64,000 nt of DNA, from assembly GCF_027213645.1 (NCBI RefSeq), contig NZ_JAPWGL010000001.1:558001-622000 (forward strand), read 5' to 3'. Each line of letters starts with the position of its first letter. The stretch's first letter is position 1. Below, piece by piece: positions 1 through 64,000 of this stretch. Position numbers and translations under genes: made by a program. Under the pieces are notes generated by a model. It searched no databases and was not told the DNA's origin. It saw nothing but the letters and a program-made list of their open reading frames with translations. The stretch comes from Pedobacter rhodius (lineage in GTDB: Bacteria > Bacteroidota > Bacteroidia > Sphingobacteriales > Sphingobacteriaceae).

Positions 1-822
1 CCTAATAAGGATTTTGAAGGTCATTTTTTACCTCCTTCACGCAGCGGGGGATTTTACTCCACCCCAACGCAAAACCTGGTTGATCAGTTTGATATGTTGA
101 ATGGCAAACAGATTACCGATCCCACATCCGGCTATAATCCGGCCAATCCATACATTAACCGCGATCCGAGGTTTGGCTATACTGTAATTTACAATGGTTC
201 ATCGTTCGCAAATAATAGTAATGCACAGGCGCCGGTTTTCACTTACGTAAATGCACCAAGTGATGGCAATGGAATCGGAACAACATCAGGTTATTACGGG
301 CGTAAAATGTGTGATGTGAACGTATCGTATGGCGGTAGTGCAAATGCCGATAGAGGCTATCCATTACTCAGGTATGCCGAAATTTTGTTGAACTATGCCG
401 AAGCACTTAATGAAATGGGACAAACGGCAGATGCCTTGGCCAACATCTTCAAAATAAGGGAACGGGCAGGTATTCTGGCCGGTAGCGATGGACGCTATGG
501 CATAAAAACCGGCGTTACGCAAGCCGAACTTCGTACCTTGATTCAAAAAGAACGCCGTACAGAAATGGCTTTTGAAGATGTACGATTTTATGACGAACGC
601 AGGTGGAAAATTGCGGAAATAACGGAAAATGGCTTCAATAAAATTATGCTTGTAACACCAAAAACAGGAACAACATCCACATCTACTGATGGAAGTACCT
701 ATAACTATCAGATTACATCTTCCATCCGTAAGCACAATTTTCGCCCGGCAAATTATTTAATGCCGATTCCACAAAGTGAGATTTTAAAACTTCCTTCATA
801 TTTACAAAACCCGGGTTATTAA
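1..822 (+). CDS. RagB/SusD-family outer-membrane glycan-binding lipoprotein, C-terminal part (5' end outside the window)
   Basis: The reading frame is open from base 1, so this is the last 273 residues of a longer protein; family members are usually about 500-600 residues. The visible part carries the SusD C-terminal signature: a YPLLRYAEILLNYAEALNE helix, then the KERRTEMAFEDVRFYDERRW segment, and an ending of MPIPQSEILKLPSYLQNPGY, the usual family terminus. SusD proteins sit on the cell surface and deliver oligosaccharide to the partner SusC TonB-dependent transporter. The lipobox and the partner SusC must lie upstream of the window. It heads the row SusD-GH43-GH35-GH16-RhaM, and a stable hairpin follows its stop codon. 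Family assignment is secure; the ligand is not readable from the sequence. Confidence 0.93.
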   Translation, partial: PNKDFEGHFLPPSRSGGFYSTPTQNLVDQFDMLNGKQITDPTSGYNPANPYINRDPRFGYTVIYNGSSFANNSNAQAPVFTYVNAPSDGNGIGTTSGYYGRKMCDVNVSYGGSANADRGYPLLRYAEILLNYAEALNEMGQTADALANIFKIRERAGILAGSDGRYGIKTGVTQAELRTLIQKERRTEMAFEDVRFYDERRWKIAEITENGFNKIMLVTPKTGTTSTSTDGSTYNYQITSSIRKHNFRPANYLMPIPQSEILKLPSYLQNPGY

Positions 823-838
823 TACGCTTCTTAAATTT

Positions 839-860
839 CGGGTCGTCTTCGGATGACCCG
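839..860 (+). other. Intercistronic hairpin with UUCG tetraloop
   Basis: A 9-bp stem (CGGGTCGTC / GATGACCCG, one G-T wobble) is closed by a TTCG loop, an exceptionally stable tetraloop. It lies 17 nt after the susD stop and 60 nt before the GH43 start. No T-run follows, so it is not a standard intrinsic terminator. It may protect the 3' end of susC/susD mRNA or partly attenuate transcription into the enzyme genes. The structure is seen directly; the role is inferred. Confidence 0.6.
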
Positions 861-920
861 ATTATTAATCTAAACACAATTTGCTATCTTACAGTCTTAT
901 TTAACAAATATTCAGGCGTT

Positions 921-2036
921 ATGTACAATCGTTTATCCCTTATTTTTAGTTTAATTTTTATAGGTTGCCTGGCAGGTAGTCGGGTTGTTGCTCAGGAAAC
1001 TTATCAGGATTTTACACCTGGTAAAATCTGGAAAGATAACAATGGTATCCATATCAATGCACACGGTGGCGGGATTGTTTACAGCAAAGGGTTGTACTAT
1101 TGGTTTGGCGAACATAAAATTGAAGGCGAAAAAGGAAATACGGCACAGCTGGGTGTTCATTGTTATTCATCAAAAGATTTATATAACTGGAAAGATGAGG
1201 GAATTGCACTGTCGGTTTCTGAGGATTTAAAAAGTGATATTGCTAAGGGCTGCATTTTAGAACGTCCGAAAGTAGTGTACAATAAGAAAACCAAAAAATT
1301 CGTCATGTGGTTCCACCTGGAACTGTTGGGTAAGGGTTATGCTGCGGCCCGTGCCGGTGTTGCCATTGCTGATAAAGCAACCGGTCCATATACTTTTATT
1401 AAGAGTTACCGACCTAATGCCGGTATAATGCCTTTTTATGCAGTTGGAACCCCGGATGCTGAGAAAGTAAACTGTGAAAAACCTGCAAATAAAAGTGATG
1501 GTTTTTTCTGTCGCGATTTACCCGGCGGACAAATGGCAAGAGACATGACTGTTTTTGTTGATGACGATGGTAAAGCTTATCATATATTTTCATCAGAGGA
1601 AAACTTCACGTTGCATTTAGCAGAATTAACGCCTGATTACTTAAGCCATACCGGGAAATTCATCAGGATTTATGTTGGCCAGCAAACGGAAGCACCGGCC
1701 TTATTTAAAAAAGATGGAATCTACTACATGATTGGTTCAGGCTGTACCGGTTGGGCGCCAAACCCGGCAAGGTGGTTTAAAGCAAAATCTATTTTTGGTC
1801 CCTGGGAATTTATGGGTAATCCTTGTGTTGGGCCGGGTTCAGATAAAACATTTGGCGGGCAAAGTACTTATGTGCTTCCGGCGCCGGGCAAAAAAGGTTC
1901 ATTTATTTTTATGGCCGATAAATGGGTGCCTAAAAATGCAATTGATGGCCGCTATTTGTGGTTGCCAATACAATTTGAAGATGATAAATTAAAAATCGAG
2001 TGGTCGGATAAATGGAACCTGAGTTTCTTTAAGTAA
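921..2036 (+). CDS. GH43 family, probable exo-beta-1,3-galactanase (GH43_24-like)
   Basis: 371-residue secreted or periplasmic protein; residues 1-24 form a signal peptide ending in VVAQ. The body reads as a five-bladed beta-propeller: AHGGGIVYSKGLYYWFGEHK near residue 50, ERPKVVYN at 114, TEAPALF (Glu257) and FGGQST (Gln314). Ordinary GH43 enzymes have an Asp base at the start of blade 1, and none is seen here. Known exo-beta-1,3-galactanases of subfamily 24 use a Glu acid and a Gln in the base role, and the spacing of Glu257 and Gln314 fits that arrangement. It would release galactose from beta-1,3-galactan main chains. The neighbouring GH35, GH16 and rhamnose mutarotase agree with an arabinogalactan role. 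The subfamily is inferred by eye; subfamily 34 is an alternative. Confidence 0.8.
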   Translation: MYNRLSLIFSLIFIGCLAGSRVVAQETYQDFTPGKIWKDNNGIHINAHGGGIVYSKGLYYWFGEHKIEGEKGNTAQLGVHCYSSKDLYNWKDEGIALSVSEDLKSDIAKGCILERPKVVYNKKTKKFVMWFHLELLGKGYAAARAGVAIADKATGPYTFIKSYRPNAGIMPFYAVGTPDAEKVNCEKPANKSDGFFCRDLPGGQMARDMTVFVDDDGKAYHIFSSEENFTLHLAELTPDYLSHTGKFIRIYVGQQTEAPALFKKDGIYYMIGSGCTGWAPNPARWFKAKSIFGPWEFMGNPCVGPGSDKTFGGQSTYVLPAPGKKGSFIFMADKWVPKNAIDGRYLWLPIQFEDDKLKIEWSDKWNLSFFK

Positions 2037-2150
2037 GTATAACAAACCAAAATTTTCAATATATACAGCATGAATAATCTGCGTTATCAATACGCTTATG
2101 CAGGTTTCTTTTGCCAAAAAAACGTTAAATCATCTGCCAAAAATTTTAAA

Positions 2151-3977
2151 ATGAAAAAAAATATATTACTAATAATCTGCCTTTGCTGTGCATTAAATGG
2201 TTTTAGTCAGCAAATTAAGCATACTTTTGAGCTTGGTAAAAGCGCTTTTCTGCTTGATGGAAAACCGTTTCAAATTATTTCGGGCGAAATCCATTACCCT
2301 AGAGTGCCAAAGGAGGCGTGGCGCGATCGCATGAAAATGGCTAAAGCCATGGGACTTAATACCATTGGTACTTATGTGTTCTGGAATTTGCACGAACCTC
2401 AAAAAGGGAAATTCGATTTTTCGGGTAATAACGATATTGCAGAATTTGTAAAAATCGCAAAAGAAGAAGGGCTTTGGGTAATTTTAAGACCAAGCCCGTA
2501 TGTTTGTGCCGAATGGGAATTCGGAGGTTATCCATATTGGTTGCAAACTGAAAAAGGCTTGGTGGTTCGAAGCAAGGAATCGCAATACCTCGACGAATAC
2601 AGAAAATACATTAATGAAGTTGGTAAGCAGTTAGCTCCGCTACAAATTAACCACGGGGGTAATGTGCTTATGGTGCAGGTAGAAAACGAGTATGGTTCTT
2701 ATGCGGCCGACAAGGAATACCTGGATATAAACAGAAAAATGTTTATTGCCGCAGGTTTTGATGGATTATTGTATACCTGCGACCCGGAAGCCGACATTAA
2801 AGGTGGCTACCTTGCCGGTTTATTACCTGCGATAAATGGCCAGGATAACCCGGAACGGGTTAAAAGCATGATAGATAAATACCATGACGGAAAAGGACCG
2901 TATTTTATTGCCGAATGGTACCCGGCCTGGTTCGACTGGTGGGGAACACCACACCATACCGTTCCGGCAGAAAAATATACGGGTAAATTAGATTCGGTTT
3001 TAGCAGCAGGAATTTCCATTAACATGTATATGTTTCATGGTGGTACCACAAGGGCATTTATGAACGGGGCAAACTATAAAGACATTTCGCCTTACGAACC
3101 ACAAATCAGCAGTTATGATTATGATGCACCATTAAATGAAGCCGGAAATGCAACAGCGAAATTCAGGCAATTCAGGGCAGTAATTGAAAAATACCTTCCA
3201 AAGGGTAAAAGCTTACCGCCGATACCTGTGGCAAAACCAACCATAACCGTTAAACCATTTAAATTAACAAATAAATTCAATCTGTTTAGTGTATTGCCCG
3301 CTGCGGTTAAAAGCGAAAAACCATTAACCTTTGAAGATTTAAAACAAGATTATGGCTATATGTTGTACCGCACGAAAATAACAGGTGGCAAAAAGGGTTT
3401 ACTTCAGGTTAAACAATTGAGAGATTATGCACTGGTTTTTGTTAATCAGAAAAGAGCCGGCATTTTAGACAGAAGGACACTTTCAGATAGCCTCGAATTA
3501 CAATTACCCGAAGGAGAAGTTACACTGGATATTTTTGTTGAAAATATGGGCAGAATCAATTTTGGTAAATACCTGTTAGAAAACAAAAAAGGTATTACAG
3601 AGCAGGTTTTATTTGCAGGTAAAGAAATTAAAAACTGGGAAATGTTTAGTTTGCCGTTCAGCGATATTGCTGGCTTTACCGCAAAGCGATCGTCTTCGAA
3701 AATTGGCGAAGGGCCATCCATTCAAAAAGGTACTTTTACCCTTACAAAAGTTGGCGACACTTATCTGGATATGACCGATTGGGGAAAAGGCGTGGTTTGG
3801 CTTAATGGACATAATTTGGGAAAATATTGGGGAATTGGTCCGCAGCAAACACTTTATGTACCTAAAGAATGGCTGAAAATCGGAAAGAATGATATTGCTG
3901 TTTTAGAATTGTTAAAACCTCAGCATGATGTTTTAAAGGCAGTTAATACACCAATACTGGATAAATTGTCGAACTAA
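2151..3977 (+). CDS. GH35 beta-galactosidase
   Basis: 608 residues from the ATG at 2151, chosen because it opens directly into a signal peptide (MKKNILLIICLCCALNGFSQ). An in-frame ATG at 2070 would prepend 27 unlike residues. The N-terminal TIM barrel has the GH35 signature: ISGEIHYPRVPKEAWRDRM, the acid/base Glu180 in QVENEYGS, and the nucleophile Glu255 in FIAEWYPAW. C-terminal jelly-roll segments follow, ending in VWLNGHNLGKYWGIGPQQTLY. The enzyme removes terminal beta-linked galactose, here presumably from side chains or oligomers of the same substrate as the upstream GH43. It lies 114 nt after that gene and 11 nt before the GH16 gene, in an operon-like row. Family call is firm; linkage preference is unknown. 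Confidence 0.93.
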   Translation: MKKNILLIICLCCALNGFSQQIKHTFELGKSAFLLDGKPFQIISGEIHYPRVPKEAWRDRMKMAKAMGLNTIGTYVFWNLHEPQKGKFDFSGNNDIAEFVKIAKEEGLWVILRPSPYVCAEWEFGGYPYWLQTEKGLVVRSKESQYLDEYRKYINEVGKQLAPLQINHGGNVLMVQVENEYGSYAADKEYLDINRKMFIAAGFDGLLYTCDPEADIKGGYLAGLLPAINGQDNPERVKSMIDKYHDGKGPYFIAEWYPAWFDWWGTPHHTVPAEKYTGKLDSVLAAGISINMYMFHGGTTRAFMNGANYKDISPYEPQISSYDYDAPLNEAGNATAKFRQFRAVIEKYLPKGKSLPPIPVAKPTITVKPFKLTNKFNLFSVLPAAVKSEKPLTFEDLKQDYGYMLYRTKITGGKKGLLQVKQLRDYALVFVNQKRAGILDRRTLSDSLELQLPEGEVTLDIFVENMGRINFGKYLLENKKGITEQVLFAGKEIKNWEMFSLPFSDIAGFTAKRSSSKIGEGPSIQKGTFTLTKVGDTYLDMTDWGKGVVWLNGHNLGKYWGIGPQQTLYVPKEWLKIGKNDIAVLELLKPQHDVLKAVNTPILDKLSN

Positions 3978-3988
3978 AATTCTACAAA

Positions 3989-4837
3989 ATGAAACTGAAG
4001 TATTTTTTATCGTTTTCTGCGTTTATTTTATTCGTTGTAAATTCGGTAAATGCGCAGCAAGTTGCCGGAAAATATGCTAAAGAAGGTTATAAACTGGTTT
4101 GGTCTGATGAATTTGAGAAAGATGGCATGCCCGATGCAAAAAACTGGACGTATGAAAAAGGTTTTGTAAGGAACGAGGAGTTGCAATGGTATCAGCCCGA
4201 AAATGCTTTTTGTAAAAGTGGCTTGCTTATTATTGAAGCCCGTAAAGAACAGAAACCAAATCCTTTGTTTGAAGAAGGAAGTAGTAATTGGCGTAAAAAA
4301 TCTAAAAATATCGAGTATACTTCTGCTTGTTTAATAACCAAAGGCTTGCAAAGTTTTCAATATGGAAGATTTGAAATGCGTGGCCGTATTGATATTTCAG
4401 CCGGTCTTTGGCCAGCCTTCTGGACTTTAGGCGACAATGGCAACTGGCCCGCCAATGGCGAGATAGACATTATGGAATATTACAGAGGTAAATTGCTGGC
4501 AAACATTGCATCACTTGGGGCCAATAAAAAGCCAAAATGGTTTAGCAATACAAAATCAACTGAGGCGCTGGGCGGCAAAAAGTGGGTAGCAAAATTTCAT
4601 GTCTGGCGGATGGATTGGGATAGTGAAGCCATAAGTTTATATGTAGATGATTTGCTGTTGAATAAAACGCCAATGGCGCAATTGAAAAATGACGACAGCA
4701 CAGGTATTAATCCCTTTATGCAAAAACATTACATCCTTTTAGATTTGGCAATGGGTGGTTTAAATGGCGGCGATTTAAATGATACCAAATTTCCTAACCG
4801 GATGGAAGTAGATTATGTAAGGGTATATCAAAAATAA
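3989..4837 (+). CDS. GH16 endo-beta-glycanase
   Basis: 282 residues with a signal peptide (about residues 1-22) and a single GH16 jelly roll. The catalytic signature GEIDIMEY gives nucleophile Glu158, helper Asp160 and acid/base Glu163. The supporting WSDEFE start, GRFEMRGRI strand and MEVDYVRVYQ end are typical. GH16 members cut internal beta-1,3 or beta-1,4 bonds of glucans, galactans or related glycans. Beside a galactanase-like GH43, a GH35 and a rhamnose mutarotase, an endo-beta-1,3-galactanase is the most economical guess; laminarinase is the main alternative. The gene is 11 nt from the GH35 gene and 9 nt from rhaM, so co-transcription is very likely. Confidence 0.88.
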   Translation: MKLKYFLSFSAFILFVVNSVNAQQVAGKYAKEGYKLVWSDEFEKDGMPDAKNWTYEKGFVRNEELQWYQPENAFCKSGLLIIEARKEQKPNPLFEEGSSNWRKKSKNIEYTSACLITKGLQSFQYGRFEMRGRIDISAGLWPAFWTLGDNGNWPANGEIDIMEYYRGKLLANIASLGANKKPKWFSNTKSTEALGGKKWVAKFHVWRMDWDSEAISLYVDDLLLNKTPMAQLKNDDSTGINPFMQKHYILLDLAMGGLNGGDLNDTKFPNRMEVDYVRVYQK

Positions 4838-4846
4838 TTTAAACAC

Positions 4847-5161
4847 ATGGTAAGGATAGCATTTAAAATGAAGCTGTTTTCCGGTTACGAACAGGAATAT
4901 AAAAAGAGACATCAGGAAATCTGGCCCGAATTAGCCGCATTACTAAGCGAGACTGGTATCATGGATTATTCAATTTTCCATGATGAAACCACAAACGATT
5001 TGTTTGCAGTTTTAAAAGTCGCAAATCCCAAACTCATGGAAAATTTACCTGCACAACCAGTTATGCAAAAATGGTGGGCATTTATGGGCGATATAATGGA
5101 AAGCAACCCGGATAATTCGCCGGTTACAATACCACTTGAAGAAGTTTTTTATTTTCCTTAG
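4847..5161 (+). CDS. rhaM: L-rhamnose mutarotase
   Basis: 104 residues, the normal length for RhaM/RhaU. It interconverts the alpha and beta anomers of L-rhamnose in the cytoplasm. Conserved family features are visible: the MVRIAFKMKL start, YKKRHQEIWPEL with the active-site His, QKWWAFMGDIM, NPDNSP and the EEVFYFP end. No signal peptide is present, in contrast to the enzymes upstream. It is the last gene of the row, 9 nt after the GH16 gene, with a terminator-like hairpin 90 nt downstream. Its presence suggests that the substrate of this locus releases L-rhamnose, for example rhamnose caps on arabinogalactan. Confidence 0.93.
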   Translation: MVRIAFKMKLFSGYEQEYKKRHQEIWPELAALLSETGIMDYSIFHDETTNDLFAVLKVANPKLMENLPAQPVMQKWWAFMGDIMESNPDNSPVTIPLEEVFYFP

Positions 5162-5250
5162 TGCTGAAATAATTTAATTTCTGTTTGGCAAAACAATTTC
5201 TCTGATAGTCGTGTTAAACCATTACATCTACCTTATTAATTAATTTTAGA

Positions 5251-5284
5251 ACAGACGCTGCTACACAGGGTCTGTTTTCTTTTT
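5251..5284 (+). terminator. Putative intrinsic terminator after rhaM
   Basis: A 6-bp stem ACAGAC / GTCTGT (5251-5256 with 5270-5275) is followed by TTTCTTTTT. The stem is short with a 13-nt loop, so strength is uncertain, but the position at the end of the first PUL is right. Confidence 0.5.
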
Positions 5285-5536
5285 AGCTTATTTCACTTTT
5301 TTTTGATGAACTAATGCTTAAAAAATTATAATCTTCACGCATATTCTTTTACCTGCAAATAAAATTGTTTGTACAGTAAAACCATCTCGTAATTTCTGTG
5401 TTACCTAGAATAATTGATAAACTAAGCAAATAAACAACCCGAATAATCAGCATTGTTTAGCCATTTATTTAATTATTCTTCTAATTTTAAAGGTTAGTAA
5501 ATAGCACATTATATATTTCTCTTAAAATAAAAAAAA
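5285..5536. other. Intergenic region upstream of the first PqiA-like gene
   Basis: No convincing ORF. The stretch is very AT-rich. A -7-like element, TATATTTC (5514-5521, one mismatch to TAnnTTTG), lies 15 nt before the TTG start at 5537 and is the likeliest promoter. No riboswitch or RNA gene is recognised. Confidence 0.4.
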
Positions 5537-6862
5537 TTGACAACAACTGAAAAAGCTGACAAGAAGCAAAATCCAATTTTGCCTAAATTTTTGTTAATAC
5601 TGTTACTGACCATATTGTTATGTGGAGAAGGCTTTTTTGCTTACCGGTTACATATCCTTTCCGCTGAGCAGGAACAAATTAAAGAAGACTATTCAAACAT
5701 CAATAACATCACCTTTGGACTCTTCTCTGTAGGCCAGTGGCATGATAAAGTAGCAGGAATCATCAACCACCAGGTGCGCAACTTTACCATGACACCCAGG
5801 CAGAAGAAGGAACTTCAAACAGAGGTTGAACAAATTATGCTAGCCTTAATTGATAAGGCAGAAGCAATGGTTAATAAACCTAAAAAAACGCTTGACGGAA
5901 AAATCAAGAAATTCGTGATTAATACTTTTGTAAATACCGATAAGATTAAAGCCCAGGTTCCGGTTTTTGCAAAAAATATTATTGCCCAGGTAGATAACCC
6001 CGCCAATAAAAAGAAGATGAGTAAAATGGCAATGGGCAAGTTTACCGAATTGGAAAACAGTGGCAGTATTGATAGTACTTTAAATATCACGAATATGGCG
6101 ACGAATAATATGTATAAAAAATACAATGTTTCCTCGGCCGAAGAACTAAACAATAAGCTTACCTCTTCATTAGCCAACATCAGAAAAGCGACTTATACTT
6201 ACTGCTTTGGAATGCTTGGCTGTATTGTAGTGGTTCTTTCCTTGTGGTGGTTATTCAGAAAAAGGGTTGAGTTGCATAGTACGTTATTTATCATGTCGTT
6301 ACTTTTTGCCTTTATCCTGCTTGCAGTTGGTTTAACCGCATCGATGATAGAAGTTGATGCGAGAATTAAATCACTTGATTTTGTACTGCTTGGAGAACAC
6401 GTGATATTTAAAGATCAGGTGTTGTTTTTTCAGAGTAAGAGTATTATGGATGTGGTTATGGTGCTGATAGGACAACCTGGGATAGATTCTATTCTGGTTG
6501 GCGTGTTAATCCTTGTTTTCAGTATTCTCTTTCCGATTATGAAGTTAAGTTCTACGGGAATACACCTGCTCGGCAACCGGAAACTGGCTGAAAATAAGTT
6601 TATTAAATATTTCGCTTTTCAATCGGGCAAATGGAGTATGGCCGACGTAATTGTAATCGCTATATTAATGGTTTACATAGGGCTCAACGGCTTACTGGAA
6701 AGCCAGCTTAAAAGTTTGAATATTAAGAGTGATTTATTAACAATTATTACCACTAATAACACAGCACTGCAACCGGGTTATATCGTATTTATCAGTTTTG
6801 TTTTGTATGGATTAACCCTGTCAACAATATTGAAGTTCATTACACCTTATGATTCCCATTAG
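5537..6862 (+). CDS. PqiA-like multi-pass membrane protein, paralogue 1
   Basis: 441 residues from a TTG start; an in-frame stop at 5528 and no intervening ATG force this choice. Architecture read by eye: a TM helix near residues 16-36, a large soluble region rich in Lys and Asn (about 40-210) and then about five TM helices. The C-terminal third resembles the PqiA (paraquat-inducible protein A) domain, with FQSKSIMDVV, an FQSGKWSMADVIVIA segment and QPGYIVFISFV. PqiA proteins belong to envelope lipid-transport systems, but no PqiB/MCE partner is visible here. The next gene is a close full-length paralogue, so the pair arose by tandem duplication. Domain call is moderate; function is unknown. 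Confidence 0.7.
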   Translation: MTTTEKADKKQNPILPKFLLILLLTILLCGEGFFAYRLHILSAEQEQIKEDYSNINNITFGLFSVGQWHDKVAGIINHQVRNFTMTPRQKKELQTEVEQIMLALIDKAEAMVNKPKKTLDGKIKKFVINTFVNTDKIKAQVPVFAKNIIAQVDNPANKKKMSKMAMGKFTELENSGSIDSTLNITNMATNNMYKKYNVSSAEELNNKLTSSLANIRKATYTYCFGMLGCIVVVLSLWWLFRKRVELHSTLFIMSLLFAFILLAVGLTASMIEVDARIKSLDFVLLGEHVIFKDQVLFFQSKSIMDVVMVLIGQPGIDSILVGVLILVFSILFPIMKLSSTGIHLLGNRKLAENKFIKYFAFQSGKWSMADVIVIAILMVYIGLNGLLESQLKSLNIKSDLLTIITTNNTALQPGYIVFISFVLYGLTLSTILKFITPYDSH

Positions 6863-6904
6863 GAAATTTAACACATTCATTTCAATCATATAATTTGCGC
6901 AGCA

Positions 6905-8263
6905 TTGAAAAAAAATAATCAACACCCCGATAAAAGAAAAATAAGTTTTGCTAATATTCTGCTTATCGCAGGCTTAAGCCTTCTGCTTTGCGGAGAAGTC
7001 TATTTTGGCTATCGTCTGCATGTGTTATCGAATGAACAGGAACAGATTAAAGAAGATTATAGCGTGGCGAACAGCATCACTTTCGGTATTTTTTCGGTCG
7101 ATCAATGGCGGGATAAATTATCGGATGTAGTTGGTCGCCAGGTTAATGGGTTCAGTATGACCCAAAAACAGAAAATTGAATTGCAGAAACAGGTACAGGA
7201 TCAGCTTAATGGATTAGTAGACAAAACGGTTTCGCAAATTAATAAACCTCAGAAAACGTTGGGTGGGAAACTTAAGAAACTGGCTTTTAACAGTTTTGTA
7301 GATGAAGAGGAGTTACATGCCATGGTTCCGGCCTTCGCCAAAACCATTATTACCAGGATTAACAGCCCCGCCAGTACAAAAAGGCTGAAACGTATTGCGA
7401 ATAGCAAAATGGATCAGCTTGAAGAACAAACATATGACAATACCTCTGAAGCCATTAATGCCATAACACGTCATATGTGCGCTAAATACCATGTTTCTAA
7501 CGCAGCCGAATTTGATAAATCGATAAGTAAACATTTGGCTGATATCCGTATACAGACTTATAATTATGCTTATGCCATGCTGGGTTGTGTATTGTTTGCA
7601 CTGGGTCTTTGGTTCTTAATGAGAAAACAAGTTTATTTTCAAACAACACTTTTTATCATGTCGATTTTATTTGCGCTGGTACTTCTGGCATCGGGTATAA
7701 CCACAACAATCATTGAAGTGGATGCCCGCATACAATCATTGAATTTTAAGCTGCTTGGCGAAAATATTGTCTTTTCAAATCAGGTTTTATTTTTTCAAAG
7801 CAAAAGTATTTTAAGTATTGTCGAAACTTTGATAAGACAACCTAAGCCTGATGCGATTGTGATAGGCGCACTCATTATGTTGTTTGTTATCATTCTGCCT
7901 GTATTAAGGCTGCTTGGAAAAGGTATTCACGTATGGGGGAAAGATAGGTTTGCCGAAAATAAGGTCGTTCGCTATTTGGCTTTCGAATCCGGTAAATGGG
8001 ATATGGCCGACGTTATGGTGGTAGGCATTGGCATGACTTATATCGGCCTTAACGGTATTTTGAAAAGTCAGCTTTCTAATTTAAATATGAACACCGATGT
8101 GCTGAAAACGGTAACTGAAAATAATAGCTCACTGCAACCCGGATTTATAATCTTTGTTGGCTATGTGGCATTCGCCATGCTCCTTTCTTTTATTCTGAAG
8201 CGGATTACCCATCCTCATGAAAAGAAACCTGATGTATTGGATGAAGAAAATGTTCCAGCCTAG
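6905..8263 (+). CDS. PqiA-like multi-pass membrane protein, paralogue 2
   Basis: 452 residues, collinear with the preceding gene along its whole length. Shared blocks include LLCGE.YF.YRLHVLS near residue 25, EQEQIKEDYS, NKPQKTLGGKLKK, IEVDARIQSL, FQSKSI and ESGKWDMADVMVVGI. It starts with TTG at 6905: no in-frame ATG lies between the stop at 6869 and that codon. A promoter-like TATAATTTG (6889-6897) ends only 7 nt before the TTG, so the transcript may have little or no leader. The C-terminus adds a charged tail (EKKPDVLDEENVPA) absent from paralogue 1. The 42-nt gap and the terminator at 8264 suggest a two-gene unit with possible internal initiation. Function unknown; the proteins might form a hetero-oligomer. 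Confidence 0.7.
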   Translation: MKKNNQHPDKRKISFANILLIAGLSLLLCGEVYFGYRLHVLSNEQEQIKEDYSVANSITFGIFSVDQWRDKLSDVVGRQVNGFSMTQKQKIELQKQVQDQLNGLVDKTVSQINKPQKTLGGKLKKLAFNSFVDEEELHAMVPAFAKTIITRINSPASTKRLKRIANSKMDQLEEQTYDNTSEAINAITRHMCAKYHVSNAAEFDKSISKHLADIRIQTYNYAYAMLGCVLFALGLWFLMRKQVYFQTTLFIMSILFALVLLASGITTTIIEVDARIQSLNFKLLGENIVFSNQVLFFQSKSILSIVETLIRQPKPDAIVIGALIMLFVIILPVLRLLGKGIHVWGKDRFAENKVVRYLAFESGKWDMADVMVVGIGMTYIGLNGILKSQLSNLNMNTDVLKTVTENNSSLQPGFIIFVGYVAFAMLLSFILKRITHPHEKKPDVLDEENVPA

Positions 8264-8300
8264 CATCAGTTAGGGTTTTTAAGATATAACTGATGTTTTT
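8264..8300 (+). terminator. Intrinsic terminator after the PqiA-like pair
   Basis: The 9-bp perfect stem CATCAGTTA / TAACTGATG (8264-8272 with 8287-8295) is followed by TTTTT. It begins directly after the stop codon. Convergent with the GH43 gene ending at 8393. Confidence 0.75.
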
Positions 8301-8392
8301 AAAACCGACCATGAAGTTATCGTCAGTGTAAAAGAAGCATCACCATTATCAATAATTGACTATTTATGAATTGATGGTTAGACATAATTAAA

Positions 8393-9996
8393 TTACTTGT
8401 TTGTAAATTGATAATGAAACCAGTCGAAATCTACAAAACCTTTATCATTTATATCGTTTAAACTAAACAAACCAATTTTAGCACCAAGATAATTTCCAAA
8501 ATTGGTTATCTGATAGGGGTGGCCCAATGGAAAAAATTTTATCCCATCCGTGCTGAAATGAAAATTAGCCATACCAGAAAGATTCCATGATGTTTTTAAC
8601 CAGATACTGGTGGCATCATTTTTTACAACAGGTCCTACATTAATTTTGCCAGTATCGTTAAAATAAAAACACGCTTGTTGTGGTTTTGTGAAATACCAAT
8701 AAAGGCATACGTTTTACCAAATAAGGTCAATCCTGCAATCTGGCCATTAGCCATGTTATGAATATCTAATTTTAAAACGACAGTATTGTGTTTTTTTCTT
8801 AATGGCCGTTGCGTTAGTACATTAGGTATTTTATCTGGGCCTGTTTTAAATAATGGTTTGCTGGAATACATCCGTAAAAAGCCCGGGCGTTCTTTTAAAG
8901 ACCATTTTTTATCGTCAGGCTGAAAATACCATTCCCATTGAGGGGCGATAACCTTTTGATTAAATTCATCGCTGGTTTGCAGTCTGTCTGTTTTACCGTC
9001 GGGAGTTATGCCCGACCATACCATATTACCAATACCATCCCGACCTGCATTGCCCCAAACCGGCCAGCCATCTATCCACGTCACAGGCAACAAACTGGCC
9101 TCACGCCCGCTCCAATAAGATTGCCCGTGATGGGTAACAAAATACCATTTCCCATCAGGAGTATTTATCATGCCCCCTTGATTAGGCTCCGCTTTTGCTT
9201 TGTGAATTAGTTGTCGCCTTTCCTGGTAAGGACCGTAAATATTTTTTGCCCTCGCCATAAAAGGTATACGCCCCTCCTTAGTTACTTCGCTGTAAAAATG
9301 ATAATAGTAACCATTTATTTTATAAAGTTTATTAGCCTCGCTGCCTTCACTTTGATGGATTATTTTACCGCTATCGGTTAAAACTTTACCATCCTGACTT
9401 AAGCGGAAGAGATAAATTTTATAGTTATCTGCGAAATTGGTCATTGCCAGATAAGCTTTTCCATTATCGTCCCATAGCGGACAAGGATCATCCCAACCTG
9501 GCCCTTTTTTTAGTATTTTCAAAGGTGCCCATGGCCCGGCCGGATGCTCGGCGGTTGTAACAAATAATCCCTCGTCGGGATCCGTAAAGTATACATAAAA
9601 CTTTTTATTATAATAACGGATGGCTCCGGCCCAAATGCCCCGGCTTTGTCCTTCCATTATATCATAATTATAGCGCGGGTTGATTTGTGTAATATCAGCT
9701 ACTGCGTGACCAATAATTTTCCAGTTTACCAGGTTTTGTGAAGACATGATCATCATGCCTGGAGATAGTTCCTTGGTTGCTGAAATGTAGTAATACTTGG
9801 TTCCTACGCGTATTACATCTGTATTTTGAAAATCACCTGGTAATATTGGGTTGCTATAACGCTTCGATAGGTTATGTTTTTTTGTTTTTTTATAATTTTT
9901 ATTAAGGTTGCCAGAAACCTGGGCAAATAAATTAACGCTCCAAAATACAGATAGAAAAATTATAAAATACCGTTGCGAAAAATTGTTTGGGTTCAT
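8393..9996 (-). pseudogene. GH43 glycosidase (GH43_12-like), interrupted by a 1-nt frameshift near 8684-8687
   Basis: The intact frame from 9996 stops at 8635 after 453 residues, but the homology to the paralogue at 10086-11687 does not stop there. Shifting frame inside the run of four A (minus strand; T at 8684-8687) continues as KPQQACFYFNDTGKI and then to FDWFHYQFTNK, ending at a TAA at 8393. The joined length is about 534 residues against 533 in the paralogue, and the ends align closely. One missing base in a homopolymer explains it, either a real recent mutation or a sequencing error. The N-terminal propeller has the GH43 features NPILPGDFQNTDVIRVG, WDDPCPLWDDNG and HQSEGSEANKLY. If real, the lesion removes most of the C-terminal beta-sandwich but leaves the propeller. 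Confidence 0.85.
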
Positions 9997-10085
9997 TGTG
10001 TTGAATCAGCTAATGCTTTTATATCAATGCATCGTTTATAATCTTTAAATAGTCAAGCTATAATTTTGTGAGCATGGCTTTCCGG

Positions 10086-11687
10086 TTATTTGCCGTAAGT
10101 GTAGTGAAAATAGTCTACATCAATATAACCCTCATCTGCAAGGTTATTATAACTGTAAATCGCTATCCGGTCGCCACGATATGAGCCCCATTCCATTTGA
10201 TAAGGCTTTCCGAAAGGCATGTATTTTTTACCGTTTATGCTATAATAGAACTGGCTTTTGCCGTCCAGCCCCCATGTCGATTTTAGCCAAAGTTTTTTAC
10301 CCTTTAATACCGGGCCTTTTGTGATTTTTCCTTTTATATTAAATTCTAAATAGCTTATTTTATCTTCACATGCAATACCCAGCGTGGCATAAGCAGGTGA
10401 TCCAAAGTGCGACAGTCCAGCTTTTTGGCCATTGGCGATTCCGCTGAAGTCTAATTTTATGATAACCTCATTTGTTTTTGTGCGATAGGTACGCTGTGTT
10501 AGGGTATTTCCGGCTTTTAACAGATTATTTGTCTCAATAGGCTTAAACGCGTGAAGCCTTAACCAACCGGCTCTTTCTTTTAACGACCATTTTTCTGTTC
10601 TTGGATGATAATTCCATTCCCATTGTTGCGGCAAATTAGATTGGCTAAACTCATCACTTGTTTGCGGTGCATAAAATACACCGGGGTTAACTGGTTTTTT
10701 GCCCGACCAAACCATTGAACCTATTTTATCCTGACCAACCTTTCCTATAATTGGCCAGCCATCAATCCAATTTACTGGCAGCAAACTCATAATCCGCCCC
10801 GACCAGTCGCCGGTACCATGATGGGTTAGGAAATACCAATCTCCATTCTGAGTCTGTACCATACCACCCTGGTTGGGTTCATTGAAATTTTTTTCAGCAT
10901 GACTTAACTGTTTCTCCTCTGTATAAGGACCGTAAATATTATTGGCCCGCTCCATCATAATCGCCCGTCCTTCAGGTTTTACCTCACTAAAAAAATGATA
11001 GTAAATACCATTAATTTTATACAGTTTATTGGCCTCACTTCCTTCCGATTGATGAATAACTTTATCAGAACCTTCAATCAGTTCTTTGCCATCGGCTGTC
11101 ATTTTAAAAAGATGGATTTTATACCCATCGCTGAAATTCGTTCCAACTAAATATCCCTGCCCATCATCATCCCAAAAAGGACTGCAATCATCCCAGCCCT
11201 TTTTAGCCAATACCTGATGAAGCGGTTGCCAGGGGCCTTCGGGTTTTTCGGCAGTCGTCATAAAATAGCCTTCATCGGGTGTGCCAAAATAAATCCAGAA
11301 TTTTTTATTGTGGTACCGTATAGCACCTGCCCATATTCCCTTTCCATACCTGTTCATTTTATCCCAGTTCATTTCCGCAGAAATTGAAGTGATGTCGTTT
11401 ACTGCATGGCTTATGATTTCCCAGTTCACCATATCTTTTGAGTGGAGGATTACAAATCCTGGCGAATACTGGAATGTAGATGACACCGCATAATAATCAG
11501 TACCTACACGAATACAATCGAGATCGCTGTAATCGGCAGGCAATACCGGGTTGTTATAAGTTCCATTTCCGGTATCTCCCCAATTTTCCCATTGCCCCCA
11601 AATGGGTGTCTGATTATTTATTTGGGCAAATGAATGTGTGTTGGCAAAAATAAATACGATGAAGTATATTAAAATAGTACGTTGCAT
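10086..11687 (-). CDS. GH43 glycosidase with C-terminal concanavalin-like domain (GH43_12-like; arabinofuranosidase or xylosidase)
   Basis: 533 residues with a signal peptide (about residues 1-21). The propeller carries the GH43 triad: a base Asp near residue 55 in NPVLPADYSDLDCIRVG, the pKa-modulating Asp at about 166-167 in GWDDCSPFW, and acid Glu215 in HQSEGSEANKLYK. A C-terminal beta-sandwich (about 330-533) of the type found in beta-xylosidases follows, with TSDEFSQSNLPQQWEWNYHP and an ending of YIDVDYFHYTYGK. The enzyme should release terminal arabinose or xylose. It lies 89 nt upstream of its frameshifted twin on the same strand, so this copy is the intact one. The ROK regulator 192 nt away on the same strand may control both. 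Family is secure; subfamily and sugar specificity are inferred. Confidence 0.9.
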   Translation of the reverse strand: MQRTILIYFIVFIFANTHSFAQINNQTPIWGQWENWGDTGNGTYNNPVLPADYSDLDCIRVGTDYYAVSSTFQYSPGFVILHSKDMVNWEIISHAVNDITSISAEMNWDKMNRYGKGIWAGAIRYHNKKFWIYFGTPDEGYFMTTAEKPEGPWQPLHQVLAKKGWDDCSPFWDDDGQGYLVGTNFSDGYKIHLFKMTADGKELIEGSDKVIHQSEGSEANKLYKINGIYYHFFSEVKPEGRAIMMERANNIYGPYTEEKQLSHAEKNFNEPNQGGMVQTQNGDWYFLTHHGTGDWSGRIMSLLPVNWIDGWPIIGKVGQDKIGSMVWSGKKPVNPGVFYAPQTSDEFSQSNLPQQWEWNYHPRTEKWSLKERAGWLRLHAFKPIETNNLLKAGNTLTQRTYRTKTNEVIIKLDFSGIANGQKAGLSHFGSPAYATLGIACEDKISYLEFNIKGKITKGPVLKGKKLWLKSTWGLDGKSQFYYSINGKKYMPFGKPYQMEWGSYRGDRIAIYSYNNLADEGYIDVDYFHYTYGK

Positions 11688-11879
11688 AATTTATTGATGG
11701 TGTATTTTTAGGTTAAAATCAGTTTGATGTCCCGGTATTACGCTGTTATACTTAATAAAACAATCACCTGGAAAATTATGATATTTTTCAGATTTGTCAT
11801 CTTTAATGAATCCCCATGATTTAATTCGGCACGATCATATTCGAAATGAATCGGGAGATGCTTAAAATCCATTTAATGC

Positions 11880-13151
11880 CTAAAGTTCTGCTAGCTTGAC
11901 CTGTCTTTCAATAATGCTGTTGATTACCATACTCGCAACCCCCAGAATACAGGAATCCTGACCAAGTGCTGAAGTATCAATTCTGGTGTTTTCTCTGATT
12001 TCAGTCATGCTATAAGTATTAATTGCCTGTATGATTGGAATGGTGATGTATTGCTTTGCCTCAGCCATTTTGCCGCCTAAAATGATAAGTTCAGGATTAA
12101 ATAGCTGTACCAATGTTGCGATACCTTTACCAAGGTTATTACCCACTACAGACAAGATACTAATTGCATATTGATCACCCCGGTTGGCTGCATCAATCAC
12201 CAAATGAGGTTCAATTTTTTCAACTTCATAATCTGATAATTCATTCAGCAGGGAATGTTGGCCAGATTTTATGCCTTCTTTCGCCATTCTTGCGAGTGCA
12301 ACACCCGAAGCGACAGTTTCCAGACATCCCTTTTTACCACAATAACACAATGCGCCTTCATCCATCAGTGGAATATGGCCAACTTCCCCGGAAAAGCCTC
12401 TGCTGCCCTTACGCATTTTACCATCCATGATTATGCCTAGTCCGACACCCCAATCCATCAATACCACAAGCGCATCGCTAATGCCCTTTGCCAGTCCATA
12501 TTTACTTTCTGCAATGGCAGCACATTTCACATCATTTTGCAGAAATACCGGATAGCCGAAGGCTTCTTCCAGTACCTGTTGCAACGTTTTTTCTTTATGC
12601 TTTGGCTGTAAATAGGTATAGTTCGTTCCCCCTTCTGCATCAACCAATCCTGGCATTGAGATGCCTATGCCAACCAGCCTGCTTTTATCAATTTGAGAAG
12701 AAGTTATCAGTTCGTTAATAAAAGTATAAAGGTCTGTAAGCGTCGACTCATCTTTGCTGATTCCCTTACCCAAAGTATGTATTGTTGTGATGAAATTATT
12801 GTTATTATCCAGAATAACGGCCCTTGTCCTGAACTTTTCCATATCGATACTAACAATATAAAAGGTTGCGTCTTTCAACAAATAGATATCCGGCTTTCTG
12901 CCGCCTATAGATTCCCCTTTACCATTTTTTTCCAAAACATTATCCGCAATCAATTCATGAAGGAGAATTAAGCAAGTGGGTGAACTAATTCCGACAGCGT
13001 TGAAGATTTCACTAAGCGTTGCAACCTCATTCTGGTAAATATATTTGAGGATTTTAATTTTTTGAAGATATTTTTTTCTCTCCAGATTGCTTAATTGACG
13101 AAGCCGTTCTTCATCAACAGAAAAGTAGTTAGGCCGAAGTAATGTTCCCAT
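11880..13151 (-). CDS. ROK-family transcriptional repressor (NagC/XylR type)
   Basis: 423 residues: an N-terminal winged helix-turn-helix (about 30-90, ending GGRKPDIY) joined to a ROK domain. The ROK zinc site is complete: His259 in GEVGHIP, then Cys269, Cys271 and Cys276 in CYCGKKGC followed by LE. The kinase-type ATP motif (DxGxT) is replaced by DMEKF near residue 103, so this is a sugar-sensing regulator rather than a sugar kinase. Asp207 of the sugar-binding QND is kept. The gene is divergent from the second SusC operon and upstream of the two minus-strand GH43 genes, so either or both are plausible targets. A perfect -7 element lies 28 nt before the start. The inducer is unknown; GlcNAc-like or pentose sugars are possible. 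Confidence 0.9.
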   Translation of the reverse strand: MGTLLRPNYFSVDEERLRQLSNLERKKYLQKIKILKYIYQNEVATLSEIFNAVGISSPTCLILLHELIADNVLEKNGKGESIGGRKPDIYLLKDATFYIVSIDMEKFRTRAVILDNNNNFITTIHTLGKGISKDESTLTDLYTFINELITSSQIDKSRLVGIGISMPGLVDAEGGTNYTYLQPKHKEKTLQQVLEEAFGYPVFLQNDVKCAAIAESKYGLAKGISDALVVLMDWGVGLGIIMDGKMRKGSRGFSGEVGHIPLMDEGALCYCGKKGCLETVASGVALARMAKEGIKSGQHSLLNELSDYEVEKIEPHLVIDAANRGDQYAISILSVVGNNLGKGIATLVQLFNPELIILGGKMAEAKQYITIPIIQAINTYSMTEIRENTRIDTSALGQDSCILGVASMVINSIIERQVKLAEL

Positions 13152-13178
13152 ATTGGTTGCGTAGTTAAATAACTATAA

Positions 13179-13186
13179 CAAAAATA
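13179..13186 (-). promoter_or_regulatory. Bacteroidota -7 element for the ROK gene
   Basis: On the minus strand this reads TATTTTTG, a perfect match to TAnnTTTG, ending 27 nt before the ROK start codon. No clear -33 TTG is present at the usual distance. Confidence 0.45.
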
Positions 13187-13597
13187 GCTTTCTTTTATTA
13201 AATTTTATAAAAAGAATTATTGTTTTTATAAAAAAATAGATAATAATAGTTTATTTTGATAAAAAAAACCAAATATTTTTATTTTATGTAATCTTTTTAC
13301 ATAACTTTAAAATAAGAAGTAATTTTTAACGAATAAATCGTACTGCCTTTTCAAATAAAATAAACTGTTGCAGGCAAATTAACTGTTTTTATCGACCACA
13401 TCCATATATACAACTTTCAAAAATTAAAAACCAAACAATGAAAAAGACCTTCACCTCAGATTCGTAACCGGGCTTTGACAAGCCAGAAAGACATTGCGCT
13501 TTACAAGGAAAAAATAAAATTATTCATTATGCTGATGTGATAAATCAGGGCAGACTAAATGCTCTGTATATCGTATAGTATTCAAACAAACTATTTG
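13187..13597. other. Divergent intergenic region between the ROK gene and susC
   Basis: About 400 bp of very AT-rich DNA that must hold the susC promoter and probably regulator binding sites. I see no convincing -33/-7 pair for susC. A short in-frame ATG at 13438 (9 codons then TAA) could be a chance leader. The in-frame ATG at 13559 would add 13 residues to SusC, but the signal peptide fits the ATG at 13598. Confidence 0.4.
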
Positions 13598-16500
13598 ATG
13601 AAACATTTACAAACGATTTCCGCATTTTTAAATGCCAGCCTCTCGTTTAAGTTCTACAAAACATTTAAGGTAGTAATCATATTATTGGTACTGCTTTCTT
13701 TACAGTTCCAAACTTCCTTTGCACAATCGCTAATAAAGGGAAAAGTTACGGATGCAAAAGGAGTTACGATTCCTGGAGTGAGCGTAAAATTACAAGGCGC
13801 TGCTATCGGAACAACCACTAACGATAATGGAGAGTTTTCGATTAGCGCTCCCGGTGATGGTGTTCTTGAATTTAGTTATATCGGTTACCAGAAAACAACT
13901 GTGCCGATTGGTGGTAAATCGGTAATTACGGCAATACTATCAGAGGATAATCAAAAACTGAACGAAGTAGTGGTAGTAGGTTACGGTACGACGAAAAAGG
14001 TGGATGTTACCGGATCTATTTCCAGTGTTAAAGGTACAGATATTCAGAACCTGCCTGTTGCTTCCGTTACACAAGCTTTAGACGGTCGTGCCGCAGGGGT
14101 TAACATATTACGTAATGATGGTTCGCCCGGGGCTGCGCCAAGTATCAGAATCCGCGGTACAGGAACCATTAACGATGCCAACCCTTTGGTGGTAATCGAC
14201 GGCGTTCCGTCCAGCAATCCTGATGCACTAAGTGATGTAAATCCTAATGATATTGCCTCGGTAGAAATTTTAAAAGACGCATCTTCGAGTGCCATTTACG
14301 GTACAAGGGCCGCAAATGGAGTGGTATTGGTAACGACAAAAAAAGGCACCTATAGTCAGAAATTATCGACATCGGTAAACGCCTATACAGGTTTTTCCAA
14401 TACTACCCGTTATATTGACCTGTTAACCGCACCAGAGTTATATATGCTAAAAAGGGAGCGCTATACTAATGATGGTGCTGCCATAGAGGCACCATGGGAT
14501 GATCCATATTATGCTACACAACGTACCGACTGGCAAAAAGCAATTCTCGGCACAGGTAAAGTGAACAGCGGCGATGTAAATATACAGGGCGGAAACGAAA
14601 CGTCTACCTATTATTTTGCAGCTTCCATGTATGATGAAAAAGGAGTTATTGATAAAGCGAGATTTAAACGTTACAGTACCCGCATTAATTCGGAACACAA
14701 AATAAAATCGTGGTTGAGGGTAGGAGAGAACATACAGGGTACTTATACAGAGAGTAATTCATTTAACAATAATGATTCTCAGGCTGGTTTAATTTTCTCA
14801 GCCCTACGTTTTAACCCGGCAATTCCGACGATAAATGATGACGGTAGTTTTGGGACTTCCAAGGCTTTTGCCAATCAACTTGGAGACATCAATAATCCCT
14901 ACGCGACCATTCAGCAAACAGATGCTTACACCCGAAAATACAGGTTGATTGCGAATGCATTTGCTGAGGTAAATATCATGAAAGATTTGAAATTCCGTGC
15001 AAACTACGGCTTTGACGGAACGATTGGCAGAGGTTACAATTTTAGCGTTCTGGATGTAAACCAGGCAAGACCCACTACTAATTCGACTTTGACCCAATCC
15101 GAGTCTGAAACGTATTCAAATTTACTCGATCTATTCCTTACTTATGATAAAACGATTAATAAAAACCATATCACAATAACAACTGGTTATTCCAAACAAA
15201 ACTTTCAGGGAAGCAATTTCAGTGCAGCAAGAATTGGATACGATAACACCAGTTTCGATCAACGCGTTTTAAATCAAGGCAATACCTTATTAACGGCATC
15301 TGGCACAGCAGATGACCCTACCGCTTTAGAATCGGTATTTGCAAGAGGTTTTTATGATTATGATGGCCGGTTTCTGGCTACCCTGACATTTAGAGCTGAT
15401 GGTTCATCCCGGTTTGCACCAGGTAAACAATGGGGATACTTCCCGGCGTTCTCTGTGGGATGGAGAATCTCTAACGAAAATTTCATGAAAGATATAAGCT
15501 GGATCAGCAATTTAAAAGTAACAGGTGGATGGGGCGAATTGGGTAACCAAAACGTAACGCCATTTCAATATGTAAGTTCAATTCTGGTAGGAAATACATA
15601 TGGAACCAACGGTTATACTTTTGGCGGTGCAGGCTATAATGGTGCAGCAATCATCAAAACAGCTAACCCTAATATTACCTGGGAACGTTCGGCAATGACG
15701 AATGTAAGTGTCGAAGCCGGGTTTCTCCAGAATAAATTGAATACAACCATAACTTATTTTAATAAAGATACCAAAGAAATGCTGATTCCGGCTGTACAAG
15801 TGGGTACGGCAGGTACAACAATTGCATCGGATGTGAATGCCGGAGAGATGAACAACCGTGGTATAGAGGCCGAAATTAATTACAGTGCCGGTGATGCGGT
15901 AAAATATTCTATTGGTGTAAATGGTGCTTTCATCAAAAACAAAATCACCAAACTTTACGGAGAAAGTGCCTATATTTCTTCTAAAGTTTACGGCCGTTCC
16001 AGCCAGGAAATTTCCAGAACATACGAGGGACAGTCAATTTCTTCTTTCTATGGATGGAAAACAAATGGCTTATATCAAACACAGGCTGAAATTGACAACG
16101 ATGCCGCTTTGGCGAATGATTCGCGGAAAAGTTCCATCAAACCGGGCGATGTTCGTTTCCTTGATGTAAACGGAGATGGTTTAATTGATGGAAAAGACCG
16201 TACTTACCTGGGTAATCCAAATCCTAAAGCCACAATGGGCCTTCAGGGAAGTGTATCTTACAAAAACTTCGATTTATCGGCAAACTTTACCGGTGTATTT
16301 GGTATCGACTTGTACAATGCCGACCGGATGCAGGGTATAGATCCAACCTATTCTTTCAATTTATATGGTGAAACCATTGGAAGATGGACCGGGCCGGGAA
16401 CGAGTAATACCATTCCAAGAATGTCACTCGACCGTTCGAATGATAACTATCGCACATCGGATTTATTCATTGAGAATGGTAGTTATTTCAGCTTAAAAAA

Positions 16501-16720
16501 CATCACGCTAGGTTATACTTTCCCATCAACACTGATTAAAAAGACAACTTTCAGTAGCCTGAGACTATATGTAACCGGACAAAATGTATTTATGCTTACA
16601 AAATATACCGGCTATACCCCGGAATTGGGTTATACCGATGGCAACAGACAAAGAGGTGTTGACGTGGCGCAGTACCCATCAGTACGTTCATTTACATTTG
16701 GTTTAACCCTTAAATTATAA
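13598..16720 (+). CDS. SusC/RagA-type TonB-dependent outer-membrane transporter
   Basis: 1040 residues from the ATG at 13598, which opens a long signal peptide ending TSFAQ. Order of domains: a carboxypeptidase-D-like regulatory domain (SLIKGKVTDAKGVTIPGVSVKL to FSYIGYQ), a plug domain beginning NEVVVVGYGTTKKVDVTGS with the SusC box IRIRGTGTINDANPLVVIDG, and a 22-strand beta-barrel ending YPSVRSFTFGLTLKL. It imports oligosaccharide across the outer membrane using TonB energy. The partner SusD starts 4 nt after its stop. It heads an operon with GH89, GH35, an HGSNAT-like acyltransferase and GH92, so the cargo is likely a GlcNAc/Gal/Man-containing glycan. No N-terminal STN domain is seen, so sigma/anti-sigma control through this protein is unlikely. 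Confidence 0.96.
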   Translation: MKHLQTISAFLNASLSFKFYKTFKVVIILLVLLSLQFQTSFAQSLIKGKVTDAKGVTIPGVSVKLQGAAIGTTTNDNGEFSISAPGDGVLEFSYIGYQKTTVPIGGKSVITAILSEDNQKLNEVVVVGYGTTKKVDVTGSISSVKGTDIQNLPVASVTQALDGRAAGVNILRNDGSPGAAPSIRIRGTGTINDANPLVVIDGVPSSNPDALSDVNPNDIASVEILKDASSSAIYGTRAANGVVLVTTKKGTYSQKLSTSVNAYTGFSNTTRYIDLLTAPELYMLKRERYTNDGAAIEAPWDDPYYATQRTDWQKAILGTGKVNSGDVNIQGGNETSTYYFAASMYDEKGVIDKARFKRYSTRINSEHKIKSWLRVGENIQGTYTESNSFNNNDSQAGLIFSALRFNPAIPTINDDGSFGTSKAFANQLGDINNPYATIQQTDAYTRKYRLIANAFAEVNIMKDLKFRANYGFDGTIGRGYNFSVLDVNQARPTTNSTLTQSESETYSNLLDLFLTYDKTINKNHITITTGYSKQNFQGSNFSAARIGYDNTSFDQRVLNQGNTLLTASGTADDPTALESVFARGFYDYDGRFLATLTFRADGSSRFAPGKQWGYFPAFSVGWRISNENFMKDISWISNLKVTGGWGELGNQNVTPFQYVSSILVGNTYGTNGYTFGGAGYNGAAIIKTANPNITWERSAMTNVSVEAGFLQNKLNTTITYFNKDTKEMLIPAVQVGTAGTTIASDVNAGEMNNRGIEAEINYSAGDAVKYSIGVNGAFIKNKITKLYGESAYISSKVYGRSSQEISRTYEGQSISSFYGWKTNGLYQTQAEIDNDAALANDSRKSSIKPGDVRFLDVNGDGLIDGKDRTYLGNPNPKATMGLQGSVSYKNFDLSANFTGVFGIDLYNADRMQGIDPTYSFNLYGETIGRWTGPGTSNTIPRMSLDRSNDNYRTSDLFIENGSYFSLKNITLGYTFPSTLIKKTTFSSLRLYVTGQNVFMLTKYTGYTPELGYTDGNRQRGVDVAQYPSVRSFTFGLTLKL

Positions 16721-16724
16721 TCCT

Positions 16725-18206
16725 ATGAAAACGAAAATAAATATTCTTGTACTAACAGCGATTGTATTTTTAGCTACAGCCTGCAAGAAAAATCTTGATC
16801 TTGATCAGAAAGGTGTTTACAATACCGACAATTATTTTAGAAATGAAACCGACGCTGTAAATGCAGTTTCGGGAATATACAGCCTGCTGGAGCAGGAAGA
16901 TTATATCAGCCACGCCGAAACTACTTTTGATGTGGCTTCTGATGACTACTGGCGTTCGGGCGACCATTCGGAAGATGAAGCGATAGAAAATTTAACTTAC
17001 GATGCATCGAACCCTCAGGTAAGATACAGCTGGACCTATAAATACGAAACGGTTAACCGTTCTACCAATGCAATTATCAATATTCCTAAAATTGCAATAA
17101 TGAATGAATCCGTTCGAAAGAGAAGTATGGGCGAAGCATATTTTATGCGTGCTTTTGGCTACTGGCGCCTGATGTTAATTTATGGAGACGTGCCTATCAT
17201 TTCTGAATCGGATTTTACAAACAAAACCTTTAATAAACCAAAATCGAGTATTGAAGACGTAAGGAAACAGATTGAATCTGATTTATTAAAAGCGGTTGAC
17301 ATGCTGCCTGAATCTTACAGCGCAACGGATAGGGGTAGGGTGAGTAAAGGAACTGCTTTGGGATTGCTTACGAAACTTTACATGTACTGGGAAAAATTAC
17401 CGGAGGCCATTACCACGGGTCAGCGTTTAATTGATAACCCGAATTATAATTTAGCAGCTACCTATAAAGAAAACTTTACCCGGGCAAACGAAAATAGCAC
17501 CGAAATTCTTTTTTCTGTGCAAGGCTTACAAAATGTTGTACAGAACGATTATACTATTTATTACATCCCAAGAGCGTGGGGAGGTTACGGCTTTAGCCAG
17601 CCACTACAAGGTTTGGCCAACGAATTTGAAGCAAACGATTCACGCAAGGCGGCTACACTGCTTAGTGTTGGCGACAAAATCAACATTGGCGATGGTGTAA
17701 ATGATCAAACTTTTACAAGCAGTTTATCTTCTACAGGATTTGCATTTCGCAAATATGCCGTATTCTATCCATTTGGTTCTACCGAAGGTAATGGTGTTGA
17801 TCACAATTATGCTGTTCCGTTGATGCGTTCTGCAGATATTTACCTTTTGGTTGCCGAAGCCAAAATCCGTACGCAGGGTGCAGGCGCCGGAGATGCACTC
17901 ATTAACCAGGTTCGCCGCAGGGCTTCAACGTTGTTACCACCTGTAAGTGGTGCCGGAATGACTCAATTGATTCATGAAAGACGTGTAGAACTGGCTGGTG
18001 AAGGGGAAAGACATCAGGATTTAATGCGCTGGGATAAAAAAGGTCTTGTTAATATTGCCGCAATCTATAACCTTGCAGTTTCAAAAGCACCGATAGACCA
18101 GGGAAAAACCGTTACATTTATTCGTCCTAAACATTATTATTATCCCATCCCACAAGTAGAAATCGACAAGGCTGGTGGTGTATTGGTACAAAATCCCAAT
18201 TATTAG
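16725..18206 (+). CDS. RagB/SusD-family glycan-binding lipoprotein
   Basis: 493 residues. The N-terminus is a lipoprotein signal with lipobox LATAC (Cys20), followed by the family opener NLDLDQKGVYNTDNYFRNETDAVNAVSGIY. The interior has the TPR-like helices (MRAFGYWRLMLIYGDVP, VSKGTALGLLTKLYMYW), and the C-terminus has LIHERRVELAGEGERHQDLMRW and an ending of YPIPQVEIDKAGGVLVQNPNY. It forms the hinged lid over the SusC barrel at the cell surface. Only 4 nt separate it from susC and 5 nt from the GH89 gene. Confidence 0.95.
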   Translation: MKTKINILVLTAIVFLATACKKNLDLDQKGVYNTDNYFRNETDAVNAVSGIYSLLEQEDYISHAETTFDVASDDYWRSGDHSEDEAIENLTYDASNPQVRYSWTYKYETVNRSTNAIINIPKIAIMNESVRKRSMGEAYFMRAFGYWRLMLIYGDVPIISESDFTNKTFNKPKSSIEDVRKQIESDLLKAVDMLPESYSATDRGRVSKGTALGLLTKLYMYWEKLPEAITTGQRLIDNPNYNLAATYKENFTRANENSTEILFSVQGLQNVVQNDYTIYYIPRAWGGYGFSQPLQGLANEFEANDSRKAATLLSVGDKINIGDGVNDQTFTSSLSSTGFAFRKYAVFYPFGSTEGNGVDHNYAVPLMRSADIYLLVAEAKIRTQGAGAGDALINQVRRRASTLLPPVSGAGMTQLIHERRVELAGEGERHQDLMRWDKKGLVNIAAIYNLAVSKAPIDQGKTVTFIRPKHYYYPIPQVEIDKAGGVLVQNPNY

Positions 18207-18211
18207 CAATT

Positions 18212-20422
18212 ATGATGCACAGGTATCTTACTTTATTGTTTCTGGCAGTTGCAGCAGCTGGTTCAACAGCTATGGCCCAGGTAGACCAGCAAAATACGGC
18301 TGCTTTTTTAAAACGCATAGTATCCAACCGGGCAGAAGCATTTATCGTAGAAGAAATTCCAAAGGAAAATGATAAAGATGTATTTGAAATAGAATCCATA
18401 AACAACAAAATTGTGCTTCGCGGAAACAATGGATTATCCGTTGCTTCCGCATTGAATTATTACCTTAAAAACTATTGTTCGAGTGATATCGGCTGGAATG
18501 GTACTAACCTGAATATTCCGGCCATCTTACCGCAATTGCCTGTCAAAATCCATAAGAATACGCCTTACAATTATCGTTATTATTTAAATTATTGCACTTT
18601 CAACTACAGCATGGCCTGGTGGGATTGGGAACGTTGGCAGAAAGAAATCGATTGGATGGCACTCAACGGGATAAACATGCCTCTTGCCATTACAGGCGAA
18701 GAAGCAATATGGAGAGATGTTTACCGTTCAATGGGCTTTACCGATAAAGAGCTGGAAGGCTTTTTTAGCGGTCCGGCTTATTTTTCGTGGCTATGGATGG
18801 GCAATATTGATGCCTGGGGCGGTCCGCTGCCACAGCACTGGATGGATTCGCATAAAGAATTGCAGAAAAAAATTCTCGAACGCGAACGATCTTTCGGTAT
18901 GAAACCTGTTTTATCTGCTTTTACCGGCCATGTGCCACCAACTTTTAAAGATAAATTCCCTGGTGCTAAAGTAAAAAGAACAAACTGGGATGCCGGCTTT
19001 CCTGATGTGTTTATTCTTGATCCAGAAGATGCCTTGTTCGAAAAAATAGGAAAACAATACATTGAAACGCAGACTAAAGAATTTGGAACAGACCATCTGT
19101 ACTCTTCTGATACCTTTAATGAGAACATTCCGCCAACCAACGACTCTACTTATCTGAGCGACATGAGCAAAAAGGTTTTCCATTCTATGGCCGCCGCCGA
19201 TCCTAAAGCGATTTGGGTAATGCAAGGGTGGATGTTTCATTACAACAATAAATTCTGGCAACCACAGCAGGTAAAAGCTTTATTAAATGCAGTTCCTGAT
19301 GATCAAATGATTATTCTCGATTTGTATAGCGATGCCAACCCGGTGTGGAACCGTACGGATGCCTATTATGGCAAACCATGGATCTGGAATATGCTCCAGA
19401 ATTTTGGAGGTAACATCAGTCTCTTTGGCCGAATGCGTCATGTGGCAGCTGACCCTTCAATTGCACTGCACGATCCTGAATCGAAAAAGATGGCTGGCAT
19501 CGGGCTGGCGCCTGAAGGAATTGAACAAAACCCTGCATTATTTGGCCTGATGCTTGAAAATGTGTGGAGAGATACGCCGATTGATGTGGAGGCATGGCTG
19601 AAAGATTACGCAAAACGCAGGTACGGCAAACAATTACCGCAACTGGATGAAGCATGGACTATTTTACTGAACACGGTTTACAGCGGAGGACTAACCGAAG
19701 GTGGAAATGAATCGATTATTGTAGCCCGCCCCACATTTGAAAAGAAGATTGACAGGGTACTGACGGGATTATCTTATGATCCGCTTCAATTGGTTAAAGC
19801 ATGGGGACTGTTTACGGCCAATGCAAATGAACTAAAAAACAGCGATGGTTTCGAATATGACCTGGTGGATGTAACCAGGCAAGTGCTGGCCAATTATGCA
19901 AGTCCGCTACAACAGAAAATGGCAGCAGCTTATCAGGCCAAAGATCAGATTGCCTTTAAAAAATACAGCAAAGAATTTCTGGAACTATTAGACGATATGG
20001 ACCTGCTGTTAGCTACCCGCAAAGACTTCCTGCTGGGAAAATGGATCCATGAAGCAAGGGCAAACGGCATTACCGAAAAAGAAAAGAATTTATACGAATT
20101 TAACGCCCGAGACCTTGTTACCTTATGGGGTGATAAAGAGAGCGGTTTAAGGGAATATTCTAACCGCCAATGGGCAGGGTTAATTAAAGGATATTATAAA
20201 CCAAGGTGGGAAATGTTCTTTAACACCGTAGAACAATCGTTTAAAACAGGAACAACCGTTGATTTAAAAACATTCGATAAAAATGTAAAAGATTGGGAAT
20301 GGAAATGGGTTAATCTGCATGATAATGCCTATTCTGACAAAATAAAAGGTAATTCGTTTGAAGTAGTGGCAAAATTGTATGCTAAATATAACGATACGAT
20401 AAAAGCAGCTTATGCGAAATAA
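18212..20422 (+). CDS. GH89 alpha-N-acetylglucosaminidase (NAGLU-like)
   Basis: 736 residues, signal peptide about 1-22 (ending AMAQ). This is the GH89 fold: a small alpha/beta N-domain, a TIM barrel (FNYSMAWWDWERWQKEIDWMALNGINMPLA) and an all-alpha C-domain. The two catalytic glutamates are recognisable from human NAGLU: Glu304 in SDTFNENIPP and Glu435 in LAPEGIEQNP, spaced 131 residues apart as expected. It removes terminal alpha-linked GlcNAc, which occurs in heparan sulfate and in alpha-1,4-GlcNAc-capped mucin-type glycans. It sits 5 nt after susD and immediately before a GH35 gene. Two genes downstream is a relative of HGSNAT, the enzyme preceding NAGLU in lysosomal heparan degradation. 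Family assignment is firm. Confidence 0.95.
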   Translation: MMHRYLTLLFLAVAAAGSTAMAQVDQQNTAAFLKRIVSNRAEAFIVEEIPKENDKDVFEIESINNKIVLRGNNGLSVASALNYYLKNYCSSDIGWNGTNLNIPAILPQLPVKIHKNTPYNYRYYLNYCTFNYSMAWWDWERWQKEIDWMALNGINMPLAITGEEAIWRDVYRSMGFTDKELEGFFSGPAYFSWLWMGNIDAWGGPLPQHWMDSHKELQKKILERERSFGMKPVLSAFTGHVPPTFKDKFPGAKVKRTNWDAGFPDVFILDPEDALFEKIGKQYIETQTKEFGTDHLYSSDTFNENIPPTNDSTYLSDMSKKVFHSMAAADPKAIWVMQGWMFHYNNKFWQPQQVKALLNAVPDDQMIILDLYSDANPVWNRTDAYYGKPWIWNMLQNFGGNISLFGRMRHVAADPSIALHDPESKKMAGIGLAPEGIEQNPALFGLMLENVWRDTPIDVEAWLKDYAKRRYGKQLPQLDEAWTILLNTVYSGGLTEGGNESIIVARPTFEKKIDRVLTGLSYDPLQLVKAWGLFTANANELKNSDGFEYDLVDVTRQVLANYASPLQQKMAAAYQAKDQIAFKKYSKEFLELLDDMDLLLATRKDFLLGKWIHEARANGITEKEKNLYEFNARDLVTLWGDKESGLREYSNRQWAGLIKGYYKPRWEMFFNTVEQSFKTGTTVDLKTFDKNVKDWEWKWVNLHDNAYSDKIKGNSFEVVAKLYAKYNDTIKAAYAK

Positions 20423-20453
20423 AAACAGCATAAGGCCAATCCGTACTTCTTAT

Positions 20454-23414
20454 ATGATGAAATACAGCAGATTTTTACTTTTACTGCTGCTTGGCCTTTC
20501 TGCTTTTACATTTACCAGTGCGCAGGAAGTTGTAAATGATCATATGTTTCATGGACTGCCTGAAGCAAAAAACTTTAGTGATTTCGATAGTAAAGGCTTT
20601 CTGATTAATCAGAAAAGAACGTTTATTGTTTCGGCCGGCATGGAATATGCGAGGGTGCCGCATCAGTTGTGGCGTGAGCGTTTGCTGCAACTTAAACGGG
20701 GCGGCTTTAATTGTATTGAGATATATACCATCTGGAATTATCATGAACCTGTAGAAGGGAAATTTGAGTTTAGCGGAGATCAGAACCTGGATCAGTTTCT
20801 GGCTTTAGTTAAAGAACTGGGCCTTTATGCTATTGTGCGTGTTGGCCCTTATTACTGCGCCGAATGGGATCAGGGTGGATACCCTACCTGGCTTCGGTTT
20901 AAACCGGGCTTGCGGGTGAGAGAAGATAATGCAGAATTTGAAAAATATGTAGACCGTTTCTTTGATCGGCTGCTGCCTATAGTAATGAAACACCAGATTA
21001 CCAAAGGTGGCTCTGTGATTTTGATACAGCTGGAAAATGAACATCCGAAAGGCTGGGGAACAGATATGCCTAACGGTTACTTTAAACACCTGCAAAGCAA
21101 ATCGCTGGCCATGGGGATGGAAGTGCCTTACTTTTTTAGCGGCTTACACCATGCTAATGATCCTGCGGGAAAGGGAAAACTGGATGATTCAAAAAGACCT
21201 AATCCCTGGTTTTCTACAGAATTCTGGAGCGTTTGGTATTCACAATATGGTGCTAAACCAACAGATGCATCACTTTACGATCGCCGTACCTGGAAAATCA
21301 TTGCCCATGGCGGCAACGGCTATAACTTTTACATGGCCCATGGCGGGTCTAATTTTGGATATACCAATAACGATGAAGATGCAGCCTCATACGATTATGG
21401 TGCTGCGGTTGGGCAGGCAGGCGATTTGCGCCCGCTTTATTTTACTTTTAAACGTGCGGGTTATTTTGCACGCAGTTTCCAGGAAATTTTAGAAAACAGT
21501 ACCGATGCATCTACAGCTTACCAATACTTAACACAAGATACGGTACTCAAAATTAGTGCGAGGAAGAGCGATGCCGGAACATTGATTTTTCTTGATAATC
21601 CGGCTGAAAAACAGCTAACTAAAACATTTACTGTTAAAGGTTTACCCCCTTTTACCATTAACTTATTGTCAGGCGAGATTCATCCGATTGTACATCAGTT
21701 TAAACTAAATGATAAAGTAGCATTAAATTGGGGACTATCTCGTATATACGGTGTTGTTAAACAACAGCATACAACTACTATTTTGGTAGAAGCGAATGCT
21801 GGCAACCCAATATATCTGAATTTTATGACGACTGTAAAAGCTATCGTCAAATCCGCTGTTAATGCCGGCGACCTGAAAGTAAAGGGCAAAAACGTTACTT
21901 TAAATACGGTATTTAAACCAAAGGGGCAACCTTCCCATTATCTTTTTAAAACAGATGATCAACTAATCCGGATTCTGGTATTGGACAAAGCAGCGGCTGA
22001 TAAAACATGGATTGCAGACGAAACAGAAAAAGAAGCGATTGTTACCGGTGTTTCTTATCTTGGTGAAACGAAATTGAGTAGCACAGGCTTTCAGGCAGCG
22101 GCAACCTTTCCAATAGCCGCCACAAGAGATACCTGCACAATGCTTTACCTCGAAGAGGGATTAAAAAAAATGACTGTTGTCCCGGTTCAGGATGTTAAAA
22201 TAGATACTTTACTTCATTTAACACCCTGGGAAAATAAAGATGCTGCAATTTTTGCATCTTCAGATTTAGCTCATGGAAAGTGGGTTTCAAGTGAAAATCC
22301 TTTACAAATGGGCGAAGATGGCAACCTGACCAATTCGGCCTGGTACCGCACAAAATTTAACGCAGCCGTAGCCGGTAATTATACATTACAGTCTGACGGT
22401 GGCGACCGTGCAACTGTATTCGTAGATGGAAAGCTGGTAACCAATTGGAAGATCAGAAGCGGCGAGCTGACCCTCGTATTGAAAAAGGGCATGCATAACC
22501 TTGCTTTTTTTACCGCCCATGATGGCCGTGATAAACTTGCAGCTTACCTTGGCCCGATTACAGAGATCGATAAAAAAGGGCTTTCGGGCATTACCCTCAT
22601 TAAAAAAGGAGGACCTTTTATCTCTACGCTTGATAAATGGTACTTCAGCGCTGCGCCAGATTCCATCGCTATTAAAAGTGGTCCGCCATTACTTGATACG
22701 CTCAAAGCGGCCCCATATAAAATTGGCTCAGACGCCTTCAACCTAAAAGAGGGCTATGGCTGGTTTCAAACCATTATTAAAGCCCAACCAGGCCTGCCGA
22801 AGCTAATCATCAGTTTTAAAAGCACTGATGAAAACGCAACTTTGTTTATTAACGGTAAAAAAGTATTAAGACACGAAGGATGGAATATTCCTTTTGAGTA
22901 TACGATCACAGACACAGCTATTTTAGCGCATCCTATCCAGCTATCTGTTTTTATAGAAAACGTAAGTAACGAGGGCGGCATCGATCAACCTGTAAAAATA
23001 AATACCATAGGAAGTGGAACCATTTTAAACGGTTGGAAAATGAAAGATGGCCCGGACATTGAAGATGCCTCCGCAAGCTGGAAAATTCTGGCAGGTATCG
23101 ATTCGCTTAATGGACCACAATGGTACCGTTCCACTTTTAATCAGCAAAAAATAGCCAACAGGAAATTGGTTTGGCGGGTTCATCCTTATGGTATGGGACA
23201 TGGTTCGGTTTGGATTAACGGGCATAACCTGGGACGTTATCCGGAAAAAATCGGCGATATCGGTATGTATATTCCTGAACCCTGGCTAAAAGAAGGCCTG
23301 AATGAAATCATCATTTTTGATGAAGATGGTAAAAATCCTGGTCAAGTGAAGATAAAGATGGAAACCGCATCCAGCAAAATCACTTATACCCTGCAGACAG
23401 ACGACATTAAATAA
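20454..23414 (+). CDS. GH35 beta-galactosidase, large form with extra beta domains
   Basis: 986 residues from the ATG at 20454 (an adjacent ATG at 20457 is equally possible). This start opens the signal peptide MMKYSRFLLLLLLGLSAFTF; an earlier in-frame ATG at 20412 overlaps the GH89 gene and adds a charged, non-signal stretch. The TIM barrel has acid/base Glu196 in QLENEHPKG and nucleophile Glu256 in WFSTEFWSVWY. Several jelly-roll domains follow, with repeated NGHNLGRY/INGKKVL-type motifs, giving a protein about 380 residues longer than the GH35 at 2151. It should remove beta-linked galactose from the same glycan as the GH89 and GH92 neighbours. The gene begins 31 nt after the GH89 stop. Confidence 0.93.
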   Translation: MMKYSRFLLLLLLGLSAFTFTSAQEVVNDHMFHGLPEAKNFSDFDSKGFLINQKRTFIVSAGMEYARVPHQLWRERLLQLKRGGFNCIEIYTIWNYHEPVEGKFEFSGDQNLDQFLALVKELGLYAIVRVGPYYCAEWDQGGYPTWLRFKPGLRVREDNAEFEKYVDRFFDRLLPIVMKHQITKGGSVILIQLENEHPKGWGTDMPNGYFKHLQSKSLAMGMEVPYFFSGLHHANDPAGKGKLDDSKRPNPWFSTEFWSVWYSQYGAKPTDASLYDRRTWKIIAHGGNGYNFYMAHGGSNFGYTNNDEDAASYDYGAAVGQAGDLRPLYFTFKRAGYFARSFQEILENSTDASTAYQYLTQDTVLKISARKSDAGTLIFLDNPAEKQLTKTFTVKGLPPFTINLLSGEIHPIVHQFKLNDKVALNWGLSRIYGVVKQQHTTTILVEANAGNPIYLNFMTTVKAIVKSAVNAGDLKVKGKNVTLNTVFKPKGQPSHYLFKTDDQLIRILVLDKAAADKTWIADETEKEAIVTGVSYLGETKLSSTGFQAAATFPIAATRDTCTMLYLEEGLKKMTVVPVQDVKIDTLLHLTPWENKDAAIFASSDLAHGKWVSSENPLQMGEDGNLTNSAWYRTKFNAAVAGNYTLQSDGGDRATVFVDGKLVTNWKIRSGELTLVLKKGMHNLAFFTAHDGRDKLAAYLGPITEIDKKGLSGITLIKKGGPFISTLDKWYFSAAPDSIAIKSGPPLLDTLKAAPYKIGSDAFNLKEGYGWFQTIIKAQPGLPKLIISFKSTDENATLFINGKKVLRHEGWNIPFEYTITDTAILAHPIQLSVFIENVSNEGGIDQPVKINTIGSGTILNGWKMKDGPDIEDASASWKILAGIDSLNGPQWYRSTFNQQKIANRKLVWRVHPYGMGHGSVWINGHNLGRYPEKIGDIGMYIPEPWLKEGLNEIIIFDEDGKNPGQVKIKMETASSKITYTLQTDDIK

Positions 23415-23448
23415 CAGCATAATCCCAATAACACCCAATAAGACCATT

Positions 23449-24576
23449 ATGGAATTATCAAACAATAGATTTACCACGCTCGACATATTCAGGGGAATAA
23501 CCATCTGTTTCATGATCATTGTAAATTCTCCCGGGTCTGGTGCAGTGGTATGGTCACCTTTGGATCATGCCGCCTGGTTTGGCTTTACACCCACCGATCT
23601 CGTTTTCCCGTCTTTTCTATTCGCAGTTGGAAATGCCCTAAGTTTTTCTAAGAAAAAGTTCGAAAGCAACTCTGCTTTTTTAGCCAAGATATTTAAGCGC
23701 ACACTCATCATTTTTTTACTGGGTTACCTGATGTATTGGTTTCCTTTTATGCATCGGGATCATGATAACTGGGTATTTAATTCCTTAGGTCACACACGTA
23801 TTATGGGTGTGCTGCAACGAATTGCTTTATGTTATTTTTTTGGTTCCTTAATTGTACATTATTGCTCAAAAAAAACGGCGGTGATCATTTCTATAGTGCT
23901 GCTGCTGCTGTATTGGGCATTTTTGCTGCTATTCGGGGCAGCCGGAGAAGAATACAGCATGTTGGGCAATGCCGGTACCAAGCTCGACATTTTCATCCTC
24001 GGCGACGCCCATTTATACCACGATCATGGCGGGCCGGTAGCTTTCGATCCCGAAGGATTATTGAGTACCATCACGGGTATTGTTAATGTTATTGGCGGCT
24101 ATCTGGCAGGTGCTTATATCCAGCGAAAAGGGAAAAATTTTGAATGCATAGCCAAACTATTGATGATGGGCGCATTACTGATTGGAATAGCGCTATTTTG
24201 GGGACAATTTTTCCCGATTGCTAAAAAACTATGGACCAGCTCTTTTGTATTACTCACTATCGGGCTGGATTTAGTGATACTTGGTCTACTGATTTATGCC
24301 ATCGAACTCAAAAACATTAAATGGGGAACAAATTTCTTTTTAATTTTTGGGCGAAATTCTCTGGCTATTTATCTTTTATCAGAATTGCTGCTTGTAATCT
24401 TTCAACTGGTTCATGTTCAGCATGGTCTGAGTTTCTATAACTGGATCAATAATGTTTTTTACCAGGTAATTTTCCCGGGCGCATTTGGTACCCTTGTATT
24501 TGCGGTGAGTTTTATGCTGCTCTGCTGGTTTGTGGGCTACCTGATGGATAAAAGAAAAATTTACATTAAAATCTAA
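23449..24576 (+). CDS. HGSNAT/NagX-like membrane acyltransferase
   Basis: 375 residues with about ten TM helices and no separate signal peptide. The N-terminus (RFTTLDIFRGITICFMIIVN) and the segment DHAAWFGFTPTDLVFPSFLF match the bacterial relatives of heparan-alpha-glucosaminide N-acetyltransferase (DUF5009/NagX group). His40 in that segment corresponds to the active-site histidine of the human enzyme. By analogy it would use cytoplasmic acetyl-CoA to acetylate a sugar on the far side of the inner membrane, or act on GlcNAc-type sugars on entry. It lies 34 nt after the GH35 and 6 nt before the GH92, so it belongs to the PUL. The substrate is unproven. Confidence 0.82.
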   Translation: MELSNNRFTTLDIFRGITICFMIIVNSPGSGAVVWSPLDHAAWFGFTPTDLVFPSFLFAVGNALSFSKKKFESNSAFLAKIFKRTLIIFLLGYLMYWFPFMHRDHDNWVFNSLGHTRIMGVLQRIALCYFFGSLIVHYCSKKTAVIISIVLLLLYWAFLLLFGAAGEEYSMLGNAGTKLDIFILGDAHLYHDHGGPVAFDPEGLLSTITGIVNVIGGYLAGAYIQRKGKNFECIAKLLMMGALLIGIALFWGQFFPIAKKLWTSSFVLLTIGLDLVILGLLIYAIELKNIKWGTNFFLIFGRNSLAIYLLSELLLVIFQLVHVQHGLSFYNWINNVFYQVIFPGAFGTLVFAVSFMLLCWFVGYLMDKRKIYIKI

Positions 24577-24582
24577 TCCCGG

Positions 24583-27500
24583 ATGTTTGTTAAATTCTCC
24601 CGTTTATCCTGCGCAATACTATTGCTGCTTTCGTTGTCTATGGCAGTTTATGGCCAAAAGCAGTATAATCAGTCAAGTGCAAATACGATTTATGTTGACC
24701 CCTTTATTGGTACCACAAAAAGTAATGTACTAACCAGCTGGGGAGGTAATGGCGGCACCTATCCGGGTGCCGTTGCGCCATCAGGCAATATTCAGTTAAC
24801 ACCAGAAACGAGGGTTACCGGGGCAAAGGGTTATGATTACAGCGATAAACAGATTTTCTTTTTCAGCTGCTTTAAACACTTCAGCGGTTTCCCGGAAGGA
24901 TCTTCCGGACAGGCATTCATCCTCCCGGTAGAGAAAGGAAAAAACTTTGAACCCGGAAAATACAACCGCCCTTTTAGTCATACGCAGGAAGAGGCAACAC
25001 CAGGTTATTATAAAGTGGTATTTGCCGATAACAACACCATTGCCGAAGCCGCAACGAGCGCCCGATCAGGAATTTTAAAATTTACTTTTCCTGCAAAGGT
25101 AACCCCGCAGATATACATTGGGGAAGCCGGGAATATTAGCTTAAAGAGCAAACGTCTGGTTCATGGATCTTCGGGCAACACTGTAATCAACCTGTCATCC
25201 AACATCATTGAATCCGATACTGTTAAGGGCGGCTATTTATTAACCTTTGAGAAATCAGATACGGCAGCGAAAATGATCATGCTTAAAATCAGTTCTTCTT
25301 CCGTAAGTTTTGAAAGCGCGCAACATAACATCGATACAGAAATTGGCCAAATTGACTTTGAGACATTCCGGGAAAGGACGGCTAAAGAATGGGATAGGCA
25401 ATTGGCTACAGTCGATATTAAAGACCCTTCATCCGCAAATAAAAAATTTTTTTATACCGCACTTTACCATTCATTGCTAATCCCTTGGGTTATCTCTGAT
25501 GCAGATGGGAAATACAAAGGAGCTGACGGTAAAATCCATCAGACGAAAGGACAAAATCAATATGGCGGTTTTTCACCATGGGATACTTTTCGTTCTTTAC
25601 ATCCTTTGCTCACTTTACTTTATCCCGAAAAGCAAAATGATGTAATTCTATCGATGCTTGATGTATATGAGCAAAGCGGATATTTGCCGACTGAAACCAT
25701 GACAGGGAACCATGCCGTCCCAATTATTGTGGATGCCTACCTGAAAGGGATTACAGGCTATAACCACGACCTTGCTTATAAAGCAATGAAAAATAGCATT
25801 GTAGATGGCCCTTTCATTAAAAATGATATGGACATATACCATCAGCTGGGGTATGTGCCATTTTCCAGATCAGAATCGGTAACCAGGACCGTTGAATATG
25901 CCTACGATGACTGGGCACTGTCGCAGTTCGCAAAAATGGTAATGAAGAACAAGCCAGATCAGCAATTGCTGGAAAAAAGAGGCTTAAATTACAGGAACCT
26001 TTTCCATCCTTCAGATTTATTTATGTTGCCGCGACAAGGCAATCAATTTAAGTTAAATCCAGGCACGACGGGTTATAAGGAAGGCAACAAATGGACCTAC
26101 ACCTATTTTGTTCCCCATAATGCGAAAGACCTGATTAATTTACTCGGTGGCCCGGAAATTTTTTCAAACCGTTTAGATTCTGCGATGGCCAACAACGTCA
26201 TTCTGTATGATAATGAAACCGTGCTTCATTTGCCCTACCTTTTTAATGCGGCCGGGCGGCCGGCACGCACGCAAGAATGGATTAGAGATATTATGATCAG
26301 CCGTTTCTCTGCAACACCGGGTGGTCTGCCAGGAAATGACGACCTTGGCTCCATGTCCAGTGCCTATATTTTTAATGCCTTCGGGCTCTTTCCAATCAGT
26401 CCTGGAAACCCATCCTACGCTATTGGTGCACCCTTATTTGAATCCGTTACGCTGCACTTGTTCAACAAAAAAGATTTAGTGATTCAGGCGCAAAATCAAT
26501 CTGCTAAAAACAAATATGTTCATACCTTATCTGTGAATAATCACTTATACAGTCAGCTGGATATTTCACATGAAATGCTAATGAAAGGCGGCCGGCTAAA
26601 CTTTGTGATGAGTCCGGATGCTATCCAGTCCTGGCCAAAAGACAGGGACCCAATTTCGCTCTCTGCAACTAAAGTAAATGCCAATATTAAACTTCTTCAT
26701 TACAGCATCAGCACTAAACAAGTAAGGCCTGATGAAACCTTTCAGATAAAATTCACCTTAAAAAACGAAGGAAGCCTGGGCACCAGGCGCATCATTGTTT
26801 ACGCTGACGGGAAACCCTGGTTATCTAAATATTGTCTTGTAGATTCGGGCGTAACCGTAACCGACTCCATAAGCGGTCGATTATACAAACCGGGGAAAGT
26901 GAAAATCGGCACTAGCCCATCAGCAACTACAGTGATTAATGTGGTTAATCCTTTAAAACCTGTTGCACAACCTTTCCTAATCTCCGGATTGAAGGTGAAA
27001 CCCATTTTAAGACTAAACACGCAACAGGAAGTCACCTACCGGATTAAAAATATCACGGGAATTGCCCAAACTTTTAAACCCAATGTAATCCTTTCTAAGG
27101 ATTTTAATAATAAGGAAATACTACTTTACACGGATCAGGTTTACCTGTTGCCAGGACAGCAAAAAACGCTAAATCACCGATTTGTTGCCAATCAAACAGG
27201 CCTGCAAACAATCAGAACAGGAAATATACAGGCGATATTCAAAGTCTACGAAACACCTTCAACAGCTTTGCTGTTAAATCTGGAGTTTAAATACCTGAAA
27301 AACAACCAGGTTGCAGATCAATCCGGGTTTCACAACAATGCATTATTGATTGGCGGCGCAAATGATTCTAAAAAACATATTCCTGAAATAGGGGATAGTA
27401 CTTATCTGGAAATTCCAAATGCGCCTAGCCTGGATCAGATGGGAAATAACCTCAGTATGATGGCTTGGGTTTATCCAACCGGAGACGAAAAAGGTTTGAC

Positions 27501-27879
27501 TGACATCATCACAAAAGGTGATAGCCACGTCATTCAAACGACTGATAATAAAACCTTAACATTCTTTGCCGGTGGTTGGGGAAGAGGAGATTGTACAGTT
27601 AAATTACCTGCCAACTGGAAAAATAACTGGCATCATATTGCCGGCGTTTGTGAGGGCGATTTACTAAGCGTTTACCTGGATGGTAAATTAGCAGGAAGTA
27701 CAAAAGTTGAAGGCATCAGCAACCTTTCTAACACCAGCCGATGGCAGATTGGCCGCAATGAAGAATTTCCTTCAGAAAGAATCTTTCACGGACAAATCGA
27801 CCAAATTAAAATTTACGGACAGCCACTATTGGCAAAAGAAATTGAAGCTTTGTTTAAAAAGGAAAAAGACAAGTATTAG
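24583..27879 (+). CDS. GH92 alpha-mannosidase with C-terminal LamG-like domain
   Basis: 1098 residues with a signal peptide (about 1-25). The GH92 part (about 30-700) shows YVDPFIGT, GGNGGTYPGAVAPSGNIQLTP, FSPWDTFRSLHPL, TGNHAVPIIVDAYLKG and GNDDLGSMSSAYIFNAFG. Asp586-Asp587 of the GNDD motif are candidate catalytic base residues, and the family needs calcium. A beta-sandwich linker follows, then a concanavalin/LamG-type domain (about 905-1090; SMMAWVYPTGDEK, WHHIAGVCEGDLLSVYLDG, FHGQIDQIKIYG). The LamG addition makes it about 350 residues longer than plain GH92 enzymes and suggests glycan binding. GH92 enzymes remove alpha-linked mannose, mostly from N-glycans. It is the last gene of the operon. 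Confidence 0.94.
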   Translation: MFVKFSRLSCAILLLLSLSMAVYGQKQYNQSSANTIYVDPFIGTTKSNVLTSWGGNGGTYPGAVAPSGNIQLTPETRVTGAKGYDYSDKQIFFFSCFKHFSGFPEGSSGQAFILPVEKGKNFEPGKYNRPFSHTQEEATPGYYKVVFADNNTIAEAATSARSGILKFTFPAKVTPQIYIGEAGNISLKSKRLVHGSSGNTVINLSSNIIESDTVKGGYLLTFEKSDTAAKMIMLKISSSSVSFESAQHNIDTEIGQIDFETFRERTAKEWDRQLATVDIKDPSSANKKFFYTALYHSLLIPWVISDADGKYKGADGKIHQTKGQNQYGGFSPWDTFRSLHPLLTLLYPEKQNDVILSMLDVYEQSGYLPTETMTGNHAVPIIVDAYLKGITGYNHDLAYKAMKNSIVDGPFIKNDMDIYHQLGYVPFSRSESVTRTVEYAYDDWALSQFAKMVMKNKPDQQLLEKRGLNYRNLFHPSDLFMLPRQGNQFKLNPGTTGYKEGNKWTYTYFVPHNAKDLINLLGGPEIFSNRLDSAMANNVILYDNETVLHLPYLFNAAGRPARTQEWIRDIMISRFSATPGGLPGNDDLGSMSSAYIFNAFGLFPISPGNPSYAIGAPLFESVTLHLFNKKDLVIQAQNQSAKNKYVHTLSVNNHLYSQLDISHEMLMKGGRLNFVMSPDAIQSWPKDRDPISLSATKVNANIKLLHYSISTKQVRPDETFQIKFTLKNEGSLGTRRIIVYADGKPWLSKYCLVDSGVTVTDSISGRLYKPGKVKIGTSPSATTVINVVNPLKPVAQPFLISGLKVKPILRLNTQQEVTYRIKNITGIAQTFKPNVILSKDFNNKEILLYTDQVYLLPGQQKTLNHRFVANQTGLQTIRTGNIQAIFKVYETPSTALLLNLEFKYLKNNQVADQSGFHNNALLIGGANDSKKHIPEIGDSTYLEIPNAPSLDQMGNNLSMMAWVYPTGDEKGLTDIITKGDSHVIQTTDNKTLTFFAGGWGRGDCTVKLPANWKNNWHHIAGVCEGDLLSVYLDGKLAGSTKVEGISNLSNTSRWQIGRNEEFPSERIFHGQIDQIKIYGQPLLAKEIEALFKKEKDKY

Positions 27880-27928
27880 GAATAATTAAAATAGCTTATA
27901 TATTATGAAGAAAAAGATTTTGATTTTC

Positions 27929-27936
27929 TATATTTG
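27929..27936 (+). promoter_or_regulatory. -7 promoter element of tRNA-Arg
   Basis: TATATTTG is a perfect TAnnTTTG match ending 10 nt before the tRNA 5' end. No -33 TTG is evident at the standard distance. Confidence 0.5.
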
Positions 27937-27946
27937 CAACCTTATT

Positions 27947-28018
27947 GCTCCCGTAGTTCAATGGATAGAATTATGGTTTCCGGTACCATCGATATGAGTT
28001 CGAATCTCGTCGGGAGCA
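27947..28018 (+). tRNA. tRNA-Arg (anticodon CCG)
   Basis: A full cloverleaf folds by hand: acceptor stem GCTCCCG / CGGGAGC, D-stem GTTC / GAAT, anticodon stem ATGGT / ACCAT around loop TTCCGGT (anticodon CCG, reading codon CGG), a 4-nt variable loop, T-stem ATGAG / CTCGT with loop TTCGAAT, and discriminator A. The 3' CCA is not encoded. It follows the GH92 gene and has its own -7 element and terminator. Confidence 0.95.
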
Positions 28019-28022
28019 CCTT

Positions 28023-28064
28023 ACGAGACAAATCAGTTTTTCACTATTTGTCTCGTTTTTTTTT
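28023..28064 (+). terminator. Strong intrinsic terminator after tRNA-Arg
   Basis: An 11-bp perfect stem, ACGAGACAAAT / ATTTGTCTCGT, with a 12-nt loop is followed by eight T. It begins 5 nt after the mature tRNA end. Confidence 0.9.
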
Positions 28065-28399
28065 ATGTATATCAGTATTAATCAAATATGCATAAAGGAT
28101 AAAAATAAGTCTAAAAAGCTCCTTTCCCGAAATCAAGAATTTTATCCAGTCATATGGCTTATCCAGTTTAGTAGAATTCTAAAATACGTGGCGTCTTATA
28201 ATCCAAGTCATTAACATGGCTGTATAAACCAATATATTTGTTCGTTTTCTATAAATTAATAAATAAATGACGCAATTTCCAACAGTTTATACATTGTTGT
28301 TTTAAAAATTCCTTGGTTTTAATAAGCTTAAATATCATTTTAATTACCGGATTAAGTTTTAACCAAACCAAAAACATATCCGGTTTTTGCTTATCCAGA
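28065..28399. other. Non-coding spacer between the tRNA terminator and the tandem array
   Basis: About 335 bp, AT-rich, with no ORF, RNA fold or promoter that I can support. Confidence 0.4.
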
Positions 28400-28736
28400 A
28401 ATCAGCTAAATCTGCGGGAGAAACAACGATGCATTTAATAAATAATGCAACAAGATTCCCCGCATACATGAGAATAACGACTTATGGAAACCATACCATC
28501 TGCGGAAAATCAGCGAAATCTGCGGGAGAAATACGGACACATTTAATGAAGTAGTGCATTAAGATTCCCCGCATGCCTGAGAATAACGACTTATGGCGAC
28601 CATACCATCTGCGGAAAATCAGCGAAATCTGCGGGAGAAATACGGACACATTTAATGAAGTAGTGCATTAAGATTCCCCGCATACATGAGAATAACGACT
28701 TATGGACACCATGCCATCTGCGGAAAATCAGCGGAA
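28400..28736 (+). repeat. Tandem array of a ~109-bp unit (about 3 copies)
   Basis: The words TCTGCGGGAG at 28411, 28519 and 28628 mark units 108 and 109 bp apart; a fourth partial start is at about 28727. Units 2 and 3 are nearly identical, and unit 1 differs more. Each contains GATTCCCCGCAT and GAATAACGACTTATGG, words also found in inverted orientation around the hairpin at 30867-30886, so the array is an amplified member of a dispersed family. It lies just upstream of the mgtE promoter. There are no unique spacers, so it is not CRISPR. Confidence 0.85.
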
Positions 28737-28774
28737 AAAATTATTTATACATATTCCTTTATAAAAGATCAAAA

Positions 28775-28806
28775 TTGGCTTTTTAGAAAATAAAAACGCA
28801 CCTTTG
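28775..28806 (+). promoter_or_regulatory. Putative promoter of mgtE
   Basis: TTG at 28775-28777 and CACCTTTG at 28799-28806 (one mismatch to TAnnTTTG) are 21 nt apart, matching the Bacteroidota -33/-7 layout. The mgtE ATG is 47 nt downstream. Confidence 0.45.
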
Positions 28807-28853
28807 CGAACCGTTTATAAAGATTTAGGCATGTAATAAAAAATTAGTTATTT

Positions 28854-30230
28854 ATGGAAGAATTGGTTGTAGAAGAGATTCAGGAACTGCTTGAAAAAGA
28901 GAATGATAAAGCTTTAAAGCGTTATCTTGATGAGCTGAATATCTCTGATGTTGAACAACTGATTGATGAACTTCCGCAATATGCAGCTAAATTTATCGAA
29001 ACAATTTCCCTAAACCGGGCGGTAAATGTCTTCCGGATTCTGGATTTTCCTACACAAGAACGGATTATTAAAAAACTTTCAGGCAATAAGTTAAATCAGA
29101 TTATAAAAGATTTGCCACCTGACGATCGTACAGCACTTTTCAGTGAATTAAAGGGCGATGTGGTTAAAAAGATGATAACGCTTTTACCGCCCGAAGAACG
29201 GAAGGAATCACTGGCACTTTTAGGCTACAAAGAAGATAGTATCGGTCGTTTGATGACGCCGGATTATATTGCTGTAAAGCCTGAATGGTCTATTTCTAGA
29301 GTGCTTTCGCACATCAGGCGTTATGGTAAAAATTCTGAAACCATTGATGTTGTCTATGTAATTGATAAAGACGGTGTTTTGCTTGATGACATCAGAATCC
29401 GTGAAGTTTTGTTAGCAGATCCTGAGGCAATAATTGGCGAACTTACAGATAAACGTTTTATTGCCTTAAAAGCGAACGACCCTCAGGAAGATGCCATCAA
29501 TATCTTCAGGATGAATAACCGTGTAGCGTTGCCTGTTGTTGATGAAAATAATATCCTTTTGGGTATCGTAACGGTTGATGATATTCTTTGGATCGCCAAC
29601 GAAGAATATACCGAAGATATGCACAAGATTGGTGGTACCGAGGCACTTGATGAACCTTATTTAGATACATCGATTTTTAACCTTGTAAAAAAACGTGTAG
29701 GCTGGCTGGCCATTTTAATGATTGGAGAAATGCTTACGGCAACTGCGATGGGTTTTTTTGAAGGTCAAATTCATAAAGCTACTGTACTTGCATTATTTAT
29801 TCCGCTGATTATTTCCTGTGGAGGAAATAGCGGTTCACAAGCATCAACATTAATTATACAGGCAATGGCTTTAGGTGAGGTAACCATAAAAGATTGGTGG
29901 TTAGTGATGCGCCGAGAAATAACTTCGGGCTTTTTGTTAGGGATTTGTTTAGGATTAATAGGTTTTCTCAGAATTTTGGTTTGGCATGTAGCTGCACCGA
30001 ATGTTTATGGTCCGCACTGGATTTTAATTGCAGCAACAATTAGTGTTTCACTTGTATTTGTTGTTTTGTGGGGCTCCTTAAGTGGCTCAATGCTTCCTGT
30101 TTTGCTTAAAAAATTAGGTGCCGACCCCGCAACTTCTTCTGCACCTTTTGTAGCTACACTTGTTGATGTTACCGGTTTAATAATTTATTTCAGCTTTGCC
30201 GTTTTATTTTTAAAAGGCGTTTTACTTTAA
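28854..30230 (+). CDS. mgtE: Magnesium transporter MgtE
   Basis: 458 residues with the standard MgtE order: a cytosolic N-domain of alpha hairpins (about 20-125), a CBS pair (about 130-255; MTPDYIAVKPEWSIS and ALPVVDENNILLGIVTVDDIL), a plug helix, and five TM helices (about 280-458) containing PLIISCGGNSGSQAST and a ending of ATLVDVTGLIIYFSFA. It is a Mg2+-selective inner-membrane channel; in characterised members the CBS and N domains close the pore when cytosolic Mg2+ is high. I see no magnesium riboswitch upstream. The HAD gene begins 8 nt after its stop, so the two are likely co-transcribed. Confidence 0.95.
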   Translation: MEELVVEEIQELLEKENDKALKRYLDELNISDVEQLIDELPQYAAKFIETISLNRAVNVFRILDFPTQERIIKKLSGNKLNQIIKDLPPDDRTALFSELKGDVVKKMITLLPPEERKESLALLGYKEDSIGRLMTPDYIAVKPEWSISRVLSHIRRYGKNSETIDVVYVIDKDGVLLDDIRIREVLLADPEAIIGELTDKRFIALKANDPQEDAINIFRMNNRVALPVVDENNILLGIVTVDDILWIANEEYTEDMHKIGGTEALDEPYLDTSIFNLVKKRVGWLAILMIGEMLTATAMGFFEGQIHKATVLALFIPLIISCGGNSGSQASTLIIQAMALGEVTIKDWWLVMRREITSGFLLGICLGLIGFLRILVWHVAAPNVYGPHWILIAATISVSLVFVVLWGSLSGSMLPVLLKKLGADPATSSAPFVATLVDVTGLIIYFSFAVLFLKGVLL

Positions 30231-30238
30231 TTTTATTT

Positions 30239-30850
30239 ATGCAAAAGATTACCACATTATTTACCGATATCGGTGGCGTATTATTGACCAATGGCTGGGA
30301 CAGGCAGGCAAGGGGAGAAGCTTCGGTATTATTTAATCTTGATTCGGTTGATTTGGAAGAGCGTCATCACCTTACCTTCGATACCTATGAAGTTGGTAAG
30401 TTAACACTTGACGAGTACCTGGAAAGAATTGTTTTTTTTAAGGACCGTTCTTTTTCGTACGATGATTTCAAAGAATTTATGTTTAGTAAATCTTTGCCTT
30501 ATAAGGATATGATCACCTTAATCTGCGATTTGAAGAAGAAATATAACCTTAAAGTCGCTGTAATTAGCAATGAAGGGAGAGAGTTAAATCAATATCGGAT
30601 TAATACGTTTAAGCTTAATGAATTTGTAGACTTTTTCGTATCGTCGAGCTTTGTTCACTTTCGTAAGCCTGATGCAGACATTTTTAAGGTTGCCATCGAT
30701 ATTTCTCAAAGTGATGTCGCCACGAGTTTGTATATCGATGACAGAATGCTTTTTGTACAGGTTGCTGAAGGTTTAGGTTTACAGGGCATTCATCATACAA
30801 GTTACGAAGATACTAAAATGCAGTTGGCGGGTTTTGGATTGGAAATATAG
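30239..30850 (+). CDS. HAD-superfamily hydrolase
   Basis: 203 residues. HAD motifs are in order: motif I FTDIGGVLL (Asp10 nucleophile; the +2 position is Gly, as in the DLGGVL-type YihX-like group), motif II VISNEG, the motif III Lys in FRKPDADIF, and motif IV IDDR. The helical cap lies between motifs I and II (about 20-90), so it is a C1-cap HAD-IA phosphatase-like enzyme. The Gly at the usual second Asp is common in this subgroup. The substrate is unknown; sugar or nucleotide phosphates are typical. It sits 8 nt after mgtE. Confidence 0.82.
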   Translation: MQKITTLFTDIGGVLLTNGWDRQARGEASVLFNLDSVDLEERHHLTFDTYEVGKLTLDEYLERIVFFKDRSFSYDDFKEFMFSKSLPYKDMITLICDLKKKYNLKVAVISNEGRELNQYRINTFKLNEFVDFFVSSSFVHFRKPDADIFKVAIDISQSDVATSLYIDDRMLFVQVAEGLGLQGIHHTSYEDTKMQLAGFGLEI

Positions 30851-30866
30851 GTTTCCATAAGTCGTT

Positions 30867-30886
30867 ATTCCCGCGCAGGCGGGAAT
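30867..30886. repeat. Dispersed palindromic repeat (ATTCCCGC hairpin)
   Basis: A perfect 8-bp inverted repeat ATTCCCGC / GCGGGAAT around GCAG. Its flank CCATAAGTCGTT also occurs, inverted, in each unit of the 28.4-kb array. It lies 16 nt after the HAD gene and may double as a transcript end. Confidence 0.65.
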
Positions 30887-30917
30887 CTATTTCGTTATTT
30901 CAAGTTTCCGTGGCAAA

Positions 30918-30948
30918 ACAAAATAAAAGCCGCCCTTTTGAGGCAGCT
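30918..30948 (-). terminator. Probable terminator of ychF
   Basis: On the minus strand, AGCTGCC / GGGCGGCT-type pairing (7 bp with one mismatch, loop of about 7) is followed by TTTTATTTTG. It lies 45 nt after the ychF stop. Confidence 0.5.
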
Positions 30949-30992
30949 CATATCTTTTATACTTTTTAAAGCCCCTTCAGGGGTTTGGGCTG

Positions 30993-32093
30993 TTACACAT
31001 TAAACCTGAAGTGCATAATATCGCCATCTTCTACGACATACGTTTTTCCTTCAACACCTAATTTGCCGGCATCTTTACAAGCATTTTCAGAACCTAAGGT
31101 TACAAAGTCGTTGTATTTAATAACTTCCGCACGGATAAAACCTTTTTCGAAATCTGTATGGATTACGCCGGCCGCCTGCGGTGCGGTAAAACCTTTGGTA
31201 ATGGTCCAGGCCCTAACTTCCTGTACACCAGCAGTAAAATAAGTATAAAGATTTAATAATTTATAAGCAGCACGAATTAGTTTATTTACGCCGGATTCTG
31301 TCAAGCCTAAATCAGCTAAAAATTCCTGGCGCTCTTCATAACTATCTAATTCGGCAATTTCCGATTCAATTTTAGCAGAGATAACCAGCACTTCAGCATT
31401 TTCATCAGCAACATTTGCTTTAACCAAATCAACATATTTGTTTCCTGTAATTACAGATGCTTCATCAACATTACAAACATACATAACCGGTTTTTGGGTA
31501 AGCAGACCTAAATCTTCAATAAAATCGAAATCTTCTTGTGATAATGGTGCCGTACGGATAGATTTTCCACTTTCCAGATGAGATTTTACAACGGTTAAAA
31601 TTTCATAAGTTCGTTTAGCATCTTTATCGCCACCTGTTTTAGCCATTTTCTCAACTTTCTGAATACGTTTATCAACCGTATCCAAATCCTTTAACTGTAG
31701 TTCAGTGTCGATAATTTCTCTATCACGAATCGGATCAACAGAACCATCAACGTGTATCACATTTCCATCGTCAAAGCAACGTAAAACATGGATAATGGCA
31801 TTTGTAGCACGAATATTTCCTAAAAACTGGTTGCCTAAGCCTTCACCTTTAGATGCACCTTTCACCAAACCGGCAATATCAACAATTTCAATTGTATTCG
31901 GCTGTACTTTATTTGGTTTAACCAACTCGGCAAGCTTGGTTAATCTATCATCCGGTACGGTAATTACGCCAACATTGGGCTCAATTGTACAGAAAGGGAA
32001 GTTTGCTGCCTGCGCCTTCGCATTTGATAGACAGTTAAAAAGAGTCGATTTACCTACATTTGGTAAACCTACTATACCACATTGTAATGCCAT
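30993..32093 (-). CDS. ychF: Redox/ribosome-associated ATPase YchF (OLA1 family)
   Basis: 366 residues, the usual length. The P-loop is GLPNVGKST (residues 8-16), the switch region is DIAGLVKGASKGEGLGNQFL, and the G4-like site is NVDE rather than NKxD, the change that makes YchF prefer ATP over GTP. A coiled-coil insert (about 130-200) and a C-terminal TGS domain (LNLYTYFTAG to VVEDGDIMHFRFNV) complete it. The family associates with ribosomes and stress responses. A heptanucleotide array lies 37-97 nt upstream of its start codon. Confidence 0.96.
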   Translation of the reverse strand: MALQCGIVGLPNVGKSTLFNCLSNAKAQAANFPFCTIEPNVGVITVPDDRLTKLAELVKPNKVQPNTIEIVDIAGLVKGASKGEGLGNQFLGNIRATNAIIHVLRCFDDGNVIHVDGSVDPIRDREIIDTELQLKDLDTVDKRIQKVEKMAKTGGDKDAKRTYEILTVVKSHLESGKSIRTAPLSQEDFDFIEDLGLLTQKPVMYVCNVDEASVITGNKYVDLVKANVADENAEVLVISAKIESEIAELDSYEERQEFLADLGLTESGVNKLIRAAYKLLNLYTYFTAGVQEVRAWTITKGFTAPQAAGVIHTDFEKGFIRAEVIKYNDFVTLGSENACKDAGKLGVEGKTYVVEDGDIMHFRFNV

Positions 32094-32129
32094 TTATATA
32101 TTAGTATTTGTTAATTCGTTTTCCGTCAT

Positions 32130-32190
32130 CCATCGTCCATCGTCCATCGTCCATCGTCCATCGTCCATCGTCCATCGTCCATCGTCCATC
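32130..32190. repeat. Heptanucleotide tandem array (CCATCGT), 8.7 copies
   Basis: Eight perfect head-to-tail copies of CCATCGT plus CCATC. It lies between ychF (minus) and the DUF5362 gene (plus), in the probable 5' region of ychF. Perfect short-unit arrays of this kind can change copy number by slippage. Confidence 0.95.
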
Positions 32191-32289
32191 AATCTTTGAG
32201 GCCGCAAAGATAAACTTTAAAATCTTTATTTAAAGACCGGAATTTGTAGCAGCTAGATATTTTATCTAAGTTTATCCAAAATTCAGCGA

Positions 32290-32754
32290 ATGGACATGGA
32301 AAATTTAGAACAGGAACCTCAGGAGATAAAGTTAATCGTTACGGAGGAAATGAGAAGTTATATTTATGAGATTTCTAAATGGGCAAGGTTTTTATCCATT
32401 ATCGGATTTATATTATCGGCTTTTTTAATTATCGGTTCTTTCGGAATAGGTGCTGCATTAACTTCAAACCCTGCTATGCTTGCGCAGCTCGGACCGTTGG
32501 CAGGTGCCGGAGCGATGGGGATTACACTGGTTTATCTGGTATTGGCCCTGCTGTATTTTTATCCGAGTTTATTGCTTTTCAGGTTTTCTAACAAAGGCAA
32601 ACAAGGTATTTTATATGGTGATCAGGAAAGTTTAAACGATGCGATGCTGAATATGAAATCGTTGTTTAAATTCTGGGGTATATTTACGATCGTAATCATG
32701 ATTTGCTACTTCCTTTTTGTGTTGCTTTTCGCAGCAAGCATGGCAGGGGCATAA
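32290..32754 (+). CDS. DUF5362-like small membrane protein
   Basis: 154 residues with three hydrophobic helices at about 35-55, 75-100 and 120-148 and a cytosolic acidic N-terminus (EQEPQEIKLIVTEEMRSYIYEISKWARFLSI). The layout and the MRSYIYEISKWARFLSI entry match DUF5362 proteins of Bacteroidota, for which no function is known. It stands alone, convergent with the serine hydrolase gene that ends at the next base. Confidence 0.7.
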   Translation: MDMENLEQEPQEIKLIVTEEMRSYIYEISKWARFLSIIGFILSAFLIIGSFGIGAALTSNPAMLAQLGPLAGAGAMGITLVYLVLALLYFYPSLLLFRFSNKGKQGILYGDQESLNDAMLNMKSLFKFWGIFTIVIMICYFLFVLLFAASMAGA

Positions 32755-33669
32755 TTATTTGAAATATTTTTGCATGCCTTCGGGCTGTTGCCAGCCGAAA
32801 TTTGGTTCATAATAATTCCATAAAAGATTACTGAGTTTTCGGATAATAGTCCAGCCTTCATTATCATAATTCCATGAAGTATCTTTCTGGTTTTTAGTTG
32901 TAATGCAGAAAACAAAGTCGCCATGGGGTGCATTTACGAGTAAAACTTCTGAACGTGCAGCATCAACCGCACCTGATTTTGAGGCAACCTGAACCGTTGG
33001 CGGAATTTGTGAAAGCGCTTCGCTATCCCAGTAAATGCGAATCAGGTTTCTGTAAATTCGTTCCGAAGCAGCCGGATTTATCATTTTGCCATCCCTGATT
33101 AACGTTAAAAGCGTTGCCATTTCTCTGGGCGTGGTTTGTCCCCAACCGTATTTTTTTTGATTATCCTTTCGTCCGGGTGTTCGCGAATTTACCCTGGTAT
33201 TTTGTAAACCATGGTTAGCCATTACTTCATTTATCGCTGTTCCGGTTCCGGCCAGCAATTGCGCCCACAAACTCGCTGTGTTGTCGCTCGTGGTTATCAT
33301 CAGCATTAAAACCTTGCTCAAAGCAATCTTTTCGCCATCCTTAAACGAACCTAAAATATCTTCTCCTGCGTACAATAAACTATCACAATACATTAATTCA
33401 GTATGATAATCTAACGTACCTTTTTCTATTTTATTAAATATGCCACAGGTTATGGGTACCTTTATCATGCTGGCAGTTGGAAAAATGGTATCGGCATTTA
33501 TCGAGGCAGTTTTACCCGTTTTCAGATTTTTTACATATACACCAATATCGCCGTTAAAGCCTTTAACCAATTCATCTAATTTCGATTGCAGTTTTTTATC
33601 AACTTTTTCTTGCGCATACGATGAAAGAAATGTGAAAATGATAAGCAGTATAGGTATGATTTTTTTCAT
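32755..33669 (-). CDS. Class A beta-lactamase-related serine hydrolase (probably not a true beta-lactamase)
   Basis: 304 residues from the ATG at 33669, which opens the signal peptide MKKIIPILLIIFTFLSSYAQ; an upstream ATG at 33699 adds ten residues and is less likely. Three penicilloyl-serine transferase motifs are visible: SMIK (Ser67, Lys70), SDN (128-130) and KSG (231-233). The omega-loop ExxLN motif with the deacylating Glu of class A beta-lactamases is not present in the expected stretch (about 155-180). The protein is therefore more likely a peptidoglycan-related or orphan serine hydrolase of this fold. It is periplasmic. It stands alone, tail to tail with the DUF5362 gene. Confidence 0.83.
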   Translation of the reverse strand: MKKIIPILLIIFTFLSSYAQEKVDKKLQSKLDELVKGFNGDIGVYVKNLKTGKTASINADTIFPTASMIKVPITCGIFNKIEKGTLDYHTELMYCDSLLYAGEDILGSFKDGEKIALSKVLMLMITTSDNTASLWAQLLAGTGTAINEVMANHGLQNTRVNSRTPGRKDNQKKYGWGQTTPREMATLLTLIRDGKMINPAASERIYRNLIRIYWDSEALSQIPPTVQVASKSGAVDAARSEVLLVNAPHGDFVFCITTKNQKDTSWNYDNEGWTIIRKLSNLLWNYYEPNFGWQQPEGMQKYFK

Positions 33670-33700
33670 GGTAAAGGAAATTTGCAGCAATTTAAGCATA

Positions 33701-33728
33701 AAAAAAGTCCCGGTGAAAACCGAGACTT
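33701..33728 (-). terminator. Terminator of the PUR/DUF3276 gene
   Basis: Minus strand: AAGTCTCGGT pairs with ACCGGGACTT (10 bp, one T-G wobble) around TTTC, followed by a run of T. It lies 20 nt after the stop at 33749. Confidence 0.8.
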
Positions 33729-33748
33729 CGTATTGAAATTATATTTAC

Positions 33749-34072
33749 TTAAAAAGAAAAATCGTCGTTTGCTTTGGTGTTGTGCTCAGCGTTTTCAACG
33801 TATTCATAGCGTTTTTCAACAACATCCTGGTGTGTTTTAATGTATTCGACAGTTTCCGTAAGGCCTTCTGCAAATTTCTCGAAATCTTCTTTGTATAAAA
33901 AGATTTTATGTTTTACAAATACACCGTCTTCTAATCTTTTCTTGCTCTCGGTAACTGTTAAGTAATAATCACCTGAACGAGTAGCCTTCACGTCGAAAAA
34001 ATAAGTTCTCTTACCTGCTCTTACTTTCTTTGAAAAAACTTCTTCTCTCTCTTTATTGTCGAATTCTCCCAT
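33749..34072 (-). CDS. PUR-family (DUF3276) nucleic-acid-binding protein
   Basis: 107 residues from the ATG at 34072 (MGEFDNKEREEVFSKKV); the longer frame to 34132 adds 20 residues without family likeness. The body, KVRAGKRTYFFDVKATRSGDYY followed by LTVTESKK and FVKHKIFLYKEDFEKFAEGL, is the beta-beta-beta-beta-alpha PUR repeat known in bacterial PUR-alpha-like proteins, which bind single-stranded DNA or RNA. A disordered acidic tail follows. It is highly conserved across Bacteroidota, but its role there is not established. Own terminator downstream. Confidence 0.85.
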   Translation of the reverse strand: MGEFDNKEREEVFSKKVRAGKRTYFFDVKATRSGDYYLTVTESKKRLEDGVFVKHKIFLYKEDFEKFAEGLTETVEYIKTHQDVVEKRYEYVENAEHNTKANDDFSF

Positions 34073-34150
34073 GGTTGGTATTGATGTTGGTTTTTGGTTT
34101 CGGTAAATATAAAGCAAATATTTAAAGTTCAAAATAGAATTTAACAGAAT

Positions 34151-35941
34151 TTAACTTGTCCGGCTTTCTTCTTCTAAAAGTTGGTTGTTATAAAGTTCAG
34201 TATAACTGCCATTTAAACTAAGTAATTCATTATGTGTACCTTGTTCAATGATTTCTCCATCATCCAGCACTAAAATTTTATCAGCGTTTTTGATTGTCGA
34301 AATTCTATGCGCAATCAGAATACTCGTCTTGCCATTCATAATTTTACCAAGGTTTTGCAGAATTTCTTCTTCAGTTTTGGTATCTACAGCCGAGAGGCAA
34401 TCATCAAATATTAAAATTTTAGGCGATTTAATTAAGGCTCTGGCAATAGATACCCGTTGTTTTTGTCCGCCTGAAAGTGTAATTCCGCGTTCACCAAGCA
34501 TGGTTTCAAATTTTTCTTCAAAATTTATAATGTTATGGTAAACAGACGCATTTTTTGCAGCATCATAAACTTCTTCGTCCGTTACGGCATCTAAACCAAA
34601 GGCAATATTATTCTTAATCGTATCAGAAAAAAGAAAAACTTCCTGTGGTACAAAACCTATCTGACCGCGATAGTTTTTAAGGTTCAGCGATTTAATATTG
34701 TCACCATCGATGTGAATTGAGCCGTTCTCCACATCATACATCCGCATAATCAGGTTGGCCAGGGTCGATTTTCCGGAACCTGTTTTTCCGATAATGGCTA
34801 CAAATTCGCCATGTTTGATTTCGAAATTTATCTTTTTTAGTGCCTGTATGCCCGTATCCGCGTAGGTAAAACTCACATCATTAAAACTAATGGCACCTTT
34901 TAATACTTTTTCTTCTTTATTGGCCGATTGAATATCGGAAGGTATATCCAGAAATTCGTTAATCCTTTTTTGTGATGCAGCAGCCCGCTGGATTAACGAT
35001 GTAACCCAACCCAGCATGGTCACCGGAAAAGTTAACTGGTTAATGTAAATGATAAATTCTGCAATATTTCCTGCGGTAATGCTTCCGTTCATCACCTGAA
35101 TACCACCAATATAAATTGTTAAAATGGTGCTTAATCCAATTAACAGCAGCATAGTCGGATAAAATAAAGCAGAAACTTTCACCAGGCTCATCGAATCTTT
35201 TTTGTATTCATTGCTTTGGATTTCGAACATGTTTCTGGTATAATCTTCCCTGACATACGATTTTATTATCCGGATACCCGAAAAACGTTCCTGAACGAAG
35301 GTTGATAAGTTGGAGAGTCTTTCCTGAATTTTTCCGCTTTTCTTGAAAATTAACGTATTTACATAATATATAATGACCACCAACACAGGAAGAGGTAAAA
35401 GGCAATAAATAGCAAGCTTTGAATTTACGTCAAACATCGACCAGATAATTAATACCGATAAAACGAAAGTATTTATGGTATACATAATTGCAGGACCAAC
35501 ATACATCCTTACGCGGTTTACATCTTCAGTTGCCCGGTTCATTAAATCGCCGGTATTGTTTCTACGATAGAAACCCAAACTTAATTTCTGATAATGCTGA
35601 TAAATATCGTTTTTCATGTCAAATTCGATATGCCTCGACATCAGGATGATGGTTTGCCGCATGAAAAATAAGAACAAGCCTCTTAATATATAAAGTACAA
35701 TAACCAAAAGGCCGAAATAAAGCAGGCTGTTGCTAAAAATATCATAAACAATTTGTTTGCGGCTAAACCCGTCGAAAAGGCTGTAAACCTGTATGTTTTC
35801 GGTAATTAAATCAAAAGCATAGCCAATAACCTGGGCTGGAACAACACCGAAAATATTTGAGATGATAACAAAAATACTCCCAGGAATGATCCACCATTTA
35901 TATTTAAGGAAGTATTTATTTAAGCGACTCAGGTGTTTCAT
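34151..35941 (-). CDS. ABC exporter half-transporter (MsbA/MdlB-like)
   Basis: 596 residues from the ATG at 35941. The alternative ATG at 35950 lies inside a perfect -7 promoter element and cannot be transcribed from it. Six TM helices (about 15-320) precede an ABC domain with Walker A GKTGSGKS, Q-loop PQEVF, signature LSGGQ, Walker B ILIFDD and H-loop AHR. The catalytic Glu after Walker B is Asp (FDDCLSAVD), as in the weak site of heterodimeric exporters such as MdlA/YheI types, yet no partner half is adjacent. The substrate is unknown; lipids or drugs are typical for the family. Confidence 0.92.
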   Translation of the reverse strand: MKHLSRLNKYFLKYKWWIIPGSIFVIISNIFGVVPAQVIGYAFDLITENIQVYSLFDGFSRKQIVYDIFSNSLLYFGLLVIVLYILRGLFLFFMRQTIILMSRHIEFDMKNDIYQHYQKLSLGFYRRNNTGDLMNRATEDVNRVRMYVGPAIMYTINTFVLSVLIIWSMFDVNSKLAIYCLLPLPVLVVIIYYVNTLIFKKSGKIQERLSNLSTFVQERFSGIRIIKSYVREDYTRNMFEIQSNEYKKDSMSLVKVSALFYPTMLLLIGLSTILTIYIGGIQVMNGSITAGNIAEFIIYINQLTFPVTMLGWVTSLIQRAAASQKRINEFLDIPSDIQSANKEEKVLKGAISFNDVSFTYADTGIQALKKINFEIKHGEFVAIIGKTGSGKSTLANLIMRMYDVENGSIHIDGDNIKSLNLKNYRGQIGFVPQEVFLFSDTIKNNIAFGLDAVTDEEVYDAAKNASVYHNIINFEEKFETMLGERGITLSGGQKQRVSIARALIKSPKILIFDDCLSAVDTKTEEEILQNLGKIMNGKTSILIAHRISTIKNADKILVLDDGEIIEQGTHNELLSLNGSYTELYNNQLLEEESRTS

Positions 35942-35947
35942 ACGACA

Positions 35948-35955
35948 CAAACTTA
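35948..35955 (-). promoter_or_regulatory. -7 element of the ABC exporter gene; suggests a leaderless transcript
   Basis: The minus strand reads TAAGTTTG, a perfect TAnnTTTG match, ending 6 nt before the ATG at 35941. Transcription would begin at or next to the start codon. No -33 TTG is apparent. Confidence 0.5.
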
Positions 35956-36017
35956 GCCAATGCGAAACAAATTTTGTTATAGTTTAGTTAAAATCGTGTA
36001 ATAATGGTTTTTTATTT

Positions 36018-36025
36018 TAATTTTG
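36018..36025 (+). promoter_or_regulatory. -7 element of the leucine dehydrogenase gene
   Basis: TAATTTTG matches TAnnTTTG perfectly and is followed by C. It lies 24 nt before the ATG at 36050 and overlaps an in-frame TTG at 36023, which argues against that TTG as the start. Confidence 0.5.
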
Positions 36026-36049
36026 CAGCAGCTTAGCCGAACGTTCATT

Positions 36050-37138
36050 ATGCCAGCAAATTCTTCGTCAGATTCATCTATTTTAGAGCAACTAAGTGCT
36101 TATGGGCATAAAAAGTTGATTTTTTGTAATGATCCCGACTCTGGTTTAAAGGCAATCATTGCCATTCATGATACTACGCTGGGTCCGGCCCTGGGCGGAA
36201 CGCGTATGTGGAGTTACTCAACAGAAAGTGAAGCCCTGGAGGATGCCTTGCGTTTATCCAGAGGGATGACTTACAAATCTGCAATTACCGGTTTAAACCT
36301 GGGTGGCGGAAAAGGTGTAATCATAGGCGATTCCAGAAAGGATAAAACAGAATCTTTAATGCGAAGCTACGGCAGGTTTATCAAAAACCTGAATGGCGAA
36401 TTTATCACCGCAGAAGAAATGGGAACGAATACCCGTGACATGGAATATATCCGCATGGAAACCAGTTACGTTACAGGCGTTCCTGAATCGATTGGCGGTG
36501 CCGGAAACCCGGCACCATTTACTGCTCAGGGTGTTTACTTAGGTATTAAAGCCAGTGTTAAAGAAGTTTTCGGTACAGATATGCTTGCCGGCAGAACAGT
36601 TGTTGTTCAGGGAATCGGCAACGTTGGCGAACACCTTGTCGCTTTGCTTAGAAAAGAAAATGCAGAGGTTTTAATCAGCGATATCAATCAGGAGCAATTA
36701 ACTTATGTTGCCCGTAAATATAAAGCAAAGCCGATTGATGCGGATAAAATTTTCGGAGTAGATGCTGATGTATATGCGCCATGCGCCATGGGATCTACCG
36801 TAAACAGTAAAACCATCGAGCGTATGAAATTCGCAATTATTGCGGGTTCGGCAAATAATCAGTTGAAAGACGAGGTTCTGGATAGCGAGTTACTGCTGAA
36901 AAAAGGAATTCTCTTTGCACCGGATTACTTAATCAATGCAGGCGGATTAATTTCCTGTTACTCGGAATTAACTGGCTTCGGGAAAAAACGGACCGTTCAG
37001 CTTACAGAACATATTTACGAAGCAACCAGAAATGTTATCAAGTTAAGTAAGGCAGAAAAAATACCAACAAATATTGCTGCTAACCGCATTGCAGAAAAAC
37101 GTATAGCAGATATCAAAAAAATTAAATCAACATATTAA
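36050..37138 (+). CDS. Leucine dehydrogenase (Glu/Leu/Phe/Val dehydrogenase family)
   Basis: 362 residues from the ATG at 36050. Family motifs: an N-terminal substrate domain with GPALGGTRMW and GLNLGGGKGVIIGD (the catalytic Lys lies in or near these), TAEEMGTNTRDMEYI, and an NAD-binding Rossmann fold at GRTVVVQGIGNVGEHL (about residue 180). It deaminates branched-chain amino acids to 2-oxo acids with NAD+, the entry to leucine breakdown or the branched-chain fatty acid precursors typical of Bacteroidota. HMG-CoA lyase at 59.9 kb serves the end of the same catabolic route but is not linked. Valine dehydrogenase specificity is the main alternative. Confidence 0.88.
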   Translation: MPANSSSDSSILEQLSAYGHKKLIFCNDPDSGLKAIIAIHDTTLGPALGGTRMWSYSTESEALEDALRLSRGMTYKSAITGLNLGGGKGVIIGDSRKDKTESLMRSYGRFIKNLNGEFITAEEMGTNTRDMEYIRMETSYVTGVPESIGGAGNPAPFTAQGVYLGIKASVKEVFGTDMLAGRTVVVQGIGNVGEHLVALLRKENAEVLISDINQEQLTYVARKYKAKPIDADKIFGVDADVYAPCAMGSTVNSKTIERMKFAIIAGSANNQLKDEVLDSELLLKKGILFAPDYLINAGGLISCYSELTGFGKKRTVQLTEHIYEATRNVIKLSKAEKIPTNIAANRIAEKRIADIKKIKSTY

Positions 37139-37181
37139 ATATTTATTAATCGGTTCATAAACCAAACTCGTTCTTACATTC

Positions 37182-38132
37182 ATGTTAAACAGAAGGCACT
37201 TAAGAATTAAAGCTTTGCAAAACATTTTTGCATGGCACATGGCAGATAAAAAAGACATTAAAGGTGATCTTAAAACTTTAATGCAAAGCATTGATAGTGT
37301 GTACGAAATGTACATCTGGATGCTTTCTCTAATGGTAGAAGTTACGGAGTTTACAGCCAACGATGCTGCGGAACGGGCAAACAAACACTTAAAAACTGCA
37401 GAAGACATTAACCCGAACATGAAGTTACTGCATAATAAATTCAGTGTTTTAATGCAGCAAAATCCGGAATATGTTTCAGCAATTAAAAAATATAAGGTAG
37501 ACTGGGGTTTTGATCCCGAAATCCGTAAAACAGTTTATAACGCTTTAAAAGCATCAAAAGAGTATGCTGAATATCTTGCCGATCCGAATGAAAGTTTAGA
37601 ATCATCAAAAGATATTATCAAATACATTTTCAGAAAAATCATTTTGAAAAACCAGGGCATTATTCAGGTTTTTGAAGAGAAATTTATCAACTGGCAAGTT
37701 GATCATGAAGTTATGAAAGGTATGGTTGCTAAAACCCTCAAAAACTTCACTTCTGATGATCCATTCAAAAATAAACTGACTGAGATTAGTGCCGATTGGA
37801 TTGAAGACAGCAAATTTGTTCAGGATTTATTTGTACATACTTTGCAAAATGATGCTAAATATCAGGACATGATCGCTGAAAGGACAAAAAACTGGGAATC
37901 GGAACGTATTGCTTTAATGGATACGATTTTAATGAAAATGGCGATTTGTGAGTTATTGAATTTTCCTTCCATTCCGGTAAAAGTTACCATTAACGAGTAC
38001 CTGGAGTTATCAAAAGATTACAGTACACCGAAAAGTAATTCGTTTATAAACGGTATTTTAGACAAAATTTTAGGCGACTTAAAGAAAACCAATACGATTA
38101 AAAAAATTGGTCGCGGATTAATTGAAGAATAA
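37182..38132 (+). CDS. nusB: Transcription antitermination factor NusB
   Basis: 316 residues, roughly twice the length of the enterobacterial protein, as usual in Bacteroidota. The N-terminal RRHLRIKALQNIFAW matches the RNA-binding start, and the classical NusB helices are at the C-terminus (WESERIALMDTILMKMAICELLNFPSIPVKVTINEYLELSKDYSTPKSNSFINGILDKI). The middle (about 70-220) is a helical insertion. NusB binds boxA RNA with NusE and prevents premature Rho termination in rRNA operons. It is followed, 1 nt after its stop, by a DUF1573 lipoprotein and then yajC. Confidence 0.92.
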   Translation: MLNRRHLRIKALQNIFAWHMADKKDIKGDLKTLMQSIDSVYEMYIWMLSLMVEVTEFTANDAAERANKHLKTAEDINPNMKLLHNKFSVLMQQNPEYVSAIKKYKVDWGFDPEIRKTVYNALKASKEYAEYLADPNESLESSKDIIKYIFRKIILKNQGIIQVFEEKFINWQVDHEVMKGMVAKTLKNFTSDDPFKNKLTEISADWIEDSKFVQDLFVHTLQNDAKYQDMIAERTKNWESERIALMDTILMKMAICELLNFPSIPVKVTINEYLELSKDYSTPKSNSFINGILDKILGDLKKTNTIKKIGRGLIEE

Positions 38133-38133
38133 A

Positions 38134-38580
38134 ATGAAAAAGGTACTCTTATTTGCTATCGCTGCGGTAGCTTTTGCAGCATGCCGTAATGCAAACAATA
38201 GCGCTACAGAAACATCTAATGTTTCAGTTGGAGCCAATACATCGAAAGTTATTCCTGCTGATGCACCTGTAATTACTTTTGAACGCGATATTTTCGATTT
38301 CAAAAAAATTAAACAGGGCGAAAAAGTACAGCACGAATTCAAATTTAAAAATACCGGGAAAAGCCCTTTAATTATTTCAAGTGCCAGCGCTACTTGCGGC
38401 TGTACCGTTCCTGAACCACCAAAAGAGCCGATTTTACCCGGTAAAGAAGGCGTAATTAAAGTTGTTTTTAATAGTACTGGTAAAATGGGTATGCAGGATA
38501 AAGTGGTTACCGTAATTTCAAATGCGAATCCGAATGCAACTACTGTTCATTTGGTAGGTGAAGTACTTGAAAAAAAATAA
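38134..38580 (+). CDS. DUF1573 lipoprotein
   Basis: 148 residues from the ATG at 38134; the TTG four codons earlier overlaps nusB and is not needed. Lipoprotein signal with lipobox FAAC (Cys17). The body (about 45-148) is a single Ig-like DUF1573 domain: ITFERDIFDFKKIKQGEKVQ, EFKFKNTGKSPLIISSASATCGC, and PILPGKEGVIKVVF. The CGC motif is conserved in the family. The function is unknown; the fold suggests binding or scaffolding at the envelope. The nusB-DUF1573-yajC order recurs in Bacteroidota as I recall it; that is memory, not something shown here. Confidence 0.88.
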   Translation: MKKVLLFAIAAVAFAACRNANNSATETSNVSVGANTSKVIPADAPVITFERDIFDFKKIKQGEKVQHEFKFKNTGKSPLIISSASATCGCTVPEPPKEPILPGKEGVIKVVFNSTGKMGMQDKVVTVISNANPNATTVHLVGEVLEKK

Positions 38581-38669
38581 TTTGGTTTATGTACAATGGC
38601 TGATGGTTAATGAACCATGGCCATTAACGAATAAACATTAACTATTCACAAAAAACAAATAAATAAGAA

Positions 38670-38987
38670 ATGATATCAACAGTAATTTTACAAGCAGCAG
38701 GTGGTGGTATGTTAGGAACAATCGTACCAATGGTATTAATCATGGTCGTTTTTTACTTCTTCATGATTCGCCCGCAGGTTAAAAAAGCAAAAGACCATAA
38801 AAAATTAGTTGCCGAACTTGGCGTTGGGGATAAAATTGTGACAACGGCAGGTATTCACGGTAAAATTGTTGGCGCTAACGACACCACTTTTTTAATAGAA
38901 ACTGAAGGTGGCGGTAAAATCAGATTTGATAAATCTGCAATTTCATTAGATGCGACAAAGGCCTCTACTACACCGCCGAAAGCATAA
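38670..38987 (+). CDS. yajC: Preprotein translocase subunit YajC
   Basis: 105 residues: a single TM helix (about 10-32) ending FYFFMIRPQVKKAKDHKKL, the family signature, then a small cytosolic domain with LGVGDKIVTTAGIHGKIVG. YajC joins SecDF in the holotranslocon; secDF lies far away at the window end. A strong terminator follows 25 nt after the stop. Confidence 0.95.
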   Translation: MISTVILQAAGGGMLGTIVPMVLIMVVFYFFMIRPQVKKAKDHKKLVAELGVGDKIVTTAGIHGKIVGANDTTFLIETEGGGKIRFDKSAISLDATKASTTPPKA

Positions 38988-39012
38988 TTTGCTTTAATAA
39001 AGGATTAAAGAG

Positions 39013-39046
39013 CAGTCCCGAATGTTTTCGGGACTGTTTTTGTTTT
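39013..39046 (+). terminator. Strong intrinsic terminator after yajC
   Basis: The perfect 10-bp stem CAGTCCCGAA / TTCGGGACTG with loop TGTT is followed by TTTTTGTTTT. Confidence 0.92.
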
Positions 39047-39080
39047 ACTACATTTGATTAAATGACATTTTAATTTATTT

Positions 39081-40028
39081 ATGCCCTTTATTAAGTTAAC
39101 AAAAATTGAAAGAAGACGTGTATTCAGTCTATTAGCTTGCTTATTGCTGGCGATAGCTTCATGGTTCTTTATGGCATTAAATAATAAATATGTGTATACG
39201 GCTAAAACCGTTTTAATTTATAAAAATTTTCCGCAACGACGGGCTTTTCATCCTTTACAATCAGATACAGTTGATTTACAGGTAGAAGGAACAGGATGGC
39301 AATTGCTTTTTGCCAGGTTAAGAATTAATCCGCAATTTATCTCAGTAAGTTTAAATCAGTTGAACACGAAAGAATTTGTTGTATTTTCTGATCAGTTAGC
39401 TAATGTAAACAGGCAACTCGAAAGTTCGCAAAAAGTTATTTCTGTAAAACCAGATACACTTTATTTCGATTTTACTAAACGAACAGTTAAAAAGGTTCCG
39501 GTCAGGTTGATTCAAAAAATAGATTTTGTTAAGCAATATGGTGTGGCCAGTGAAATAAGGCTGAATCCAAAATTCGTTACGGTTACCGGGCCGATAGAAG
39601 AACTCGATAAAATAGCAGCCTGGCCTACTGATACTTTGAAACTGAATAAAGTTCAAAGTGGCACCACAGTCAGGGTTAATATGCAGCACAGCACGCATAA
39701 AAATGTTAACATACTTCCATCAACAGTTGAGGTTAAAGTACCGGTGGATGAGTTTACGGAAAAAACACTGGAAATTCCGCTAAAAATAATAAATAACAGA
39801 AATTACAGCAGCATTAAGTTATATCCAAAAAAGGTGAAGGTTACTTTTTTGGTGGCTTTAAGTTATTTTCAGCAGGTTGATGAAAATTTTATAACAGCAA
39901 CAGTTGATGTTGATGAATGGTCTGTTCTGCATCATAATAAATTCACCGTAAAGCTTACTGAGTTTCCGGATTATTGTAAACTGGTGCGCATAAATCCGTC
40001 TAAAGTAGATTTTGTTGTCGAGAAATAA
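39081..40028 (+). CDS. YbbR-domain membrane-anchored protein (CdaR-like)
   Basis: 315 residues: an N-terminal TM anchor (about 12-32), then an extracytoplasmic region with repeated YbbR-type beta domains. Recurring PxxVxVxG-type strands are visible (VDLQVEGTGWQLLF, RLNPKFVTVTGPIEELDKI, PSTVEVKVPVDEF). In Firmicutes YbbR/CdaR regulates the diadenylate cyclase CdaA, but no cyclase gene is next to it here. Its stop overlaps the coaE start (TAATG), indicating translational coupling. Confidence 0.78.
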   Translation: MPFIKLTKIERRRVFSLLACLLLAIASWFFMALNNKYVYTAKTVLIYKNFPQRRAFHPLQSDTVDLQVEGTGWQLLFARLRINPQFISVSLNQLNTKEFVVFSDQLANVNRQLESSQKVISVKPDTLYFDFTKRTVKKVPVRLIQKIDFVKQYGVASEIRLNPKFVTVTGPIEELDKIAAWPTDTLKLNKVQSGTTVRVNMQHSTHKNVNILPSTVEVKVPVDEFTEKTLEIPLKIINNRNYSSIKLYPKKVKVTFLVALSYFQQVDENFITATVDVDEWSVLHHNKFTVKLTEFPDYCKLVRINPSKVDFVVEK

Positions 40029-40642
40029 TGTATAAAGTTGGCATAACCGGTGGAATTGGCAGTGGAAAAACCACTGTTTGCAAAGTTTTCGAAGTTTTGG
40101 GCATTCCTGTTTTTTACGCGGATACAGAAGCAAAAAGTATCATGATTAAAGATACATTGTTGATTGAGGGCATCAAATCAACCTTTGGAAAGGCAAGCTA
40201 TTTTGAAGACGGAAAACTGAATAATAAGCACCTGGCAGCCCTGGTTTTTAATAATGAAACGGAATTAGCCAAACTTAATGCTCTGGTTCATCCTGCTGTT
40301 TTCAGGGCTTATGCTAGCTGGGAAGAACAGGTTAACGCTAAAGTTCCATACACTTTAAAAGAAGCCGCCTTGCTCTTTGAAAGTGATTCTTATAAAATGT
40401 GCGATACATCCATTTTAGTGACTGCGCCTTTAAATATTAAGATAAACCGGGTGATGCAACGTGATAACGTAACCGTCGAACAAGTAAAAGCAAGAATGAA
40501 TAAACAATTAAGTGATGAACAGAAAACTAAAATGGCAAATCATTTTATTATAAACGATGAAGCACATTCCATAATTGAACAGGTTTTAACTTTGCATCGG
40601 CTTTTTTTAGCAGCTGCTGCTGATGCACCGATTTCTAAATGA
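40028..40642 (+). CDS. coaE: Dephospho-CoA kinase
   Basis: 204 residues, the normal size. P-loop GGIGSGKT (8-15), then YADTEAK, LVHPAVF, the lid/EAALLFES segment and LSDEQKTKMANHFIINDE, all standard for CoaE. It phosphorylates dephospho-CoA in the last step of coenzyme A synthesis in the cytoplasm. It starts at the A of the upstream stop codon. Confidence 0.95.
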   Translation: MYKVGITGGIGSGKTTVCKVFEVLGIPVFYADTEAKSIMIKDTLLIEGIKSTFGKASYFEDGKLNNKHLAALVFNNETELAKLNALVHPAVFRAYASWEEQVNAKVPYTLKEAALLFESDSYKMCDTSILVTAPLNIKINRVMQRDNVTVEQVKARMNKQLSDEQKTKMANHFIINDEAHSIIEQVLTLHRLFLAAAADAPISK

Positions 40643-40786
40643 TCTTCAATTATTAGCCTATTTAAGTTTATCTAACCAGTTAAAATCCTGCCTTAACCTT
40701 ATATCATACAAATCTTTACAGCTTAATTTTTATAAATAAATGTTTAATCAGCTAAAATCCTGGTTTATCCTTAAATCTTACGAATC

Positions 40787-41728
40787 ATGATCTTAGACGA
40801 CTTTATCACCATCACACCAACAGGCCTATATTGTGTTTACGGCGATTTCTATTTAGACCCGCAACAGCCCGTGAAAGAAGCGGTAGTTTCTCATGCGCAT
40901 GGCGATCATGCTGTCGGCGGGAGTCAGAATGTTTATTGCACCGCTGCAACTGAAAGTTTTATGAAACATCGCTACCGCAAGTTTGCAGCGGTCGATTTTC
41001 ATGCCAAAAAATACCACGAAACGTTTAAAATAAGTGAGGTTGCCATCACATTCTATGCTGCCGGGCATATTTTAGGTTCTGCGCAGGTATTAATGGAGTA
41101 TCAGGGCGTTAGATACCTTTATACCGGCGATTACAAGATTGAACCGGATAGCAGTTGCGAACCTTTTGAATTTGTTCAAGCCGATGTTTTGATTACTGAA
41201 AGTACATTTGCAAATCCAGAAACTAAACATCCGTCACCAATCGATGAAATTAAAAAGCTAAATGAAACCAATTCGAATATCATGCTCGGATCCTATGCTT
41301 TGGGTAAGAGTCAGCGGATTATTCAGTTACTTAATGAGTATTGTCCAACCAAAAATGTGATGGTTCATCACAGCATTATGCCTTTCGTAAAAATCTACGA
41401 AGATTATGGAATAAAAATCGGCAATTACAAAATGTACGATAGAAAAGTAATGAAGAATAACCATGAACATCAGGTTTATCTGGTACCTCCGATGGTTTTC
41501 CATAGCTACCATAAAGCCATAAATGTGGTTCGGGCTTTTGCTTCGGGCTGGAAAAACCTGCAACAGCAAAACGGAATTTCACTTTACATTTCCGACCATG
41601 CCGATTGGGCTGCTATTTTAGAAACCATCGAAAAAGTAAAACCGGAGCAGGTATGGACTTTACATGGAGACGGCAAGCAATTAAAAGAATATTTTGAGGG
41701 TAGGTTGGAAGTGAAAATCCTTAACTAA
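40787..41728 (+). CDS. MBL-fold (beta-CASP-like) exonuclease, ligase-associated type
   Basis: 313 residues. The metal-binding motif HAHGDH is at 36-41, with later ligands in AAGHILGSAQ, YTGDYK and SDHADW. The layout (short N-domain, GSAQVLMEYQGVRYLYTGDY, LGSYALGKSQRI, HGDGKQL end) matches the proteins annotated as ligase-associated DNA exonuclease, normally found with an ATP-dependent DNA ligase and an Lhr-like helicase. Neither partner is next to it here: a DUF5522 gene follows. An RNase-like activity of the beta-CASP group is the alternative. Confidence 0.82.
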   Translation: MILDDFITITPTGLYCVYGDFYLDPQQPVKEAVVSHAHGDHAVGGSQNVYCTAATESFMKHRYRKFAAVDFHAKKYHETFKISEVAITFYAAGHILGSAQVLMEYQGVRYLYTGDYKIEPDSSCEPFEFVQADVLITESTFANPETKHPSPIDEIKKLNETNSNIMLGSYALGKSQRIIQLLNEYCPTKNVMVHHSIMPFVKIYEDYGIKIGNYKMYDRKVMKNNHEHQVYLVPPMVFHSYHKAINVVRAFASGWKNLQQQNGISLYISDHADWAAILETIEKVKPEQVWTLHGDGKQLKEYFEGRLEVKILN

Positions 41729-41936
41729 GGAGCAGGATTTACAAGATGAATGGATTTGCAAGATAAAAGTTAATATACATCAACTCAACAATATCGCAAT
41801 TTAACAATTTTAAAATTCAGTAACGGCAGGATTTAAGGATTTTCAAAATAAAAGCACCAGCTACAATTTAACAGTTAAGCAATACAACAATTTTAAATTC
41901 TCTAATTTACCTGATCAAAACTTACTCATTTTACAT
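41729..41936. other. Spacer with degenerate repeated words
   Basis: About 208 bp, AT-rich, with two near-copies of an ACAATTTTAAA(A)TTC word (about 41808 and 41888) and no gene. Confidence 0.35.
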
Positions 41937-42080
41937 ATGAAAGAAGGAGAAGACTTTTATTTTAACGAAGAAGGATTGATGGTTTTTACTGAAGTCTATC
42001 ATTTAAAGCGTGGTTATTGCTGTAAAAATAAATGTAAACACTGTCCGTGGGGTTATGGGAAGAAGAAAGAAAAGAAATAA
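41937..42080 (+). CDS. DUF5522 small cysteine-rich protein
   Basis: 47 residues, easily missed. It begins MKEGEDFYFNEEGLMVFTE and continues YHLKRGYCCKNKCKHCPWGY with a Lys-rich tail. The ordered Cys cluster (Cys28, Cys29, Cys33, Cys36) and the FTE.YHL+RGYCC block are what I recall of the DUF5522 family of Bacteroidota and related bacteria. Four closely spaced Cys suggest a bound metal or Fe-S site, but no function is known. It is convergent with the Uma2 gene, which ends 15 nt downstream. Confidence 0.82.
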   Translation: MKEGEDFYFNEEGLMVFTEVYHLKRGYCCKNKCKHCPWGYGKKKEKK

Positions 42081-42094
42081 TCAGTTCACAGTTT

Positions 42095-42703
42095 TTAGTT
42101 TTCAGTTTGCTTAAAATGAATGCGGTTGTAAATATCACTTAATGCCATCTCAAAACCCATTGAAACAAAATTTAATGAATCGCCTGTTTCTTTGTATTCG
42201 ATGAGTTCCCAACTTTGTTTTTCGTTAATGTAAAAAGCCTCAACCGATATAGATTCAGAATCAATTAGGATATATTCTTTTAGCGTGGAAATGTCTTTAT
42301 AAAGATCAAATTTGTGACCCCTGTCGTAGTTTTTGGTTGATGGAGATAAAATTTCGATAATAACTGTGGGTTCAACAAAACTTTCGTCGTCAACATCACT
42401 TTGTTTTGCATCATTACAATAAATGGAAATATCAGGGTAGGTACATAAAGTATTTTCGGGAATGTGCATGCGCATGTCGCTGCCAAAAGGTTCACAAGGT
42501 TTTCCTTTAAGTTTATTTCCAATAGCAACAAATAAATTACTGAATATCCTGTTATGAATTGTGCTGGCACCAGACATTGAAAATATCTCACCTTGAAAAT
42601 ATTCATGCTTTTCCTGCGATGCCTTTTCCATCTCTAAATATTCTTCAACTGTGAAATGTCTTTTCTTACAGGCTACACTTGGCTCATTTACAATTTCTTC
42701 CAT
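42095..42703 (-). CDS. Uma2-family (DUF820) putative endonuclease
   Basis: 202 residues. The fold is PD-(D/E)XK-like: [29 protein letters not shown], then [30 protein letters not shown] and [15 protein letters not shown]. The Asp of PDISI, the Glu of EILSPST and the following Lys are the likely metal/catalytic residues. Uma2 proteins are abundant in cyanobacteria and scattered in Bacteroidota, often as lone genes like this one; their biological role is not settled. No methyltransferase or toxin-antitoxin partner is adjacent. Confidence 0.85.
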
Positions 42704-42829
42704 ATACCAATTTACCTAAATTTTCATTGCCGTTGAAAAAAAATAAACGATTAAACGTTTAAAATGGTTAATCGATTAATTCTTTCAGTTGGTTAATTAA
42801 AAATTGTCAACTGCCAACTGAAGACTGAA

Positions 42830-43546
42830 CTAATGCCCTGCGAAAAAACCAATTAGCGCAACACAAATTCCCAATAATACGGCAATCATTTTGCGGGTAT
42901 TAATTTTATGGTCGGCGCTTGATTCGAATAAAATGGTGGTCGAAATGTGCAGGAAAATACCAATCACGATACCCATTATTTTATTAAAATAGGCATCAAT
43001 GCCGCCAATGCTTCCATTGCTCAAGCCAATACTTACATAAAAACCAAGCGGAGCCATAGCAGCGAAAATAAGCAGGTACATAATAATGCTTCCCTTTTTG
43101 AAATGGTTTTGCAATAAAATGCTCGCCAAGGCAAATGCCGCAGGAATATGGTGAAGTGAAATCCCGAAAATAAGTTCGTTATGTTGGTCTTTTGCAAGCG
43201 GCATGCCCTCTAAAAAAGCATGTAAACAAAGGCTAATCATAATTCCGAATGGAAAAACATGGCCATCATGATGTTTGTGGATGTGTCCGTGTTCTACGCC
43301 TTCGGAAAACTGCTCTAAAAATATTTGCAATAAGAAACCAATAAGAATAAAAATTCCGATTTCTCCCTTGTCGGGGCCGCTGTAGGCATCTGGAATTAGG
43401 TGTAAAACCGTTATGGCGAAAAGGTACGCACCACTAAAAGACAATATCAGTTTTAGTAGTTTCGATTTATCGCTCTTAACCAAAAATATGGCTGAGCCGC
43501 CTAAAAAAGCGCAGAAAAAAAGTACGGCAAATTTCCAGGCTTCCAT
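42830..43546 (-). CDS. ZIP-family metal transporter
   Basis: 238 residues with eight hydrophobic helices. The ZIP metal-site helices are present: HLIPDAYSG (helix 2), HAFLEGMPLAKD (helix 4) and SLHHIPAAFALA (helix 5). A His-rich cytosolic loop (HGHIHKHHDGH) lies between helices 3 and 4. ZIP proteins carry Zn2+, Fe2+ or Mn2+ into the cytoplasm. The gene overlaps the upstream PAP2 gene by 1 nt, and that overlaps the methyltransferase gene, forming a tight three-gene unit with no obvious shared pathway. Confidence 0.9.
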   Translation of the reverse strand: MEAWKFAVLFFCAFLGGSAIFLVKSDKSKLLKLILSFSGAYLFAITVLHLIPDAYSGPDKGEIGIFILIGFLLQIFLEQFSEGVEHGHIHKHHDGHVFPFGIMISLCLHAFLEGMPLAKDQHNELIFGISLHHIPAAFALASILLQNHFKKGSIIMYLLIFAAMAPLGFYVSIGLSNGSIGGIDAYFNKIMGIVIGIFLHISTTILFESSADHKINTRKMIAVLLGICVALIGFFAGH

Positions 43547-44109
43547 TAAAATTCAGGTTGTAGTTTTTTAAAAATTCTTGAACAGATAAAACCGATTATT
43601 GTTCCGATTATTGCCCCGGTAATTACATCAACAGGGTAGTGTACGCCAACATATACCTGCGCAAAACTAATAATTGCTGCCCAGAAAATTCCTATCGGCA
43701 AAATTGTTTTCCAGCGGCTGTAAAAAACGCAAATCAAAAACACTGCAATGGCAAAGTGATTTGTAGCATGTGCAGATGGAAAACTTAGCCCGCTTCCGCA
43801 CGGAACACGGTGAATAATGTAACTTGACAAACTTAAATCGTTACAAGGCCGAACCCTTTCAATTAAAGGTTTTATCAATCTTGATGCAATTAAATCACCC
43901 GTGGCGAAAGTAAAAAGTACCACCCCGATTAGGTAATAACCTTGTTTTTTATATTGCTTAATGCAAAAAACAATGATAAAGAGATATAGTGGCGACCAAA
44001 AAAAACGATTGCGCAATAAAGGCATCAGCCAATCGAAAAAGCCATTCGAAAGCCCACGGTGGATTTTCAGAAACAGCTCAACATCAAATTGCTGTATGCT
44101 TTCCATCAT
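43546..44109 (-). CDS. PAP2-superfamily membrane phosphatase
   Basis: 187 residues with about six TM helices. The three PAP2 motifs are present: KPLIERVRP (KxxxxxxRP), FPSAHATNH (PSGH-type, with Ala for Gly) and VGVHYPVDVITG (the SRxxxxxHxxxD-type motif with its His and Asp). It probably dephosphorylates undecaprenyl pyrophosphate or another lipid phosphate on the outer face of the inner membrane. It overlaps both neighbours by 1-4 nt. Confidence 0.9.
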   Translation of the reverse strand: MMESIQQFDVELFLKIHRGLSNGFFDWLMPLLRNRFFWSPLYLFIIVFCIKQYKKQGYYLIGVVLFTFATGDLIASRLIKPLIERVRPCNDLSLSSYIIHRVPCGSGLSFPSAHATNHFAIAVFLICVFYSRWKTILPIGIFWAAIISFAQVYVGVHYPVDVITGAIIGTIIGFICSRIFKKLQPEF

Positions 44110-44837
44110 GCTTTTTTACAAATTAAAATTAACCGGTCAGAATTCGATTCGTCAAAGTCATCAAGCGAATAACTCCCAAATGTTTTTTGAATTACCATGC
44201 CGGCCTTGGTCAGCATCCGCTCAAAATCCTCAAAACTGAAAGCCTGAACGCGTTCTTCGAAATTATATATTTTACCATGGTCTTCGAAATTTATCTTTTT
44301 GATAATTTTTCCCTCAACCACATTTTTAGTGATGTTGAATATAATTCCATCAAGTGATTTAGATTCGCAATGATTTAAATTTCTGATGATTTTTTCCGTA
44401 TTAAAGTAATCAACAACTAAAGTTCCGTTAGCTTTTAAACACTTTCTGAAAGTTTTTAAGGCATTTACATGATCTTTTTCTGTATCAAAATACCCGAAAC
44501 TGGTAAATAAATTCAAAGCGATATCGAAATAATTTATGTAGAACAATCTACGCATATCGTGTACCAGAAAATGCAGTTTATTGTTTTCGAACTGTTTGGC
44601 GTACTTTATACTTTGTTCCGATAAATCGATTCCCGTAACATCGAAACCCTTCTTGTTCAGGTAAATGGAATGTCTGCCCTTACCGCAAGCAATATCAAGC
44701 ATTTTTGAATCGGTATCCGGACTAAGGTATTTTGTTAAATTATCGATAAAAAATTCGGCTTCGGCATCGTTTCTTTGTTGGTAAAGAATATGATAATATG
44801 GCGAATTAAACCAATATTGAAACCACTTGCGCTGCAT
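44106..44837 (-). CDS. Class I SAM-dependent methyltransferase
   Basis: 243 residues from the ATG at 44837 (MQRKWFQYWFNSPYYHILY); the longer frame to 44918 adds 27 residues with no family likeness. Rossmann-fold motif I is LDIACGKGRHSIYL (about 55-68), followed by VTGIDLSEQSIKYA and the acidic end of beta-4 (FDIALNLFTSFGYF). C-terminal strands ending SYSLDDFDESNSDRLILICKKA complete it. The substrate is unknown. It is the first gene of the three-gene minus-strand unit with PAP2 and ZIP. Confidence 0.87.
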   Translation of the reverse strand: MQRKWFQYWFNSPYYHILYQQRNDAEAEFFIDNLTKYLSPDTDSKMLDIACGKGRHSIYLNKKGFDVTGIDLSEQSIKYAKQFENNKLHFLVHDMRRLFYINYFDIALNLFTSFGYFDTEKDHVNALKTFRKCLKANGTLVVDYFNTEKIIRNLNHCESKSLDGIIFNITKNVVEGKIIKKINFEDHGKIYNFEERVQAFSFEDFERMLTKAGMVIQKTFGSYSLDDFDESNSDRLILICKKA

Positions 44838-45407
44838 ATTAAAAGCCTTTTGTTTTGGAATCTGCAAACTTAGATAAAATTGGTTTAAACAATGTATATT
44901 AATTTCACAGCTAAGCAATTTTATAGCTTTATGTAATGATCAAAGCGTCTGTTTATTTATCTTGGAAATGAACGTTAAGCATTTCATCGGAAACTTTAGT
45001 CCCGCCATTCGCTATAGCCCCGATAGAAAAATCGGGGGCTGCCGCTGCTGTCGGGTTTAAAAAACAAAGGTTTGTATTAAGGCATCGTACTTGCAAGGAA
45101 CGAAGCAATCTTAAAGCTATGGGTTAAATGCAAAGATAAAGCTTAATAGGATGATGCTTCCTGTTTCGCAAAAGAAGGTAATCGTTTTTGGTTTTCCCGA
45201 CACTCTAATTTCTGTGACCCCGACTTAGTGGAGAACCCAAAAGAGAGAAAATCAGTCACACGTTTGACTAAAGCCCAGCCCCAATTTCTATTAAATACAT
45301 CGTATAAATAGATATAAAAACAATGTAAATTAACGCTCAAAGGCAGCTTAAAATAGCTGCTATCTTGTTTTTTTTCTTATTTTTGAACCTCAAATAAAAT
45401 ACACAAA
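44838..45407. other. Divergent intergenic region with repeat fragments
   Basis: No gene supported. A hairpin AGCCCCGAT ... ATCGGGGGCT lies at 45016-45040. At 45091-45117 a word matching the left arm of the 59.26/59.75-kb MITE-like elements (CGAAGCAATCTTAAAGC) is present without the rest of the element, so this is probably a decayed copy. The glmM promoter lies at the right end. Confidence 0.6.
45378..45385 (+). promoter_or_regulatory. -7 element of glmM
   Basis: TATTTTTG is a perfect TAnnTTTG match ending 22 nt before the GTG start at 45408. No clear -33 TTG. Confidence 0.45.
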
Positions 45408-46796
45408 GTGACTTTAATAAAATCGATTTCAGGGATAAGGGGAACCATAGGCGGACAAGCTGGAAATGGCCTTACACCGATTGACATAGTAAAATTTACA
45501 GCTGCTTTTGGCAGTTGGGTTGTACAGAAAACGGGAAACAGCAGAATTGTTTTAGGCCGCGATGCGCGTATTTCGGGCGAAATGGTTAATAATCTCGTTA
45601 TCGGAACCTTGCAGGGTTTGGGTATTGAAGTTATCGATTTAGGCTTATCGACCACGCCAACTGTAGAAGTTGCTGTACCTGATGAACAGGCTGGAGGCGG
45701 CATTATTTTAACGGCCAGCCACAACCCAAAACAGTGGAATGCCTTGAAATTATTAAATGCTAATGGCGAATTTATCAGCGATTCAGATGGTAAAGAAGTT
45801 TTAGATTTAGCTGAAAATGCGAGTTTCGAATTTGCTGATGTAGATAAATTAGGTAAGGTTGTAAAAAATGATACTTACCTGCAAAAACATATTGATAAGG
45901 TTTTAGCCTTGCCTTTGGTCGACGTTGAAGCGATTAAAAAAGCAGATTTTAAAGTGGTTATCGATTGTGTAAATTCTACAGGTGGTATTTTCATTCCCGC
46001 TTTGTTAAAGGCTTTAGGTGTTAGCAGGGTTACCGAATTGTATTGCGAGCCGAACGGGCACTTTCCACACAATCCCGAACCCTTACCTGAAAATTTAACA
46101 GAAATATCAAAAGAAGTGCAAAAACAAAATGCCGATTTAGGCATAGTGGTTGACCCCGATGTCGACCGTTTGTGTTTCGTGAATGAAGATGGAAGCATGT
46201 TTGGCGAAGAATATACTTTAGTAGCGGTTGCGGATTATGTGTTGAAAAACACACCAGGCAATACCGTTTCTAATCTTTCTTCAACACGTGCACTACGCGA
46301 TGTTACAGAAAAATCTGGCTCAGAATACAATGCATCGGCAGTTGGCGAGGTAAATGTGGTTAACAAAATGAAAGAAACCAATGCAGTAATCGGCGGTGAG
46401 GGTAACGGTGGAATTATTTATCCGGAATCGCATTACGGTAGAGATGCTTTGGTTGGAATTGCTTTGTTTTTAACGCACCTGGCTAAATTTGGTAAGTCTA
46501 TTTCTGTTTTACGCAGCAGCTATCCTCAATACCATATCTCGAAAAATAAAATTACCCTTACGCCAGAAATGGATATCGATAATTTATTGAAACAGGTAGA
46601 AGAAAAATATAAAAGCCAGCCTTACAGCACAATCGATGGTTTAAAAATCGAGTTCGATAAAACATGGGTGCATTTGCGCCGTTCTAATACCGAACCGATT
46701 ATTCGAATTTACAGTGAGGCCGAAAATGAAACTGTTGCCGAAAGTTTGGCCAACAAAATTATTTCTGATATAAAAGAAATCCTTAAATTGAATTAG
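45408..46796 (+). CDS. glmM: Phosphoglucosamine mutase (GlmM-type phosphohexomutase)
   Basis: 462 residues from a GTG start, in agreement with the family N-terminus (LIKSISGIRGTIGG). The phosphoserine loop is TASHNP with Ser104, the metal loop is DPDVDRL, the sugar loop is GGEGNGGIIYPE, and the phosphate loop is RRSNTEPIIRIY. It interconverts glucosamine-6-P and glucosamine-1-P for UDP-GlcNAc and peptidoglycan synthesis. The sugar loop is not the textbook GEGSGH, so a phosphoglucomutase/phosphomannomutase role cannot be excluded. It is 3 nt from the cysteine desulfurase gene. Confidence 0.8.
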   Translation: MTLIKSISGIRGTIGGQAGNGLTPIDIVKFTAAFGSWVVQKTGNSRIVLGRDARISGEMVNNLVIGTLQGLGIEVIDLGLSTTPTVEVAVPDEQAGGGIILTASHNPKQWNALKLLNANGEFISDSDGKEVLDLAENASFEFADVDKLGKVVKNDTYLQKHIDKVLALPLVDVEAIKKADFKVVIDCVNSTGGIFIPALLKALGVSRVTELYCEPNGHFPHNPEPLPENLTEISKEVQKQNADLGIVVDPDVDRLCFVNEDGSMFGEEYTLVAVADYVLKNTPGNTVSNLSSTRALRDVTEKSGSEYNASAVGEVNVVNKMKETNAVIGGEGNGGIIYPESHYGRDALVGIALFLTHLAKFGKSISVLRSSYPQYHISKNKITLTPEMDIDNLLKQVEEKYKSQPYSTIDGLKIEFDKTWVHLRRSNTEPIIRIYSEAENETVAESLANKIISDIKEILKLN

Positions 46797-46799
46797 CAC

Positions 46800-47948
46800 A
46801 TGAAAAGAGTTTATTTAGATAATGCAGCTACAACGCCTTTAGATGCGGCTGTAATCGCTGAAATGACAAACGTGATGGAGAACTATTTTGGTAATCCATC
46901 GGCTATTCATGCGCTTGGTCGTGAGGTTAGAACCTTGGTTGAGAAAGCCCGTAAAACGGTTGCAAATCTTTTGGGTGCTTCACCGTCAGAAATTTTCTTT
47001 ACTTCAGGCGGTACCGAAGCGGATAATACGGCCATTCGTTGCGGTATATCTGCTTATGGGATTAAACATGCCATCACTTCAAAAATTGAGCACCATGCAG
47101 TTGAGCATACGCTAAATATGATGCTTAAAAATGGAGAAATTGAGAAGTTAAGTTTCGTTAACATCGATGAAAAAGGTAATGTAGATTACGCCCATTTAGA
47201 AGAGTTATTGCAAAACAACGAGCGTACTTTTGTATCGTTAATGCATGCGAACAACGAATTGGGCACACTAACCGATATGATTAAAGTTGGCGATATCTGC
47301 GAAAAATATAACGCGATTTATCATGCAGATACCGTTCAAACCATGGGACATTATGTACATAACGTGCGTGAGTTAAAAGCGCATTTCATTGTTTGTGCAG
47401 CACATAAACTTCATGGCCCGAAAGGTGTGGGTTTCCTGTATGTAAACAGCAACATTAAAATTCCACCGATGATTTATGGTGGCGCACAAGAGCGTAATAT
47501 GCGGGGCGGAACGGAAAATGTTTACGGCATTGTTGGTTTAGCTAAAGCTCTGGAAATTGCTTACGCGGAGATGGAGCAACACCAAAACCATATTCAAGGA
47601 CTAAAAGATTATTTGAAAGAGGCTTTAGTTGCAGAAATTCCGGGTATTGCTTTCAATGGTGAAACCGATGCAGATAAAAGTCTTTATACGGTATTAAACG
47701 TATCTTTCCCTGAAATGGATATGGCCGATATGTTGTTGTTTAATTTAGATATTAACGGGATTTGCGCTTCAGGCGGAAGTGCCTGTTCGTCAGGATCGAA
47801 CATCGGTTCGCATGTTTTAAATGGCATTAAAGCCGATCCAAATCGTCCGTCTGTTCGTTTTTCCTTCAGCAAATTCACTACAAAAGAGGAATTGGATTAT
47901 GTAATTGAAAAAGTTAAAATGGTGGTTAAGCAGAATGCTTTAGCCTAA
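46800..47948 (+). CDS. Cysteine desulfurase (NifS/IscS family)
   Basis: 382 residues. PLP-enzyme features: YLDNAATTPLD start, TSGGTEADNTAI, KIEHHAVEH, the PLP lysine in AAHKLHGPKGVGF, and the catalytic Cys in GGSACSSGS. It takes sulfur from cysteine for Fe-S clusters or tRNA thiolation. The size and the SACSSGS loop point to the IscS-like class I group. No iscU or iscA is adjacent, so the pathway it feeds is not visible. It is co-directional with glmM and followed by a terminator. Confidence 0.93.
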   Translation: MKRVYLDNAATTPLDAAVIAEMTNVMENYFGNPSAIHALGREVRTLVEKARKTVANLLGASPSEIFFTSGGTEADNTAIRCGISAYGIKHAITSKIEHHAVEHTLNMMLKNGEIEKLSFVNIDEKGNVDYAHLEELLQNNERTFVSLMHANNELGTLTDMIKVGDICEKYNAIYHADTVQTMGHYVHNVRELKAHFIVCAAHKLHGPKGVGFLYVNSNIKIPPMIYGGAQERNMRGGTENVYGIVGLAKALEIAYAEMEQHQNHIQGLKDYLKEALVAEIPGIAFNGETDADKSLYTVLNVSFPEMDMADMLLFNLDINGICASGGSACSSGSNIGSHVLNGIKADPNRPSVRFSFSKFTTKEELDYVIEKVKMVVKQNALA

Positions 47949-47971
47949 AATATCATTAACCAAATAGGAAC

Positions 47972-47999
47972 AGTCTCGGAGCAATTCGGGACTTTTTTT
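47972..47999 (+). terminator. Intrinsic terminator after the cysteine desulfurase gene
   Basis: AGTCTCG pairs with CGGGACT (7 bp, one T-G pair) and is followed by seven T. Confidence 0.85.
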
Positions 48000-48019
48000 G
48001 TGGAGTTTTTTTTAAAGTA

Positions 48020-48345
48020 TCTCCCTGGTTGGTGGCCCACCAACCATAAATATTGGCCGGTTAAAAGCTCGTAGAAGTGCTCGGTTTTGTTTCTTTTTAT
48101 CAAGAAAAAAGAAAGAGTCGTTCCGGCGGCGAGGTAAATAAATACGCCCTTGCATATCAACGCCATGGTTGGTGGCCCATCTCCCTGGTTGGTGGCCCAC
48201 CAACCATAAATATTGGCCGGTTAAAAGCTCGTAGAAGTGCTCGGTGTTGTTTCTTTTTATCAAGAAAAAAGAAAGAGTCATTCCGGCGGCGAGGTAAATA
48301 AATACGCTCTCGCATATCAACGCCATGGTTGGTGGCCCACCAACC
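48020..48345. repeat. REP/BIME cluster left of the RAYT gene
   Basis: Two ~160-bp direct repeats begin at 48021 and 48181 (CTCCCTGG). Each opens with the perfect 19-bp palindrome GGTTGGTGGCCCACCAACC (48027-48045 and 48187-48205). A half palindrome lies at 48167-48179 and another full one at 48327-48345. Inside each repeat is a second inverted repeat, TTTCTTTTT / AAAAAAGAAA. The two copies differ at only a few positions. The long minus-strand reading frame over them is an artefact of the repeat. Confidence 0.9.
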
Positions 48346-48378
48346 ATAAATATTGGCTGGCCATACATAAAAATGTTA

Positions 48379-48939
48379 TTAAAATCTATCTCTGTAGTTA
48401 GTTAGAATTTTAAATTCATCAACGCCATTTTCATAAAAAGTAGCGGAAGACCACCGATAATCTTCAGGCCGAGTCACTAAATTCCACCTTTCTTGAAGCG
48501 GGTTATTATGCATGTAGTTTAGTTTTTGTTCTAAAACATGAATATTAAACAGGTCTATTGCAAGTGGATCTCTTTGCCATATTCTATAGCTTCTGTCAGA
48601 CTCGCGAACCAAAAAGTGTTTTAATATTTGGGGATAGTTTATAATTAAATCTTTTTTTAATTCGTGAGAAGTTTCTTTTAGAAAACTCGAAGTTGGCTTT
48701 TCCTTTCCATTTGGTTTTATAGGTTTTAAAATAATATGAATATGATTTGGCATAATCACAAAACCATAAACTTCAATAAATTTATGGTCGACGAGTTTTT
48801 TTAATGAATCGATCACAATTTTTTTGTACGGCTCTGGATTGAGTAGCTTTTTCCAGTTCTTAATAGTACATGTCCAAAAATAAGTTTCGTTGTATTCCAG
48901 GAATGATTTTCTTCTATTTTTAAAAATATCAGAATTCAT
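48379..48939 (-). CDS. REP-associated tyrosine transposase (RAYT, Y1/HUH family)
   Basis: 186 residues. The Y1 transposase core is present: YFWTCTIKNWKKLL, the HUH motif in VIMPNHIHIIL (His66 and His68), and the catalytic Tyr142 in LNYMHNNPLQERW, then a WSSA end as in TnpA_REP proteins. RAYTs are single-copy domesticated relatives of IS200/IS605 transposases that nick and mobilise REP palindromes. The gene is bracketed by palindromes on both sides (48027-48345 and 48987-49058), the layout expected if it maintains this REP family. No terminal IS ends or accessory TnpB are seen. Confidence 0.92.
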   Translation of the reverse strand: MNSDIFKNRRKSFLEYNETYFWTCTIKNWKKLLNPEPYKKIVIDSLKKLVDHKFIEVYGFVIMPNHIHIILKPIKPNGKEKPTSSFLKETSHELKKDLIINYPQILKHFLVRESDRSYRIWQRDPLAIDLFNIHVLEQKLNYMHNNPLQERWNLVTRPEDYRWSSATFYENGVDEFKILTNYRDRF

Positions 48940-48986
48940 ATAAATACATTTTTACTAATATAATAAAATATGGCATTTCTTGGAGA

Positions 48987-49170
48987 GGTTGGTGGGCCAC
49001 CAACCACGGATGGAGAGATTTTTTTGAAAGTGTCTCCCTGGTTGGTGGCCCACCAACCATAAATATTGGCCGGTTAAAAGCTCGCAGAAGTGCTCGGTTT
49101 TGTTTCTTTTTATCAAGAAAAAAGAAAGAGTCGTTCCGGCGGTGAGGAATAAAAATACGCCCTTGCATAT
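48987..49170. repeat. REP/BIME cluster right of the RAYT gene
   Basis: One palindrome at 48987-49005 has the opposite centre base (GGTTGGTGG-G-CCACCAACC), i.e. inverted orientation, and carries GGAG next to its 5' side. A second at 49040-49058 starts a third copy of the long repeat seen at 48021 and 48181, which runs to about 49170 (CTTGCATATC). With the left cluster there are five full palindromes and one half. Confidence 0.9.
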
Positions 49171-49387
49171 CTCAAAATAAAGCCTTAAATTTAATTAAGA
49201 TAAAGGCAATCCAATTTGCCAATAAAATATAGGTCCTAAACGAAACCTTATCAAAAAAACCCATGGTATAAGGTTAAGCAAATTTCACAAGAGCTTTTTG
49301 ATTTCTTGAAAGGAGAGTCAATATAAATTTGTTTTAAAATTATTAAACCCACGAAAGCAATCAAAGCTTTCTATAAATCTTATCGTT
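49171..49387. other. Spacer right of the REP module
   Basis: About 217 bp, AT-rich. I see no gene, promoter or repeat in it. Confidence 0.3.
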
Positions 49388-49588
49388 ATGGAAAATTATC
49401 AAACCAATCCGCAATCAACAAATGTTGAGACTGGAAAACTATTCGCAGAAAGAAAGCATATCTATAAATTCATTTTAGCACCGTTTTCGTTTGAATCTTC
49501 ACATCACTTTAACAAAATTCATAAACGAAAATTTAATTCTTTCGGCTGTATACATGAATTGAGGAAATTGTCGGGCTCAATGCTTTAA
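49388..49588 (+). CDS. Small hypothetical protein, probably a degenerate paralogue of the next gene
   Basis: 66 residues beginning MENYQTNPQ. Its end, KRKFNSFGCIHELRKLSGSML, aligns position by position with KGRKNNSFGPGHEPGTTPGSGI of the next small gene (shared N-S-F-G, H-E and G-S), and the DNA under it is also similar. Gly and Pro of that tail have been replaced by larger residues here, so this copy may be decaying. No domain is recognised and the ribosome-binding region is unremarkable. Confidence 0.4.
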   Translation: MENYQTNPQSTNVETGKLFAERKHIYKFILAPFSFESSHHFNKIHKRKFNSFGCIHELRKLSGSML

Positions 49589-49725
49589 GCTTTAATTCAG
49601 AATAGCTATTGCAATCTTTTTTTGGAAAGGAAAAGGAATTGTTACGCCTAAACCCATTCCCAAAAGAACTAATAAAAACAATATTATTTTTCACTTGTTC
49701 ATTTAATATATCAAATTGAAAAACC

Positions 49726-49929
49726 ATGGAAAATAATAAAGAAAAAGGTAAAGTTGTTGAGAATGACTTGCTAAATAGAACCGCAGAAGATATTAAAGAA
49801 GATAGAACGCTTGATGAAAACAAATCGTCTAAAGTTGGAACTAACTTATTTAACAAAGATAAAGGCCGTAAAAATAATTCTTTTGGCCCGGGTCATGAGC
49901 CAGGTACAACACCAGGTTCAGGTATATAG
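49726..49929 (+). CDS. Small hydrophilic protein with Gly/Pro-rich NSFG tail
   Basis: 67 residues, highly charged and probably disordered (MENNKEKGKVVENDLL to DENKSSKVGTNLF), ending NNSFGPGHEPGTTPGSGI. No TM helix or signal. It has its own terminator 37 nt downstream, which supports a real gene. I know of no function. The related ORF 340 nt upstream suggests a small local family. Confidence 0.6.
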   Translation: MENNKEKGKVVENDLLNRTAEDIKEDRTLDENKSSKVGTNLFNKDKGRKNNSFGPGHEPGTTPGSGI

Positions 49930-49965
49930 GAACATATTAAATTACGAGCGAAAATTATTAAATTT

Positions 49966-49992
49966 AAGCCACAGCATTTGTTGTGGCTTTTT
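49966..49992 (+). terminator. Intrinsic terminator after the small NSFG-tail gene
   Basis: The 8-bp stem AAGCCACA / TGTGGCTT (49966-49973 with 49982-49989) is followed by TTT. The T-tail is short. Confidence 0.65.
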
Positions 49993-50006
49993 AAGTTAAT
50001 CTCAAA

Positions 50007-50906
50007 ATGGAAAGAAGAAATTTTATCAAAAATTCGGCCTTGGCAATGGCCTTGCTATCAATTTATAAAACAGATGTTTTTGCGCAGCAGGAAATACTTC
50101 GGGCATATAATTTCAAGCCTTTAAGAAATAACGTCGGCATTTTTACCGAACAAGGCGGAACCATCGGCTGGCTCAATTCATCAAATGGTTTTGTTGTGGT
50201 TGATGCACAGTTTCCAACTTCGGCTCCGCATGTTATCGAGGAGCTTAAAAAACTTGGAGAAAAACCATTCAGATACTTAATTAATACCCACCATCATGGC
50301 GATCATACCGCAGGAAATATCGCTTTTAAAGGTTTAGCTGAAAAAGTAGTAGCGCATCAAAATTCACTGGTAAATCAAAAAAAAGGCGCAGAGCAGGCGA
50401 ATAATTTAGATAAGCAATTACTGCCCGATACGACATTTGGTACCGGTTGGAAAGCAAAGGTAGGAAACGAAAAAATCAGTGCTTATTATTATGGTTCCGG
50501 TCATACCAATGGGGATGCAGTTTATCATTTCGAGGATGCAAATATCGTTCACGTTGGCGATTTAGTATTTAACCGTAGATTTCCATATATCGATAGAGAA
50601 AACGGCGCACATATCGGTAATTGGATTACGGCGTTGGATAAAATCCAAAATCAATTTGATAAAGACACGTTGTTCATTTGGGGACATAGTTTAGACCCCG
50701 AAAAAGTAACCGGAACAAAAGCAGATGTAAAGGCGTATCAGGATTATCTGAAAAACCTGATGGCTTATGTTGGCGGTGAAATTAAAGCAGGAAAATCGAA
50801 AGAAGATATTCTGAAAGCAACTACAATTCCAAATGCTCCGGAATGGCAGGGCGATGGGATTCAAAGAAGCTTAACCGCTGCTTATGATGAATTGAAAGGG
50901 GTTTAA
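50007..50906 (+). CDS. Exported MBL-fold metallo-hydrolase
   Basis: 299 residues. The N-terminus MERRNFIKNSALAMALLS carries a twin-arginine-like RRNFIK motif and an AQ cleavage region near 27. Zinc ligands: HHHGDH at 95-100, a later His in GSGHTNGD and an Asp in VHVGDLVFNRR. The architecture resembles periplasmic subclass B3-like or quinoprotein-associated MBL hydrolases; beta-lactamase activity is possible but not indicated. The substrate is unknown. Export as a folded metalloprotein by Tat is suggested by the motif. Confidence 0.83.
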   Translation: MERRNFIKNSALAMALLSIYKTDVFAQQEILRAYNFKPLRNNVGIFTEQGGTIGWLNSSNGFVVVDAQFPTSAPHVIEELKKLGEKPFRYLINTHHHGDHTAGNIAFKGLAEKVVAHQNSLVNQKKGAEQANNLDKQLLPDTTFGTGWKAKVGNEKISAYYYGSGHTNGDAVYHFEDANIVHVGDLVFNRRFPYIDRENGAHIGNWITALDKIQNQFDKDTLFIWGHSLDPEKVTGTKADVKAYQDYLKNLMAYVGGEIKAGKSKEDILKATTIPNAPEWQGDGIQRSLTAAYDELKGV

Positions 50907-50916
50907 CATTTAGCTA

Positions 50917-50952
50917 CAGATTCGCAGATTTCAAAAATAATCTGTGAATCTG
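50917..50952. repeat. Inverted repeat after the MBL gene
   Basis: CAGATTCGCAGATT pairs with AATCTGTGAATCTG (14 bp, one mismatch) over an 8-nt loop. It lies 10 nt after the stop. The T-tail is weak, so it may be a dispersed repeat rather than a terminator. Confidence 0.55.
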
Positions 50953-51054
50953 TGGCAGCATTCCTCCAAATTTTTCTTCAATTTATAAACATTCTATATT
51001 TAAAATAAATCTAAACAGCCGTTCCAAAACTGTTACAAGCTAACCCTTATCTGC

Positions 51055-51062
51055 TATATTTG
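51055..51062 (+). promoter_or_regulatory. -7 element of cydAB
   Basis: TATATTTG is a perfect TAnnTTTG match ending 25 nt before the cydA ATG. Only a degenerate TGTTAC lies near the -33 position. Confidence 0.5.
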
Positions 51063-51087
51063 TGTTAAACTAAATCCAATAGCAGAT

Positions 51088-52413
51088 ATGGATGATTTTT
51101 TAGCAGCCCGCTCCCAAATGGCCTTATCATTAGGCTTTCACATTATCTTTTCCTGCATCGGTATGGTTATGCCTTTTTTCATGGCCGTTTCACACTATAA
51201 ATGGTTAAAAACTAATGATGAGGTTTATAAAAATTTAACGAAAGCCTGGAGCAAAGGTGTAGCGATTTTCTTCGCAACGGGTGCAGTATCCGGTACCATG
51301 TTATCTTTCGAACTGGGTTTATTATGGCCAAAGTTTATGGAACATGCCGGTCCAATTTTCGGGATGCCATTTTCGCTTGAGGGAACTGCTTTTTTTATTG
51401 AAGCAATCGCTTTAGGATTTTTCCTTTACGGTTGGAATAAACTGAATAAATGGTTTCATTGGTTTACCGGGATGGTTGTTGGTGTAAGTGGTTTAGCATC
51501 AGGGATTTTAGTTGTTGCAGCAAATGCCTGGATGAACAGCCCGGCAGGCTTTGACTTTGTAAACGGAAAATATTTGAATATCGACCCAATCCAGGCAATG
51601 TTTAACAAGGCCTGGTTTTCGCAGGCATTGCATATGTGTTTAGCAGCATTTACGGCAACGGGCTTCGCGGTTGCAGGCGTTCATGCGCTTATGATTTTAA
51701 GGGATCAGAATAAGGAATTTCATTTCAAAGCATTTAAAATAGCCGCAACTTTTGCTTGTATTGGCGCATTATTGCAGCCTTTAAGCGGCGATATTTCAGC
51801 TAAGGATGTTGCTGAAAGACAGCCGGCTAAGCTTGCCGCTATGGAAGCGCTTTACAAAACAGAAAAGCCTGCACCGCTTTTAATTGGTGGAATAGTAAAC
51901 GAAAAAGATAAAACCGTTAAAGGCGCAATTAAAATACCGGGGGCACTCAGCTTTCTTGCACACGGCGATTTCAAAGCTGAAGTAAAGGGATTGGATAAAA
52001 TTCCGGAAAATGAACATCCACCTGTGGCGGTAACACACTATGCATTTCAAATTATGGTAGGGATAGGTACATTACTTGCTTTAATTTCACTTGTATACTT
52101 CATCAATTTAATCAGGAAAAGATCACTTTTAGAGAAACGCTGGTTACTTAAATTGTTTGTATTGGCCGTTCCTTTGGGATATATTGCACTCGAGGCCGGC
52201 TGGGTTGTAACTGAAGTTGGGCGCCAGCCCTGGATTATTTACGGTATTATGCGCACTAAAGATGCCGTAACGCCCATGCCCGGGATAGCCTATTCATTTT
52301 ATATTTTCTCGGCGATTTATTTATCACTGAGTTGCATTGTAACCTTTTTGCTTTACCGTCAGATAAAAATGGTTCCGGTACTTTACAATAAAACAAACCA
52401 CAATGACCAATAA
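51088..52413 (+). CDS. cydA: Cytochrome bd ubiquinol oxidase subunit I
   Basis: 441 residues, the compact form with a short Q-loop. The MALSLGFHIIFSCIGM helix contains the N-terminal heme-ligand His, and GTMLSFELGLLWPKFM and the GWVVTEVGRQPWIIYGIMRT motif are conserved. Nine TM helices are expected. It oxidises quinol and, with CydB, reduces O2 to water with high affinity at the inner membrane. A short soluble stretch (about 245-310; SGDISAKDVAERQPAKLAAMEAL) is the quinol-binding loop. It is followed 76 nt later by cydB; no cydX or cydDC is visible nearby. Confidence 0.95.
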   Translation: MDDFLAARSQMALSLGFHIIFSCIGMVMPFFMAVSHYKWLKTNDEVYKNLTKAWSKGVAIFFATGAVSGTMLSFELGLLWPKFMEHAGPIFGMPFSLEGTAFFIEAIALGFFLYGWNKLNKWFHWFTGMVVGVSGLASGILVVAANAWMNSPAGFDFVNGKYLNIDPIQAMFNKAWFSQALHMCLAAFTATGFAVAGVHALMILRDQNKEFHFKAFKIAATFACIGALLQPLSGDISAKDVAERQPAKLAAMEALYKTEKPAPLLIGGIVNEKDKTVKGAIKIPGALSFLAHGDFKAEVKGLDKIPENEHPPVAVTHYAFQIMVGIGTLLALISLVYFINLIRKRSLLEKRWLLKLFVLAVPLGYIALEAGWVVTEVGRQPWIIYGIMRTKDAVTPMPGIAYSFYIFSAIYLSLSCIVTFLLYRQIKMVPVLYNKTNHNDQ

Positions 52414-52489
52414 CCAAATTGCAATAATCAACTGGAGTAACATGTTAAAATCGGTGTAATTATCTAATCTGTGTAATCATTTTCATAAT

Positions 52490-53494
52490 ATGGAATACGT
52501 TGTAATCACCTTTTTATGTTTGGGAATTTTGCTTTATTTCCTTTTAGGAGGAGCCGATTTTGGTGCCGGTATTATTGAGTTATTTACCTCAACAGAAAAC
52601 CGGAGCAGAACACGTAAAACCATGTATCAGGCGATTGGTCCGGTTTGGGAAGCGAACCACATGTGGCTCATTATTGCTATTGTTATCCTCTTTGTAGGTT
52701 TTCCGCACATTTACACAACCATGTCGGTTTATCTCCATATCCCTTTGCTCATTATGCTCATAGGCATTATTGCCCGCGGTACAGCCTTTGTTTTCCGCCA
52801 TTACGATGCGGTTAAAGATGATATGCAGTGGCTTTACAACCGGATTTTCAGGTATTCCAGTTTCGTTACACCTTTATTTTTGGGTATAATCGCAGGCAGT
52901 GTAATTTCCGGTCATATCGATACCGATGCAAAAGATTTTCTATCCGCTTATATTTACAGCTGGTTGAACTGGTTTTCTGTTGCTGTGGGTTTATTTACGG
53001 TTGCATTATGTGGGTTTCTTGCTGCTATTTACCTTATTGGTGAAACAGATAACGACCATGATAAACGTCGTTTTATTAAAAAAGCAGAATACATGAATAT
53101 CTCGGCGGTAATTTTTGGTGCGATGGTTTTCATCGCAGCACAATTTGATAATATTCCCCTAATCGACTGGGTTTTCAGAAATACAGTTGGCGTAACAGCA
53201 ATCATTTTGGCAAGCTTTTCGCTGATTTTGCTGTGGTACCTACTAATTAAAGGCAAAACTAAAGTGTTAAGAATTTTGGCAGGTTTCCAGGTTACGATGA
53301 TTTTAGTAGCCATTAGTTATGCCCACTTTCCAAACTTTATCAGATTAAAAAACGGGAGCGCAATTTCACTTTTTGAAACCGTGGGGCCAGAGAAAACGAT
53401 TTATAGTTTAGGATTGGCTTTGCTACTGGGTAGTGTTTTGATTTTGCCTTTTCTTGGCTATTTGTTTTACAAGTTTCAGAAGAAAGAGGAGTAG
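52490..53494 (+). CDS. cydB: Cytochrome bd ubiquinol oxidase subunit II
   Basis: 334 residues with eight to nine TM helices. Signature pieces: YFLLGGADFGAGIIEL, the AIGPVWEANHMWLII helix, FRHYDAVKDDMQWLYNRIF and the IVGGS-type helix FLGIIAGSVISGH. It pairs with CydA to complete the oxidase. The 76-nt gap from cydA contains low-complexity AT-rich words but no gene. Confidence 0.95.
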   Translation: MEYVVITFLCLGILLYFLLGGADFGAGIIELFTSTENRSRTRKTMYQAIGPVWEANHMWLIIAIVILFVGFPHIYTTMSVYLHIPLLIMLIGIIARGTAFVFRHYDAVKDDMQWLYNRIFRYSSFVTPLFLGIIAGSVISGHIDTDAKDFLSAYIYSWLNWFSVAVGLFTVALCGFLAAIYLIGETDNDHDKRRFIKKAEYMNISAVIFGAMVFIAAQFDNIPLIDWVFRNTVGVTAIILASFSLILLWYLLIKGKTKVLRILAGFQVTMILVAISYAHFPNFIRLKNGSAISLFETVGPEKTIYSLGLALLLGSVLILPFLGYLFYKFQKKEE

Positions 53495-53539
53495 ATTTTA
53501 TAATTAGACATCAATTGTTAAGTTTCAATAAAAAAGCGT

Positions 53540-53623
53540 CGTCATCTCGACTGGAACGCAGTGAGATGAAGAGATCTACCTAGTTTGATTTCTCGGCTGC
53601 TTTGCACTCCGCTCGGAATGACG
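53540..53623. repeat. Imperfect inverted-repeat element after cydB
   Basis: About 84 bp opening CGTCATCTCGACTGG and closing CTCGGAATGACG; the ends pair imperfectly (CGTCAT...ATGACG plus scattered matches). The end words resemble GTCATTGCGAGG-type ends of the elements at 59.26 and 59.75 kb, so it may be a related dispersed repeat. Confidence 0.55.
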
Positions 53624-53701
53624 ATGCATATAAGTATTATTCAAACGGAAAAGAGCATCTGTTTGCAAATGCCCTTTTCTAATTTATTCTTGATTTTTTA
53701 T

Positions 53702-55249
53702 TTACAATCCGCCTTTTCTATTCGATTTCGTTTGAACAGGCCATTCTGCAGGTTTTCCTGTGCGAGGATTCGGAGGTAAATCTGTCGCCTTCTCATTAGA
53801 AGTTTTCTCCGGATCTTCACAAGCCATGTAGACCATAATTGCAGCTAAAATTACATTGCTCCGAATTTCATCAAAAACTAATTTATCATAGCTGTCGCGG
53901 TTGGTGTGCCAGGTATAAGTTCCATAATCCCAGCTGGTGGAGCTTAAAGAATAACCCAGCGCGCCCGCAGCTACAAAAGATGCAAAATCAGAACCGCCTG
54001 CACCTGGCATGCCAGGGAAACTGGTTTTAATTTGATTTTTAATTGTATCCGGAACGGCCGACAACCAACGGGTGATATAATCTTTTGATTTCGCAAATCC
54101 TTGTCCGCCAATGTTAACTACGCGGCCAGTTCCATTATCCTGGTTAAATAAAGCTTGTAAATTGCTTACAATTTCAGGATGGTCTTCTACAAAAGCCCTT
54201 GAACCATTTAAACCTTGCTCTTCACTTCCCCAGTGGCCAACTAAAATGGTACGTTTTGGGTTAGGATAAAACTTCTTTAAAATACGCATGGCTTCCATCA
54301 TTAAAATAGTACCCGAACCGTTATCTGTTGCGCCGCTAGCTGCATCCCACGAATCAAAGTGAGCCGATAGCATTACATATTCTTTCGGTTTCTGCTTACC
54401 TTTAATTTCTGCAATGGTGTTAAAAGTTGGCACAATACCTAATTCTTTCGATTCAGATTCGATTTTTAACATCGGTTTGTTGCCGCTTGTGGCTAAACGG
54501 TAAACCAAACCGTAATCTTCAACCGATAAATCTACTGTAGGAATTTTAGTCGTATTGGCACCAAAAACTTTATCTACGCCAAAACCTTGCGACCAGTTAT
54601 TGATAATAATACCCGCTGCACCTGCATTTTCGATAGCTAAAGCCAGGTTCTTTGCATTTAATCCTGTTTTTGCGATTCCTGCAGCCCATGCTTTTGCAGC
54701 ATCAGCTTTCTCTTTTTTATATTTTTCAAACAAATCTTTTGTAGCAAATTCTTCCCAGTTTTTTTCAGGGCGGCCAGATATTTGGTTCATTGAAATTAAA
54801 ACCAGTTTGCCTTTTACGCCTGGTAACCACTTTTGGAAAGAAACAGAATCGGTCATTGCAGGAAGAACAATGGCTTCTGCGTTAATGGCTTTTCCATTTG
54901 TTGATGGGCTCCAGGCTAATTGTGTACCCTCTAGCGTTCTTAACCGCGGACTAATCAAATCAATATGCGTAACGCCTCGTTCCCAACCACGCCATTCGCC
55001 CCATTTTTCATTCTTCGCAGAAATACCCCAGTCACTGTATTTTTTAACAGCCCAGTCATTAGCCTGTTTCATTTGTGGCGAACCAACTAATCGCGGTCCG
55101 ACAACATCTAAAAGCTCGTGAGCAAGTTTTTCTAACTGTGAGTTTTCATTTACCTCCTTAACGATATTATCGATAACTTTTTTGTCTTGTGCAAAGGCAA
55201 AAGAAGACGTAAAGAGGAGTAAGGTTGGGAGTAGTAGTTTTTTATTCAT
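53702..55249 (-). CDS. M28-family zinc aminopeptidase/carboxypeptidase
   Basis: 515 residues, signal peptide about 1-20 (ending AFAQ). A PA-like insert is recognisable between about 115 and 280. The M28 zinc site is SAHFDSW (His297), GATDNGSG (Asp309), GSEEQGL (Glu343/344), NQDNGTG and HTNRDSYD near the C-terminus. It is a periplasmic or secreted exopeptidase. A Pro/Lys-rich tail ends the protein. It stands alone. Confidence 0.93.
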   Translation of the reverse strand: MNKKLLLPTLLLFTSSFAFAQDKKVIDNIVKEVNENSQLEKLAHELLDVVGPRLVGSPQMKQANDWAVKKYSDWGISAKNEKWGEWRGWERGVTHIDLISPRLRTLEGTQLAWSPSTNGKAINAEAIVLPAMTDSVSFQKWLPGVKGKLVLISMNQISGRPEKNWEEFATKDLFEKYKKEKADAAKAWAAGIAKTGLNAKNLALAIENAGAAGIIINNWSQGFGVDKVFGANTTKIPTVDLSVEDYGLVYRLATSGNKPMLKIESESKELGIVPTFNTIAEIKGKQKPKEYVMLSAHFDSWDAASGATDNGSGTILMMEAMRILKKFYPNPKRTILVGHWGSEEQGLNGSRAFVEDHPEIVSNLQALFNQDNGTGRVVNIGGQGFAKSKDYITRWLSAVPDTIKNQIKTSFPGMPGAGGSDFASFVAAGALGYSLSSTSWDYGTYTWHTNRDSYDKLVFDEIRSNVILAAIMVYMACEDPEKTSNEKATDLPPNPRTGKPAEWPVQTKSNRKGGL

Positions 55250-55963
55250 TTCAGTTTGCTTAATTGACAGGCTAATTTAAGTAATAACGGGATGGGAGAG
55301 GTGATGTTAATGGAAATGTTGCAGATACAATGTTACTCGTCATTGCGAAGCGATTTTTCATCGCTGTGGCAATCTCTTACTTGGTGGGGTTGCTTTGTGT
55401 TAGCCAGACAGGCTTTCCATTTTTTCTTGATAAAAATTGGCGCAAAATCGATCCGATTTTTCATCGGGAGAGCTCATGAATGCAATTAAAACAATGATTA
55501 GCGAGGAATAAATCAAGACTTGAATCTGATTTTTGGAAAAATTCGTCAAATCGTTATCGAAAAAAATTTGAGGCCTAATGTCTTTGCCGTTTTGCCATTA
55601 CACAAACTGCAAATTCTTTTGTTCAGTGAGTTTTTAAAGATTGGGCAAACTGTTTCAACGCTCTTTCTTAAAATCATCTGCTATGCCGTATCCTTTCTTC
55701 GAGAAATTTGTGGTATGCTGAAAGTTTGTTTGAAACACTGTCCAATTCCCCTCCTTATTTTCAAGTAGGGGTTGGGGGTGGTTTTTAACTGCCATTCATA
55801 AAAATTACAAAACCCGCATAATCTAAACCTGATTGACGTGAAAAGCCCACAGCGTAGCGATGATTTGAAACAAAAAGCAGGACTGAAATAACCGAAGTCA
55901 TTCAAGCCCTGCTTTTCAAATAGCAATTAAACAGTTAAACAGTTAAACGATTAAGCCGAAAAA
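55250..55963. other. Gene-poor 0.7-kb region with decayed repeats
   Basis: No convincing gene; the short ORFs here have no recognisable domain. Repeat fragments are present: GTCATTGCGAAGCGA at about 55338, and a 17-nt word TTTTTTCTTGATAAAAA at 55420-55436, which is the reverse complement of a word inside the REP-module repeats at 48 kb. A CCCCTCC...GGTTGGGGG inverted word is at about 55747-55776. It looks like a graveyard of dispersed repeats. Confidence 0.5.
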
Positions 55964-56809
55964 TTAATTATTCATCATTTTAATAAAAGAACCAAGTTTA
56001 GCTTTCATAGCCCTTCTATCAACAATAAAATCAAGAAATCCGTGTTCCAAAACGAATTCAGAAGTCTGGAAACCTTTCGGTAAATCTTTTTTAATGGTTT
56101 CTTTAATAACCCTCGGACCGGCAAAGCCGATTAAGGCGCCCGGTTCAGCAATGTTAATGTCGCCAAGCATGGCGTAAGATGCTGTGACACCGCCGGTTGT
56201 AGGGTCGGTTAATAAGGATATGTAAGGGATTTTAGCCTGACTTAATAGTGCTAACTTTGCAGATGTTTTTGCCATTTGCATTAGTGAAAATGCGGCCTCC
56301 ATCATACGTGCCCCACCTGATTTCGAAATCATCAGGAAAGGAATTTTATGTTTAATGCTGTAATCGATTGAACGGGCAATTTTTTCGCCGACAACCGAAC
56401 CCATAGAACCGCCAATGAAAGCAAAATCCATACAGGCAATTACTAAATCCTGGCCTTCAATTTTACCAACACCAGCACGAATGGCGTCTTTTAAACCGGT
56501 TTTAACCTGACTTTCTTTAATTCGGTCGGTATATGGTTTATTATCGTTAAAGTTCAGCGGGTCGCCTGATGTGAGGTTGGCGAAAAGTTCTTTGAATTCG
56601 CTATTATCAAATAAAACTTCAAAATATTCTTTAGAACCTACCCTCAAATGATAGTTACAGTAATGGCAAACGTATTTGTTTTCCTGTAATTCTGTCTGAT
56701 GTAGCGGTTTTTTGCAATTCGGACACTTATTCCACACGCCATCAGGTGCCTCTTTCTTCTGGTCGGTGGTAGTAATGATACCTTTATTTTCTCTTTTAAA
56801 CCAAGCCAT
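55964..56809 (-). CDS. accD: Acetyl-CoA carboxylase carboxyltransferase subunit beta
   Basis: 281 residues from the ATG at 56809 ([11 protein letters not shown], a common AccD start); the ATG at 56836 would add nine residues. The N-terminal zinc ribbon is CPNC ... CHYC (about 28-51), and the crotonase-like carboxyltransferase domain has [24 protein letters not shown] and [16 protein letters not shown]. With AccA it transfers carboxyl from biotin to acetyl-CoA in the first step of fatty acid synthesis. It is divergent from fba. Confidence 0.95.
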
Positions 56810-57097
56810 ATAATTTTTTAAAGAATTGGATTGCAAAGAAACGAAAAATAATATAAAGATTAAGAATTACCCATAACCAAATTCGTTTAACGCCCGGCAT
56901 TATTTGATAATTGCAAACTAAAAACCGCAAATTGAAATTTGGATATTTTTTACATTGTGTTCTTTATACACTAAGGATAATGTCTTTTTTACACTAAATA
57001 GCCTTTATTTGATTGTGAGGCAAATAATTCTGTTGTTACAAAAGCTTTAAATGTTATTTTTTTTTATAACTTCGGACTTAATAAAAATTAACAAGAG

Positions 57098-58177
57098 ATG
57101 AGTTTAAAAGGCTACAAAGGCGTAATTTACGGAGATGCCGTTCAAGAATTGTTCGAACAGGCTAAAAAACATCAGTTTGCTTTACCAGCAGTAAACGTAA
57201 CCGGAACAAATACGGTTAATGCGGTATTGGAAACTGCTAAGGCAGTAAATTCGCCTGTTATGATTCAATTATCTAATGGAGGTGCGCAATTTTACGCGGG
57301 TAAATCTTTAGATAATGAGAAATTGCAGGCATGTATTTTAGGTGCAGTATCGGCAGCTAAACATGTACATTTATTGGCAGAACATTATGGTGTTGCCGTG
57401 GTTTTACACACCGACCACGCCGCTAAAAAATTGTTGCCTTGGATTGATGGCCTTTTAGACCACGGTGAAAAATTCTTCGCTGAAACAGGAAAACCCTTGT
57501 TTTCATCGCATATGTTAGATCTTTCGGAAGAGCCGATTGAAGAAAACATGGAAATTTCTGCAAAATATTTTGCCCGCATGGCAAAAATGAACATGACTAT
57601 CGAAATCGAACTTGGGGTTACAGGCGGCGAGGAAGATGGTGTGGATAACAGCGATGTAGACAGCTCTAAGTTATATACTCAACCAAGCGAAGTTGCTTAC
57701 GCTTACGAAGAATTGAGTAAAGTTTCTCCTCGTTTTACGGTTGCTGCGGCATTTGGTAATGTTCACGGGGTGTACAAACCGGGCAATGTAAAATTACAAC
57801 CGGTTATTTTAAAAAACTCACAGGATTTTGTCAAAGAGAAATTTAATTTGACTGCAGAGAAACCAATCAATTTCGTTTTCCACGGTGGTTCAGGTTCTTC
57901 TCAGGAAGAAATCAGAGAAGCTATTTCTTACGGCGCCATCAAAATGAATATCGATACGGATATGCAATGGGCATTTTGGGAAGGTATTTTGGAATATTAT
58001 AAAAAGAACGAAGCTTATCTTCAAGGCCAGATTGGTAACCCTGACGGCGAGGATAAACCAAATAAAAAATACTATGACCCACGTGTTTGGTTGCGTAAAG
58101 GTGAAGAAACTTTTGTTAAGCGTTTAACTACAGCATTTGAAGATTTAAATTGCATTAATGCAAACGATAAGTTATAA
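57098..58177 (+). CDS. fba: Class II fructose-bisphosphate aldolase
   Basis: 359 residues, matching the class IIA (E. coli FbaA-type) length. Zinc ligands are in VVLHTDHAAK, in the EIELGVTGGEEDGVD loop and in FGNVHGVYKPGNVKL and VFHGGSGSS. It splits fructose-1,6-bisphosphate to DHAP and G3P in glycolysis and joins them in gluconeogenesis. It is monocistronic, with a strong terminator 91 nt downstream. Confidence 0.95.
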   Translation: MSLKGYKGVIYGDAVQELFEQAKKHQFALPAVNVTGTNTVNAVLETAKAVNSPVMIQLSNGGAQFYAGKSLDNEKLQACILGAVSAAKHVHLLAEHYGVAVVLHTDHAAKKLLPWIDGLLDHGEKFFAETGKPLFSSHMLDLSEEPIEENMEISAKYFARMAKMNMTIEIELGVTGGEEDGVDNSDVDSSKLYTQPSEVAYAYEELSKVSPRFTVAAAFGNVHGVYKPGNVKLQPVILKNSQDFVKEKFNLTAEKPINFVFHGGSGSSQEEIREAISYGAIKMNIDTDMQWAFWEGILEYYKKNEAYLQGQIGNPDGEDKPNKKYYDPRVWLRKGEETFVKRLTTAFEDLNCINANDKL

Positions 58178-58268
58178 GAGATTGGAATGTTGAAAAGTTG
58201 CAAGGTTTTAACGTTGCAATAATTCTAACCCTAAAACATTCCAAATTTTCTGAGATTACAACGAACAA

Positions 58269-58314
58269 CAAAAGCGCCATAGGTTAGAAAACTTATGGCG
58301 CTTTTGTTTGTTTT
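58269..58314 (+). terminator. Intrinsic terminator after fba
   Basis: A 13-bp stem, CAAAAGCGCCATA / TATGGCGCTTTTG, with a 12-nt loop is followed by TTTGTTTT. It lies just upstream of the next gene, so that gene needs its own promoter. Confidence 0.85.
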
Positions 58315-58341
58315 ATGCTATATTTAAGCAAACGAAATGTG

Positions 58342-58824
58342 ATGACAAAATCTAAAACCGATACCAAAAAAAATAATTTTTTTGAGAAGTTTGCTAATGC
58401 CGCAACTAAATTTACCGGCAGCTCGGTTGCGTTTATTTCTGCCACAGCAATAGTAATCATTTGGGCAGTTACTGGCCCGCTGTTTAACTATTCTGAAACC
58501 TGGCAATTGGTTATCAATACGGGCACTACAATTATTACTTTTCTGATGGTTTTCCTGATTCAGAAAGCACAGAATAAGGATGGAAAGGCGATTCAGTTAA
58601 AGTTAAACGAACTTATTGCCGCCCAACAAGGCGCAAGCAACCGCATGGTTGATATTGAAGATTTGAGCGAAGATGAATTAGATCAGTTACATAAATTTTA
58701 TGTTACGATTGCCACACTTGCAAAAAAAGAGGCCGATATTCATTGCTCGCATTCAATCGATGTGGCGAAAGATTTGAACGAAAAAAAATTAAAAACGAAT
58801 AAACACTTTAAACATCATAAATAA
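58342..58824 (+). CDS. Low-affinity iron permease-like small membrane protein
   Basis: 160 residues from the ATG at 58342 (MTKSKTDTKKNNFFEKFA); a start at 58315 would abut the fba terminator. Two TM helices (about 28-48 and 57-78) with AVTGPLFNYSETWQLVINTGTTIITFLMVFLIQ, the core of the low-affinity iron permease family (PF04120). An amphipathic C-terminal half (LQLKLNELIAAQ) follows and the tail is His/Lys-rich (HFKHHK). A metal-transport role is inferred from the yeast Fet4 relation only. It overlaps the GNAT gene by one base (TAATG). Confidence 0.8.
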   Translation: MTKSKTDTKKNNFFEKFANAATKFTGSSVAFISATAIVIIWAVTGPLFNYSETWQLVINTGTTIITFLMVFLIQKAQNKDGKAIQLKLNELIAAQQGASNRMVDIEDLSEDELDQLHKFYVTIATLAKKEADIHCSHSIDVAKDLNEKKLKTNKHFKHHK

Positions 58825-59246
58825 TGAGTCTGCTAGTTCAAAAAGTTAATCATCCAGAAGATTTAGATAAGGTATTTGCTATACGTAAAATTGTATTTGT
58901 AGATGAGCAGAATTGTCCGCCGGAATTGGAATGGGAGCATGAAGACGAATCTATTCATTTTTTAGCTACCCAAAACGGACAGCCCTGTGGCGCTTGCCGC
59001 TGGCGTAAAACAGATGCTGGCTATAAGTTAGAGCGCTTCGCAGTTTTAAAAGAATTTAGAGGGCAGGGTGTGGGCAGGGCTCTAATAGCAGAAGCACTTT
59101 CTGATTTGCCTGAAAATGCACATTATATTTACCTGAATTCACAGTTGGATGCGATGAGCTTATATGCAAAATTTGGCTTTGTAGCAGAAGGCGAACAGTT
59201 TGAAGAAGCGGGTATTCAGCATTTTAAAATGGTGAAGAAGATTTAA
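58824..59246 (+). CDS. GNAT-family N-acetyltransferase (ElaA/YjcF-like)
   Basis: 140 residues of GNAT fold: IRKIVFVDEQNCPPELEWEHEDES, GACRWRKTDAGYKLERFAVL, acetyl-CoA pyrophosphate loop EFRGQGVGRALI, and the LYAKFGFVAEGE end. It starts at the last base of the iron-permease-like gene, indicating translational coupling. The acceptor is unknown. Its stop is 12 nt before the first MITE-like element. Confidence 0.88.
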   Translation: MSLLVQKVNHPEDLDKVFAIRKIVFVDEQNCPPELEWEHEDESIHFLATQNGQPCGACRWRKTDAGYKLERFAVLKEFRGQGVGRALIAEALSDLPENAHYIYLNSQLDAMSLYAKFGFVAEGEQFEEAGIQHFKMVKKI

Positions 59247-59257
59247 TTAAACCCTCC

Positions 59258-59369
59258 GTCATTGCGAGGCATGAAGCAATCTTAAAGCGTTCGCTATAAA
59301 AGTGATGTCTTCAACAAATTAAAATCCCACCCATAGTTGTAGGATTGCTTCGTGCCTTGCAATGACGAC
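59258..59369. repeat. MITE-like element, copy 1 (112 bp, ~24-bp terminal inverted repeats)
   Basis: Ends GTCATTGCGAGGCATGAAG and CTTCGTGCCTTGCAATGAC are inverted over about 24 bp with two mismatches; GCAATC and GATTGC lie just inside. The interior carries AAAGCGTTCGCTATAAAAG and CCCACCCATAGTTG. A second copy in the same orientation begins 494 bp downstream, and the GIY-YIG gene lies between them. Confidence 0.9.
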
Positions 59370-59451
59370 TATTATGAGTTTAATTGCAAAGAACGCGTGC
59401 CCGCCGCAAGCAGACAATTTAAGAGCATTCGCCATTTTAAACATATAAAAA

Positions 59452-59745
59452 ATGGAAAGAGGGGGCTGTGTTTACATCATGACAAATTCTTTTAACAACG
59501 TTTTATATGTTGGAGTAACTTCAGATTTACGAAGTAGAATTTGGCAGCATAAGAATAACGAATTTCCAAAAAGTTTTACTTCTAAATATAAATGCTATAA
59601 GCTTGTATATTTTATGTTTTTTCCGACAATAGAGGATGCTATTGCTGAAGAAAAAAGAATTAAAGGAGGAAGCCGTCAGCAAAAAATTAATTTGATTATT
59701 GGCTTAAATCCAAGTTGGAAAGATTTTTATGACGAATTGGATTAA
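59452..59745 (+). CDS. Single-domain GIY-YIG nuclease-like protein
   Basis: 97 residues, all one GIY-YIG domain: GGCVYIMTN, LYVGVTSDLRSRIWQHK (with the catalytic Arg), FPKSFTSKYKCYKLVYF, EDAIAEEKRIKGGSRQQKI (with the metal-binding Glu) and a NPSWKDFYDEL end. The family cuts DNA with one divalent metal; stand-alone members of this short type are common in Bacteroidota and have no assigned role. It lies between two direct copies of a ~112-bp inverted-repeat element, which may point to a link with repeat mobility. Confidence 0.92.
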   Translation: MERGGCVYIMTNSFNNVLYVGVTSDLRSRIWQHKNNEFPKSFTSKYKCYKLVYFMFFPTIEDAIAEEKRIKGGSRQQKINLIIGLNPSWKDFYDELD

Positions 59746-59751
59746 GTTTAC

Positions 59752-59862
59752 GTCATTGCGAGGTACGAAGCAATCTTAAAGCGTTCGCTAGAAAAGTGAT
59801 GTCCTCAACAAATTAAAATCCCACCCATAGTTGTAGGATTGCTTCGCGCTCGAAATGACGAC
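59752..59862. repeat. MITE-like element, copy 2 (111 bp)
   Basis: Nearly identical to the copy at 59258-59369 over its length, in the same orientation. It has GTCATTGCGAGGTACGAAG and CTTCGCGCTCGAAATGAC at the ends; the right end has drifted more than in copy 1. It begins 6 nt after the GIY-YIG stop and is 24 nt from the HMG-CoA lyase stop. Confidence 0.9.
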
Positions 59863-59886
59863 CTCCCGAAAAGTGACCGAATTAAT

Positions 59887-60747
59887 TCAACTAAATATCT
59901 TGGCCGATAAATTTATCGCTTCATTCCATTTATCCATATTCAGATTTAAGTCTGCTCCTTTAGAATTTAAAAAGCTTATCACATCCTCCGTTGCAATATT
60001 TCCGGTTAAATCATCAGCAGCCATCGGGCAACCGCCAAAGCCTTTCAAGGCAGAATCTATTCTTTTTACTCCTGAATTGTAAGCGGCTTCAATTTTTTCA
60101 AAGCGTTCGTTAGGAGTGGAGTGCAAATGAATGCCAATCTCTGTATTGCTAAACCCGGAAATCAGTTTTGGCAGGATGTCTTTGATTTTTTCAGGCGTAG
60201 AAACCCCAACCGTATCTGCCAAAGAAAGCATTGTAACACCTTTACCGACTAAAGTATCGGCCCATTTTTCTACAATTTCGTAATTCCATTCATCGCCATA
60301 AGGATTTCCAAAACCCATTGATAAGTAAACAACAGCTGTTTTGTTATGCTTTGCACAAAGGGAAAGCATTTCTTCAACAGTTGTTAAAGACTGGTCAATG
60401 CTGGAATTAGTATTTCGCTGTTGGAAGGTTTCAGAAATAGAAAAAGGAAACCCAAGGTAGCTTATCTGTTCATATTTAATAGCTTCTTCAACGCCTCTTA
60501 AATTAGCTACAATAGCTAAAAGTTTGGTTGAGGTGTTGCGCAGATCTAAATTAGCCAAAACTTCTGGCGTATCGGCCATTTGTGGTATCGCCTTGGGTGA
60601 AACAAAACTTCCGAAATCAAGCGTGTCAAAACCAACCTGTAACAACAAATTCAGATACGCTGTTTTTAGTTCCGTTGGAATGAAATCATGTAAGCCCTGC
60701 ATCGCATCTCGCGGGCACTCCACTAATTTGAATTTATTTTGGCTCAT
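59887..60747 (-). CDS. Hydroxymethylglutaryl-CoA lyase
   Basis: 286 residues from the ATG at 60747 (MSQNKFKLVECPRDAMQG); the frame to 60789 adds an unconvincing basic stretch. TIM-barrel motifs: VECPRDAMQG, DFGSFVSPKAIPQMADT, GFGNPYGDEW, IHLHSTPNERF and the GFGGCPMAADDLTGN loop near the catalytic Cys. It splits HMG-CoA to acetoacetate and acetyl-CoA in leucine breakdown. Some related lyases act on other 3-hydroxy acyl-CoAs. The gene is monocistronic by spacing. Confidence 0.88.
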   Translation of the reverse strand: MSQNKFKLVECPRDAMQGLHDFIPTELKTAYLNLLLQVGFDTLDFGSFVSPKAIPQMADTPEVLANLDLRNTSTKLLAIVANLRGVEEAIKYEQISYLGFPFSISETFQQRNTNSSIDQSLTTVEEMLSLCAKHNKTAVVYLSMGFGNPYGDEWNYEIVEKWADTLVGKGVTMLSLADTVGVSTPEKIKDILPKLISGFSNTEIGIHLHSTPNERFEKIEAAYNSGVKRIDSALKGFGGCPMAADDLTGNIATEDVISFLNSKGADLNLNMDKWNEAINLSAKIFS

Positions 60748-60833
60748 CTTATTCGGTTTTAACCGCAAAGTGCGCAAAGTTTTTCGCAAAGAAAAGAAGT
60801 AAATAAAAACAATTATATAGTGCTTAAGTTGTC

Positions 60834-60888
60834 CTAAACGCTAAACGCTAAACGCTAAACGCTAAACGCTAAACGCTAAACGCTAAAC
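60834..60888. repeat. Heptanucleotide tandem array (CTAAACG), 7.9 copies
   Basis: Seven perfect copies of CTAAACG plus CTAAAC. The final partial unit contains the stop codon of the NDH-2 gene (CTA at 60883-60885 is TAG on the minus strand), so the array runs directly from that gene's 3' end towards the HMG-CoA lyase gene. Confidence 0.95.
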
Positions 60889-62199
60889 AACCTCCTTAAC
60901 TTCCTCCCTGTAATCTACACTTCTATCCTTCGCAAAGGTTCTGATAATTAACCTCGTTCCTCTGTCGTAACTAAAATAACTCCAGAGCCAGTTTATGAAA
61001 ACAATAATCTTATTTCTGAAACCTACTAAAGTCATCAGGTGCACAAACATCCAGGTAAACCATGCGAAAACACCTTGAAAACGGATTTTGCCAATATCTA
61101 CAACGGCTTTATTCCGGCCAACTGTTGCCATAGAACCTTTATCAAAATATTTGAACTTTTCTAAAGGCTTGTTTTCTTTAATGTTAATTAAGTTTTTAGC
61201 CAAATGATGGCCTTGTTGAATGGCGGCAGGTGCAACACCAGGATGGCCATTTGGTGTTTCTTCATCAATTATCGCAGCAACATCGCCAATGGCGTATATA
61301 TTTTGATAGCCAACCACTAAGTTTTGCGTATCTGTTTTTAATCTTCCCCCGCGAACAATTTCGGCATTAGATAAGCCTGCCAAAACTTCACCCTTAACAC
61401 CCGCACTCCAGATTACTGTTGAACTTAAAATTGGCGCTTTGTCTTGTAGTGTGAGTACCTGGCCATCATATCCCAATACCCTGGTATTATTCATCACCTG
61501 AACGCCCATTTTGATTAAAAATTCTTTCGACTTTTGTTGTGCCTGGGGTGACATCGGACCTAAAATTTCAGGAGAATTTTCGATTAAATAAATATTAACC
61601 TTATTCAAATCCATTTCCGGATAATCGTTTGGTATAACGTGCTTTTTAAGCTCCGCAATTGCACCAGATGTTTCCACACCGGTTGGGCCACCACCCACCA
61701 CAACAAAATTCAATAAAGCACTTTTTTTATCAGCATCGTTCTCGATAAGCGATTTTTCAAAATTCTGTAAAATCAAACTTCTTAAATCCAAAGCCTCAGG
61801 AATCGACTTCATCGGCATCGAGTTCGCCTCAATTTCCTTATTGCCAAAGAAATTACTCGTAGAACCCGTAGCGATAACCAGGTAATCATAATTAATTTTA
61901 CCAATATCAGTTTGCAAACAATTTTCAGCGGCATTAACTTCCTGCACTTTTGTAACGCGAAAAATTAAATTCTTTTGTCCCTTGAAAATTTTACGAAGTG
62001 GAAAAGCAATGGAATCGGCCTCTAAGCCGCCAGTAGCCACCTGGTAGAGTAGTGGTTGAAAAGTATGGTAGTTGTGTTTATCCAACATAACTACTTGAAA
62101 AGGCTTATTTTTTAATCGTTTTGCTAATTCAATCCCGCCAAATCCACCACCAACGATAACTACTCTCGGGTATTCGCTTTTAGGAAGTTGTAAATCCAT
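60883..62199 (-). CDS. Type II NADH:quinone oxidoreductase (NDH-2)
   Basis: 438 residues. The FAD motif is VVIVGGGFGGIELAKRL (residues 13-29), then the NYHTFQPLLYQVATG quinone/FAD segment, a second nucleotide site FVVVGGGPTGVETSGAI and the C-terminal FAD contact GDVAAI with GVAPAAIQQG. The C-terminal region (FAWFTWMFVHLMTLVGFRNK) is a membrane-anchoring amphipathic segment. It oxidises NADH to reduce quinone without pumping protons. The last codons overlap the heptanucleotide array at 60834-60888. Confidence 0.94.
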   Translation of the reverse strand: MDLQLPKSEYPRVVIVGGGFGGIELAKRLKNKPFQVVMLDKHNYHTFQPLLYQVATGGLEADSIAFPLRKIFKGQKNLIFRVTKVQEVNAAENCLQTDIGKINYDYLVIATGSTSNFFGNKEIEANSMPMKSIPEALDLRSLILQNFEKSLIENDADKKSALLNFVVVGGGPTGVETSGAIAELKKHVIPNDYPEMDLNKVNIYLIENSPEILGPMSPQAQQKSKEFLIKMGVQVMNNTRVLGYDGQVLTLQDKAPILSSTVIWSAGVKGEVLAGLSNAEIVRGGRLKTDTQNLVVGYQNIYAIGDVAAIIDEETPNGHPGVAPAAIQQGHHLAKNLINIKENKPLEKFKYFDKGSMATVGRNKAVVDIGKIRFQGVFAWFTWMFVHLMTLVGFRNKIIVFINWLWSYFSYDRGTRLIIRTFAKDRSVDYREEVKEVV

Positions 62200-62408
62200 T
62201 TTATATTGGTTTATCTGTTGTTAATGTAACAAAAAGATAGCCAAAAGGTTTAACAATCGAGATTTTGGACACTATTTTACCTGATTGATAATTATATAAC
62301 GCCGGTATGACGAAGGTGGTTTTTTACAGCTTTCTAGCACTGCCTTAAATTAATTAAATCTGATAGGAATGGAAACCCTATTTAATTTGCAGTAGCCCTG
62401 AACTTTTT
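62200..62408. other. Intergenic region upstream of the NDH-2 gene
   Basis: About 210 bp, AT-rich, without a gene. It must hold the NDH-2 promoter, but I see no clear -7 element. Confidence 0.35.
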
Positions 62409-62470
62409 GTCATGCTGAGGTAAGAAGCATCTGCAAGTGATGGAGCAGATGCTTCTTACCTCAGCATGAC
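62409..62470. repeat. Perfect 26-bp inverted repeat, 10-nt loop
   Basis: The arm 62409-62434 (beginning GTCATGCTGAGGTAAGAAGC) and the arm 62445-62470 are exact reverse complements. It lacks a T-run, so it is not an obvious terminator. Repeats opening GTCATGCTGAG are, from memory, frequent between genes in Bacteroidota. Confidence 0.9.
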
Positions 62471-62584
62471 AGTACTTAATTAAAAAAGATTGAAATGTAT
62501 AGCAGGACTATCAGAACAGAAGAACTACTGTTTTTGCTTTCCAAAAACAAAAATAGAGTCCTTTGGCCTTAGTTATAAAAAGGA

Positions 62585-62622
62585 TATAAAAAAACGCCCT
62601 CCCGATTTATCGGGAGGGCGTT
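62585..62622 (-). terminator. Intrinsic terminator of secDF
   Basis: A 14-bp perfect stem, AACGCCCTCCCGAT / ATCGGGAGGGCGTT (62593-62606 with 62609-62622), is followed on the minus strand by TTTTTTATATCC. It lies 24 nt after the secDF stop. Confidence 0.85.
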
Positions 62623-62645
62623 CAATATTTAAGAATCTGAATTCT

Positions 62646-64000
62646 CTACTTTTTCTTCTCAGCAGAGCTACCCAAATCGATTACGATAGGCGTAGAGATA
62701 CATAATGAAGAGTACGTACCGATGATACGACCGATTAACAAGGCGAAAATAAATCCGCGGATGCTGTCGCCACCAAAGATAAAGATGACCAATAACACGA
62801 AGAATACCGTTAACGAAGTCAAAATGGTACGACTTAATGTACTGTTCAATGCGAAGTTAATTAAGTTGTTACGCTCTTCGCCATGTAAATCATCTTTACC
62901 GGCTTCTTTCAGTTTCTCACGGATACGGTCGAATACAACAACAGTTTCAGTCATGGTATAACCCATTACCGTTAAAATCGCTGCAATGAAATCCTGGCCA
63001 ATTTCTAATGAGAAAGGCATTACACCATCTAAAATGGTGTAGAAAGACAATACCATTAGAACATCATGGAATAATGCGATAACCGCACCTAAACCATACT
63101 GCCATTTTTTGAATCGGATAACGATGTAGATAAACATGAATAAACATGAAATCAATACGGCGTAAAAAGCACCATTTACGATATCACTGGCGATAATCGG
63201 TGTTACTTTCTGCGAGCTCACAATTTCATATTTAGAACCTGCTAAACCTTTGTTTAAAGCATCTTCAACAACTTTGTCCGTTTTAGGATCCTGATCTTCA
63301 ATGTGGAAAGTAGTTGTAATTTTTACCTGGCTGTCTTCGCCCGCAGTTTTAACCTCTGGTGTTTCGTTACCAAAAACAGGGTTTAACTTTGTTTTTAAAT
63401 CTTCAGTATTAACAGCTTTATCAAAGTGAACCAAATAAGTTCTGCCACCTTTAAAATCGACACCTAAGTTTAAACCACCGTTTTTGAAATACATACCAAT
63501 ACCAGCAATAATAATTATTGAAGAGATGATGTAATAAATTTTACGGCGACCAACAAAGTTGAATGCTAAGTTTTTAAATGCATTACGGGTAAAGTTATTA
63601 TCGAAACTAACGTCAACCTTACGGTTTAACAATGAATCGAAAACGACTCTTGAAATTGCAACAGCAGCAAATAATGATGAAAGAATACCAATACACAATG
63701 TTGTTGCGAAACCTTGAACCGGGCCGCTACCAAAAACATAAAGGATAGCACCTAAGATGAATAAGGTAACGTTTGAGTCAATAATCGATGGCATTGCATG
63801 TTTAAAACCTTCTTTAATCGCAGCTGCGGTGTTTCTACCATGCGCAAGTTCTTCACGTACACGTTCGAAAATCAGGATGTTCGCATCAACCGATAAACCG
63901 ATGGTTAAAACGATACCCGCAATACCAGGCAATGTTAATACAGCACCTAACGATACCAGGATACCGATGATGAAGAATAAGTTTAATAATAAAGCGAAGT
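62646..64000 (-). CDS. secDF: Protein translocase SecDF fusion, C-terminal part (5' end outside the window)
   Basis: The frame stays open to the window edge, so at least 450 residues are visible of a protein that is usually about 1000. The visible N-part is the end of SecD (LLLNLFFIIGILVSLGAVLTL, IGLSVDANILIFERVREEL, GPVQGFATTLCIGI). A SecF unit follows with LGVDFKGGRTYLVHFD and GYTMTETVVVFDRIREKL. SecDF uses proton flow to pull exported proteins across the inner membrane together with SecYEG and YajC. SecD-SecF fusions are normal in this phylum. A strong terminator follows. Confidence 0.94.
   Translation of the reverse strand, partial: FALLLNLFFIIGILVSLGAVLTLPGIAGIVLTIGLSVDANILIFERVREELAHGRNTAAAIKEGFKHAMPSIIDSNVTLFILGAILYVFGSGPVQGFATTLCIGILSSLFAAVAISRVVFDSLLNRKVDVSFDNNFTRNAFKNLAFNFVGRRKIYYIISSIIIIAGIGMYFKNGGLNLGVDFKGGRTYLVHFDKAVNTEDLKTKLNPVFGNETPEVKTAGEDSQVKITTTFHIEDQDPKTDKVVEDALNKGLAGSKYEIVSSQKVTPIIASDIVNGAFYAVLISCLFMFIYIVIRFKKWQYGLGAVIALFHDVLMVLSFYTILDGVMPFSLEIGQDFIAAILTVMGYTMTETVVVFDRIREKLKEAGKDDLHGEERNNLINFALNSTLSRTILTSLTVFFVLLVIFIFGGDSIRGFIFALLIGRIIGTYSSLCISTPIVIDLGSSAEKKK

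Follow-up and report, generated by a model that had tools for sequence, protein, structure and literature searches.

RAYT/REP modules, their Bacteroidetes subclass and tandem REPIN clusters that take in flanking DNA (PMC3116915, as far as its text is accessible) are already known. RAYT subclass 2.6, in the accessible part of PMC6006769, comprises Bacteroidetes proteins with the motifs NH[LIV]H, WQ and YIH[QN]NP and a C-terminal SS, accompanied by atypical hairpins. In Pseudomonas, tandem REPIN clusters with flanking DNA have been taken as pointing to a second, cluster-forming mechanism, according to the available text of PMC3116915. The sections of PMC8266576 that we could draw on state that the mechanism of REP dissemination is still to be elucidated and that evidence for tnpAREP mobility is lacking, and a Chryseobacterium study infers such mobility from a changed neighbourhood (PMC11194056, accessible part). 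Long host-DNA repeats abutting RAYT cassettes are the subject of no report that we found in the open literature (PMC, in the portions available), which within this scope is no proof of absence.

We analyzed a 64,000-nt stretch of the Pedobacter rhodius genome (the window; the genome comprises 4.68 Mb in 11 contigs), in which a RAYT gene is surrounded by five full copies and one half copy of a palindrome (Table 1). All six, as counted in an earlier sequence-only reading of the window, were located, and 100 shuffled versions of the window yielded no palindrome match at ≤3 mismatches (0/100). REP1, REP2, REP3 and REP5 lie on the plus strand, and REP4, judged from its odd central base, is in reverse sense, as that reading had it. 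The elements follow the order L-REP1-X1-half REP-REP2-X2-REP3-RAYT-REP4-REP5-X3-Y. The ~160-bp direct repeat opened by three of the palindromes was likewise recovered: copies of 160 nt starting at 48019 and 48179 are 98% identical, and a third at 49032 is 84% identical over 160 nt without gaps and 96% identical over its first 139 nt, with the REP first in each. CTCC adjoins REP1, REP2 and REP5, GGAG is one base away from REP4, and REP3 carries CGCCAT instead. The likeness of L to the stretch before REP5 is weak, covering 15 nt at 87%; the RAYT gene itself contains an equally good match at 48796, so this repeat of L may be due to chance.

Table 1. Features of the RAYT locus (positions are those of the window)
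Feature	Position	Strand	Remarks
L, T-rich left flank	48003..48018	+	similar stretch at 49020-49034, left of REP5
REP1 palindrome	48027..48045	+	outer tag CTCCCT immediately to the left
X1, duplicated DNA copy 1	48047..48166	+	
Hairpin within X	48090..48114	+	second inverted repeat of the sequence-only reading
Half REP	48167..48179	+	breaks near palindrome centre, fused to REP2 tag
REP2 palindrome	48187..48205	+	
X2, duplicated DNA copy 2	48207..48326	+	
REP3 palindrome	48327..48345	+	adjoins 3' end of RAYT gene
RAYT gene	48379..48939	-	186 aa; HUH His66/His68, catalytic Tyr142, WQ and C-terminal SS motifs
REP4 palindrome	48987..49005	-	inverted; adjoins 5' end of RAYT gene
REP5 palindrome	49040..49058	+	
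X3, duplicated DNA copy	49060..49171	+	runs on into downstream segment Y, as does its 3' half in RAYT-less G132
Y, native downstream segment	49172..49588	+	RAYT on opposite side of Y in four other species

The encoded protein matches the NCBIfam RAYT model NF047646 (E=4.9e-19, 68.7 bits, below the equivalog cut-off of 80 bits) and Pfam Y1_Tnp (21.2 bits, below the gathering score of 23 bits); these below-cut-off scores reflect a library threshold, not a biological feature. His66, His68 and Tyr142, already singled out from the sequence alone as the HUH and tyrosine residues, are invariant in an alignment of 26 sequences. The AlphaFold model (pLDDT 93) has as its best PDB match 4ER8, a RAYT bound to a REP hairpin (E=1.6e-8, TM 0.60). 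The core of a Y1-type HUH nuclease is thus present, with the HUH motif, a single catalytic Tyr and a predicted fold like that of 4ER8. The protein carries NHIH, WQ and WSS, together with a Y motif, YMHNNP, that is one residue off the YIH[QN]NP of subclass 2.6, and its gene is flanked by inverted REPs, REP3 and REP4 being in opposite senses. The genome has six RAYT-like genes in all, others being L035 (G000:C7:211489), L036 (G000:C1:997663), L038 (G000:C5:286214) and L040 (G000:C5:564154); different palindromes, e.g. CCCGCTCGTTTGTAACGAGCGGG and AGCGCAAGCGTCCCGCTTGTGCT, lie near the other genes.

A search of this genome at ≤3 mismatches matched the palindrome at 40 distinct places (reversed control: 0), 34 of which lie away from the locus; exact copies are found at the locus only. 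A related family, GGTTGGTGTCTCACCGACC, often paired, is likewise dispersed. Copy number is therefore in the tens (40 near copies), below the criterion of >100 per genome given in the accessible text of PMC2817692. The palindrome core TGGTTGGTGNNNCACCAACCA is present in 32 of 145 genus genomes, with 1–21 copies each and 8 in this genome, and some of these sit at RAYT loci themselves (4/8 in this genome). A RAYT at E≤1e-10, counted for any subfamily and not necessarily close to the window RAYT, was found in 74/145 genomes: in 31/32 with the core (the exception being G087) and in 43/113 without it (Fisher 3.5e-10, relatedness ignored). The sequence-only reading had named two outcomes that would count against it, palindromes confined to this locus or equally common in relatives lacking the gene; since near copies of the palindrome are dispersed and its core goes with RAYT presence, neither is what we found. 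A second REP family, counted in four genomes, had 1–7 copies in each, too few for statistics.

Across 30 RAYT loci (29 from relatives plus the window locus), a GTG..CAC palindrome lies ≤350 nt from the RAYT on at least one side in 30/30 and on both sides in 25/30, as counted without a control set. Outer tags recur and vary by family, being CTCCC and CGCCAT here and often TCC or CTA elsewhere; at the REP foot these take the place of a GT(A/G)G tag, which is absent. On the tree of the 30 RAYTs, REP stem type can be accounted for by 5 changes, whereas shuffled types average 14.6 (0/200 shuffles as low), and palindrome stem type, judged by this count, follows the RAYT tree. These data support the RAYT/REP reading of the window: the module is a REPtron of Pedobacter, that is, a predicted HUH-tyrosine nuclease with REP palindromes and a low-copy dispersed REP family.

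The sequence-only reading also suggested that the 160-bp unit, which contains a second inverted repeat, may be a compound BIME recognised by the RAYT. Three locus copies of 140–160 nt, each with a REP at its start, would suit that view, but a search of this genome returned the whole unit at the window locus only. The remaining matches cover the inner stretch: sequences resembling the inner hairpin part of X occur at ten other places, and a REP scan near these ten found none. Other REP loci carry different, locus-specific spacers. In G132, where neither RAYT nor REP was found upstream of Y, the 3' half of X occurs once, as host DNA running directly into Y, and its 5' half is unmatched there. 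At the window locus X1 and X2 break off after GCATATC into a REP, and X3 continues to Y. We therefore reject the compound BIME, which is highly improbable for a unit that is not dispersed and whose 3' half of X stands in G132 without RAYT or REP; the 160-bp unit is best read as a REP plus captured host DNA, not as a recognition unit.

Comparison with close relatives bears on whether the gene has moved. One view sees in the RAYT a domesticated host gene that does not move, and in the nearby palindromes transcription terminators or regulatory hairpins; in keeping with it, RAYTs have been described as behaving like housekeeping genes with no evidence of mobility (PMC8266576, accessible sections), and in 7 species the window RAYT clade keeps to one interval, bounded by the same pair of neighbour genes. 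However, six close relatives with these neighbours (G044, G132, G026, G040, G002 and G090) have no RAYT and no REP from the aminotransferase gene (class V by Pfam, 46800-47948) to Y. Within the window clade, moreover, Y follows the RAYT in this genome and G136 but precedes it in G085, G003, G042 and G121 (no Y was detected in G091), and G136 nests within the after-Y group in the RAYT tree with support 95/84, so that both sides of Y are used inside one supported clade. A second copy of Y beside the RAYT, considered as the reason for this, was rejected, none being found in six window-clade relatives. The near-identical cassette pair of G082, described below, also speaks against an immobile gene, and we consider that view improbable. 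RAYTs are usually called domesticated, but the cassettes here look mobile or strongly rearranging. Two further features were seen in this clade: the RAYT of G136 (L309, 2133-2691) is read in two frames, so that copy may be broken, and in G121 (L068, 1279-1542) a 128-bp repeat beside the RAYT gene takes in ~42 nt from the 3' end of that gene.

G082 holds two cassettes, on contigs C10 and C1, that are 99.7% identical over 676 bp. The C1 cassette lies between 512-bp repeats, 95% alike, each made up of ~133 bp of the native HTH gene end, 344 bp from the end of an FAD oxidoreductase gene and a REP. The FAD oxidoreductase gene is open in full beside the C10 cassette, and DNA from beside that cassette is present, duplicated, beside the C1 cassette. 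In G073 and G062 the HTH gene and its end are present with no cassette and no REP, the second site being empty. These comparisons provide good evidence that a cassette was copied to a new site together with surrounding DNA, and the near-identity of the pair gives it the look of a recent case. The 344-bp copies are 94–97% alike as against 99.7% for the cassettes, which suggests that the duplication and the arrival of the cassette may be separate events, or that the cassette was converted. Only the first 34 of the 344 bp occur in G073 and G062, as the AAACCTTA..AGGTT repeat (in G073 at the same place), and it is at this repeat that the end of the HTH gene meets the captured DNA, so homologous recombination may have helped. 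A palindrome like AAACCTTATAGGTTTTTAAAACCTATAAGGTTTG is found at the G082 junction and is dispersed (L316, 2060-2094; L317, 2608-2642; a similar one in the X of L054, 1422-1493).

After masking known REPs, we compared the left flank with the right flank at 35 RAYT loci for direct repeats of at least 30 bp, and 15/35 were bracketed before exclusions. L035 and L038 were excluded, their repeats being unmasked palindromes of other RAYT families, which left 11/29 relatives' loci and 2/6 of this genome's own (the window locus and L036), against 5/201 control segments. The Fisher value of 5.4e-8, like that of 3.5e-10 for core against RAYT, ignores relatedness; the 29 relatives' loci include orthologues, and with several occupied loci orthologous these are not independent cases. 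The control set is gene-rich, consisting of window sequence plus one orthologous locus in 29 relatives rather than matched intergenic DNA, and its five matches comprise four segments of the window (5.5-9 kb) plus a single one at L146. The bracketing repeats of the 11 relatives' cassettes are 34–484 bp of non-REP DNA, and the X copies in the test are mostly old (78–95% alike). In 6 of the 11 (L073, L076, L081, L085, L089 and L093) both copies end ≤18 nt from the outer palindromes; cassettes without a bracket make up 18/29. The direct repeat of the window locus is the mark of a past rearrangement, and marks of this kind recur at related modules.

Such repeats extend to REPs away from RAYT genes. 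Among the 21 dispersed REP clusters of this genome covered by the repeat test, six have them (L006, L008, L046, L050, L052 and L054), and two REP pattern searches gave 46 loci, 7 at a RAYT, with 4 of the other 39 bracketed (L187, L188, L224 and L196, the last being L006 of this genome under a second label). At the dispersed REPs L052, L054, L006, L008 and L224, but not at L187, both X copies likewise end ≤18 nt from the outer palindromes. A control on random pieces of the window (up to 300, overlaps with the locus skipped) gave 18 matches from three places, namely paralogous genes, a REP-free tandem of a 109-bp unit and the repeats that flank a GIY-YIG ORF; direct repeats without REPs therefore occur too. 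The tandem array (28399-28733) has 3.1 copies of its unit with 91% matches and no REP palindrome seen. The GIY-YIG ORF is small (59479-59745) and flanked by 113-bp direct repeats (59257-59369 and 59751-59862, 93%); it is possibly another nuclease tied to a repeat family. The window also contains perfect heptamer arrays at 32122-32190 (TCCATCG, ~9 copies) and 60834-60888 (CTAAACG, ~8 copies), which could be variable or regulatory repeats.

The repeats can include gene ends. In G034 a 78-bp X combines the terminal 19 nt of a DUF58 gene with intergenic DNA, and a RAYT cassette lies between its two copies; G122, 93% identical at this site, has one X, no REP and no RAYT, and among the best 30 loci for the site 11 carry a RAYT. 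At L052, X covers codons 1–8 of the ORF that lies downstream, with the start as picked by the ORF tool. A duplicated gene end is the derived state, and each empty site could represent either the original state or clean loss by X-X recombination. In G073 and G078, different X sequences are found at apparently one locus, which fits recurrent local duplication as well as insertion.

We rate the following as the best explanation of these observations, with an even chance of being right: the locus is a Pedobacter REPtron, RAYT strand transfer at inverted REPs would leave the arrangement X-element-X, and the 160-bp unit is REP plus host DNA. Under this model, RAYT would nick a REP at its outer foot in single-stranded DNA and then join the strand to another site, either close by or new. 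Since a cassette or REPIN has its two REPs in inverted orientation, its ends would be processed on different strands, giving two joints at independent places, and fill-in would leave the stretch between them on both sides. Strand transfer on opposite strands could in this way, as far as the sequences allow us to infer, produce a long target duplication of variable length. Later exchange between REPs or X copies might expand (REP-X)n arrays, as in the window, or might delete the element so that one X remains.

The main rival is unequal exchange by host enzymes. The REPtron would be real, and the long duplications would come from the host only, by slippage at hairpins or unequal homologous exchange between REPs or short repeats, with no part for RAYT. 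The REP-X-REP-X-REP of the window is the expected product of unequal exchange between two REPs around X, and the HTH joint of G082 at a repeat that G073 has in the same place, the REP-less direct repeats in the window and the Pseudomonas fluorescens clusters that include flanking DNA (PMC3116915, accessible text) all agree with such an origin. Exchange between REPs would, however, leave a REP in each copy, and at the single-element X-element-X loci (L052, L081, L073, L089 and L093) the element stands where the X copies meet, and X itself showed no REP; moreover, a copying step is needed for a near-identical cassette to be present at another site. We regard host exchange alone as a serious possibility but lean against it.

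A wider generalization, which we offer tentatively and consider doubtful, is that Bacteroidota RAYT cassettes and REPINs are mobile, insert with variable target duplications of ~40–500 bp, since opposite strands are used to join their inverted REP ends, and can carry neighbouring DNA to new sites. If so, the target duplication could keep a gene intact when an insertion hits its end and would allow clean loss of the element by recombination. REP spread and RAYT self-movement are described as unresolved in the accessible part of PMC8266576. The Pedobacter cases have both ends readable, the duplicated DNA abutting REP ends marking candidate joint positions, and these positions together with the G082 pair open the strand-transfer model to tests on sequences and in vitro.

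Among known systems, the IS200/IS605 transposases are related to the window's Y1 HUH nuclease, but those elements make no larger target duplications according to the accessible text of PMC2817692, whereas here inverted palindromes and long direct repeats flank the cassette. Such direct repeats flank the window cassette and 11/29 relatives' cassettes, duplication at insertion being a candidate reading. The E. coli REPtron (TnpAREP, GTAG REPs, 4ER8) resembles the modelled fold of the window RAYT and shares inverted REPs on both sides of the gene and a tag at the palindrome foot (PMC2817692 and PMC8266576, available parts); it differs in its GTAG tag and hundreds of REPs, compared with CTCCC, CGCCAT, TCC or CTA and tens of REPs in Pedobacter. 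The REPIN clusters of Pseudomonas fluorescens SBW25 are alike in being tandem repeats that include flanking sequence (PMC3116915, in the text available), but in Pedobacter the repeats also surround RAYT cassettes, may enclose a single element between two X copies and involve few REPs. RAYT/TnpAREP subclass 2.6 (Bertels group 5; PMC6006769, accessible part) shares NH[LIV]H, WQ, SS, a length of ~179 aa, a Bacteroidota host and atypical hairpins at the flanks, which also occur elsewhere in the genome. Its Y motif is YIH[QN]NP as against YMHNNP in the window RAYT, and long host-DNA duplications around cassettes are not mentioned in the accessible text of that source; relative to that account, the present analysis distinguishes REP types and tags within one genus and relates them to RAYT clades.
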